From the NCBI GenBank assembly GCA_012959965.1, contig DUCF01000011.1, forward strand, positions 1 to 41,405: 41,405 bases of DNA, read 5' to 3'. Below, piece after piece: positions 1-41,405 of this stretch. The DNA comes from Candidatus Thioglobus sp. GTDB taxonomy: Bacteria; Pseudomonadota; Gammaproteobacteria; PS1; Pseudothioglobaceae. Positions within the stretch are counted from its first letter, which is position 1, and each line of letters starts with the position of its first letter. The translations under genes were made by a program, and so were the position numbers. The notes below the pieces were generated by a model, which did no database searches, had not been told where the DNA came from, and was given only the letters and a program-made list of their open reading frames with translations.

Positions 1-1041
1 ACGGGGACTTTTTTTAGGACTAAAAGCCCTCTTTTTTTACCCCCATCACAACTTTTTAATCTAGCCTCTTGGTTGCTGCGTTTTATACGTCAAACAACGA
101 AGAAAAATATTGAGTCATCGAGAGCCGCAATAAATGCACTTAACGAGTTGGCTATAGAGGCGTGGAGGCGATTATTGACAGATATTGATGGTTTGCACTT
201 CTTGAACAAGCCCGGTTATTTATTACTATGGAAATCCAATAATAAAATACAAGACGCCAAAAACCAGCTAAACATGATGCAGCACTTTGGCATTAAGTGC
301 GAGCTTATTAATAGTGGAAAAATTAAAAAGTTGGAGCCAGAACTTGATGAAAAGTTATCACACGCCTTGTACTTTGAATACGCGTACCAAGTGAGCGACC
401 CTTACAAATTATGTCAGGCATTATTTTCCAAATTTATTGAACGAGGGGGTGTGTTTACTCAACAAAAGGTGACCTCAATAAAACAACAGGGCGAGAAGAT
501 CCGCCTAACAACATCGAAGCAAAAGCTTTTTGATAAGGTGGTTATTTGTGCTGGAGCTTGGAGTGGTCAGCTACTAAACCCCCTTGGGGTGAGTGTTCCG
601 CTAGTTGTAGAACGCGGTTACCATGTGGATTTTGAAAAAAATGGTTTGAATCTAGGGCATCTTATTGCCTCAGCGGAAAATCGATTTTTTATCAGTCCTC
701 TAGAGTCAAGCATAAGAGTTGTCGGTATAAGTGAGCTGAGTGGTTTGAAACTTGGTGTAATCAAAAAGCGTTTTAAGCTGCTAAAAAACCAAAGTGCCAG
801 CATCATTCCAAAACTACGATCTAGCCAACATAAAAGTTTATGGATGGGGCATCGCTCAACCCTGCCGGACTCACTGCCGATAATAGATCGCCATCCAAGT
901 CACCCAAATATTATGCTTGCATTTGGCCACCAACATCTTGGGTTAACACAGGCTGCAATCACTGCAGAAATACTGGTTCAAATGATGCAAAACGAAAAAA
1001 CCTCTATAGATACAAAGCCTTATTCTGCCACACGGTTTTAA
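1..1041 (+). CDS. FAD-dependent amino-acid oxidoreductase, DadA-like (5' partial)
   Basis: This is the C-terminal part of a DAO-fold flavoprotein of the D-amino-acid dehydrogenase/glycine oxidase type, which oxidatively deaminates small amino acids to 2-oxo acids. The frame is open from base 1: residues such as KSPLFLPPSQLFNLASW, typical of the DadA middle region, precede the TTG at 73. The gene is therefore cut by the window edge and does not start at 73. The N-terminal GxGxxG dinucleotide-binding motif lies outside the window. Visible family landmarks are VVICAGAWSGQLL (end of the FAD domain) and the C-terminal substrate/FAD segment LPDSLPIIDRHPSHPNIM followed by AFGHQHLGLTQAA. The next gene, mmsA, is convergent. 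The exact substrate cannot be read from sequence; D-alanine or another small D-amino or imino acid is the family default. Confidence 0.82.
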   Translation, partial: TGTFFRTKSPLFLPPSQLFNLASWLLRFIRQTTKKNIESSRAAINALNELAIEAWRRLLTDIDGLHFLNKPGYLLLWKSNNKIQDAKNQLNMMQHFGIKCELINSGKIKKLEPELDEKLSHALYFEYAYQVSDPYKLCQALFSKFIERGGVFTQQKVTSIKQQGEKIRLTTSKQKLFDKVVICAGAWSGQLLNPLGVSVPLVVERGYHVDFEKNGLNLGHLIASAENRFFISPLESSIRVVGISELSGLKLGVIKKRFKLLKNQSASIIPKLRSSQHKSLWMGHRSTLPDSLPIIDRHPSHPNIMLAFGHQHLGLTQAAITAEILVQMMQNEKTSIDTKPYSATRF

Positions 1042-1048
1042 GCAATAA

Positions 1049-1342
1049 TTTCCTCATTTATGGGGCGAGGCGCAGCTGCAACTACCCATAGCCTCATCTT
1101 GCTCTTGTCACTCACACTTAGATTGTCAGGTTGTTAATTCATGGGTAGAATTGAGATCAAATAAATACGGAAAAGACAGTTTTGAGGTAAATACTCAGCA
1201 GTCGCCCCAACCTTTTACCGTTGAAACCAGTGATGAGGTGCAAGTAGAAGAGTTGGTATCAAGCGGCAGAAAACTTAAACAAGGGCAATTACAAAAATTA
1301 ACCTTTATGTTTAAAGCCACGAGCAGGAAAGGTCAAGCCTAA
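1049..1342 (+). other. Open frame of unknown status, possible short or decayed gene
   Basis: A frame is open from 1049 to a TAA at 1342 but contains no ATG; the only start candidate noted is TTG at 1151, giving 63 residues. The C-terminal part is hydrophilic and low in hydrophobic residues (for example VETSDEVQVEELVSSGRKLK), and I recognise no family. No convincing Shine-Dalgarno sequence precedes 1151. It sits between the dadA-like gene and the convergent mmsA. It could be a small gene, the tail of a decayed one, or chance. Coding status is doubtful. Confidence 0.2.
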
Positions 1343-1370
1343 GACTAAATACGCAATAATATTAGCCAAT

Positions 1371-1416
1371 TGGGTTGGCCAGAAAAGGCTATTGACTAAG
1401 CTTTCTGGCCCACCCA
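1371..1416. terminator. Long hairpin between convergent genes
   Basis: A strong imperfect inverted repeat pairs 1371-1390 (TGGGTTGGCCAGAAAAGGCT) with 1399-1416 (AGCTTTCTGGCCCACCCA) around a short loop. It lies just past the mmsA stop on the minus strand and downstream of the plus-strand genes, where a bidirectional terminator is expected. There is no clear T-run on either side, so it may act as an RNA-stabilising stem rather than a classical Rho-independent terminator. Confidence 0.5.
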
Positions 1417-1425
1417 GTCTTAAAT

Positions 1426-2928
1426 TTAAACGTCTTTGCCACTTGAGAAGTGGAACTCAGCGCCTTTACGAATCCCTGAAGGCCATCTTGAGGTGACGGT
1501 TTTTAACTGTGTGTAAAAACGTATACCTTCCATGCCATGTGTGCCAGAGCTGCCGAAAAGTGAACGTTTCCAGCCACCAAAGCTGTGCATTGCAACTGGC
1601 ACAGGGATTGGAACATTTACACCCACCATGCCTACTTGAACGTGGCTAGTGAAGTGTCTGGCGGTATCGCCATCACGGGTGAAAATCGCCGTGCCATTGC
1701 CGTACTCATGGTCACTAACAAGCGTCAAAGCTTCGTCATAAGTGGAAACACGCACGATACAAAGAACGGGGCCGAAAATTTCATCGGTATAAATCGACAT
1801 ATCTGAGGTAACGTTATCGAATAAGCAGCCGCCAATAAAAAAGCCTTCGCTATTTTCACTGACACTCGTGCCATCAACCACTAATTTGGCACCCGCTTTC
1901 ACACCAGCATCGACATAGGAAAGAATTTTTTGCTGGCTCTCTTTAGAGATCACAGGTCCCATCTCCACGCCTGCCTCATTATAAGCGCCAATTTTTAGAG
2001 ATTTAATTATTGGTGACAGTGATTCAATGAGTCGATCCGCAGTTTCATCACCGACGGCAACAACTACAGAAATTGCCATACAGCGTTCACCTGCTGAGCC
2101 ATAAGCCGCACCAATAATAGCATCAGTGCTTTGCTCCAAATCAGCATCGGGCATGACAATCATGTGATTTTTGGCACCACAAAGCGCTTGAACGCGCTTA
2201 TTGTGTCGACAACCTTCTTGATAAATATATTCTCCAACCGGAGTTGAGCCGACAAAACTGACCGCTTTGACATGCTCGTTACTTAAGATTTCATCAACAG
2301 CCTCTTTATCACCGACAATAGTATTAAGAACGCCGTTTGGCAAGCCTGCCTCGTGCATCAATTCGGTGAGTCGCAAACCGCAGGAAGGCACTTTTTCGCT
2401 AAGTTTTAAGACAAAAGTATTGCCACAGGCAATGGCAACTACGTACATCCACATTGGCACCATCGCAGGAAAATTAAAAGGCACAATGCCGGTGCAAACA
2501 CCAAGGGGTTGGCGTAAATTGTAACTATCTATTCCAGTTGAAACATCGGCTGTAAAATCTGATTTAAGATGGTTGTTAATTGATGTGCAATATTCGACCA
2601 CTTCTAGTCCTCGGCCAACTTCTCCAACAGCATCGGCAAGAGTTTTTCCATGCTCCTTAGATATAAGTTCAGCCAACTCGTCGGTATGCTTAATAATCAA
2701 CTCGCGATAATTAAACATAATTTGCGCGCGCTTTGATGGCGTTACTTTTGACCATTCACCAAACTTTTCATTGGCAACTGCAATTGCTTTCGCGGTATCG
2801 CTTGCACTTGCGCCAGTAATTTTTGTTGTTACTTCTCCTATGGCGGGATTGTAAATGTCGAAATCGCGTTCGCAAGTGCCTTTTATGCTTTCGCCGTTAA
2901 TGATGTGTCGTAAGTGGTTAATAGACAT
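1426..2928 (-). CDS. mmsA: CoA-acylating methylmalonate/malonate-semialdehyde dehydrogenase
   Basis: A 500-residue aldehyde dehydrogenase superfamily protein of normal length. MmsA enzymes convert malonate semialdehyde to acetyl-CoA, or methylmalonate semialdehyde to propionyl-CoA, with NAD and CoA in the cytosol. Visible features are the PFNFPAMVPMWM cofactor segment, the catalytic cysteine in GERCMAISVVVAVGD with the preceding Arg characteristic of MmsA, and the MmsA C-terminal signature SLFGSSGTHGMEGIRFYTQ. The ATG at 2928 gives the family N-terminus (HLRHIINGES). The omega-aminotransferase upstream on the same strand would generate a semialdehyde from beta-alanine or a similar amine, which makes malonate semialdehyde a sensible substrate (inference). 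A truncated relic of a second mmsA lies 104 bp upstream. Confidence 0.93.
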   Translation of the reverse strand: MSINHLRHIINGESIKGTCERDFDIYNPAIGEVTTKITGASASDTAKAIAVANEKFGEWSKVTPSKRAQIMFNYRELIIKHTDELAELISKEHGKTLADAVGEVGRGLEVVEYCTSINNHLKSDFTADVSTGIDSYNLRQPLGVCTGIVPFNFPAMVPMWMYVVAIACGNTFVLKLSEKVPSCGLRLTELMHEAGLPNGVLNTIVGDKEAVDEILSNEHVKAVSFVGSTPVGEYIYQEGCRHNKRVQALCGAKNHMIVMPDADLEQSTDAIIGAAYGSAGERCMAISVVVAVGDETADRLIESLSPIIKSLKIGAYNEAGVEMGPVISKESQQKILSYVDAGVKAGAKLVVDGTSVSENSEGFFIGGCLFDNVTSDMSIYTDEIFGPVLCIVRVSTYDEALTLVSDHEYGNGTAIFTRDGDTARHFTSHVQVGMVGVNVPIPVPVAMHSFGGWKRSLFGSSGTHGMEGIRFYTQLKTVTSRWPSGIRKGAEFHFSSGKDV

Positions 2929-3032
2929 GATAATTACCTGAGTTTATTTTTGTCAACAATATACACGTTAATTATAAATAGTTGAAAATTATTATCTTCG
3001 CTATAGAAGAATATTCACTATTTGATTTAAAG

Positions 3033-3227
3033 TTACTGCGTCTGGATGCCAAATTTTTCACTGGCAACAGTCGCTTTTGCGGTGTCATTTGCACTGGTGC
3101 TTTCCATTTGTTTGCTTACTTGACCGGTAGCAGGATTGTGGATATCAAACACACGACCAGAATTGCCCGAAGTTTGAGTGCCGTTAATAATGTGTTGTAA
3201 GTGCTGAATAGAAATAATGCCGCGCAA
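3033..3227 (-). pseudogene. 5' relic of a second mmsA-like gene
   Basis: The frame encodes about 60 residues that align from end to end with the first 60 residues of the intact MmsA next door: ISIQHLQHIINGTQ against MSINHLRHIINGES, FDIHNPATGQV against FDIYNPAIGEV, and ANDTAKA..SEKFG against ASDTAKA..NEKFG. By eye about half the positions match, so this is a diverged paralog and not a fresh duplication. The codon aligned with the MmsA start ATG is ATT, the only upstream start is a TTG at 3227, and the frame stops right after EKFG. The other roughly 440 codons are missing. It is probably not translated usefully. Confidence 0.75.
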
Positions 3228-3342
3228 AAATGGATAAAGATCGACAATATACCCAATGATTAGTACTCAGTATGCAGTAATTGGCGTCTTGGCACATCAA
3301 GGGTGTTGTTTCTGGCACTAAATTTTTGCTTGGTGTTAAACA

Positions 3343-4725
3343 TTAAATTCCAAACTTTTCTTGCACTTTAGCGGCACCGTTAACAACAGCAGAAACTAGG
3401 GTGTCAATTTGCTGCTCAGTGATAACAAAGCTTGGTGATACACCAATGGTGTCGGCAGAAGGTAGACCTCTGAGCAGTACTTTTTCCTCTCTTATGGCGC
3501 TTTGCAGTAGTGGCGCAGCTTTGTCAGCGCGCTCAAAAAATGTTTTCGGAGATTTGCTTTTGACAATTTGTAGGCCAGCTAACAGTCCAGCACCCCTAAC
3601 TTCGCCAATTATTGGGCAGCCATGTAATTTTTCCTTAAATTGAGCGTGCATGTAAGCGCCCGTTTCTTTGGCTCGCTCTACAAGGTTTTCTCGTTCCAGT
3701 ATTTCAATGTTTTTCAATGCAACAGCGCAACCTGTCGGGTGCCCGCTGTAGGTATAGCCATGGAAAAAAGCACCGAGTTCGTCAGCTGTTTCTACCAAAA
3801 CGTCCCACACCTTGTCGCCAATATAAAGCGCAGATAATGGGAAATAACCCGATGTTAAGCCTTTGGCTGTTGTCATAAGGTCGGGCTTGTAGTTGTAGTA
3901 TTGGTGAGCAAACCATTCGCCTGTACGGCCATAACCGGTGATTACTTCGTCAGCCAATAGCAAAATATCGTATTTGTCACAAAGCGCTCGCAAGCCCTGG
4001 AAGTATCCTTTTGGTGGGGTGATGACACCGCCGGCACCATAAATAGGCTCGGCAAAGAATGCGGCTACCGTATCTGCACTGGCACCAATAATGATTGTCT
4101 CGATTTCATCAAGCATCCGTTTGGTGAATTGTATTTCTGTTTCACCTTCTTTGCCATCAACGTAAAAATGCGGCTTGGGTGCTCTTAAAACACCGTCGAC
4201 TGGTAAATCAAAAGCAGTGTGAAACGCCGCAATGCCGGTGACACTTGCGGCGGCTAATGTGGTGCCGTGATAGGCATTAACCCTAGCGATGATTTTCTTT
4301 TTCTCTGGCTTGCCTCTAAGGTTGTTGTAGTAACGAACGAGCTTGATGGCGGTATCAATACAGTCAGAACCCGAAGTGCCGTACTGCACTCTGGAAAAAA
4401 CACCGCGAGTAAGGTCTAAGAGTTTTTCGCTGAGTTCAATCTGTGGTGTATTTGAAGTGCTGGCAAAGCTGTGGGCGTAGCCCATTGTGCTAGCGCTGTC
4501 CATCATTGTTTTGCCAATCTCCTCTCTGCCGTAGCCAATGTTGACACACCATAAGCCTGCCATGCCATCGATTAACTCTCCATCGTTGTGCGTTGTAATG
4601 TTGGCGCCTTTGCCCTCAAGACAGATAGTGGTGCCGTTATTCAGTACATCACTGATCGATGAGGCGGGATGGAAAATTGATTTTTTATTAATATCAACTA
4701 AATTTTCGTATTGTTTTTTTGTCAT
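3343..4725 (-). CDS. Class III PLP-dependent omega-aminotransferase
   Basis: A 460-residue fold-type I, class III aminotransferase of full length. Such enzymes move the omega-amino group of beta-alanine, putrescine, GABA, taurine or ornithine derivatives to pyruvate or 2-oxoglutarate. Landmarks are the N-terminal GELIDGMAGLWCVNIGYG, YGTSGSDCIDTAIKL (phosphate-binding loop), AYHGTT, the Asp of ILLLADEVITGYGRTG, and the Schiff-base lysine in TTAKGLTSGYFPLSA. The MAGLWCVNIGYG type resembles the omega-amino-acid:pyruvate and putrescine:pyruvate group more than AstC/ArgD. Downstream on the same strand are the mmsA relic and mmsA, which suits beta-alanine to malonate semialdehyde to acetyl-CoA. Divergent from it is an AST operon lacking astC, so succinylornithine is an alternative substrate. 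ATG at 4725. Confidence 0.88.
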   Translation of the reverse strand: MTKKQYENLVDINKKSIFHPASSISDVLNNGTTICLEGKGANITTHNDGELIDGMAGLWCVNIGYGREEIGKTMMDSASTMGYAHSFASTSNTPQIELSEKLLDLTRGVFSRVQYGTSGSDCIDTAIKLVRYYNNLRGKPEKKKIIARVNAYHGTTLAAASVTGIAAFHTAFDLPVDGVLRAPKPHFYVDGKEGETEIQFTKRMLDEIETIIIGASADTVAAFFAEPIYGAGGVITPPKGYFQGLRALCDKYDILLLADEVITGYGRTGEWFAHQYYNYKPDLMTTAKGLTSGYFPLSALYIGDKVWDVLVETADELGAFFHGYTYSGHPTGCAVALKNIEILERENLVERAKETGAYMHAQFKEKLHGCPIIGEVRGAGLLAGLQIVKSKSPKTFFERADKAAPLLQSAIREEKVLLRGLPSADTIGVSPSFVITEQQIDTLVSAVVNGAAKVQEKFGI

Positions 4726-4798
4726 AACGGCTGGTGGTGTAAATAGGTTAAGTGTAAAAAGCTTCTAACTGGTAGATTATAGACGAAGTAATATCGTT

Positions 4799-4825
4799 TA
4801 ATTACGCCATAATGAGGTGTAATTA
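4799..4825. promoter_or_regulatory. Palindrome in divergent promoter region, candidate operator
   Basis: Arms TAATTACGCC and GGTGTAATTA are complementary at 9 of 10 positions around a 7-nt spacer. The site lies in the 184-bp AT-rich gap between the divergent aminotransferase and the M20-ast operon, so a dimeric regulator bound here could control both sides. The regulator is not encoded in the immediate neighbourhood. It does not match the ArgR box I know (TGAAT-type arms). Confidence 0.45.
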
Positions 4826-4909
4826 TTAATAAAATTCTTTAATTATGTATATTTATCAGAAATATATAACTTATATGTAATAATATTAAGAAATAAATAT
4901 AAAACCATT

Positions 4910-6160
4910 ATGAGCGCATTATCACCAAAAATAACACAATTATTTAGCCAAATCGACGACCAACAAAACGACATGTTGGCCGAGCTCATTACTTGGTGCA
5001 ACATTAATACAGGCAGTACAAATTTTGAAGGTCTTAGTCAATTATCCAAAGTCTTGTGTGCCAAGTTATCGGAATTTGGCGAGGCGGAGTTTGTTGAGTT
5101 GCCAGATCGTGTCGTTGTCAATGACAAGGGTCAAGAAGTGTCTTTTCCATCCCCGCCTATTATAAGACTCAGTAAAGAGCAAGAGAGTAAACCGTCGGTA
5201 TTGTTGGTGGGTCATTACGATACGGTTTACGAAAAAGATCACAGTTTTCAAGTTTGTACAGATCTTGGTAATGGACTTATCAACGGTCCGGGAGTTGCTG
5301 ATTTAAAAGGCGGACTGTCAGTTATGTTTAAAGCGCTTGAGTGTTTGCGCGAAAATGGACTGATAGATGAAATCGGTATCGAAATATTGCTTAACCCTGA
5401 TGAAGAGATTGGCTCACCGTGTTCCGGTGCATATTTGGTTGAGCGTGCAAAATATCACGATGTCGGTCTTATTTTTGAACCCTCTCTGCCCGATGGGACA
5501 TTAGTGGGAGAGCGCAAGGGTTCAGGTAATTTCACCGTGCGTGTGAACGGAAAGTCTGCTCACGCCGGGCGTGATATTGAGGCTGGCCGCAATGCTCTTG
5601 TTCACTTAGTGACATTGTTTAATGAAATAAATGCACTGCATGGGCAGAAAGAAGGCCTGACCGTTAATATTGCTAGCATTCAAGGTGGCGGTGCGCTTAA
5701 TGTGGTTCCGGATTTGGCGGTCGGTCGTTTCAATTGTCGTATTGAGAGCAATGACGATATTGAGTGGTTAGAAGAAAGGCTTGCATCATTGATTGCCGGC
5801 CATGACTCAGTTGAAGGTTATCAAGTGGCGTTATTTGGTGGTATCACCAGAAGACCAAAGCCACTGACCAAGGCCAATCAAAATTTGCAAAATTTTATTA
5901 CTGAAACAGGTAGTTTGTTAGGAATAGATGTCGCTTACCGCGCCACTGGCGGGGTTTGTGATGGTAACAACTTATCGCAGAGCGGCCTACCAAATGTTGA
6001 CACGCTGGGCGTTCGTGGTGGCGATATTCACAGCATTAACGAATACATGGTGATTGATAGTTTGGCGGAACGCACTAAATTTGTTGCATTGATATTAATG
6101 CGTATGGCAAAAGGTGAATTCGATTTTATTCGCGACAGCGAAAAGTTAAAAGAGGCTTAA
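4910..6160 (+). CDS. M20-family zinc metallohydrolase, candidate succinylglutamate desuccinylase replacement
   Basis: A 416-residue M20 peptidase/amidohydrolase of the carboxypeptidase G2/ArgE/DapE clan. Metal and catalytic residues are visible in order: His and Asp in LLVGHYDTVYEKD, the bridging Asp in GPGVADLKGGLS, the catalytic Glu pair in LNPDEEIGSPCSGA, a Glu in LIFEPSLPDGT, then the lid/dimerisation domain starting at KGSGNFTVRVNGKSAHAG, and the C-terminal His in RGGDIHSINEY. There is no signal peptide, so it is cytosolic. It is the first gene of an operon with astA (4-bp gap), astD and astB. The classical AstE, an M14-like enzyme that hydrolyses N2-succinylglutamate, is absent here. 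M20 relatives hydrolyse N-acyl amino acids, so this enzyme could do that step (inference). ATG at 4910; the region upstream is very AT-rich and has no strong ribosome binding site. Confidence 0.85.
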   Translation: MSALSPKITQLFSQIDDQQNDMLAELITWCNINTGSTNFEGLSQLSKVLCAKLSEFGEAEFVELPDRVVVNDKGQEVSFPSPPIIRLSKEQESKPSVLLVGHYDTVYEKDHSFQVCTDLGNGLINGPGVADLKGGLSVMFKALECLRENGLIDEIGIEILLNPDEEIGSPCSGAYLVERAKYHDVGLIFEPSLPDGTLVGERKGSGNFTVRVNGKSAHAGRDIEAGRNALVHLVTLFNEINALHGQKEGLTVNIASIQGGGALNVVPDLAVGRFNCRIESNDDIEWLEERLASLIAGHDSVEGYQVALFGGITRRPKPLTKANQNLQNFITETGSLLGIDVAYRATGGVCDGNNLSQSGLPNVDTLGVRGGDIHSINEYMVIDSLAERTKFVALILMRMAKGEFDFIRDSEKLKEA

Positions 6161-6164
6161 GAAG

Positions 6165-7193
6165 ATGCAAATTGTTAGACCAATTCAAACCCAAGACTTA
6201 GACAAGCTGTTCGAGTTGGCGTCTAAAACAGGCGGCGGTATGACTTCTATGCCAGTAGATTGCGAGTTATTAGAAAAACGCATCAACACAAGTGTGAAGT
6301 CTTGTAGCGGTAATTTAAATGGTGACAGCTCCAAGACATTTTTTATGGTTTTAGAAGATGTTGAGAGTGGTGATTTGGTTGGCACAACAGCAATCTATAC
6401 CAACATTGGGCGAGAGCATCCTTTTTATTCTTACAAGGTGATGCGCGTTACTCAGCGTTGCCCTGAGCTTGATAAGACCAAAGAAACTAGGCTACTAACA
6501 CTGACTAACGATTACACCGGCACAACCGAAATTGGCTCATTGTTTCTATTGCCTGAATATCGTTTTGGCGGCAACGGCTCATTGCTATCTCGTTCACGTT
6601 ATATGGTTATGCACAACCATCCTGATCGATTTGATGAGAAGATTATTGCTGAAATGCGCGGATATCGCGATGAAAATGACCGATCTCCTGTGTGGGATCA
6701 TTTAGGCGTACATTTTTTTGGCATGGCTTTTGATGAGGCAGATGTTATGTCATCGGGTATTGGCGACAATAGTTTTATCGGAGATCTTATGCCAAAGTAC
6801 CCAATATATGTCGATCTATTGCATCCTGAAGCGAGAGAGGCGATTGGTAAGTTGTTTGAAGCAACTGCCCCAGCATTGCGAATGCTTGAAAAAGAGGGTT
6901 TTCACTATAATGATTATGTTGATATTTTTGATGGCGGTCCAACGGTTGAGGCCTACAGGGAGAATATTGCCACCATCAAAAACACTAAATCATTGACAAT
7001 TTCTGCTTTTCAAGATTTACCCGAAACAAAAAACAAAATGCTAGTCTCAACGACTTCATTGATTGATTTTAAAGCGTGCTTGTCGGATGTTCTTATAAAG
7101 GGCGATAGTGTCGTTATTAGCGAGTCTTTAGCGCAAATTTTAGGCGTTAATATTGGCGATCAATTATCAATAGCGCCAGGCCGAGTGGAGTAG
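6165..7193 (+). CDS. astA: Arginine N-succinyltransferase
   Basis: A 342-residue AstA, normal length, that transfers succinyl from succinyl-CoA to the alpha-amino group of arginine, the first step of the AST pathway. The fold is GNAT-like. Family segments seen are the N-terminal MQIVRPIQTQDLDKLFELA, GGGMTSMP, GTTAIYTNIGREHPFYSYK, TEIGSLFLLPEYR, and ISEMRG-type IAEMRGYRDENDRSPVWDHL followed by HFFGMAF and FIGDLMPKYPIYVDLL. The ATG at 6165 follows the M20 gene stop by 4 bp, so the two are almost certainly translated from one mRNA. astD follows after 8 bp. Together these genes feed arginine carbon to glutamate and succinate. Confidence 0.95.
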   Translation: MQIVRPIQTQDLDKLFELASKTGGGMTSMPVDCELLEKRINTSVKSCSGNLNGDSSKTFFMVLEDVESGDLVGTTAIYTNIGREHPFYSYKVMRVTQRCPELDKTKETRLLTLTNDYTGTTEIGSLFLLPEYRFGGNGSLLSRSRYMVMHNHPDRFDEKIIAEMRGYRDENDRSPVWDHLGVHFFGMAFDEADVMSSGIGDNSFIGDLMPKYPIYVDLLHPEAREAIGKLFEATAPALRMLEKEGFHYNDYVDIFDGGPTVEAYRENIATIKNTKSLTISAFQDLPETKNKMLVSTTSLIDFKACLSDVLIKGDSVVISESLAQILGVNIGDQLSIAPGRVE

Positions 7194-7201
7194 GAGGAGT
7201 T

Positions 7202-8677
7202 ATGATTAATAATGCATGCTATATAAATGGCCAGTGGATTTTTGGCAGGGGTAAAGAATTTACCTCCATCAATCCAGCCGACTCCTCAATCGAATGGCGA
7301 GGGCGTGGAGCCGATCCTGATCAAGTGATTGAAGCCGCTCAAGCCGCTAGAGATGCGCTTGATGCTTGGATGGATTCGGGTTATGAAAAGAGAGCTGAAA
7401 TTGTCCGTCGATACGCTGAACTGCTTAAAGACAACACCCAAGAATTAGCGGAAATGATCAGTCGAGAAATGGGCAAGCCCTTATGGGATAGCCTAACGGA
7501 AGTTGGCGCGATGGTTGGCAAAATCGCACTGAGCGAAAAATCCTATCAGCAACGCACTGGTTTTCAGTTCAATAAAGGCGAGTCCTTTAATAGTGTTCTG
7601 CGTCATAAGGCACACGGCGTTGTTGCAGTGTACGGACCTTATAATTTCCCCGGTCACTTGCCCAACGGCCACATTGTGCCAGCACTATTGGCGGGCAATA
7701 CAGTCTTATTCAAGCCAAGTGAAATCACACCAAAAATCGGTGAGATGATGATGGCCTTATGGGAAAAAGCCGGCTTACCAATGGGCGTCCTTAATTTAGT
7801 GCAAGGCGAAAAAGAAGTGGGTATTGCGCTTGCAAGTGCCGATATTAATGGGCTTTTCTTTACGGGATCGTCCCAGGTTGGCAAGATTCTACATAGACAT
7901 TTTGCTGGACGACCGGAGGTTAATTTAGCGCTTGAGATGGGTGGCAATAACCCTCTTATTGTTTCAAATGTCAGTGATATTGAGGCCGCTTGTTATCACA
8001 TTATTCAATCTGCCTTTATCACCTCGGGGCAGCGTTGCACTTGTGCAAGACGCCTCATTTTGCCTGATGGCGATGAGAAAGCAGATGCACTACTGGCCAG
8101 GCTTGTGCAGATGGCAAAAGAACTTAGGGTTGGCCTGTGGAGCGACGAACAAGAGCCGTATATGGGTCCAGTGGTCAGTGGTGATGTTGCGAATCATTTT
8201 CTATCTGTCGTTGATGACTTGGTGGAGCGAGGGGCTGGGCCACTTTTAATGCCGATGCAACTTAGAGACGTTGATGCCCTAGTTACTCCGGCAATTATCG
8301 ATGTGACTGATGTCAGTGATATTGAAGACGAGGAAGTCTTTGCGCCACTTTTGCAAGTTTATCGAGTGAAAGATTTTGACGCCGCTATCGCTACGGCTAA
8401 TAATACAAAATACGGTTTATCTGCGGGCGTAATTTCAGATGACAGAGCACTCTATGAGCGCTATTTAAGTCGCTCTCGTGCAGGCATTATTAATTTTAAC
8501 CGGCAAACGACTGGCGCTAGCGGTGCAGCCCCATTTGGCGGTATTGGTGCAAGTGGCAATCATCGTCCGAGTGCGTTTTATGCGCCCGATTATTGCGCCT
8601 ATCCAATCGCTTCAGTGGAGTCTGAGGAGGTGGTAACGCCAACGCAATTGCCGCAAGGGTTTTCTAAGGATAATTAA
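7202..8677 (+). CDS. astD: N-succinylglutamate 5-semialdehyde dehydrogenase
   Basis: A 491-residue NAD-dependent aldehyde dehydrogenase that oxidises succinylglutamate semialdehyde to succinylglutamate, step 4 of the AST pathway. Landmarks are the AstD N-terminal ACYINGQWIFGRG, the Rossmann segment YGPYNFPGHLPNGHIVPALL, FTGSSQVGKILHRHFAG, the general-base Glu in LALEMGGNNPLIV, and the catalytic Cys in TSGQRCTCARRL. A strong Shine-Dalgarno sequence (AGGAGG) lies just before the ATG at 7202. The stop codon overlaps the astB start by one base (TAATG), which indicates translational coupling. Confidence 0.95.
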   Translation: MINNACYINGQWIFGRGKEFTSINPADSSIEWRGRGADPDQVIEAAQAARDALDAWMDSGYEKRAEIVRRYAELLKDNTQELAEMISREMGKPLWDSLTEVGAMVGKIALSEKSYQQRTGFQFNKGESFNSVLRHKAHGVVAVYGPYNFPGHLPNGHIVPALLAGNTVLFKPSEITPKIGEMMMALWEKAGLPMGVLNLVQGEKEVGIALASADINGLFFTGSSQVGKILHRHFAGRPEVNLALEMGGNNPLIVSNVSDIEAACYHIIQSAFITSGQRCTCARRLILPDGDEKADALLARLVQMAKELRVGLWSDEQEPYMGPVVSGDVANHFLSVVDDLVERGAGPLLMPMQLRDVDALVTPAIIDVTDVSDIEDEEVFAPLLQVYRVKDFDAAIATANNTKYGLSAGVISDDRALYERYLSRSRAGIINFNRQTTGASGAAPFGGIGASGNHRPSAFYAPDYCAYPIASVESEEVVTPTQLPQGFSKDN

Positions 8678-10035
8678 TGAGCTACATCGAATACAATTTT
8701 GACGGCCTAGTAGGTCTTTCTCACCATTATGGTGGGCACAGTTTTGGTAATGTGGCTTCTAGCGCTAATAAGGCTGCTGTATCCAGCCCAAAACAAGCCG
8801 CCTTGCAAGGGCTAAAAAAAGCGAAAACATTGGCGGAGATGGGTTTGCAGACTGGCGGCTGGGGTCAGGCAATCCTTCCTCCGCAAGAGCGTCCGTTTTT
8901 ACCAGCTTTAAGACAACTGGGTTTTTCAGGCTCTAATGCTGAGGTTATCAGAAATTCGGCAAAAGCGCACCCTCAAATTTTCGCCAAAACTTGCTCTGCG
9001 GCAAGCATGTGGACAGCCAACGCGGCGACAATTTCACCGTCTCTAGATACACAAGATAGTAAAGTTCATTTCACTCCAGCGAATTTAGTGGCCATGTATC
9101 ACCGCAGCCTTGAGCATGAAACCACGGGCAATATCCTACAAGCTATTTTTGCAGATTCACGTTATTTTTCACACCACAAAGCACTGCCTCAAAACACGAT
9201 TTACGGCGATGAAGGCGCTGCCAACCATACTCGTTTCTACGATAATCATTCTGAGCCCGGTTTGGAGTTTTTTGTTTATGGTGCTGAGTCTTTTGCCAAT
9301 TCTCCGAGTGCGGTTAAACCGGCCAATTATCCGGCCAGACAGACACTGGAAGCGTCCTCCATTATTGCTCGAAATCACCAATTAAGCGCCGCCAATACTG
9401 TCTTTGCGCAACAAAATCCTGACGCTATTGATGCCGGCGTGTTCCATAACGACGTGATTGCGGTTGGCCACGGCAACTTTATGATGTGTCACGAGTGGGC
9501 ATTTTGGAACAAGGAAGCGACATACAGTGAACTCAAATCAGCTTTTTCCTCTGAGTTTTATGTTCATGAGGTGAGCAATAAAGATTTGCCTATTGAAGAT
9601 GTGGTTTCTAGTTATTTATTTAATTCACAGCTCATTGGCGATGCTGACAATGGTATGTTTATTGTTGCGCCACAAGAGTGTGCAGACAATGCTCGAGTAA
9701 AAGCGGTTATTGACAAAATCATTGATAACGATAATCCTGTGAAGGGCGTGCATTTTTTCGATGTTAAACAAAGCATGAGAAACGGCGGCGGTCCGGCGTG
9801 TTTGCGCTTAAGAGTTTTGCTGTCTCAACAAGAGGTTGACGCCATATCGGCACGTGTTGTATTGGACGACGCTTTGTATGCGGATTTAAGTGCTTGGATC
9901 GAGGTGCATTATCGTGATCAACTGACTGTCAATGATTTAGCGGATCCGAAGTTTTACGAAGAAGGTTGCACAGCGCTTGATGAGCTCACTCAAATCATGC
10001 GACTCGGTTCGGTTTATGATTTTCAGAAGGTTTAG
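8677..10035 (+). CDS. astB: N-succinylarginine dihydrolase
   Basis: A 452-residue AstB of the amidinotransferase/dihydrolase superfamily. It hydrolyses N2-succinylarginine to N2-succinylornithine, CO2 and two ammonia in the cytosol. Family signatures are the N-terminal NFDGLVGLSHHYGGHSFGN, LQTGGWGQAILPPQERP, the catalytic-His segment GVFHNDVIAVGHGNFMM, and the C-terminal catalytic Cys in RNGGGPACLRLRVLLS. Length is normal. It is the last gene of the operon. The convergent DAHP synthase gene ends 12 bp further on, leaving no room for a separate terminator. Confidence 0.95.
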   Translation: MSYIEYNFDGLVGLSHHYGGHSFGNVASSANKAAVSSPKQAALQGLKKAKTLAEMGLQTGGWGQAILPPQERPFLPALRQLGFSGSNAEVIRNSAKAHPQIFAKTCSAASMWTANAATISPSLDTQDSKVHFTPANLVAMYHRSLEHETTGNILQAIFADSRYFSHHKALPQNTIYGDEGAANHTRFYDNHSEPGLEFFVYGAESFANSPSAVKPANYPARQTLEASSIIARNHQLSAANTVFAQQNPDAIDAGVFHNDVIAVGHGNFMMCHEWAFWNKEATYSELKSAFSSEFYVHEVSNKDLPIEDVVSSYLFNSQLIGDADNGMFIVAPQECADNARVKAVIDKIIDNDNPVKGVHFFDVKQSMRNGGGPACLRLRVLLSQQEVDAISARVVLDDALYADLSAWIEVHYRDQLTVNDLADPKFYEEGCTALDELTQIMRLGSVYDFQKV

Positions 10036-10046
10036 CGAGTAGTTCT

Positions 10047-11096
10047 TTAGTTGCTTGAGATTTGCTTTCTTAGGCCTCTAAGGACATTTTCAGTTTCACT
10101 CCAATCGATACAGCCATCAGTGACGGAAACACCGTACTGCATTTGACTTAAATCACTTGGGATGGATTGATTGCCAGCAAAAAGATTGCTTTCAATCATA
10201 ATGCCGAAAAGTGACTTGCTGCCATCAACAATTTGTTGGCCAACGTCGCTAACCACTTGCCCTTGGCGGCGATAGTCTTTATTAGAATTGCCATGCGAAC
10301 AATCCACCATTACTCTTTCAGGTAAGTTGTTTTTCCTTAGTAGTGATTCGCAATGCGCGACATTCTCTGCAGAGTAATTTGGTGTTTTTCCGCCTCTTAA
10401 AATAATGTGAGAGGCTTTATTTCCCTTGGCTTTAAATGTTGAGATTTGCCCTTGGTCGTTAATTCCCAAAAAGCTTTGCGGTGCTGAACATGCTTGAATA
10501 GCGTTTATAGCCATGTTAAGGTTGCCATCGGTGCCGTTCTTAAAGCCTACGGCCATCGATAAGCCGCTAGACATTTCTCTGTGTGTTTGAGATTCCGTTG
10601 TTCTGGCGCCAATTGCGCACCAAGAAACCAAGTCGGCCAAGTATTGCGGTGTAATAGGGTTAAGCGCTTCAGTCGCCGCTGGCACACCAAGGTCGGCCAA
10701 CCACGTTAAGAATTCTCTGCTCTGATACAGCCCTTTGTCCACGTCCAGCGAGTTGTCCATATCGGGGTCGCTGATTAAACCTTTCCAGCCAATTGTTGTT
10801 CTTGGTTTTTCGAAGTAGACGCGCATCACTAAATAAAGAGTGTCCTCTACTTCCTTTTGTAAGGTTTGTAGTTTTTTTGCGTACACTTTTGCAGCTTCAA
10901 GATCATGAATCGAGCAAGGACCAACAATGACCATCAGTCGTTTATCCTCTCCTGAAAGTATGTTATTAACTGTAGCGCGACTTGCAAGGATATTTTCTCG
11001 CGCTTTCTCACTTAATGGTAATTGCTCACTTAAGGCAATTGGTGAGGCAATAACTGTCTCGCTTTCAATGTTGGTATTGTGAATTTTGTTACTCAT
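10047..11096 (-). CDS. aroG: Class I 3-deoxy-7-phosphoheptulonate (DAHP) synthase
   Basis: This enzyme condenses phosphoenolpyruvate and erythrose-4-phosphate, the first step of aromatic amino-acid synthesis. Family motifs are LMVIVGPCSIHD (metal-binding Cys), MRVYFEKPRTTIGWKG, PQYLADLVSWCAIGARTTE, GFKNGTDG, and HIILRGGKTPNYS. I chose the ATG at 11096 (349 residues), which matches the 348-356 length of E. coli AroF/G/H. The frame also opens at an ATG at 11147, but the extra 17 residues (MFKCCVLRHCKDLHVYG) do not look like the family. Neither start has a good Shine-Dalgarno sequence. Upstream, 11203-11208 is a TGTAAA as in a TyrR half-site, but its partner half is poor. Which of the three isozymes it corresponds to is not resolvable. 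Confidence 0.92.
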   Translation of the reverse strand: MSNKIHNTNIESETVIASPIALSEQLPLSEKARENILASRATVNNILSGEDKRLMVIVGPCSIHDLEAAKVYAKKLQTLQKEVEDTLYLVMRVYFEKPRTTIGWKGLISDPDMDNSLDVDKGLYQSREFLTWLADLGVPAATEALNPITPQYLADLVSWCAIGARTTESQTHREMSSGLSMAVGFKNGTDGNLNMAINAIQACSAPQSFLGINDQGQISTFKAKGNKASHIILRGGKTPNYSAENVAHCESLLRKNNLPERVMVDCSHGNSNKDYRRQGQVVSDVGQQIVDGSKSLFGIMIESNLFAGNQSIPSDLSQMQYGVSVTDGCIDWSETENVLRGLRKQISSN

Positions 11097-11336
11097 GCCG
11101 TATACGTGCAGATCTTTGCAATGTCTCAAAACACAACATTTAAACATAAAGACGAGTTATGAGGAGTGTTAACGACATTTTGCGAAATTTATACTCATTA
11201 AGTGTAAAGTCCGGTTAAGCGTTGTGTAATAAATGATTTGTGCCACTTAGTCGCTATAATAAGCCTAATTCTTTACTGGGCATACTTTGTATATGAGTGT
11301 TGTTATCGACCCCTTGTTATCTAATAATCAAGCATT

Positions 11337-12224
11337 ATGATAGCTAGTAACGCATCAAAAATCTCTGCAAACCGTCTTGGTATTGTATTAATGATTACCA
11401 GTATGGCTTTTTTCACCATGGCTGATTTGTTTCTTAAGTTTTCTTCAGAGTTTGTTACCACCGGCCAAATTACCCTAGCTTTAGGAGTGGGCGGAACCTT
11501 TATGTTTTGGGTGTTGCTTAAACGCAAAGGTGAGACTGTTTTCAGCTCGGTTTTCTATGAGGCCCCTGTGATACTTCGTACATCGGGTGAATTGGTGGCC
11601 ACCTTATTTATCATATTGGCATTGACCTATGCCAGCTTTACGAGCGTGGCAGTTATTTTACAAACATTACCATTGTTGTTAACCTTGTGCTCGTTTTTGT
11701 TTCTAAAAGAGCGTGTGGGCGTGCATCGTTTGTCCGCTATATTGCTGGGCTTTGGCGGTGTGTTGTTAATTATTCGTCCTGGCACTGATGGCTTTGATGC
11801 TTATTCTTTGCTAGCCATATTGGCAGTCGTTGGTATGACTATGCGTGATTTTGGTTCACGGTTAGTGGGCAGTCATATTTCTAATGAGCGACTCGCTATT
11901 TTTGGTACTTTAGGGCAAATAGTTCTTGGAATTGGCTTGATGGCTTTTGAGGAGGGGCATTCGGCCCCATCATTAGAGGTCACGCTGTATTTGGTGGGTA
12001 TGGTTGTGTTTGCCAGTGTGGCGATCTTACTGGTCACCAAAGCGATGCGAACGGGAGAAATATCTGCCGTTAGTCCTTTTCGATACTCGCGTTTATTTTT
12101 TGGCTTGTTGATTGGCGCGTTTGTTTTGGGCGAGACGGTTGATCAAATGATGATTATAGGCTCAGCAATCATCATCTTTTCGGGCTTGTATATATGGTTA
12201 CGTGAGCGAAAAATAAGCCGCTAA
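11337..12224 (+). CDS. EamA/DMT-family permease
   Basis: A 295-residue protein with about ten hydrophobic segments arranged as two EamA repeats, the usual size of drug/metabolite transporters in the inner membrane. The first repeat shows ALTYASFTSVAVILQTLPLLL and FLFLKERVGVHRLSAILLGF, the standard E(R/K) loop of EamA proteins. The second ends with PFRYSRLFFGLLIGAFVLGE. Substrate is unknown; relatives export amino acids or metabolites. A TATAAT at 11255-11260 could serve as its -10 box. Its 3' end lies 21 bp from the left repeat of the ssrA island, so it is the last core gene before the island. Confidence 0.88.
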   Translation: MIASNASKISANRLGIVLMITSMAFFTMADLFLKFSSEFVTTGQITLALGVGGTFMFWVLLKRKGETVFSSVFYEAPVILRTSGELVATLFIILALTYASFTSVAVILQTLPLLLTLCSFLFLKERVGVHRLSAILLGFGGVLLIIRPGTDGFDAYSLLAILAVVGMTMRDFGSRLVGSHISNERLAIFGTLGQIVLGIGLMAFEEGHSAPSLEVTLYLVGMVVFASVAILLVTKAMRTGEISAVSPFRYSRLFFGLLIGAFVLGETVDQMMIIGSAIIIFSGLYIWLRERKISR

Positions 12225-12245
12225 AGAACGGCTTAATTAGTGTGG

Positions 12246-12268
12246 GTGGTGGAGATGGCGGGAATTGA
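12246..12268 (+). repeat. Left att-like copy of the ssrA 3' end
   Basis: The 23 bases are identical to 19837-19859, including the complement of the tmRNA CCA end and the T-arm side of its acceptor stem. Beyond the exact match, CGTCC at 12274-12278 is still in register with 19865-19869, suggesting a slightly longer diverged ssrA copy. The rest of ssrA is absent here, so this is a remnant target site and not a second tmRNA gene. Confidence 0.75.
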
Positions 12269-12323
12269 TTTGTCGTCCTTACTAATTGATTTATAAGTAA
12301 AAATACTTAATTATATTTAGTGT

Positions 12324-12343
12324 CTACCCGTATTTCTACCCGC
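12324..12343 (+). repeat. Arm-site-like repeat, left border
   Basis: TCTACCCGTATTTCTACCCG contains two CTACCC units 12 bp apart. It starts 55 bp inside the left att-like repeat and matches 18 of 19 positions at 19693-19711 near the right border, in the same orientation. Paired sites of this kind at both ends of an element fit integrase arm-binding sites. The rest of 12269-12453 holds no gene I can support. Confidence 0.55.
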
Positions 12344-12453
12344 TTTTATTAGAGCGTCTCTAATATTTATCGGGTACACGTTTTGAGCGCATGCCACATA
12401 TTTCTTGTTCACGCTGGCTGAAATCATCACTTATTATGCTATATTTCGATTGG

Positions 12454-12840
12454 CTAGTAATCAGAATTTTCTAGATGTATATTAAGGGCTTTGGTTGATA
12501 TCCATGTTTCGGCTAATGCAAATATCAGTGATGAAACAAGCATTAACAGTCCAAAACCAAAAACGTAATTGGCAAGATCGTCTTGTTTTAAATAAAGGCC
12601 AATAATAGTGAACAAGCAGAAAATAAAACTTAAGATGCCAAAAACCTGCATCAGCCTAATGTAAGTTACGCGCTTTCTTAGTATGTCAAGCTGCTCTTTT
12701 GCATGTCTGGTTTTTGCCTCATTACTCCCCTCTGTAGTCATAGATCGAATCAACACGCTTAGCGAGTGAAGTCGACTTGTGTATGCAACGAATAGCAATG
12801 AGATTGCTGGAAAAAGGAGTGCGGGGGTCGTTATATCCAT
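12454..12840 (-). CDS. DUF2721 family membrane protein
   Basis: A 128-residue protein with three hydrophobic stretches: one at the N-terminus (ALLFPAISLLFVAYTSRL) and two near the C-terminus (VFGILSFIFCLFTIIGLYL and VFGFGLLMLVSSLIFAL). Between them is a basic, charged cytoplasmic stretch (residues about 36-58, with HAKEQLDILRKRVTYIR). This layout and the PAISLL..AYTSRL start match DUF2721, a small inner-membrane family of unknown function common in proteobacteria. It is the last gene on the minus strand before the left border of the island. The 86-bp gap separating it from the TRAP operon makes co-transcription possible but not certain. Confidence 0.75.
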   Translation of the reverse strand: MDITTPALLFPAISLLFVAYTSRLHSLSVLIRSMTTEGSNEAKTRHAKEQLDILRKRVTYIRLMQVFGILSFIFCLFTIIGLYLKQDDLANYVFGFGLLMLVSSLIFALAETWISTKALNIHLENSDY

Positions 12841-12926
12841 ATTGTTTCAAATAATTTAATGTCGCTAGTTTAGATCTAAATTAATGGAAATTTGAGCTGT
12901 ATTTATAAATAACTAGTGGTTGTTAA

Positions 12927-14321
12927 CTAAGGGGCATATACTTTGGCTGGCAACCAGGTAACTATCTCTGGGAAAATGAAAATCAGAACAAGTGCGACTA
13001 ATTGTAGACCAATGAAAGGCACAACACCTTTGTATATATCAGTTAACTTGATACCTGGAGGGCAAACACCCTTTAAATAAAAAATTGCAAAACCAACTGG
13101 CGGTGTCAGGAAGGATGTTTGTAGAGTGACAGCTACCAACAGCGCAAACCAAACTAAACTCGGATTATCAACAACACCAAAACCGTTGATTGCAAGGTCA
13201 AGACCAAGAATCACCGGACCTAGCAAAGGCAAGATAATTAAGCTTATTTCAATCCAGTCAAGGAAAAAACCTAAAAGAAATATGACAACAAGTACGGTGA
13301 TAATCATCCCGTAGGGTCCTAGTCCAAGGCTATTTAAACCTTGCTCAATAAACTGATCTCCGCCGCATTCTCGTAAAACGAGGGCAAATATTGTTGCGCC
13401 AACAAAGATTCCAAAGATATAGGCAGAGGTGTTCATGGTGCTCATAACAACCTCTTTCAGGACTTTAAAGCTGAACCGCTTGTAGGCAACAGTTAAAACC
13501 ATTGCTCCGATAGCGCCAATACCTGAGGCTTCTGTTACGGTTGCAATACCCATAAAGATTGAGCCTAGGACAGAAAGAATAAGGAATGCAGGAGGCAGTA
13601 TGTCAATCATCACCTTCAAGACATCCTTCAAACCAATGGGTTTGTGGTCGATGGATAATGGCACTTTCTCTGGATTAAACCACCCATAAATAACAATGTA
13701 TAAGATGTAAAGCATGCCTAGCATTAGGCCTGGAAAAACAGCACCCATAAACAAATCAACAACAGAAACAGCAAGTTGATCGCCCATAATAACGAGCATG
13801 ATTGAAGGGGGTATCAAGATACCAAGTGTGCCAGACGCAGCAATTGTACCTAGCGCAATAGGCTTATCATATTTTTGCTTTAGCATAACCGGCAGAGACA
13901 TCAAGCCCAGCAATACAACAGAAGCGCCAATAATTCCAGTTGAAGCAGCAAGAATAATACCAATAATAGTAACCGTGATTGCAAGGCCACCCTTGACCTT
14001 TCCAAACAACCTTTGCATAGAGTTCATCATTTGCTCTGCTACGCCAGACTTGTCCAGCATCAGCCCCATAAAAATGAACATCGGCAAAGCGATTAACACC
14101 CAGTTATACATAATGGCAAATATTCTGCCGTGTAACATTCCAAGGGAATTGTAACTGAGCCCAGTAAACGTCCAATCAAGCATGTCAGTGACATAGCCAA
14201 CGCCTGCAAAAAGTATACCAACACCTGCCAGTACCCAGGCAACGGGGAAACCGGAAAAAATGAGTGTTATAAAAGTAACAAACATTGCAATAACAAGCCA
14301 ATATTCTGGTTCAAAAATCAT
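12927..14321 (-). CDS. dctM: TRAP transporter large permease (DctM)
   Basis: A 464-residue, very hydrophobic protein with about a dozen membrane segments, the large subunit of a tripartite ATP-independent periplasmic transporter that carries organic acids on a sodium gradient. Signatures include GFPVAWVLAGVGILFAG near the N-terminus, LPMFIFMGLMLDKSGVAEQM, SGTLGILIPPSIMLVIMG, FFLDWIEISLIILPL, and SFLTPPVGFAIFYLKGVCP near the C-terminus. I chose the ATG at 14321, two bases past the dctQ stop, because AAGGA lies 9 bases ahead. A TTG at 14327 is possible but too close to that Shine-Dalgarno sequence. It forms an operon with dctQ and dctP. Confidence 0.95.
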   Translation of the reverse strand: MIFEPEYWLVIAMFVTFITLIFSGFPVAWVLAGVGILFAGVGYVTDMLDWTFTGLSYNSLGMLHGRIFAIMYNWVLIALPMFIFMGLMLDKSGVAEQMMNSMQRLFGKVKGGLAITVTIIGIILAASTGIIGASVVLLGLMSLPVMLKQKYDKPIALGTIAASGTLGILIPPSIMLVIMGDQLAVSVVDLFMGAVFPGLMLGMLYILYIVIYGWFNPEKVPLSIDHKPIGLKDVLKVMIDILPPAFLILSVLGSIFMGIATVTEASGIGAIGAMVLTVAYKRFSFKVLKEVVMSTMNTSAYIFGIFVGATIFALVLRECGGDQFIEQGLNSLGLGPYGMIITVLVVIFLLGFFLDWIEISLIILPLLGPVILGLDLAINGFGVVDNPSLVWFALLVAVTLQTSFLTPPVGFAIFYLKGVCPPGIKLTDIYKGVVPFIGLQLVALVLIFIFPEIVTWLPAKVYAP

Positions 14322-14323
14322 AA

Positions 14324-14956
14324 TCAATTTTCCTTGTGATTAGTAATGCTTGGAGAAAAAAGGCGACCAATGGCAGAGCCACTATCGTTAGGAAATTTGC
14401 GAAGTGAGTTATCACCGTGGATCAAAAGAACAATATTTTTGATTAGTCCAGCTAAAGATGCGATAAAAATTAGAATCATCGACAAAGGTAAAATGCTTTT
14501 AACAACCCAGCGATAAGGTAAGCCCGTTGTGTTTTCTGAGAATTCGTTAACAGTAAAAGAATGATATGTCCAACCAATGCTATGATCAAGAACAATAAGG
14601 GTAAATGGCATAATCAATAAAACAATGCCTAAAACTTCGATAATGCGCTGTGTCTTTTTACTAAGATGCATGTGAATTATATCAACCCGAATATGGGCAT
14701 CTGTTGTGATGGCATGCGAAAGACCGAACATAAAGAATGCGTAAAGATGCCAGATAATTTCATCAACATAGGCTGGCGAGTTATGAAAACCGTAACGGAG
14801 TACAACATTAATCAATATAACTAAAATTACAAGAAGATTGACCCAGGCTGTTTTTGTTGTGATGGTTGTAACAATCGATGTCAAAAACGACACAATTGGT
14901 ATGTAAACACTATCTTTACAATGCACTGGAGTGAACTCTTCCGGTTTGTCTGACAT
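14324..14956 (-). CDS. dctQ: TRAP transporter small permease (DctQ)
   Basis: A 210-residue protein with four hydrophobic segments: LTSIVTTITTKTAWVNLLVI with LVILINVVL, IIWHLYAFFMFGLSHAIT, VLGIVLLIMPFTLIVLD, and SILPLSMILIFIASLAGLI. This is the DctQ layout. The landmarks YVDEIIWHLYAFFMFGL and DAHIRVDIIHMHLS correspond to the conserved (E)-W and D-hydrophobic core of the family. It binds DctM and, through it, the DctP-substrate complex in the inner membrane. The ATG is at 14956. A terminator-like hairpin separates it from dctP, so it is probably expressed at a lower level than the binding protein. Confidence 0.93.
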   Translation of the reverse strand: MSDKPEEFTPVHCKDSVYIPIVSFLTSIVTTITTKTAWVNLLVILVILINVVLRYGFHNSPAYVDEIIWHLYAFFMFGLSHAITTDAHIRVDIIHMHLSKKTQRIIEVLGIVLLIMPFTLIVLDHSIGWTYHSFTVNEFSENTTGLPYRWVVKSILPLSMILIFIASLAGLIKNIVLLIHGDNSLRKFPNDSGSAIGRLFSPSITNHKEN

Positions 14957-14993
14957 GGTTTAATTAATGATTTAAGTAATAGTATTATAATTC

Positions 14994-15027
14994 AAAAAAA
15001 AACAGCAGGACCTTCTTGACCCTGCTG
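14994..15027 (-). terminator. Attenuating terminator between dctP and dctQ
   Basis: Read on the minus strand, CAGCAGG pairs with CCTGCTG across an 11-nt loop and is followed by a run of nine T. That is a good Rho-independent terminator just after dctP and before dctQM. Partial termination here would give more of the periplasmic binding protein than of the membrane subunits, as is usual in TRAP and ABC systems. Confidence 0.75.
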
Positions 15028-15053
15028 CTCTGTTTTGTAGTGAAAATATTTAT

Positions 15054-16133
15054 CTACGAACCCTGCTTAGATGGACGTGGTAAATAAATCCATTCCTGCC
15101 AGTACTTGTAGTTTGCACGGAACTCATTAAGAGCGCCATAAATTTCACCAAACTCAGGATCTTCTGCAGTCAACTCATCTACAACTTCAAGCCACTTTTC
15201 TTCAAACGTAGCAAGCATCTCATCAGACCAATAATGGTTTGTTACACCTGATTCTTCTACGTTAGCTATCATGTAATCAAATTGAATCGCTTCACCTAAA
15301 GCCATGCCGTCAAGCATCGTTGCCTTACAAGCAGTCTCTACTACAGATTGCTGAGACGCACTCATACCAGCCCATGTGTCTCCGTTGATAATAATATCAA
15401 ACATTGTGGAAGGCTGATGCCATCCAGGATAGTAGTTGTGCTTTAAAAGCTTAGGAAAGCCTAAGAGCTTATCAATAGCTGGCATTGAGAACTCGGTTGC
15501 ATCAATTGCACCTTTCTCAAGTGCTGGCATAATATCTCCAGCTGCTAGTAGTGAAGTTGAAACGCCAAGTTTTTCCATTACGTTAGCACCTAAACCAAAG
15601 AAACGCATACGCAAACCTTGCAGATCTTCAACGCTATTGATTGGCTTTTTAAACCAACCTGATGTTTCTGGAGCGATGATAGAACAAGGGATTGAGTGGA
15701 CGTTGTATCCGGCATCATCATAAAGCTTTTGCCACAAGTCGCGGCCGCCACCATAATAGACCCACGCCATAAATTCAGGCGCTTCCGGTCCAAATGGAAC
15801 GGCTGAGAATATTGCAGCTTTTTTGCCAAGCAAGCCAGTGTTGTAACCCGGCGTACCCCAACCAGCATTTACTGTTCCGTTGGATACCGACTCTAACATT
15901 TCCTTTGTGGCAATCAGTTTATTTGGTTCGTAAATTTTGACTTTTACACTGCCACCTGAAGCTGTATTAACAGTCTCAGCAAAGAACAACGGCGATGATC
16001 CGAGTCCTGTTAGATGGGTTCCAAACCATACAGGCAGTTTAAGTAGTACTTTTTCTTCGGCAACCGCAGTAGTTGCAACACCAAATGTAAGCGCTGCCAC
16101 TGTGCACATGCTGACCAGTGATTTTATTTTCAT
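15054..16133 (-). CDS. dctP: TRAP transporter periplasmic substrate-binding protein (DctP family)
   Basis: A 359-residue protein with a clear Sec signal peptide (residues 1-25, cleavage likely after TTAVA). It captures an organic acid in the periplasm. Family segments include the signature Arg in LQGLRMRFFGLGANVMEKLG, ALEKGAIDATEFSMPAID, and FPKLLKHNYYPGWHQPS. The GGGRDLWQKLYDDAGYNV and GWHQPSTMFD segments resemble the TakP/lactate-binding branch that takes 2-oxo and 2-hydroxy acids (family knowledge, from memory). Next door is an lldD-like 2-hydroxyacid dehydrogenase, so lactate or a similar acid is the likely ligand (inference). A strong Shine-Dalgarno sequence (AAGGAGA) precedes the ATG at 16133. 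It is divergent from the GntR regulator. Confidence 0.92.
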   Translation of the reverse strand: MKIKSLVSMCTVAALTFGVATTAVAEEKVLLKLPVWFGTHLTGLGSSPLFFAETVNTASGGSVKVKIYEPNKLIATKEMLESVSNGTVNAGWGTPGYNTGLLGKKAAIFSAVPFGPEAPEFMAWVYYGGGRDLWQKLYDDAGYNVHSIPCSIIAPETSGWFKKPINSVEDLQGLRMRFFGLGANVMEKLGVSTSLLAAGDIMPALEKGAIDATEFSMPAIDKLLGFPKLLKHNYYPGWHQPSTMFDIIINGDTWAGMSASQQSVVETACKATMLDGMALGEAIQFDYMIANVEESGVTNHYWSDEMLATFEEKWLEVVDELTAEDPEFGEIYGALNEFRANYKYWQEWIYLPRPSKQGS

Positions 16134-16183
16134 AAGATTGTCTCCTTTTTTTATTAAAATTACTTACAAAAATACAAGTGGTA

Positions 16184-16227
16184 AATTGGTAAGTCCAATC
16201 AATAATATACTAACATTTTATAAATGT
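16184..16227. promoter_or_regulatory. Candidate GntR/LldR-type operators between dctP and the regulator
   Basis: At 16184-16200 the sequence AATTGGTAAGTCCAATC is a near-palindrome with ATTGG/CCAAT arms, very close to the AATTGGTNNNACCAATT site bound by FadR-subfamily regulators such as PdhR and LldR. At 16213-16227 ACATTTTATAAATGT is a perfect 6+3+6 palindrome. Both lie in the 137-bp divergent gap, where the GntR protein would autoregulate and control the TRAP operon. Confidence 0.6.
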
Positions 16228-16270
16228 CAAATTTTAAATAAGCCTTGCACTTAACGTAAAATATAGTAGA

Positions 16271-17059
16271 ATGGAAAAAAATAATTGGACAGACCACTTA
16301 ATGAAGAACACACCAACCATCGCAGAATCTATTGCAAAACAACTTGAAGAGATGATTGCGGGTGGCGCTTTGAAGCCTGGAGAGCGATTGCCGTCCGAAA
16401 GAATACTGGCTGAAAGACTCGGCGTATCTCGTCCGTCACTTCGCGAAGGAAAACAAATATTAACCTCCAAAGGACTACTAACTTCTCGACAAGGTGGGGG
16501 TACATATATTCAAAATAACCTTAATTCTGGCTTGACTGACCCGTTAATGGACTTGTTAAAAGAGAGGCCAGAGTTTAGATACGACATTTTGGAAGTAAGG
16601 CATGCTTTAGATTCGCAGGCGGCCTACTATGCTGCTCATAGAGCGACAGAAAGCGATAAAGAAAACATAGTAAACGCCTTTAATGATATGGTGAAATTGC
16701 AAAAAGCCAATGGTGATCCGGTTGCCTCTGCGGAGGCGGATACAAATTTTCACCTGAGTATTACTAAGGCATCACACAATATGGCGCTACTTCATATTTC
16801 ACGAAGTCTTTTTAGTGTATTGCAAAGCAGCATTGAGAAAAACTTAGATAAATTGTACTCGGTACCAAAATCTGGAACTAAGCTCACCGATCAACATAAG
16901 GCATTAATGGATGCGATTCTTGCAGGCGATGCCAATGAGGCTAAGCTAGCAGCACAAAGCCATATGGTGTATGTGGAGGAATCGATGCATGACATTTACA
17001 AAGAACAAGAAAGACATGAGCGATTTCTTCGTCACGCCTCAATTTTAGCTAGCAAGTAA
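16271..17059 (+). CDS. GntR-family (FadR/LldR subfamily) transcriptional regulator
   Basis: A 262-residue regulator. A winged helix-turn-helix occupies roughly residues 12-77 (LKPGERLPSERILAERLGV, then SRPSLREGKQILTSKGLL and RQGGGTYI), followed by an all-helical FCD ligand-binding domain. The metal/ligand residues expected in FCD domains appear as Asp and His in ADTNFHLSITKASHN and as His in LTDQHKALMDAI and KLAAQSHMVYVEE. Members sense small carboxylates such as lactate, pyruvate or glycolate and release DNA on binding. It is divergent from the TRAP operon and 45 bp upstream of the lldD-like gene. It probably controls both (inference). An in-frame ATG at 16301 is an alternative start that would remove ten residues. 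Confidence 0.9.
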   Translation: MEKNNWTDHLMKNTPTIAESIAKQLEEMIAGGALKPGERLPSERILAERLGVSRPSLREGKQILTSKGLLTSRQGGGTYIQNNLNSGLTDPLMDLLKERPEFRYDILEVRHALDSQAAYYAAHRATESDKENIVNAFNDMVKLQKANGDPVASAEADTNFHLSITKASHNMALLHISRSLFSVLQSSIEKNLDKLYSVPKSGTKLTDQHKALMDAILAGDANEAKLAAQSHMVYVEESMHDIYKEQERHERFLRHASILASK

Positions 17060-17104
17060 ATTATTTATTATTAACAAACATTAATTAGCTTTAAACACAA
17101 CATT

Positions 17105-18253
17105 ATGCAACTAAAAAACTGCCACAATTACGCTGACTTTCGCTCACTAGCCAGAAGCCGTATCCCGTCCCCTTTGTTTCATTATATTGATGGCGGTGCG
17201 GACGATGAATACACACTGGAGCGAAACACCAAAGCGTTTGAAGAATACTATCTAATCCCTAACGGCTTATCGGATGTTGCCAACATCGACACGTCAACCA
17301 CTATATTGGGCCAGAAAGTTAGCTCCCCACTATTTCTCGCGCCAACAGGCATGAGTCGTTTATTTCACCATGACGGCGAGCGAGCAACCTCTCTTGCAGC
17401 TGAAAAATTTGGACAATACTATAGCCTTTCAACATTGTCATCCGTTAGCATTGAAGAGATTGGCGACTTAATTGATACGCCAAAGATGCTACAAATATAT
17501 ATTCATAAGGATCGTGGACTTACTTACGAGCTTATTGAGCGTTGTAAAAAGGCAAAATTTTCATCACTATGCCTAACAATCGATACCATTGTGGCCGGAA
17601 ACAGAGAGCGCGATCTGAGAACTGGCATGACAATGCCGCCCAGGTTTACGCCATCAAGCTTGTTGGGCTTTGTCATGCGCCCACGCTGGGTATTAAACTA
17701 CTTTACTCATGAGGCTTTTAAACTAGCCAATCTTGAGGGGAAAACCGAGAAGGGCAGCAAGGAGTCTCTATCCGTTATTGATTATATCAATTCACAGTTT
17801 GATACTAATTTGTGCTGGGAAGACGCTCAGAAAGCGATTGAAGCCTGGGGCGGTCCTTTTGCTATCAAAGGTGTTATGTCAGTTGAAGATGCCAAGCGCT
17901 CTGTTGATATCGGAGCAACCGCCATCATGGTCAGTAACCATGGTGGAAGACAATTGGACTTTAGTCCTGCACCAGTCGATTTGTTGAGTGATATCGTTGA
18001 CGCAGTTGGCGGTAAAATTGAAATCATTTGCGATGGCGGCATCAGACGCGGAACGGATGTACTTAAAGCCCTGGCTCTTGGTGCAGATGCGTGCTCTATT
18101 GGTCGCCCTTATTTGTACGGATTGGCTGCAGGTGGGCAGGCTGGTGTTGAGGCTGTGTTGTCCAAATTTGAATCTGAAATTAAGCGTAATATGATGCTAT
18201 TGGGCATTAATAAGTTGTCACAGCTTGACAGATCTAAAGTCCGCAAAAGATAA
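17105..18253 (+). CDS. lldD: FMN-dependent L-lactate / 2-hydroxyacid dehydrogenase
   Basis: A 382-residue alpha-hydroxyacid dehydrogenase, a TIM-barrel flavoprotein that oxidises L-lactate or a related 2-hydroxy acid to the 2-oxo acid and passes electrons to quinone or oxygen. Visible residues are Tyr in FHYIDGGADDEYTLERN, the FMN segment LAPTGMSRLFHHDGE, Arg in GNRERDLRTGM, the catalytic His in VSNHGGRQLDFSPAP, and the phosphate-binding end DGGIRRGTDVLKALALGADA. The LldD, glycolate oxidase and mandelate dehydrogenase branches are hard to separate by eye; LldD is favoured by length and by the LldR-like regulator. The TRAP transporter nearby probably supplies the substrate. The 162 bp after it hold nothing I can name. 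Confidence 0.88.
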   Translation: MQLKNCHNYADFRSLARSRIPSPLFHYIDGGADDEYTLERNTKAFEEYYLIPNGLSDVANIDTSTTILGQKVSSPLFLAPTGMSRLFHHDGERATSLAAEKFGQYYSLSTLSSVSIEEIGDLIDTPKMLQIYIHKDRGLTYELIERCKKAKFSSLCLTIDTIVAGNRERDLRTGMTMPPRFTPSSLLGFVMRPRWVLNYFTHEAFKLANLEGKTEKGSKESLSVIDYINSQFDTNLCWEDAQKAIEAWGGPFAIKGVMSVEDAKRSVDIGATAIMVSNHGGRQLDFSPAPVDLLSDIVDAVGGKIEIICDGGIRRGTDVLKALALGADACSIGRPYLYGLAAGGQAGVEAVLSKFESEIKRNMMLLGINKLSQLDRSKVRKR

Positions 18254-18415
18254 TTAAATATAACACGACCTATGCCATGGATATTCACACGAAATAGTGA
18301 GAAATCACCCCATTCGTAAAATTTATCTCAGGCCGGCCCCTCCTATTAAAGGGTCCACACAAAGATTTGACGGAGTATTTATCAATATTTGGATGGAGCT
18401 TGGCATTAAAGAGTT

Positions 18416-19288
18416 TTAAAGGATAAAGAAAAGTGTAATAGGCAATACGATTAAGCTGCCCATATTACCCATCAAAACAATGGATGCAACGGTTTGTGGC
18501 TGTTGCTGATATTTCTCAGCCATCATATGATTTAGGACCGCTGGAGGAAGTACACTGAACAAAATAAGTTGCTGACAAAGCAAACCCTCTAATCCGAACA
18601 AGCGAACCATCAATAGCGCAATAACCAAACCCGACAAAGGACATAAAACAGCGCCTAATGCGCCCAATTTCCAATCACTAAAATTCACTCCAATTAAACG
18701 AACACCTAAAGTAAATAGCAATAAAGGAATTGCCGCCTGGCCCAATAAATCCAAAGTCTCTGCAGCCGGCTCCCATAGTTCAACATTAATTAAATTAACC
18801 GTGAGGCCTGCCAATGTCGCCAACAGCACCGGAGATTTAAATACCGATAATAAGTTTGATTTGCGAGACAAGATAGAGGCGCCAATTGTGAAATGTAAAA
18901 GCATTTCAATCGCAAATAACACCACTGCGGCACCAAGCGCAGCCTCACCAAAAGCCAGTACTGCAATTGGTAGGCCAATATTTCCGGTGTTGTTAAACAT
19001 CATCGGTGGCACGAACGTTTTAATATTAAAGCCTAATGCCTTGGCTACAAGCCAAGCTATACAGCCAGAACCAAGGATAATCAATGTGGCAGATATTGCT
19101 AATTCTTGATAATTTTGTAAATGAAATGACTGCTTAGATAAAACGGAAAACATAAGAGCTGGGAGGAAAATACTGATGTTGATGCTGTTAGCAGAATCCA
19201 TATTTGGTTGATATTTGGTCGCGTAGAAATACCCTGCCAAAACAATCGCAACTACAGGAAAAATAATGCCGAAAATTTGATAAATCAT
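18416..19288 (-). CDS. AEC (auxin efflux carrier) family permease
   Basis: A 290-residue protein with about ten hydrophobic helices in two five-helix halves, typical of AEC transporters in the inner membrane. Landmarks are NISIFLPALMFSVLSKQ in the first half, MMFNNTGNIGLPIAVLAFGE (the conserved NxGNxGLP loop), and SVLPPAVLNHMMAEKYQQQP with VASIVLMGNMGSLIVLP in the second half. Bacterial members move malate, malonate or other organic acids. It converges on the lldD-like gene and belongs to the island cargo, so a carboxylate substrate is plausible (inference). The ATG is at 19288. It has no visible Shine-Dalgarno sequence. Confidence 0.85.
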   Translation of the reverse strand: MIYQIFGIIFPVVAIVLAGYFYATKYQPNMDSANSINISIFLPALMFSVLSKQSFHLQNYQELAISATLIILGSGCIAWLVAKALGFNIKTFVPPMMFNNTGNIGLPIAVLAFGEAALGAAVVLFAIEMLLHFTIGASILSRKSNLLSVFKSPVLLATLAGLTVNLINVELWEPAAETLDLLGQAAIPLLLFTLGVRLIGVNFSDWKLGALGAVLCPLSGLVIALLMVRLFGLEGLLCQQLILFSVLPPAVLNHMMAEKYQQQPQTVASIVLMGNMGSLIVLPITLFFIL

Positions 19289-19361
19289 TGATAAATATTA
19301 ATCACAAATAATTGATTTTATAGGTTACTCGCAAAGAATTCTAGAAAAAAATCTACTCTAG

Positions 19362-19547
19362 GGTAAAGACTTCGAATGTCCTTTTTGCTCAGGTAGGCGA
19401 ACATCCAAAACTAACAATCTACAGGTGAAAATTCCCGAGTTGGCGAAAGAGTGGCATGAATGGCAGTCGGTTATTTGCTCAAGAACCAAAGGAAATGGAT
19501 ACCATTATTGTCCTGGTTATAGGAAGTTGAAAGGAAAATTGGCTTGA
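19362..19547 (+). pseudogene. Relic of a zinc-ribbon repeat protein (DUF4379-like)
   Basis: After an in-frame TAG at 19359, the frame reads ECPFCSGRRTSKTNNL, then IPELAKEWHEWQSVICSRTK, then GNGYHYCPGYRKLKGKLA and a TGA. CP(Y/F)CSGRR, PELAKEW, HEW..V..RT.G.G and CP are the successive landmarks of the DUF4379 treble-clef repeats. Here KEWH runs straight into EWQS, so the middle of one repeat appears deleted. There is no start codon. Proteins with these repeats are often found on mobile DNA, which suits its place 290 bp from the right border. Confidence 0.55.
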
Positions 19548-19666
19548 TATTGAATAGATCGAATCTTTCTACTATTTGAGTGAGACTGTATTACCCCCTA
19601 GCAAAACTCTACCACTAATAAAAAAGCGCACTCTCGAAACCCTCTTGACTATTGGTTAACATAATC

Positions 19667-19711
19667 CGGGTAGAAAATAATTATTTGTTATATCTACCCG
19701 TAATTCTACCC
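19667..19711 (+). repeat. Arm-site-like repeats, right border
   Basis: CGGGTAGA at 19667-19674 and TCTACCCG at 19693-19700 form a perfect inverted repeat, and a further TCTACCC follows at 19705. The block TCTACCCGTAATTCTACCC (19693-19711) matches the left-border block at 12324 with one mismatch. It lies 125 bp inside the right att-like repeat. The remaining sequence of 19548-19836 contains no gene I can support. Confidence 0.55.
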
Positions 19712-19790
19712 AGAAAATAATGAGATGTCAAAGGACAAAGTAATAATTAGTGAGACCAGGTATCGGTGTTTAATGCCTGTGTGATAGGGT

Positions 19791-19833
19791 CTGTATTCAA
19801 AACCTAGGACTTTATGAGATGTTATGAATACAG
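19791..19833. repeat. 9-bp inverted repeat beside the ssrA 3' end
   Basis: CTGTATTCA (19791-19799) and TGAATACAG (19825-19833) are perfectly complementary with a 25-nt loop. The repeat lies 4 bp from the mature tmRNA 3' end. It could be a processing or termination stem of the ssrA transcript, or part of the recombination site. There is no T-run, so a standard terminator is not clear. Confidence 0.4.
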
Positions 19834-19836
19834 GAA

Positions 19837-19859
19837 GTGGTGGAGATGGCGGGAATTGA
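19837..19859 (+). repeat. Right att-like repeat within the ssrA 3' end
   Basis: This is the copy of the 23-bp repeat that lies in the functional tmRNA gene; it covers the last 22 nt of ssrA plus one flanking base. The identical left copy is at 12246-12268. Insertion here restores the tmRNA 3' end, as expected for integrases using ssrA as target. Confidence 0.75.
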
Positions 19860-20187
19860 ACCCGCGTCCGAAAACCTTCAGTCAAGAAGTCTACATGCTT
19901 AGTAATGGTCTATTGTTTTAACTACGTGCCACCCGACCAACAGGGATGCATCAAGCGATTTCAGATTGGGTTTTAACCCTATTGTCCTAAACTAACAATA
20001 GTGGCGAGTCTGTAAGCGACCGTTATCCCAAAAGTACAGACAACCTCTAAGTAACGGTTAGCATTATGCTGCTAAAGCGTAGTTGTCTTCGTTTGCAACT
20101 ATTATTTAAAGAGCGTTTTTACGAGCAATCCTTATCCTCGGCATGCGTCCTTGAGATCCAACTCCTCGTCGAAGCCATGTCATCCCC
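19838..20187 (-). ncRNA. ssrA: Transfer-messenger RNA (tmRNA)
   Basis: A one-piece tmRNA of about 350 nt that rescues stalled ribosomes and tags the nascent peptide for proteolysis. The 5' end reads GGGGATGACATGGCTTCGAC on the minus strand from 20187, and the 3' end is the acceptor/T-arm (GGGTTCAATTCCC then CATCTCCACCA) ending in CCA at 19838. The resume codon GCA is at 20096-20094. The reading frame encodes ANEDNYALAA and stops with TAA at 20066-20064, so the full tag, with the alanine carried by tmRNA, is AANEDNYALAA. This is one order-swap away from the AANDENYALAA of E. coli. The 3' end is the target of the island. Confidence 0.96.
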
Positions 20188-20196
20188 AGAGCTGTA

Positions 20197-20224
20197 ATTA
20201 TACAGGAGTGTTAAGTGATTGTAA
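20197..20224 (-). promoter_or_regulatory. ssrA promoter
   Basis: On the minus strand, TTACAA (20224-20219) and a perfect TATAAT (20202-20197) are separated by 16 bp, with the tmRNA 5' end 10 nt after the -10 box. The -35 box lies inside the tyrS 3' end, so ssrA has its own sigma-70 promoter even though it follows tyrS closely. Confidence 0.75.
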
Positions 20225-21395
20225 TGCGCGCAAACTTGCGTTTTCCAACTTGATAAACAGCCGTCCCCTTTTCTGGCTCAAGATCTCTATTGGTGATTTT
20301 TTCACCATTAATTTTAGCCGCACCTTGTTTAATCATGCGAAATGCGTCGGAAGTTGAATTGACCAGATTGGCGTCTTTCAATGCATTGGCAATTTTGATG
20401 CCAGAATCAAATTCGAATTCGTCCATTTCATCTGGAATTTGGTTTTTTGCAAAGCGATTGATAAAGTTTTGCTGTGCTTGTTCGGCCGCCGCTTTGTCAT
20501 GAAAACGGGTAATGATTTCATCGGCTAGGCGAAATTTAATATTCCTTGGATTTTCACCATTTTCAACTTCCACTTTCCATTCGGCAATTGTCTCTAGAGA
20601 CTCAAAGCTTAAGAGTTCAAGGTAGCGCCACATTAAGTCGTCTGATATCGACATAATTTTGCCAAACATGTCATCGGGTGTGTCATCGATACCTATGTAG
20701 TTATCCAGAGATTTACTCATTTTTTGAACACCGTCCAGACCTTCTAGAATAGGCATTGTAAGAATGACTTGAGGTTCTTGACCGGCTTGTTTTTGTAGCT
20801 CTCTTCCCATCAAAAGGTTGAATTTTTGATCGGTACCGCCCAACTCAACATCGGACTCTAATGCAACCGAGTCATGACCCTGCACTAATGGATAAAGGAA
20901 TTCATGGATGGAAATAGATTGTCCTGATTTGTAGCGTTTTGAAAAGTCATCACGCTCCAACATTCTCGCCACAGTGAGTTTCGAGGCCAAGCTAATCATA
21001 TCGGCAGAACTCATTTCATTCATCCACTCCGAATTAAATCGTATTTGTGTTTTGTCCTTATCAAGAATTTTAAAAATTTGATCTTGGTAACTTTTGGCGT
21101 TATTCAGCACTTGTTCTTTGGTTAGTGGCTTGCGCGTGACATTCTTACCTGTTGGGTCGCCAATCATGCCGGTGAAGTCACCAATCAGGAAAATAATGTC
21201 ATGACCCAAATCTTGCAACTGTCTAAGCTTATTGATGAGCACTGTATGACCCAAATGAAGATCGGGTGCAGTAGGATCAAAGCCCGCTTTAATGCGTAGC
21301 GGTTTGTTTTTTGCGAGTTTTTTCTTTAGCTCTTCAAGCGGTAGAATTTCATCTGCACCACGCTCGAAGATAGCTAGTGATTGTTCAATTGTCAT
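20211..21395 (-). CDS. tyrS: Tyrosyl-tRNA synthetase
   Basis: A 394-residue class I aminoacyl-tRNA synthetase that attaches tyrosine to tRNA-Tyr. The HIGH-type motif is in [15 protein letters not shown], the KMSKS motif is [13 protein letters not shown], and the tyrosine pocket includes [21 protein letters not shown]-terminal S4 RNA-binding domain covers roughly residues 330-394 ([34 protein letters not shown]). The long form with [13 protein letters not shown] is of the TyrZ type. It is the third gene of holA-proA-tyrS, and its ATG overlaps the proA stop by four bases (ATGA). The tmRNA gene follows 23 bp downstream. Confidence 0.97.
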
Positions 21396-22651
21396 GCTCT
21401 TGTGTGTCCGTCTCCGAAAACAATGTATTTTTGTGAGGTGAGGCCTTCGAGACCAACTGGGCCGCGTACGTGGAATTTGTCTGTACTGATTCCAATCTCT
21501 GCGCCAAGGCCGTATTCAAAGCCATCTGCAAACCCGGTAGAGGCGTTCACCATCACCGATGACGAGTCGACTTCGGTCAAGAATTTGCGCGAACGAGTAA
21601 TACTTTCACTAACAATAGTCTCGGTATGAGAGGATCCGTATTGATCGATATGCGCAATAGCTTCGTCAAGGGAGTCAACAATGCGAATCGATAAAATAGG
21701 TGCCAGGTATTCCTCGCTCCAATCCTCTTCAGTGGCGGCGATTACCTTGTTTGAGCGTTGCTGGGTTTTTTCACAGCCGCGTAGCTCCACTCCTTTATCG
21801 ACATAAAGGTCTATCAGTTGTTCCAGTACATCTGCCGCTAAATCCTTGTGAACCAGCAATGTTTCAGTGGCGTTACAAACCCCGTAGCGTCGCGTTTTGC
21901 CATTAAAGGCAATTTCTATTGCTTTTTGAGAATTGGCATCTCTGTCCAAGTACGTATGACAAACGCCGTGAAGGTGTTTAATTACAGGCATTCTTGCATG
22001 CTCTGTGACATTCTTAATCAACCCCTTGCCGCCTCTTGGAATGATGGCATCCACATACTCATAGGCTTTAACCAACTCTAAGACCGCTTGTCTATCGGCG
22101 GTGTCAATTAATTGTGCGGCATTCGAATCAAGTCCTGCATCGCTAAGGCCACTTTTGACACACTCGTATAAAGCTAAATTGGAATGGATGGCTTCAGAGC
22201 CACCGCGCAGAATAACAGCGTTGCCAGATTTTAGGCACAGTGCTGCGGCGTCGATAGTGACGTTGGGGCGAGATTCATAAATAATACCCATCACGCCAAT
22301 TGGTACACGCATTTTGCCTACCTGAATACCGCTTGGACGATATTTGAGGTCGGTGATTTCGCCAACTGGATCAGGCAAAGCAGCGATTTGTTCTAGACTC
22401 TCAATAATGCCTGCAATGCGCTCGTCGTCAAGCATTAATCGATCGAGTAGCGCCTCATCTAAGCCGTGAGTTTTTCCGTGCGCCAAGTCTTTCTCATTCT
22501 CGATGAGAAGCGAGTTTTTGTTTTTTTGAATATTGCTTGCAATGTGTAAAAGCGCAGAATTTTTTTGCTCAGTGCTTGCACCACGTAAACTTTTTGAGGC
22601 TTTTCTGGCTTTTTTGCCTAGTGTTGCAATCAATTTTACTATTGAGTCCAT
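21392..22651 (-). CDS. proA: Gamma-glutamyl phosphate reductase
   Basis: A 419-residue NADPH-dependent aldehyde dehydrogenase-fold enzyme that reduces glutamyl-5-phosphate to glutamate semialdehyde, the second step of proline synthesis. Motifs are [51 protein letters not shown], the catalytic Cys in the [14 protein letters not shown] segment, and [20 protein letters not shown]. Length is standard. The gene overlaps holA by 13 bp upstream and tyrS by 4 bp downstream, so the three are co-translated. No proB is in the window, so glutamate kinase must be encoded elsewhere. Confidence 0.97.
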
Positions 22652-23658
22652 TGGGTTTTTCCAGCTAATGTGATGAGCACAGTTCTGAGTTCATCAGAAA
22701 CATTAAGATTATCCATACCTTTGAGTGAGCGGTCAATACGCCCGAGCGATAAGGTCAGTTTTTGTAGGCGTTGATAGGGGTGTGTTTTCAGTGCGCTTGT
22801 AATCAATGGTTTTCTTTTTTGCCAAACCCGGTGTTTTGTCAATATCGCGTCTATGGACTGATTGTGCTGCAGTTCAACCGCCATTATTGACAGGGCTTTG
22901 ATTTCACGATAAAGCGAGGAAATAATCACAATCAGCGGTGTTGCCTCGTCTAACAATGAATTAAAAACTTTATTAACTTTAGCAGCATCCCCTTTGAGTG
23001 CGGCATCAATTAGGCCGAAAACCGAATAATGAGATTGTTGGTCAATCTGTTTTAAGTAATCCTGAGTGTCAATTTTGCCGTCCGGATAGGCAATTTGTAA
23101 TTTTTGAATCTCTTGCATCGATGCTAGTAAGTTGCCCTCGGTGCAGTAGGCAATCGCATTAGCAACTTCTTTGTCGGCCACTAAATTTAATTGCTCCATA
23201 TGATTGAGAATCCAGCCAACCAGGTGGTCGCTTTGCACTTCCCAATGCTGAAGAACAACGCCTTTTTTCTCAAGTAACTTAAACCACTTGCTTTTTTGCT
23301 GCGCCATATCGAGCTTTCCTGCTGAAATAATCAGCAGAATGTCGCTTGGTAGGCTCTCGGTAATTTCGCACAGTGCTTTGGATCCTTTGACGCCTATTTT
23401 TCCCGTACTGAAATGACATTCAATAACGCGTTGCGGCGCAAACAATGAGGTGTTGGCAATTTCTGCGAAAATCTTGTCCCAAGCAAAATTGCCATCAATA
23501 TCAAAGCGCACTCGATCTGCAAAGCCACACCCAAGAGAGGCCCTCTTGATGTTGCTCAAGCTTTGCTCAACCAAGAGAATTTCAGGGCCGAAGGCAAAGT
23601 AGATGGGCGCCAAGCCATCGCTTAAGTGTTTAGTGAGTTGTTCTGGTTTGATTTTCAT
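22639..23658 (-). CDS. holA: DNA polymerase III delta subunit
   Basis: A 339-residue delta subunit of the clamp loader, which opens the beta clamp. HolA is poorly conserved, but the N-terminal [20 protein letters not shown] followed by [18 protein letters not shown] is the family start (the ..YL.xGDExLLxxE. pattern). Also typical are [32 protein letters not shown] and the helical C-terminal collar domain ([20 protein letters not shown], with [19 protein letters not shown]). It lacks a functional Walker A motif, as expected for delta. It begins a minus-strand operon with proA and tyrS and is divergent from ftsH. Confidence 0.93.
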
Positions 23659-23917
23659 AGCAAGATTACGGTCAGGAGAAGGTCAGAAAGTGGCGTAATA
23701 TCTGAACCTAGCCCATTATGTCATATTCGAGAATAATTTGGCATCAAACCATTGAAGAGGGTCTTACTTAATTAAGATTAATGATCAAAACACTCTCCTT
23801 TGCCCGCTTGTAATTATATCGATCAAGATTTGGCTTTGCGGGAGCAAGATTTAAGAAAATCATTTTTTCGGCAAAAAACCAACTTTCTGTCGATCATCAA
23901 TAATTATGCAAAGGCCC

Positions 23918-23946
23918 CTTGAAAAAACCGCATCAGGCCCCTATAT
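23918..23946 (+). promoter_or_regulatory. Sigma-32 (heat shock) promoter of ftsH
   Basis: CTTGAA (23918-23923), a 14-bp spacer and CCCCTATAT (23938-23946) match the RpoH consensus CTTGAA-N13/14-CCCCATNT closely. It sits about 60 bp before the ftsH ATG. The remainder of the 347-bp holA-ftsH gap (23659-24005) holds no gene; a TATAGT near 23961 might be a second -10 box. Confidence 0.75.
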
Positions 23947-24005
23947 AAGTGCACAATAGGGTATAGTTATCCCCCTTAATTTTATTAATTTTTTGTTGTT
24001 GTTTT

Positions 24006-25925
24006 ATGTATAAAAATATCCTACTTTGGCTTGTATTAGGCAGTGTGTTGGCTTCTCTTTTTGGCACTTTCCAAGTTGAAGACAAAAAAACTCAGATTAG
24101 CTATTCGCAATTTATTCAAAGCGTCAATCAGGGCAACGTTTCCAGCGTCACTATTGCTGGCAGTAATATCAGCGGTGTCAGTGGTACCGGTGAGCAGTTT
24201 AGTACATACAGCCCTGGCGATCTAGGCTTGATGGGTGACTTATTAAATAATGGCGTTGCGGTTATTGCAACACCACCTGAGCAGGATAGCTTTTTCAAAC
24301 AACTGATTATTTCACTGGCGCCAATCTTATTGTTAATTGGTGTTATTTTGTACACAATGCGCGGCGCAGGCGGTGGCATGGGTGGCAAAAATCCAATGTC
24401 GTTTGGCAAGTCAAAGGCGCGCTTAATTACCAAAGACGAGTCGCACGTCACTTTTGACGACGTCGCTGGTGTTGATGAGGCCAGAGAAGAGGTTAGTGAA
24501 TTGGTTGACTTTTTATCCGACCCTTCTAAATTTACAAAAGTGGGTGGCAAGATTCCAAAAGGCGTATTAATGGTAGGCCCTCCGGGCACCGGTAAAACCT
24601 TACTAGCGAAAGCGGTTGCGGGTGAAGCCGACGTGCCGTTTTTCTTCATTTCAGGTTCTGACTTTGTTGAAATGTTTGTGGGTGTTGGTGCATCTCGTGT
24701 GCGTGACATGTTTGACCAAGCGAAAAAGAACGCTCCTTGTATTATTTTTATCGATGAGATTGATGCCGTCGGTCGTCAGCGTGGTGCTGGCATGGGCGGC
24801 GGTCATGATGAGCGTGAGCAAACACTCAACCAAATGCTGGTTGAAATGGATGGCTTTGAAGGCTCAGAAGGCATTATTGTTGTCGCTGCAACCAACAGAC
24901 CGGATGTTCTTGATCCGGCCTTACTAAGACCTGGTCGATTCGACCGTACGGTGACTGTTGGCTTGCCTGATATTAAAGGCCGCGATGCGATTCTGAAAGT
25001 GCATATGCGTAAGCTACCGGTTGCAAAAAATGTGAAATCAATGGATATTGCCCGTGGCACACCGGGATTCTCGGGTGCAGATTTAGCAAACTTGACCAAT
25101 GAGGCGGCTTTGATTGCTGCCGGGCAGGAGAAAAGCTTGGTTGGCATGCAAGAGTTCGAGAAAGCCAAAGACAAAATCATGATGGGCACAGAACGTAAAG
25201 GCATGGTGATGGACGATTCTGAAAAAGAAATGACAGCTTATCATGAGGCGGGACACGCGATTGTTGGTCGTTTGGTGGCAGAGCACGACCCAGTTTATAA
25301 AGTAAGTATTATTCCAAGAGGGCGAGCACTTGGTGTCACAATGTTCTTGCCTGAAAAGGACAGTTACAGTATTTCCAAGCGCAAACTTAACTGCCAAGTG
25401 GCCTCTTTATTTGGCGGCCGAATTGCTGAAGAAATTGTTTATGGCGAAGATGCGGTAACAACAGGTGCTAGTAATGACATCGAACGCGCAACAGAAATCG
25501 CCCATAAGATGGTCAAACTTTGGGGTATGTCATCGGTCATGGGGCCAATGTCCTATGGTGAGGAAGAGGGTGAAGTGTTCTTAGGTCGCCAAGTGACTCA
25601 ACATAAGCATATTTCTGAAGAAACTTTTAATAAAGTTGACGAAGAGATTCGTAAAATTATTGACACCAACTACTCTGTGGCCTACAAAATTCTTGAAGAA
25701 AATCGAGACATTCTTGACGCTATGGCCAAAGCCTTGGTTGAGATTGAAACCATCGACGTCGGTCAAATTGATGACTTGATGGCAAGAAAGCCAATGCGTG
25801 TGCCGGCGGCTGTAGTAGACTCTGACGAGGCCTCTTCTGAGCTTGGCACTGGCGAAGTAGCGCCAGAAGTCAAACCTGTTAAGGATGAGCCGATGACTGG
25901 CAGCACGCCAGAACAATTTGCTTAA
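24006..25925 (+). CDS. ftsH: ATP-dependent zinc metalloprotease FtsH
   Basis: A 639-residue membrane-anchored AAA+ protease that degrades misfolded membrane proteins, sigma-32 and LpxC in gammaproteobacteria. Segments: TM1 at about 4-22, a periplasmic domain, TM2 at about 101-118, a Gly-rich linker, Walker A GPPGTGKT at 191-198, pore loop FVG at 224-226, Walker B IIFIDEID near 247-254, [22 protein letters not shown], and zinc motif HEAGH at 413-417. The C-terminal 30 residues are acidic and low in complexity. It is first in an operon with folP and glmM, a classic gammaproteobacterial order. The start has no strong Shine-Dalgarno sequence. Confidence 0.98.
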
Positions 25926-25937
25926 ACCGAGGTTGGC

Positions 25938-26747
25938 GTGAGCGAACAACAGGTAATGATCATGGGCGTGCTAAACACCACGCCAGACTCGTTTTCTGAT
26001 GGCGGTCGTTTTTTTGATGCCGAGAGTGCCATTGCTCAAGCGCAATTAATGGTCGAGCAAGGCGCTGATATTATCGATATTGGTGGTGAGTCAACTCGCC
26101 CTGGATCGCCAGCAGTTAATGCTGAGGATGAGTTGGGGCGCGTGCTGCCGGTGATTGAAGCCCTAAGCGGAAAGATCAATGTGCCCATATCTATCGACAC
26201 CTCAAAACCCATTGTTATGCAAAGAGCGGTTGAGGCTGGCGCCAGCATTATTAATGATGTCTATGCGTTGCAAGCCGACGGCGCCCTTGAAATGGCAGGA
26301 TCTCTTGGTGTGAGCGTGTGTTTGATGCATATGCAAGGCACACCAAGAACCATGCAAGAAAATCCAACTTACGAAAATGTGGTTGAAGATGTAAAGGCCT
26401 TTTTTAAAGAGCGTATTACAGCTTGTGCATCGGTTGGCATTAAACCAGAGGCGATTACACTAGATCCTGGTTTTGGTTTTGGTAAGAATTTAGGCCACAA
26501 TATTGCTTTGTTAAAAAACCTATCGGAATTTCACGAATTCGGTGTTTCAATTTTGGCGGGCTTGTCACGCAAGTCAATGATTGGCGCGTTGCTAGGCGAT
26601 AAGTCGGTAAATGAGCGCATGATCGGAAGTGTGACTGCAGCTTTGGTTGCTGTGGAAAATGGCGCCAATATTATTCGCGCACATGATGTTGCTGAGACAA
26701 AAGATGCGTTGACTGTGTGGCAGCAAATTAAGAATTTTAGGGAGTAG
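25938..26747 (+). CDS. folP: Dihydropteroate synthase
   Basis: A 269-residue TIM-barrel enzyme that joins p-aminobenzoate to hydroxymethyl-dihydropterin diphosphate in folate synthesis; it is the target of sulfonamides. Motifs are [17 protein letters not shown] (loop 1 with the catalytic Asn), [19 protein letters not shown] (loop 2), [37 protein letters not shown], and [17 protein letters not shown]. The GTG start at 25938 follows the ftsH stop by 12 bp and gives the family N-terminus. glmM follows after 2 bp. Confidence 0.97.
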
Positions 26748-26749
26748 TT

Positions 26750-28072
26750 TTGAATAAATATTTCGGTACTGATGGCATTAGAGGGCGAGTTGGCGTCGCA
26801 CCAATTACCGCGGACTTCCTATTAAAATTAGGTTGGGCTGTTGGCTCGGTATTGTCGGAAAAAGGTCAAGCCAGCGTTATTATTGGCAAGGACACACGTG
26901 TTTCTGGTTATTTATTTGAATCCGCCCTCGAGGCAGGTTTTTTATCTGCGGGCGTCAATGTTGGCCTTCTAGGGCCAATGCCAACACCGGGTATTGCTTA
27001 TTTAACACAAGCTTACGCAGCAACGGCTGGTGTCGTGATTAGTGCTTCACACAATCGTTTTGAAGACAATGGTGTTAAGTTCTTCTCCAAGAGTGGCTTA
27101 AAGTTAAGCGATAAACACCAAGAAGCCATTGAGAGAAAACTAGAAGAGCCAATGGTCAGTGTTGACACAACAAATATTGGCAAGGCGGTTAGGCATGACC
27201 AGGCGCTTGGACGGTACATTGAATTCTGTAAATCAACCTTTGATCGTTCGATTGATCTTTCGGGGGTGACAATGGTTGTTGATTGCGCCAATGGCGCAAC
27301 TTATCATATTGCGCAGAATGTGTTTGCCGAATTAGGCGCTGAAGTTATTATGATTAATAATAAGCCAGACGGTTACAACATCAACCTAAATTGTGGCGCA
27401 ACAGATACCAAGCATTTGCAGCAAGAAGTACTTAAGCACGAGGCAGATCTTGGCATTGCCTTTGATGGTGATGGCGACCGTATGGTAATGGTTGATCATC
27501 AAGGCGAATTGGTTGATGGCGACGAATTGGTCTTTATTATTGCTAAAGCTTGGCATGCTAATGGCGCACTGCCATCCGATACAGTAATTGGTACGCAAAT
27601 GTCCAATTTGGGCATGCGTCATGCGCTTGCTAGCTTAGGTATTCAGTTTATTGAGGCAAAAGTGGGTGACCGTTTTGTGATGGAACAAATGAAGTTACAC
27701 GGCGCTACTTTGGGCGGTGAAGGTTCGGGGCATATTATTTGTCTCGATAAGACCACTTCAGGTGATGGCATTATTTCTGCATTGCAAGTGTTGGAAGTTC
27801 TGTGCAAGTCTGACAAAGCACTCTACGATCTTAAAAACGAGATGATCAAATATCCACAGGTTTTGATCAATGTTAAAACAGCGGATAAGGTTGAGTTAGA
27901 AAGCCATGACGAGCTGAATAAAACTTTAAAAGTTGTTGAGTCGGAGCTAGGCGGTGAAGGTCGCGTTCTGATCAGGGCTTCTGGTACCGAGCCTTTGATT
28001 CGGGTGATGGTTGAGGCGAGAGATATAACCGTAGCTGAGAACAGCGCTAAAAAATTAGCCGCAACTCTCTAG
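26750..28072 (+). CDS. glmM: Phosphoglucosamine mutase
   Basis: A 440-residue alpha-D-phosphohexomutase that interconverts glucosamine-6-phosphate and glucosamine-1-phosphate for UDP-GlcNAc and hence cell-wall synthesis. The TTG start at 26750 gives the standard [15 protein letters not shown]. The phosphoserine loop is [19 protein letters not shown], the metal-binding loop is [14 protein letters not shown], the sugar-binding loop is [13 protein letters not shown], and the phosphate-binding loop is [18 protein letters not shown] Shine-Dalgarno sequence (AGGGAG) lies over the folP end. It ends an ftsH-folP-glmM operon, and a convergent membrane-protein gene starts 7 bp further. Confidence 0.98.
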
Positions 28073-28078
28073 TTAACT

Positions 28079-29323
28079 CTACCTAAAATTAAAAGCAATC
28101 GGTAGTACTACCACCACCACAACAGACCACAGAGAATATATTGGTAGGAAGCTTGCAATAGTGCTTTCTATGGATTGTTGCGTGTTGCCCAAGAAGTTGT
28201 TCTGGACGCATTGGTAAGTTATTCGTATTAGGTGAATAAATATAAGTATGTTGGCGCCCGTCACCGCTACGCGGTTTGGTGTTGTACCCAGTTCGGCCCA
28301 GCGATAGAGTATGGCGCTGAGTGCTATAGCATTAACAACTAGCGTCGAAGTCAGTAGACCGATATGGACAATGTTCATTAGCTTTGAGTCTTTTAGCGGG
28401 TTGTGTCCGATAATATAAAAGACAGACATGGTCCAAGTGACCAGCAATAAGCCGTTAAAAATAATAAGAAATTCGCGGTCGTTATAGGGCGTCTTCCCTT
28501 GGTAGATGGTTGCCATAAGATAGGCGACGATCGTTATAAAGAAAAGAGGAATAAAAATACTGGACAAGGTATTGGCAAAATTACTCTCTCTGTTTAGGAC
28601 GAAGTCATAAACGTAGCTAGCCACTGTGGGTGCTGCCACCAAGCCAAAAATAATGACGTAATCCATATAAAACTGCGAGATATCGACACCAATCAGCTCA
28701 AATAAGCCGATGCTGATTGCAGTGAGCACACCGCCTCCAAGCAAAATCAACACGGTAATGATAAACACTTCGCCTAGATAACCAAGGTATTCAACACGTT
28801 TGATTGTTTGCCTCCAATTAGCATCAACAAAGGCAAATCCAAGGAGAGAAAGCATAAGCAAGGGCATATGAATTTGCGACATGGTAATGGAGTCGGAGTT
28901 GATGTTCTCTGGCATTTGCCAAGAGGTGAGTGTGCAAAAGGCAACACCTGCCAGCAAGAAGCGATTTCTCAAGCCACCGTTTTTGAAGTTGACAAAATAG
29001 AGAATGATCGGTGTAATAAGAATGATCGGCAAAAATCTTGGATAAAACCAATCGTCTGAGAGCGAAAAAATAACCGGAAATTTCGCAAAGATGCCTGCCA
29101 GAAGTGCAATAACGATAACAAGCAATAGTTTGTTATCTGTGCGGGAAACATTACTGTTGGTGTTATATTTGAGCCTCGCTTGCCAAGTTTTTAGGGTCTC
29201 GGATTCTGGTTTGAGATCAATGGCCTCCTTCAGCAGCACCGAAAATGCTAGCCGATCTTTTTGGTAGAGCGATTCTAGCTTAGGGTGATTATCGAGAGAG
29301 TTAATGATGCCGTTATCACTCAT
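28079..29323 (-). CDS. Polytopic membrane protein, DUF4153-like
   Basis: A 414-residue protein with an N-terminal soluble segment of about 75 residues, rich in charged residues, followed by about ten hydrophobic helices. The phrase LYRWAELGTTPNRVAVTGAN near residues 340-360 resembles the conserved R..E.G.TPNR block of DUF4153 membrane proteins, whose role is unknown. Further support is weak. Two internal segments, ITVLILLGGGVLTAISIGLF and VIIFGLVAAPTVASYVYDF, are clear helices. It ends 7 bp from glmM in opposite orientation and is divergent from the TSUP permease. No function can be assigned. Confidence 0.6.
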   Translation of the reverse strand: MSDNGIINSLDNHPKLESLYQKDRLAFSVLLKEAIDLKPESETLKTWQARLKYNTNSNVSRTDNKLLLVIVIALLAGIFAKFPVIFSLSDDWFYPRFLPIILITPIILYFVNFKNGGLRNRFLLAGVAFCTLTSWQMPENINSDSITMSQIHMPLLMLSLLGFAFVDANWRQTIKRVEYLGYLGEVFIITVLILLGGGVLTAISIGLFELIGVDISQFYMDYVIIFGLVAAPTVASYVYDFVLNRESNFANTLSSIFIPLFFITIVAYLMATIYQGKTPYNDREFLIIFNGLLLVTWTMSVFYIIGHNPLKDSKLMNIVHIGLLTSTLVVNAIALSAILYRWAELGTTPNRVAVTGANILIFIHLIRITYQCVQNNFLGNTQQSIESTIASFLPIYSLWSVVVVVVLPIAFNFR

Positions 29324-29443
29324 ACAATGCTTATGTGATTGTGTTTTGCTATTGAGTATAAACTATGTCCATTGTGCCTTAAGTTAAACTTGGACTGCTG
29401 GGTATAATGACGATTTTTTGTGATTACGATTCTCCAAGGGTAG

Positions 29444-30181
29444 ATGGAATTTTCAACGATACAGTTCGGGTTTGTTTTATTAATATTTTGCTGGACGGGC
29501 TTTGTTCGTACAGGCTTCGGTTTTGGTGGTGCGGCCTTGGGTCTACCTTTTATGTTGTTGGTGGCTGGCTCGCCGATTGACTGGCTGCCAATCATTGGTT
29601 TACACTTACTGTTTTTTTCGGGTTTATCTCTTGCTAAGGCATTAAGGCAGGTTGACTGGAAGTATTTTAAAAAATCGCTTCGATGGATTTTGCCTGCCAA
29701 AATAGTTGGCGTTATCGGCCTTTTGAGCCTTCCACCAAGTGTGATGACGGTGATCGTTTATTCAGTAACTAGTTTTTATGCACTAACATGGTTGTTTAAC
29801 TACAGCATTAGTTCAAATAAAAACTGGCTTGATAATGTTCTATTAGTTCTTGGCGGATATATTTCCGGCACCTCTCTCACGGGTGCGCCACTGATTGTTG
29901 CGGTGTATATGCGTAAAGTTGCCAAAGAGCAGCTTAGAAACACCTTATTCGTCTTGTGGTTTTTCTTGGTGAGTATAAAAATGGGCGCCTTTGTTGCGGT
30001 CGACATTCATATTGATTGGCAATACGCCTTAATGCTATTACCGGCAGCCGGTGTTGGTCATTATTTCGGCTTGAAGGTGCACGCGAAGTTGATGGAGAAC
30101 GATCAGCAATTTAAGCGCTGGCTGGGTGGTGGGCTACTAATCGTTTGTGCGATCGGAATGACTAAACTGTATCTGGGTTAA
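29444..30181 (+). CDS. TSUP (TauE/SafE) family permease
   Basis: A 245-residue inner-membrane protein with seven or eight hydrophobic helices in two repeats. The family's repeat motif is visible in FVRTGFGFGGAALGLPFMLL and again in GGYISGTSLTGAPLIVAVYM. TSUP proteins export or import sulfite, sulfoacetate or related anions, but many have unknown substrates. A Lrp/AsnC regulator is encoded tail to tail 3 bp downstream and a sulfite reductase lies just beyond, so a role in sulfur anion flux is reasonable (inference only). ATG at 29444 with AAGGG ahead of it. TATAAT at 29403-29408 may be its -10 box. Confidence 0.85.
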   Translation: MEFSTIQFGFVLLIFCWTGFVRTGFGFGGAALGLPFMLLVAGSPIDWLPIIGLHLLFFSGLSLAKALRQVDWKYFKKSLRWILPAKIVGVIGLLSLPPSVMTVIVYSVTSFYALTWLFNYSISSNKNWLDNVLLVLGGYISGTSLTGAPLIVAVYMRKVAKEQLRNTLFVLWFFLVSIKMGAFVAVDIHIDWQYALMLLPAAGVGHYFGLKVHAKLMENDQQFKRWLGGGLLIVCAIGMTKLYLG

Positions 30182-30184
30182 TTA

Positions 30185-30640
30185 CTAATTATCCAGTGGT
30201 AATTCTGTGGTGAATTTGATTTCTTCAATGGCGAAATTTGAAGTCACTTTGAGGAACGGCACCTTTTCGATTAAGCGTTTATAAAAGCTATCATAGCTGT
30301 CAATATCGCCGACAATCACTTTGAGTAGATAGTCGATTTCACCACTCATGCGGTAGCACTCAAGCACTTCCGGGAAGTCTTTAATCGTTTCTGCGAAAAT
30401 TTTGATCTTTTCTTGGTCGTGGGTGTTAATGGTGACAAAGACAATGGCGGTGACATTGAGTCCGACGCGCTTGCGATTAATCAAAGACACTGTTTTGTTA
30501 ATAAAACCCAGATTTTTAAGTTGCTTGATGCGCTTCCAGCAGGGCGTTGTGGATAAATGCACTTCCTTGGATAGCTGCTGTACAGTCATTTCAGCATTTT
30601 TTTGCAGCAAATCCAGTAGTTTTCTATCGATTGCATCCAT
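30185..30640 (-). CDS. Lrp/AsnC-family transcriptional regulator
   Basis: A 151-residue regulator with an N-terminal helix-turn-helix (DAIDRKLLDLLQKNAEMTVQ, LSKEVHLSTTPCWKRIKQL) and a C-terminal RAM/AsnC ligand-binding and oligomerisation domain (VFVTINTHDQEKIKIFAETI, VLECYRMSGEIDYLLKVIVG). The STTPCWKRI recognition helix is typical of Lrp-like proteins that respond to amino acids. It is divergent from cysI, with a 135-144 bp AT-rich gap, and could regulate cysI and the TSUP gene (inference). The ATG is at 30640. The effector is unknown. Confidence 0.92.
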   Translation of the reverse strand: MDAIDRKLLDLLQKNAEMTVQQLSKEVHLSTTPCWKRIKQLKNLGFINKTVSLINRKRVGLNVTAIVFVTINTHDQEKIKIFAETIKDFPEVLECYRMSGEIDYLLKVIVGDIDSYDSFYKRLIEKVPFLKVTSNFAIEEIKFTTELPLDN

Positions 30641-30731
30641 ATTCTATTCCGAAAAAAGCTAATAATGAAATTTTTTTCTATAGTTTGGGAGTATACCAGT
30701 ATATAAGTATTATTTTTTCTATAAATATGCA

Positions 30732-30744
30732 ATATGTAGCATAT
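30732..30744. promoter_or_regulatory. Small palindrome in the Lrp-cysI intergenic region
   Basis: ATATGTAGCATAT is a perfect 5+3+5 palindrome followed by a TATAAT at about 30750, upstream of cysI. The whole gap is AT-rich, which suits Lrp-type or CysB-type binding, but no consensus for either is clear. Confidence 0.3.
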
Positions 30745-30784
30745 GATACTATAATCGTTGGTATGTCTTATTTGAGTGAATCTT

Positions 30785-32422
30785 ATGTACCAATACAATA
30801 CAGATGACACGGCTTTCTTAGTTGAACGTGTTGATCAATTTGAGAAGCAGTTAGATCGTCACTTAGTGGGTGATTTAGACGCGGCTAAATTCAGAAGTCT
30901 TCGACTTAGAAACGGCCTCTACATGGAGTTGCATGCTCATATGCTGCGTGTGGCCATCCCTTACGGTATCCTTAATACTGAGCAACTCAGAGCTTTGGCC
31001 GATGTGGCCGATAAGTATGACCGTGGATTTGGTCATTTTACAACTAGACAAAATATTCAATATAACTGGATTGAGCTGCCACAAATCGCCAATTTATTGC
31101 GCGACCTTTCTTCGGTGGGCTTGCACGCCATTCAAACCAGTGGCAAGGCGATGCGTAATATTACCGCTGACCCATTCTCTGGCCTAACTGAAGATGAAGT
31201 TGAAGACGCGAGACCTTATTGTGAGCTTATTCGACGTTGGTTTAATATTCATCCAGAATTTTCGTGGTTGCCGAGTAAGTTTAAAATGGCCATCAATGGC
31301 GCAAAGCTAGATGAAACTGCCTTGCAGATTCACGATCTTGGGCTGAAAATTGTTAGAAACGATGCCGGCGAATTAGGCTTTGCAAGTTATGTTGGTGGTG
31401 GCCTTGGCGCTGCACCAATGGTAGGTCCAGAGATCCACCCATTTGTTCCAGTTGAGGACATCATTAGTTACCTTGAGTCGGTTCTTAGAATTTACAATTT
31501 GAAAGGGCGACGAGACAACCTGAAGCGACTGCGTATTAAGTTCTTGGTTCGTGAGCATGGCGCGGCTGAATTCGCAAAAATGGTCGATGAGGACTGGCAG
31601 CACGGCAAAGACGATCCGGCATTAAAACTCAATATGGAAGAGCTGACAAAATTAAAACAAGATTTTACTCTGCCTATAGAGTCACTTGATTTGGTTGATT
31701 TTAAAGACACGCTCGATATCAATTACAGCATTTGGAAAACGAACAATGTTAGAACGCATAAAGTAGCGGGTTATAGTGTTGTCAATATTTCCCTAACGCA
31801 ACTTGGCACAGCGCCGGGTGATGCGACTTCTGAGCAAATGAGAATGATTGCCGATTTGGCAGATAAGTATTCTAACTCGGAGTTAAGAACGACAAAACGC
31901 CAAAACCTTGTGTTTCCATACGTTAGACAAGATCAGGTGTATGCGCTTTGGCAAGAGCTGGAAAAAAGTGATTTAGCGAGTCCCCACAACGGCACTTTGG
32001 CACACGTGGTTGCTTGCCCTGGAGCGGATTATTGCGATTTAGCGAAAGCAGTTTCCATTCCAATCGCACAGCAAGTTCAGCAGCGCTTTGATGATATGGA
32101 TAAGTTATACGATATTGGCCCAATAAATATCAATATTTCGGGTTGTGAGAATTCTTGTGCCCACCATCATATTTCCGACATCGGACTTCTTGGCTTAAAA
32201 AAGAACGAGCAAGAGTTTTATCAAATAACACTCGCTGGTGAAACGCTGCAAGAAACAGTCATCGGTAGAAAACTTGGTCGCTCCATTGCTGGCGCCGAAG
32301 TGGTTGATGCGATCGAAGATATTGTGAATATTTACCTAGACAATAGAGAGGAAGGCGAAAACTTCGTTGATGTCTTTAAACGTATTGGTATTGCCTCATT
32401 TAAGGAGAAGGTCTATGGTTGA
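30785..32422 (+). CDS. cysI: Assimilatory sulfite reductase hemoprotein subunit
   Basis: A 545-residue siroheme/[4Fe-4S] sulfite/nitrite reductase. It reduces sulfite to sulfide with six electrons for cysteine synthesis. Landmarks are YNTDDTAFLVERVDQF, RLRNGLYMELHAHMLRVAIP with PYGIL, FTTRQNIQYNWIEL, and the cluster/siroheme cysteines in VVACPGADYCDLAK and NISGCENSCAHHHISDIG. I chose the ATG at 30785 because it gives the family start MYQYNTDD; a GTG at 30776 is possible. No cysJ flavoprotein is next to it, so electrons probably come from ferredoxin. The DUF934 gene overlaps its end by 8 bp. Confidence 0.93.
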   Translation: MYQYNTDDTAFLVERVDQFEKQLDRHLVGDLDAAKFRSLRLRNGLYMELHAHMLRVAIPYGILNTEQLRALADVADKYDRGFGHFTTRQNIQYNWIELPQIANLLRDLSSVGLHAIQTSGKAMRNITADPFSGLTEDEVEDARPYCELIRRWFNIHPEFSWLPSKFKMAINGAKLDETALQIHDLGLKIVRNDAGELGFASYVGGGLGAAPMVGPEIHPFVPVEDIISYLESVLRIYNLKGRRDNLKRLRIKFLVREHGAAEFAKMVDEDWQHGKDDPALKLNMEELTKLKQDFTLPIESLDLVDFKDTLDINYSIWKTNNVRTHKVAGYSVVNISLTQLGTAPGDATSEQMRMIADLADKYSNSELRTTKRQNLVFPYVRQDQVYALWQELEKSDLASPHNGTLAHVVACPGADYCDLAKAVSIPIAQQVQQRFDDMDKLYDIGPININISGCENSCAHHHISDIGLLGLKKNEQEFYQITLAGETLQETVIGRKLGRSIAGAEVVDAIEDIVNIYLDNREEGENFVDVFKRIGIASFKEKVYG

Positions 32423-32855
32423 AGATAGCGAAATTATTAGTGTTGTCAACGAACAAGGCGAGTCCATCGAGCTACTAAGTGTGGACGAATGGATTGCCGA
32501 TATCGACAGTAATGTTGAGTCGGGCAAGGGTGTTGTTGTCACTCCGGCAGATGATGTTGAGTTATTGCAAGAGAGTTTGCACAAGATCCCATTAATTGCA
32601 CTAGATTTTGTTAGTTTTGATGATGGTCGTGGCTATTCTCAGGCGACATTGATTCGCAAAAGATGGGGTTATAGTGGCGAGATTCGAGGAATTAATGCAC
32701 ATCTTGATCAGCTGCAATTCATGCTAAGATCTGGTGTTAATACTTATGATTTGCAAGAGCAATATCAAGGCTCTAATGAGCGCGACTATACTCATGGCTT
32801 TAGTATTTGCTATCAAGTGGCGGCAAATAACGACGGCATGAAGCAGAAGTTTTAG
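32415..32855 (+). CDS. DUF934 protein, sulfite reductase-associated
   Basis: A 146-residue protein of the DUF934 family, which in proteobacteria almost always follows cysI and is thought to be an accessory of assimilatory sulfite reduction. Typical segments are VVVTPADDVELLQESLHKIP, ALDFVSFDDGRGYSQATLIR, and KRWGYSGEIRGINAHLDQLQ. The ATG at 32415 starts MVEDSEI and overlaps the end of cysI by 8 bp, indicating coupling. The frame can be extended 16 codons upstream inside cysI, but that extension is the shadow of cysI. No cofactor motif is visible. Confidence 0.9.
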   Translation: MVEDSEIISVVNEQGESIELLSVDEWIADIDSNVESGKGVVVTPADDVELLQESLHKIPLIALDFVSFDDGRGYSQATLIRKRWGYSGEIRGINAHLDQLQFMLRSGVNTYDLQEQYQGSNERDYTHGFSICYQVAANNDGMKQKF

Positions 32856-32882
32856 TAAAATCACACTCGAAGAGGTAATGTG

Positions 32883-33086
32883 ATGAAGGATAAGACTTCT
32901 AGATCGGTTTGGAAAGCGGTCTCTTGGCGAATTATAGCCACAATGGATACGGTGATTATTTCCTACTTAATTACAGGCAGCCTTAAGATGGCAGCCTCCA
33001 TTGGCTCTATTGAAGTGGTGACAAAGGTTTTTCTTTATTATTATCACGAGCGCGCTTGGAACAAAATTTCTTTTGGCCGAGGCTGA
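32883..33086 (+). CDS. DUF2061 small membrane protein
   Basis: A 67-residue protein starting KDKTSRSVWKAVSWRIIATM, with one or two hydrophobic helices and the C-terminal EVVTKVFLYYYHERAWNKI. This is the DUF2061 pattern, an inner-membrane family of unknown role. ATG at 32883 has AGAGG seven bases ahead. A GTG at 32880 is one codon upstream, but the spacing favours ATG. It lies between DUF934 (27-bp gap) and rnfA (44-bp gap), so it may be part of a transcript with both. Confidence 0.82.
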   Translation: MKDKTSRSVWKAVSWRIIATMDTVIISYLITGSLKMAASIGSIEVVTKVFLYYYHERAWNKISFGRG

Positions 33087-33130
33087 TGTAGGACGGCAAT
33101 GGAGAAGGTATTTAGTTTAAAATTCGCCTC

Positions 33131-33706
33131 ATGAATGAGTATGTATTAATCCTTGTTAGTACCATATTGGTCAACAATTTTGTTTTGGTCAAGTTTTTGG
33201 GTTTGTGCCCTTTTATGGGTGTCTCCAACAAAATGGACACCGCAATCGGCATGGGCTTTGCCACCACTTTTGTGCTCACCTTAGCCAGTATTACTAGCTA
33301 TCTGATCAACACTTACTTGCTAATCCCGTTTGAGCTCGAATACCTTAGAACCATTGCCTTTATCGTCACTATTGCTGCGGTTGTAGGCTTTACAGAGCTT
33401 GTTGTCAACAAAACCTCACCAGTATTACACCAATCACTCGGCGTATTTTTACCGCTTATTACAACCAATTGCGCAGTGCTAGGTGTTGCCTTGCTGAACG
33501 TCGGTGAAAGTAACAGCTTTCTCCAGTCGGGCGTATACGGCTTTGGTGCCGCGGTCGGTTTTTCTTTTGTTTTGGTATTGTTTTCCGGCATTCGCGAGCG
33601 AATCGAATCCGCCAATGTGCCTGAAGTATTCAAAGGCGTACCAATTGCACTGATTACAGCAGGGCTGATGTCAATGGCCTTTATGGGCTTTATTGGTTTA
33701 GTCTGA
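33131..33706 (+). CDS. rnfA: Rnf complex subunit A
   Basis: A 191-residue integral membrane protein with six helices, part of the Rnf (Rsx) complex that links NADH and ferredoxin redox to ion movement across the inner membrane. Conserved segments are [20 protein letters not shown] (Cys near the cluster site), [20 protein letters not shown], and [16 protein letters not shown] (second conserved Cys). The length matches the usual 193. The ATG at 33131 heads the operon, and its stop overlaps rnfB by one base. Confidence 0.96.
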
Positions 33707-34248
33707 TGTTAGATGCGGTTTCAATACTTTCTATTTTGGCACTTGCCCTGGGCCTTGTGCTTGGCTATGCCGCAATTCGCTACAAGGTAGAGGGCAATCC
33801 ATTGGTTGACCAGATTGACGCGATATTGCCGCAAACCCAGTGCGGTCAGTGCGATTTTCCGGGTTGTCGTCCCTACGCTGAGGCTATTGCCAGTGGCGAG
33901 GCTGAAATTAACCAATGCCCTCCCGGCGGTCAAGATGGTGTTGACGCCTTGGCCGAGCTTTTGGATGTGGAAACTTTGACGCTTAATGCAGAGCACGGTG
34001 AAACCAAACCCAAGCGAATTGCTGTGGTAGATGAGAAAGTTTGCATCGGCTGCACACTTTGCATTCAAGCTTGCCCAGTTGATGCTTTTGTTGGCTCTTC
34101 TAAGGTGATGACGCAAGTGATTGTCTCCGAATGTACCGGCTGTGATTTGTGTCTGCCAGTTTGTCCAGTAGATTGTATCGATATGGTAGAAGTTAAGCCG
34201 ACCATTAACACCTTTGTTCCAAATGTTTTGGAGTTGGCGAATGTCTAA
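33706..34248 (+). CDS. rnfB: Rnf complex subunit B (iron-sulfur)
   Basis: A 180-residue subunit with one N-terminal membrane helix ([19 protein letters not shown]), then a [4Fe-4S] cluster region with Cys in [17 protein letters not shown] and NQCPPGGQ, and two ferredoxin-type clusters, [15 protein letters not shown] and [15 protein letters not shown]. It passes electrons from RnfC to RnfA/E and on to ferredoxin. The length is near the E. coli RsxB. The rnfC start lies within its last codons (8-bp overlap). Confidence 0.97.
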
Positions 34249-35758
34249 TTTCACCTTCAAGGGCGGCTTAGTACTCGAAAATCCATTTCCTGCTAAGGAG
34301 ATTGACCTTATTCGTATCCCCTTGCCAGATAGGGTGGTATTACCTATGCAGCAAAGGATTGGCGATCAAGCCAAGCCGTGCGTTAGTGTGGGCGATCATG
34401 TATTGACAGGCCAAGTAATCGCCACCATTGATGACGATCGTTGCGCTCCGGTGCACGCTTCAATTTCCGGCACTGTTGTCGCAATTGACAATCAAGTCAT
34501 GGCTCATCAATCAGGCCTCGAGGCGCTTTGTGTCACCATTGAATCCGATGGTGAAGACGAGTGGATGGACAACTCTGTCGCTTGCACTGAGAATTACGAC
34601 TTTTGCACGCCAGATACTATTTATAACAAAATTCGCTTGTCGGGCATTGTCGGCATGGGTGGCGCAGGATTTCCGACGCATACCAAGGTGCAATTTGCTG
34701 AAGGCTGCCATACTTTAATTGTCAATGCCACCGAATGTGAGCCGGGCATTATGTGTGATGACGCCTTAATGCAGGCCTATCCAACAAAAGTTATTCGTGG
34801 TGTGGAGGTGTTGCTGCATATTTGTGGCGCTGAAAAAGCCATCATCGCAATTGAAGATGACAAAAAAGAATCCATCGAACTTTTGCGAAAATTTTGTAAG
34901 AACGAACGAATTACCATTGAGGCAATACCAACTAAATACACTTCAGGTGCTGAAAAAATATTGGTGAAATCACTGCTGGGCATTGAAATTCCGTCCGGTG
35001 GTTATGCTTCCGATGTTGGTGTGCTTTGCCAAAATGTAGGCACATTGGTGGCTATTTTTGACGCCGTGGTTGAAAATAGGCCGCTTATTTCTCGTGTTGT
35101 TACAATTACTGGAAGTGCCATTAAAGAGCCAAAAAATCTTCAAGTAAGATTAGGTGCAAGTTACGATTATGTTCTCAGTTTTGCCGATATTGAGCAAGGA
35201 GAAAACGATATTCGTATGGCTGGAATGATGATGGGTGTCGATCTTGAGGGTACAAATTACTCCATCAGCAAGAACACCAATTGTATTTTTGTCAATAAGC
35301 CAATCGAGAAACCAAGCGCACAAGAATGCATACGTTGCGGCATGTGTAACACCGTTTGTCCGGTGGAATTATTACCACAACAATTGTATTGGTACTCTAA
35401 GAGTTCGAATATCGAAAAGGCCTTGGATTATAATTTGTTGGATTGTATAGAGTGCGGCTGCTGTTCGCACGTTTGTCCGAGTAACATTCCATTGGTTGAT
35501 TATTACCAGTTTGCCAAGGCGCTGAATAAACAACAAACAAAGGAAAAAGAACAAACAGATAACGCCAGAGAGCGTTTTGAATTCCGTGAATTTCGTCTCG
35601 AAAGGAACAAACAAGAGCGCGCTGAAATGATGGAAGCCAAGAAAAAAGCGTTAAAGGAAAAAATGGCAAAAGACAAAGCGCAAAAAATAGCCATTGCGGC
35701 AGCGCAAGAGCGCGTGAATGCAGCCAAAACTGCAAAGGAGTCAGAAGATGCAAGATAA
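34241..35758 (+). CDS. rnfC: Rnf complex subunit C (NADH/FMN/iron-sulfur)
   Basis: A 505-residue peripheral subunit and the NADH-oxidising site. The ATG at 34241 gives the family start [14 protein letters not shown]; the frame could extend nine codons into rnfB, but that is unlikely. Visible are the biotinyl-like [18 protein letters not shown] region, the NAD/FMN-binding [16 protein letters not shown], and two [4Fe-4S] sites, [17 protein letters not shown] and [17 protein letters not shown]. The C-terminal tail, residues 425-505, is a charged helix rich in Lys, Glu and Ala, shorter than the long Ala-rich tail of E. coli RsxC (740 aa). Overlaps rnfD by 11 bp. Confidence 0.96.
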
Positions 35759-36680
35759 GGCGATGGACACCAATCAAGTCATGCGTCAAGTGATTTACGC
35801 ACTTGCCTTGGGTGTTGCTGCGCAAGTGTACTTCTTTGGTTTTTCAGTGTTGGTGCAGATTGCGCTGGCCGTTATAACGGCTCTGGCCGCAGAGGCTTTG
35901 GTATTGCGCATGCGTGGTATGCAAATCGCACCATCCCTGCGTGATGGCTCTGCTGTTCTCACAGCTGTCCTGTTGGCGATCGCCATTCCAAGTATTGCCC
36001 CTTGGTGGATTATCGTTTTGGGTGTTTTGTTTGCCATTGTTTTTGGTAAGCAATTGTTTGGCGGTCTCGGTAATAACCCATTTAATCCTGCCATGCTTGG
36101 TTATGCCTTCTTGCTGATTTCATATCCACTGCAAATGACACAATGGCCTTCTGAGTTTCAGGGCGCATTGGCGATATTTGAGTTTTCTGGGGTTGATGCT
36201 TTAACCGGTGCGACAAACTTAGATTACGTCAAAACCCAATTGATGCTTGGGGAGAGTATTGGTGCATTAACATTTGAAAGTATTAGTCAAATGTGGATTA
36301 ATTTTGGCTTCTTGCTGGGTGGTATTTATTTATTGCTGCGTCGAATTGTTTTTTGGCATATCCCACTTTCTTTGATTGCCGGTTTGGCACTGATGTCGAG
36401 CATTTTGTATTTGATTGATCCGGCCAATTTCTCTTCACCTGTTTTTCACTTGATTAATGGCGCAACTATGTTGGCGGCATTCTTCATTGCCACCGATCCT
36501 GTTTCTGCCAGTACAACGCCGTTAGGAAGGTTGATTTATGGTTTTGCCATTGGTGCGATTATTATTGTGATTCGAGTGTTTGGTGGTTATCCAGATGCCG
36601 TTGCTTTTGCGGTGTTGTTAATGAACATCACTGTGCCACTGATTGATTACTACACGCAACCAAAGGTGTTTGGAAAATGA
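35748..36680 (+). CDS. rnfD: Rnf complex subunit D
   Basis: A 310-residue membrane subunit with nine or ten helices. Key segments are LFGGLGNNPFNPAMLGYAFL, DALTGATNLD (the covalent FMN attachment Thr, in the usual TGAT setting), and FFIATDPVSASTTPLGRLIY. It is slightly shorter than the E. coli protein (352). I chose ATG at 35748 because AAGGAG lies seven bases ahead, and the frame upstream is the end of rnfC. It overlaps rnfC by 11 bp and rnfG by 4 bp. Confidence 0.95.
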   Translation: MQDKAMDTNQVMRQVIYALALGVAAQVYFFGFSVLVQIALAVITALAAEALVLRMRGMQIAPSLRDGSAVLTAVLLAIAIPSIAPWWIIVLGVLFAIVFGKQLFGGLGNNPFNPAMLGYAFLLISYPLQMTQWPSEFQGALAIFEFSGVDALTGATNLDYVKTQLMLGESIGALTFESISQMWINFGFLLGGIYLLLRRIVFWHIPLSLIAGLALMSSILYLIDPANFSSPVFHLINGATMLAAFFIATDPVSASTTPLGRLIYGFAIGAIIIVIRVFGGYPDAVAFAVLLMNITVPLIDYYTQPKVFGK

Positions 36681-37270
36681 AGAATTCCACCGTATTTAAA
36701 TCAGGCGCCTTGATGCTTGTCTTTACTTTGATTTGCGTATTTTTTGTCAGTCTAGCAGAGCAAACCACCAAGGAAAAAATCGCCTTTAATGAAGAGCAAT
36801 TGCTCATCAAAAGACTCAATGAAATTGTCGCCAATTACGATAACGACATTGTTGCCGATCAGTTTGAGAAAGACATTGAGCTGCACGGTATTGAGCAAAG
36901 CATTCGAATTTTTCCAGCCGAGAGAGAGGGTCAAATATTCGCCCATCTGATAGAGCACACTTATCCAAACGGCTATAACGGTAATATTAAATTATTGACA
37001 AGTATTGATATGGATGGGGAGTTGCTTGGCGTTCGAGTGATTGGCCACAAGGAAACCCCGGGTTTAGGCGATAAAATTGAGACGCGCAAGTCGGATTGGA
37101 TCAAAGGTTTTTCGGGCTTGTCACTGTCCAATTTAGACAAGTCGCTGTGGAAGGTAAAAAGGGATGGTGGAAGCTTTGACCAGTTTACCGGCGCAACCAT
37201 TACTCCTCGCGCTATCGTCAGTGCCGCTTATCAAATATTAGAATATTTTGAGAAGAATGAAATTAAGTGA
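36677..37270 (+). CDS. rnfG: Rnf complex subunit G
   Basis: A 197-residue subunit with one N-terminal helix (FKSGALMLVFTLICVFFVSL) and a periplasmic FMN domain. The flavin-attachment motif is FTGATITPRAIVSAAYQILE (the second Thr, in the S/TGAT pattern). Also typical is GHKETPGLGDKIETRKSDWI. Normal length is about 206. The next gene is queA, overlapping by 14 bp. There is no rnfE between rnfG and queA, although E commonly follows G. Confidence 0.95.
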   Translation: MKNSTVFKSGALMLVFTLICVFFVSLAEQTTKEKIAFNEEQLLIKRLNEIVANYDNDIVADQFEKDIELHGIEQSIRIFPAEREGQIFAHLIEHTYPNGYNGNIKLLTSIDMDGELLGVRVIGHKETPGLGDKIETRKSDWIKGFSGLSLSNLDKSLWKVKRDGGSFDQFTGATITPRAIVSAAYQILEYFEKNEIK

Positions 37271-38270
37271 TTTTGATTTCGATCTACCAAAATCGTTAAT
37301 TGCCCAATTCCCTAGTGAGAAGCGTACCGATTCAAAATTATTGGTCGCTGGCGATGAAATTGTTGACGCCACATTTTCAGAATTAGACGATTTTTTACGC
37401 GCAGGAGACTTGTTGGTTCTTAATGATACTCGAGTGATTCCCGCAAGATTGTTTGGACAAAAAGAATCGGGTGGCAAGGTTGAAATACTCATTGAGCGAC
37501 TGCTCAGCGACACACAAGCTCTGGCGATGATTAAAGCCAGTAGGGCGCCAAAAATTGGCAGCTTTGTTGTTCTGGAAAATGGTCAACGAGCCGAAGTTGT
37601 TGACAAGTCTTGCGGTCTTTATACGTTGTCTTTTTCAGGCACCGCAATTCTTGATTGTCTCAATGAGGTAGGTCATGTGCCATTGCCGCCTTACATTGAG
37701 CGCGGTGACAAAAAAGAAGACTTAAGTCGTTATCAGACGGTTTATGCTCAAAACGATGGCGCAGTGGCAGCGCCAACGGCAGGTCTGCATTTTGATGAGG
37801 CACTACTCGCCAGACTGCAAAAACAAGGTATTGAGCATACGTTTGTCACGTTGCACGTTGGTGCTGGAACTTTTCAACCAGTCAAAGTGGATAATATCAA
37901 AGACCATCACATGCACAGCGAGGTTTATCAAGTGAGTGTCGAGGCTGCTGAAAAAATTAAACAAACACGTGCCAAAGGTGGCAGAATAGTTGCAGTTGGA
38001 ACGACGGCGGTGCGCACTTTAGAGTCCATGGCTTTAAAGGGCGAGGTGTGTGCAACTCAGGGTGATACCGATATTTTTATTTACCCAGGTTTTGGATTTA
38101 AGTTGGTGGACGTTATGATCACCAATTTTCATTTGCCGAAATCCTCACTATTGATGTTGGTCAGTGCTTTTATCTCTCGAGAAAAAATGTTTGAAATTTA
38201 TAATCACGCCATCGATAACAAATATCGCTTCTTTAGTTACGGTGACGCGATGTTGCTTGAAAAACAATGA
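37257..38270 (+). CDS. queA: tRNA preQ1(34) S-adenosylmethionine ribosyltransferase-isomerase
   Basis: A 337-residue QueA that transfers and rearranges the ribose of SAM onto preQ1 in the tRNA wobble position, making epoxyqueuosine. Motifs are MKLSDFDFDLPKSLIAQFP, LNDTRVIPARLFGQKE, HVPLPPYIERGDKKEDLSRY with YQTVYA, VAAPTAGLHFDEALLARLQ, THVGAGTFQPV-type TLHVGAGTFQPVKVDNI, and MITNFHLPKSSLLMLVSAF. I chose the ATG at 37257; the frame opens at a TTG at 37248 but MKLSDFDF is the family start. It overlaps rnfG by 14 bp and the HIT gene by 4 bp. Confidence 0.97.
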   Translation: MKLSDFDFDLPKSLIAQFPSEKRTDSKLLVAGDEIVDATFSELDDFLRAGDLLVLNDTRVIPARLFGQKESGGKVEILIERLLSDTQALAMIKASRAPKIGSFVVLENGQRAEVVDKSCGLYTLSFSGTAILDCLNEVGHVPLPPYIERGDKKEDLSRYQTVYAQNDGAVAAPTAGLHFDEALLARLQKQGIEHTFVTLHVGAGTFQPVKVDNIKDHHMHSEVYQVSVEAAEKIKQTRAKGGRIVAVGTTAVRTLESMALKGEVCATQGDTDIFIYPGFGFKLVDVMITNFHLPKSSLLMLVSAFISREKMFEIYNHAIDNKYRFFSYGDAMLLEKQ

Positions 38271-38626
38271 TTATTTTTTCAAACGAGTCAATACGAGTAG
38301 AGGTGGAGGATGCCGAAATACCTTGGCTAACAGTTTTCTGTCAAAGGGGTGTGAAGGAGTTCTTTCAATGCAGTGCCGAGGAGAAAATCGAGATTTTTCG
38401 AGTGATTGATATTATTGAGAGACAAATGGATAGCTATTTCTCACCAGACAAAATCAATATTGCCTCTTTTGGTAATATGCTACCGCAGGTTCATTGGCAC
38501 GTTATGGCCCGGTTTGCAGGCGACAGTTATTTTCCTCAGCCGATGTGGGGAGAAAAACAAAGAGAATCTACATTAGAACTCCCAAGTTCTGATGTTTTTT
38601 ATCAAGACTTGGGAGATTTGCTTTAA
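38267..38626 (+). CDS. HIT-family protein
   Basis: A 119-residue histidine-triad-like nucleotide hydrolase/transferase. The active-site block reads MLPQVHWHVMARF and is followed by the Trp-rich end DSYFPQPMWGEKQRE, a pattern seen in a gammaproteobacterial and epsilonproteobacterial HIT branch. The first His of the HxHxH triad is Gln here, which occurs in that branch, while the second and third are kept. Substrate is unknown. The ATG overlaps the queA stop (ATGA), so it is the last gene of the run. A short hairpin over its stop codon probably ends transcription. Confidence 0.85.
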   Translation: MIIFSNESIRVEVEDAEIPWLTVFCQRGVKEFFQCSAEEKIEIFRVIDIIERQMDSYFSPDKINIASFGNMLPQVHWHVMARFAGDSYFPQPMWGEKQRESTLELPSSDVFYQDLGDLL

Positions 38627-38634
38627 TCTCGTTT
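38613..38634. terminator. Terminator between HIT gene and sucD
   Basis: GAGATT (38613-38618) and AATCTC (38625-38630) form a 6-bp stem with a 6-nt loop, followed by GTTTT on the plus strand. It spans the HIT stop codon. It is the only candidate in the 7-bp gap between the convergent HIT gene and sucD, so it may serve both. It is weak because the stem is AT-rich. Confidence 0.45.
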
Positions 38635-39503
38635 TAGCGCAGGATTTCTAGCAGGGTAGAGCCCATCAATGCTGGCGACGGGGCAACAGCGACTCCGCAG
38701 CGCTCCAAAGTATTAATTTTGTCTTGCGCACCACCACTACCACCACTGATCACTGCTCCAGCATGCCCCATACGCTTACCTTTTGGTGCTGTTAAGCCAG
38801 CAATGTAGGATACAACGGGTTTTGAGACGTTGGATGAAATATACTCGGCAGCCTCTTCTTCGGCGCTGCCACCAATTTCACCTACCATGATAATTGACTT
38901 TGTCTTTTCATCGGCTTCAAATAGCTTAAGGCAATCAATAAAGTTAGTGCCGTTTACTGGGTCACCACCAATACCAATACAAGTTGTTTGACCAAGGCCT
39001 GCGAGAGTTGTTTGGTGAACTGCTTCATAAGTGAGTGTGCCAGAGCGCGAAACAATACCGACCGTACCTTTTTGGTGGATATTGCCCGGCATAATGCCAA
39101 GCTTGCACTCTCCAGGAGTGATAACACCCGGACAGTTTGGGCCAATCAGTATCGATTTAGAGCCTTTCAACATGGCTTTTATTTTGACCATATCCAGAAC
39201 TGGGATGCCTTCGGTAATGCAGGCAATAACTGGCATTTCCGCTTCAATCGCCTCCTTAATGGAGGCAAATGCAAATCTTGGTGGTACATAAATCATAGAG
39301 GCGTTAGCGCCGACCTCATCCATTGCATCTCTAACTGTACTAAAGACGGGGCGATCCAAGTGGGTTTGCCCGCCCTTGCCAGGGGTAACACCACCAACAA
39401 ATTGAGTGCCATAAGCGATAGATTGTTCTGAGTGAAATGTACCTTGTTTGCCGGTAAATCCTTGGCAGATTACTTTGGTATTTTTGTTAATTAGTACGCT
39501 CAT
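38634..39503 (-). CDS. sucD: Succinyl-CoA synthetase alpha subunit
   Basis: A 289-residue subunit that carries the phosphohistidine and CoA site of the TCA-cycle enzyme that makes ATP or GTP from succinyl-CoA. Family segments are [71 protein letters not shown], and the active His of [18 protein letters not shown]. Length is the usual 289-290. The ATG overlaps the sucC stop by four bases. The products connect to the AST block, which consumes succinyl-CoA and returns succinate (inference). Confidence 0.98.
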
Positions 39504-40675
39504 GCTGGAACTCCATTTTCTGCCATTGCTACTACTTGTTGTGCTGCTTGTGTTAAATCGGCTTCAGTTGAAATATTAAAATCGCTATTATTGAGTATTT
39601 CTAAACCTTGAGCGGCGTTTGTACCCTCCAATCTGACAACGATTGGCAGTGTTAGGCCAACTTTTTCAATGGCCTGGAGAATGCCCTGAGCAATCAAATC
39701 GCAGCGAACAATGCCACCAAATATATTCACCAGAATAGCCTTTACGTCAGCACCGCCTTGAATGATTTCAAAGGCTTTGGCAACACGATCCGCCGTAGCA
39801 GTGCCACCGACATCAAGAAAGTTAGCAGGTGAGCCGCCGTGGTATTCGATGAGATCCATTGTGGCCATGGCAAGTCCGGCGCCATTGACCATGCAGCCCA
39901 CTGTGCCATCTAGGGAAACATAGTTCAGTTGAAATTCACTCGCATCCCTTTCTTTTTCGTCCTCTTGAGAAGTGTCGCGCAAGGCGGCAATGGCTTCGTT
40001 GCGATACAAAGCGTTATCATCAAAGTCAATTTTGCCATCGAGTGCAATGATTTCACCAGTTCCGGTAATTATTAAAGGATTGATTTCAATGAGATTTCCA
40101 TCATTTTTACTAAAAATTTTGTAAAGTCCAGAGAGGGTTGTGGCGAATTGCGGACGAAGGCTTGAGTCTAATTGAAGCTTGTTGGCGATTTCATTACACG
40201 CGCTTTCTTCGAGAGTACCCAGTGGGTCGATTGCGTATTTTATTATTTTTTCAGGCGTGTTAGCGGCCACCTCTTCTATATCCATGCCGCCTTCGGTTGA
40301 AGCTAGCACGGTAATACTTGATGTTGAGCGATCAACCAGCATGCCTAAGTAAAGCTCCTTTTGGATGTCTTGCCCCGCCTCGATAATCACTTGGTTAATT
40401 GGCAGTCCTTTGGCATCTGTCTGGGGTGTAATTAACCTCCCCCCTAATAATTTTTCACTGGCGCTTATCGTGTCCTCAATGGTAAAACAGACAACGACAC
40501 CACCCCCTTTGCCTCTACCGCCGGCATGAACTTGTGCTTTAACCACCCAGACGGATCCGCCAAGTTTTTCACAGGCGGATGCGGTTTCACTGTAGTCAGA
40601 AATGATAATAAATTCCGGCACTTGGATGCCGTTTTGTGAGAACAATTGTTTTGCTTGGTATTCGTGGATGTGCAT
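39500..40675 (-). CDS. sucC: Succinyl-CoA synthetase beta subunit
   Basis: A 391-residue ATP-grasp subunit that binds nucleotide and succinate. Motifs are the start [37 protein letters not shown] (ATP-grasp), [31 protein letters not shown], and the CoA/phosphate segment [20 protein letters not shown], then [16 protein letters not shown]. Length is standard. It starts the sucCD operon, 79 bp from the divergent efp gene. Nucleotide specificity (ATP or GTP) is not determinable by eye. Confidence 0.98.
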
Positions 40676-40754
40676 TAAATTAAGGTTAAAATGTGTGTGA
40701 AATTATTTTACACAGATGTGGAAATTAAATAGCCACAGTTAGGTAGGAATTTAT

Positions 40755-41318
40755 ATGGCGAATTACAGTACAAGTCAGTTTAAAAACGGCCTTAAGTTGA
40801 TGTTGGATGGCAATCCTTGCTCAATCGTTAACAATGAAATTGTTAAGCCTGGAAAGGGACAAGCCTTTAACCGCGTTAAATTTAAGGATCTGCTCACTGG
40901 CAAAACACTTGAAAAGACTTTTAAATCTGGTGAGTCTTTAGAGGGTGCGGATGTGATGGAGTTAAACATGCAATATCTGTATAACGATGGCGAGTCGTGG
41001 CACTTTATGGATCCGGATTCATACGATCAGTATGCGCTTGATGAAACGGCGATGTCTGGTGCTATTAACTACCTTGTTGAGCAAGATAGCTGCGTGGTCA
41101 CTCTATGGAACAACAACCCGATTTCAGTCACTCCTCCAAATCATGTGATATTGGAAGTTGCTGACACTGACCCAGGCCTTAAAGGCGATACTGCGGGTAC
41201 AGGCGGCAAGCCAGCAACAATGAATACGGGTGTGGTTGTTCAAGTACCATTGTTTATTGCAATTGGTGAGAAGGTAAAGGTAGATACACGCACTAACGAA
41301 TACGCAGGCAGAGCATAA
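40755..41318 (+). CDS. efp: Elongation factor P
   Basis: A 187-residue translation factor that relieves stalling at polyproline stretches. Three beta-barrel domains are visible; the N-terminal one has [15 protein letters not shown] with Lys34, the residue modified by EpmA/EpmB in gammaproteobacteria. The third domain ends with [20 protein letters not shown], the EF-P C-terminal signature. Length matches the 188-residue norm. AGGTAGGA lies before the ATG at 40755. No modification enzyme is in the window. The region after it to the edge holds an inverted repeat and no gene I can support. Confidence 0.98.
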
Positions 41319-41345
41319 CAGCGTCTCCATAAATGCGCTTTTTCT

Positions 41346-41393
41346 CAGATTAAACTCGTCAAATACGCCTTTGTATTCTCCTTGTTTAATCTG
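41346..41393. repeat. Nested inverted repeat downstream of efp
   Basis: CAGATTAAAC (41346-41355) and GTTTAATCTG (41384-41393) are perfectly complementary, and inside them AATAC (41362-41366) pairs with GTATT (41373-41377). The hairpin has a 6/6 internal loop. It is followed by TAAAAAA on the plus strand (a T-run on the minus strand, but on its upstream side), so it is not a normal terminator for efp. The minus strand of this edge region reads open but overlaps efp and is not supported as a gene. Confidence 0.45.
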
Positions 41394-41405
41394 TAAAAAA
41401 TCCAT

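Follow-up and report, generated by a model that had tools for sequence, protein, structure and literature searches.

An AST operon headed by an M20 metallohydrolase

How does an AST pathway reach its end products when the operon that encodes it holds no astE? The question is raised by a stretch of DNA of 41,405 nucleotides (hereafter the window), a 41.4-kb contig of a 1.79-Mb Candidatus Thioglobus genome that is 99.69% complete and assembled in 95 contigs. The plus strand of the window carries, at 4910-10035, a 416-aa M20 metallohydrolase that we propose to be an N-succinylglutamate desuccinylase (4910-6160; NF005602/PRK07338, 486 bits against a cut-off of 357), then astA for arginine/ornithine N-succinyltransferase (6165-7193; TIGR03243, 383 bits, cut-off 284), astD for N-succinylglutamate semialdehyde dehydrogenase (7202-8677; TIGR03240, 718 bits, cut-off 579) and astB for N-succinylarginine dihydrolase (8677-10035; TIGR03241, 629 bits, cut-off 538). 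Because the M20 gene and astA are 4 bp apart, astA and astD are 8 bp apart, and astD and astB overlap by 1 bp, we treat the four genes as one tight operon. AstD and AstB score above the curated equivalog cut-offs; AstA passes the subfamily model and falls slightly below the arginine-specific equivalog TIGR03244 (360 bits, cut-off 391). The presence of AstA, AstD and AstB orthologues together in one operon assigns the locus to the AST pathway.

Facing away from the operon on the minus strand is a gene for a 460-aa class III omega-transaminase (3343-4725), here called AT3, after which comes a methylmalonate-semialdehyde dehydrogenase (MMSDH) gene (1426-2928). The 184-bp AT-rich stretch that separates AT3 from the M20 operon (4726-4909) is, from the divergent layout, presumably home to both promoters. 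The open reading frames and family scores bear out the arrangement described in an earlier note made from the sequence alone, which placed astA, astD and astB behind an M20 gene with a class III aminotransferase divergent from them.

The same note had taken the M14-type astE to be absent and had called for a search of the full genome. We found no match to the TIGR03242 profile at E ≤ 1e-3 in the whole genome, and none to the PF04952 profile in the source genome or in 57 relatives, so that this claim held. The companion claim, that a classical astC is also lacking, holds as far as the operon goes but fails at the level of function, since an ArgD/AstC-family transaminase lies on a different contig (G000:C22:10944-12080; TIGR00707, 458 bits, cut-off 410). 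Because this bona fide ArgD is encoded elsewhere in the genome, the AstC step has a classical candidate, and the M14-type AstE is the pathway member that the genome lacks.

Compared with E. coli astCADBE, the operon has the same astA, astD and astB enzymes; M20 operons differ in carrying the M20 gene for astE and ArgD-family or AT3 genes for astC, and some relatives lack astB and have a gene of the ureohydrolase family. AstE itself (TIGR03242, of the M14-like AstE/AspA superfamily) shares with the M20 protein the proposed reaction, the place in the pathway and the partners astA, astD and astB. It differs in fold and is unrelated in sequence, and its gene stands last in the E. coli operon, whereas the M20 gene usually precedes astA.

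AstE and the M20 family exclude one another in the sampled Pseudomonadota

If the M20 protein fills the place of AstE, the two should rarely meet in one genome, and the earlier note had suggested a survey of M20 genes alongside astABD in genomes that lack astE. We searched 370 genomes of the same class with profiles for AstB, NF005602 and AstE. A phylum sample yielded 120 AstB-positive genomes; from these we took 40 Gammaproteobacteria, each of a different genus, together with every one of the 40 genomes of other classes, and ran the AstE and NF005602 profiles against the resulting 80. The scored set comprised 103 AstB-positive Pseudomonadota genomes, with genome G385 left out on account of a spurious AstB match. 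AstE alone was present in 49 of them, the M20 family alone in 50, both in none and neither in 4 (Fisher p ~5e-25, uncorrected for phylogeny). Expressed for the AstB-positive genomes that lack AstE, the M20 family was found in 50 of 54. Within Gammaproteobacteria alone (63 genomes) the corresponding counts were 49, 13, 0 and 1 (Fisher p ~1e-12, again uncorrected for phylogeny), and at the family level AstE occurred in 17 families and M20 in 16 with no overlap. Control genomes behaved as two opposite types: E. coli gave AstE and no NF005602, and Caulobacter vibrioides gave AstA, AstB and NF005602 above cut-off and no AstE.

This exclusion is in part phylogenetic, as the sampled Alphaproteobacteria are nearly all M20-type. 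It is not the effect of one lineage, because a tree of 66 AstB sequences demands at least five switches between the AstE and M20 labels, two of which are forced by strongly supported branches; an independent-pairs test on those branches yields two contrasts, too few for significance alone.

The M20 gene also keeps its company. All 16 class-sample genomes with an above-cut-off M20 protein have the gene in or adjoining an AST operon, in the order M20-astA-astD-astB and in some with an ArgD-family gene directly ahead. Among 80 named loci from species genomes, which span Kordiimonas, Hellea, Caulobacter, Brevundimonas, Marinobacterium, Neptunomonas, Oceanospirillum, Amphritea and SAR324, astA is present in 76, astB in 64 and astE in none, and a contig end truncates two of the four loci without astA. 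Of 30 further loci, 29 show M20>astA>astD or M20>astA>astB. Synteny across 16 families and more than 100 loci rules out a chance neighbourhood of M20 and AST genes.

The M20 protein resembles carboxypeptidase G2

The M20 protein matches NF005602 (PRK07338) over residues 9-405. This NCBIfam equivalog is named only 'hydrolase' and has no functional assignment, and the function that we propose for its window member is put forward here. A family search with the protein returned only M20 families (Peptidase_M20 and M20_dimer) and a sub-threshold M28 match, with no homology to AstE. An identity as DapE or ArgE was ruled out by the scores against dapE_proteo (65 bits, cut-off 362) and AcOrn-deacetyl (48 bits, cut-off 298), and the PRK06133 glutamate carboxypeptidase model gave 200 bits against a cut-off of 349.

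An AF2 model of the protein (mean pLDDT 96.5) found its best solved match by Foldseek in carboxypeptidase G2 (CPG2; E 3.5e-33, TM about 0.73-0.79, 26% identity), which is also the nearest solved relative by sequence. The protein has the features of CPG2-like M20 enzymes, namely catalytic and lid/dimerisation domains and a predicted dinuclear metal site. The next structural match was DapE with bound succinate and diaminopimelate. DapE (5VO3, 8F8O) liberates succinate from an amino acid nitrogen, as proposed for the M20 protein, and has the M20 fold; it differs in sharing about 20% identity, in models that score 65-88 bits against cut-offs of 284-381, and in releasing another amine product. The proposed reaction, N-succinylglutamate to succinate and glutamate, would combine the activities of CPG2 and DapE. 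CPG2 liberates L-glutamate from the N-acyl-glutamates folates and methotrexate (PMC2362096, PMC2001364). A precedent for M20 enzymes in arginine metabolism is BT3549, a predicted N-succinylcitrulline desuccinylase (PMC7311316).

Aligned with CPG2 (1CG2, 6XJ5), the M20 protein has all of the metal and catalytic residues: H112, D141, E175, E176, E200 and H385 of CPG2 correspond to H102, D131, E165, E166, E190 and H374. The statement in the earlier note that every M20 metal residue is in place was thus correct. By index arithmetic on the alignments, the CPG2 residues H229, N275, R288 and R324 correspond to H218, N264, R277 and R314, and all ten positions are invariant across 70 family sequences. 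CPG2 differs in its substrates and in having no AST context, and where it carries the motif GGGTDAAY the M20 family has an invariant GGxCDGNN. Being common throughout M20, the invariant residues are predictive of competence and not of specificity for succinylglutamate.

From the absence of astE in the whole genome, the mutual exclusion, the operon position and the CPG2 fold, we conclude that the M20 protein is very probably a dinuclear-metal N-succinylglutamate desuccinylase, with its reaction predicted from this evidence, and a non-orthologous replacement of AstE, as the earlier note had proposed. That M20 folds host many specificities is a point against this conclusion.

A predicted five-step pathway and its transaminase

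In the pathway that we propose, AstA would succinylate L-arginine, and AstB would hydrolyse succinylarginine, with release of CO2 and 2 NH3, to succinylornithine. The next step would fall to a transaminase, either ArgD from the other contig or the divergent AT3 or both, which would turn succinylornithine into succinylglutamate semialdehyde; AstD would oxidise the semialdehyde to N-succinylglutamate. Because AstD is kept, succinylglutamate must be both formed and removed, and the M20 enzyme is predicted to hydrolyse it to succinate and L-glutamate. By homology to CPG2, two metal ions would sit on H102, D131 (bridging), E166, E190 and H374, E165 would be the general base and activate the bridging water, and H218, N264, R277 and R314 would bind the oxyanion and the carboxylates of the substrate, with part of these contacts made across the dimer.

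The choice of transaminase is less certain. The earlier note had conditionally assigned the succinylornithine step to AT3, and one part of that assignment stands: AT3 travels with the operon. We surveyed its distribution in the 29 genomes of the genus and, beyond the genus, at AST loci. Copies at 88-94% identity occur in only 3 of the 29 genomes, those that hold the operon, and the remaining genomes have paralogues at ≤40% identity only. Beyond the genus, an AT3 clade (support 99/96) lies divergent beside AST operons at five other loci (L093, L094, L098, L115 and L124). The copies are 73% identical in the two Hyphomicrobiales MAGs and 48-50% in the remaining three MAGs, and at all five loci the operon lacks ArgD. 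At L093 an alanine dehydrogenase gene comes after AT3, consistent with pyruvate as the acceptor. The other part of the assignment is weakened by the true ArgD in the genome, by the ArgD-family genes that hold this place in other M20 operons, and by the grouping of AT3 in the omega-transaminase branch, apart from ArgD/AstC, with a TIGR00707 score of 214-217 bits (cut-off 410) that leaves it outside that family.

We therefore advance only tentatively, at a little short of an even call, the prediction that AT3 serves the operon as its dedicated, pyruvate-dependent succinylornithine transaminase, alongside or instead of ArgD. The MMSDH gene next to AT3 recalls beta-alanine catabolism and is a further point against the prediction, but the idea that AT3 is an unrelated beta-alanine or omega-amino-acid enzyme is itself weakened by the strict co-occurrence in the genus and the recurrence at AST loci.

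Other possible roles for the M20 enzyme

Among the alternatives to the desuccinylase assignment, the one that survives best would make the M20 enzyme an upstream feeder, a peptidase or an N-acyl-arginine deacylase that supplies arginine, with succinylglutamate excreted or cut by an unrelated enzyme. Dipeptidases and deacylases do occur among M20 enzymes, and the M20 gene heads its operon whereas astE closes that of E. coli. A feeder, however, would not be expected to avoid AstE in every genome or to appear in nearly all AstB-positive genomes without it, and a CPG2-type fold with conserved carboxylate-binding residues suits an N-acyl-glutamate; we consider the feeder role very improbable.

Slightly less probable still is that the enzyme desuccinylates succinylornithine, yielding ornithine, rather than succinylglutamate. 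The acetylornithine deacetylase ArgE, an M20 enzyme, is among the structural neighbours, but the ArgE and DapE models score far under their cut-offs (48-113 bits) with CPG2 as the nearest relative, and most operons keep, next to the M20 gene, AstD, which acts on succinylglutamate semialdehyde.

That an AstE is encoded and was overlooked through assembly gaps or divergence has a negligible probability in spite of the 95 contigs, given the completeness of the genome, the TIGR03242 and PF04952 searches of the genome and its relatives, which rule it out within the reach of these profiles, and the equal absence of AstE from eleven other M20-type genomes of the class sample, one of them a single contig (G169).

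The four genomes with AstA and AstB and neither desuccinylase (G061, G457, G754 and G686) indicate that a third solution or another use of AST genes exists. Their AstB proteins are divergent, score under the curated cut-off and are encoded outside any AST operon, and these genomes may not run the classical AST pathway. A search beside their AST genes revealed no third desuccinylase; the neighbours were HGLS and FAD oxidase genes in G061, and MotA/ExbB, ankyrin and pilus genes. In G061 (L265:3520-9640) an astC-astA-astD operon without AstE or M20 is followed by a gene for 2-oxoadipate dioxygenase/decarboxylase (HGLS, lysine catabolism) and an FAD oxidase gene, and its AST genes are possibly repurposed.

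Variation among M20-type loci and origin of the block

M20-type loci vary in their other genes. Operons of the form M20-astA-astD without astB carry, right after astD, a gene of the ureohydrolase superfamily (355-367 aa; L076:10778-11881, L085:11515-12618 and L089:10663-11730) that scores 78-128 bits against agmatinase and arginase models, all under cut-off, with 47-51% identity to the L076 copy. This gene may replace astB, its product acting as an arginase or a succinylarginine ureohydrolase. Loci of the Oceanospirillaceae type have two adjoining astA-like genes downstream of the M20 gene (L100, L107, L108, L110, L114, L116, L117, L120, L123, L126, L135, L139, L146, L151, L163 and L164); the pair recalls AruF/AruG, the two-subunit succinyltransferase of Pseudomonas. 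At one SAR324 locus, where astA lies upstream and a search of the locus showed no astD, the M20 gene and astB are separated by a radical-SAM gene that matches the lysine-2,3-aminomutase C-terminal domain (L109:9197-10309).

An Lrp/AsnC regulator gene (L115:7388-7897) separates AT3 from the M20 operon at one of the AT3-bearing loci; AstR of Acinetobacter is an AsnC-family activator of ast genes (PMC12478604). The window has an Lrp-type gene of its own at 30185-30640, far from the operon. Positions 30776-32422 encode a sulfite/nitrite-reductase-like hemoprotein for which the NirA, CobG and CysI models all score under their cut-offs. A probable cluster for the uptake and oxidation of alpha-hydroxyacids lies at 12927-18253: a TRAP transporter large permease gene with small-subunit-like and binding-protein-like ORFs alongside (identified by eye), an L-lactate dehydrogenase-like gene and a divergently oriented gene for an LldR/PdhR-like regulator of the GntR type.

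Within the genus the AST operon is accessory (3 of 29 genomes). The five-gene block at 3343-10035, AT3 divergent from M20-astA-astD-astB, recurs with the same layout and 60-73% identity in the Hyphomicrobiales MAG loci L093 and L094, and the M20 protein has 33-47% identity to those of other Gammaproteobacteria. To judge from these identities, the block has most probably been transferred horizontally between classes.

A broader reading, which we hold to be rather unlikely as a whole, would make AST a modular pathway in which AstE is swapped for the M20 desuccinylase, AstC for the pyruvate-dependent omega-transaminase AT3 and AstB for a new ureohydrolase, with the swaps repeated and the block, AT3 included, moving horizontally between classes. 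Under the same reading, the ureohydrolase (families f100 and f21) would make ornithine or act directly on succinylarginine, and the M20 swap would be wide in Alphaproteobacteria and in many marine Gammaproteobacteria.

Implications for arginine catabolism

Our literature search found no open-access paper that assigns an M20 enzyme to the succinylglutamate step, and neither astE nor desuccinylases come up in a 2022 GapMind paper on gap filling. The probable replacement of AstE by the M20 family is best placed as repeated, widespread and non-orthologous, a variant of a known pathway with a predicted reaction. At present, an annotation pipeline would report EC 3.5.1.96 as missing from these organisms and leave this conserved protein as 'hydrolase'. 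If the proposed function is true, the last step of arginine catabolism would be filled for roughly half of the AST-encoding Pseudomonadota in our samples, among them Caulobacter, Brevundimonas, Kordiimonas, Marinobacterium, Oceanospirillum and Neptunomonas. A hidden gap would thereby be closed in hundreds of genomes of marine and freshwater bacteria, including that of the model bacterium Caulobacter, and the AST operon would offer a natural example of a repeated non-orthologous swap between two unrelated metallohydrolase folds inside one operon.
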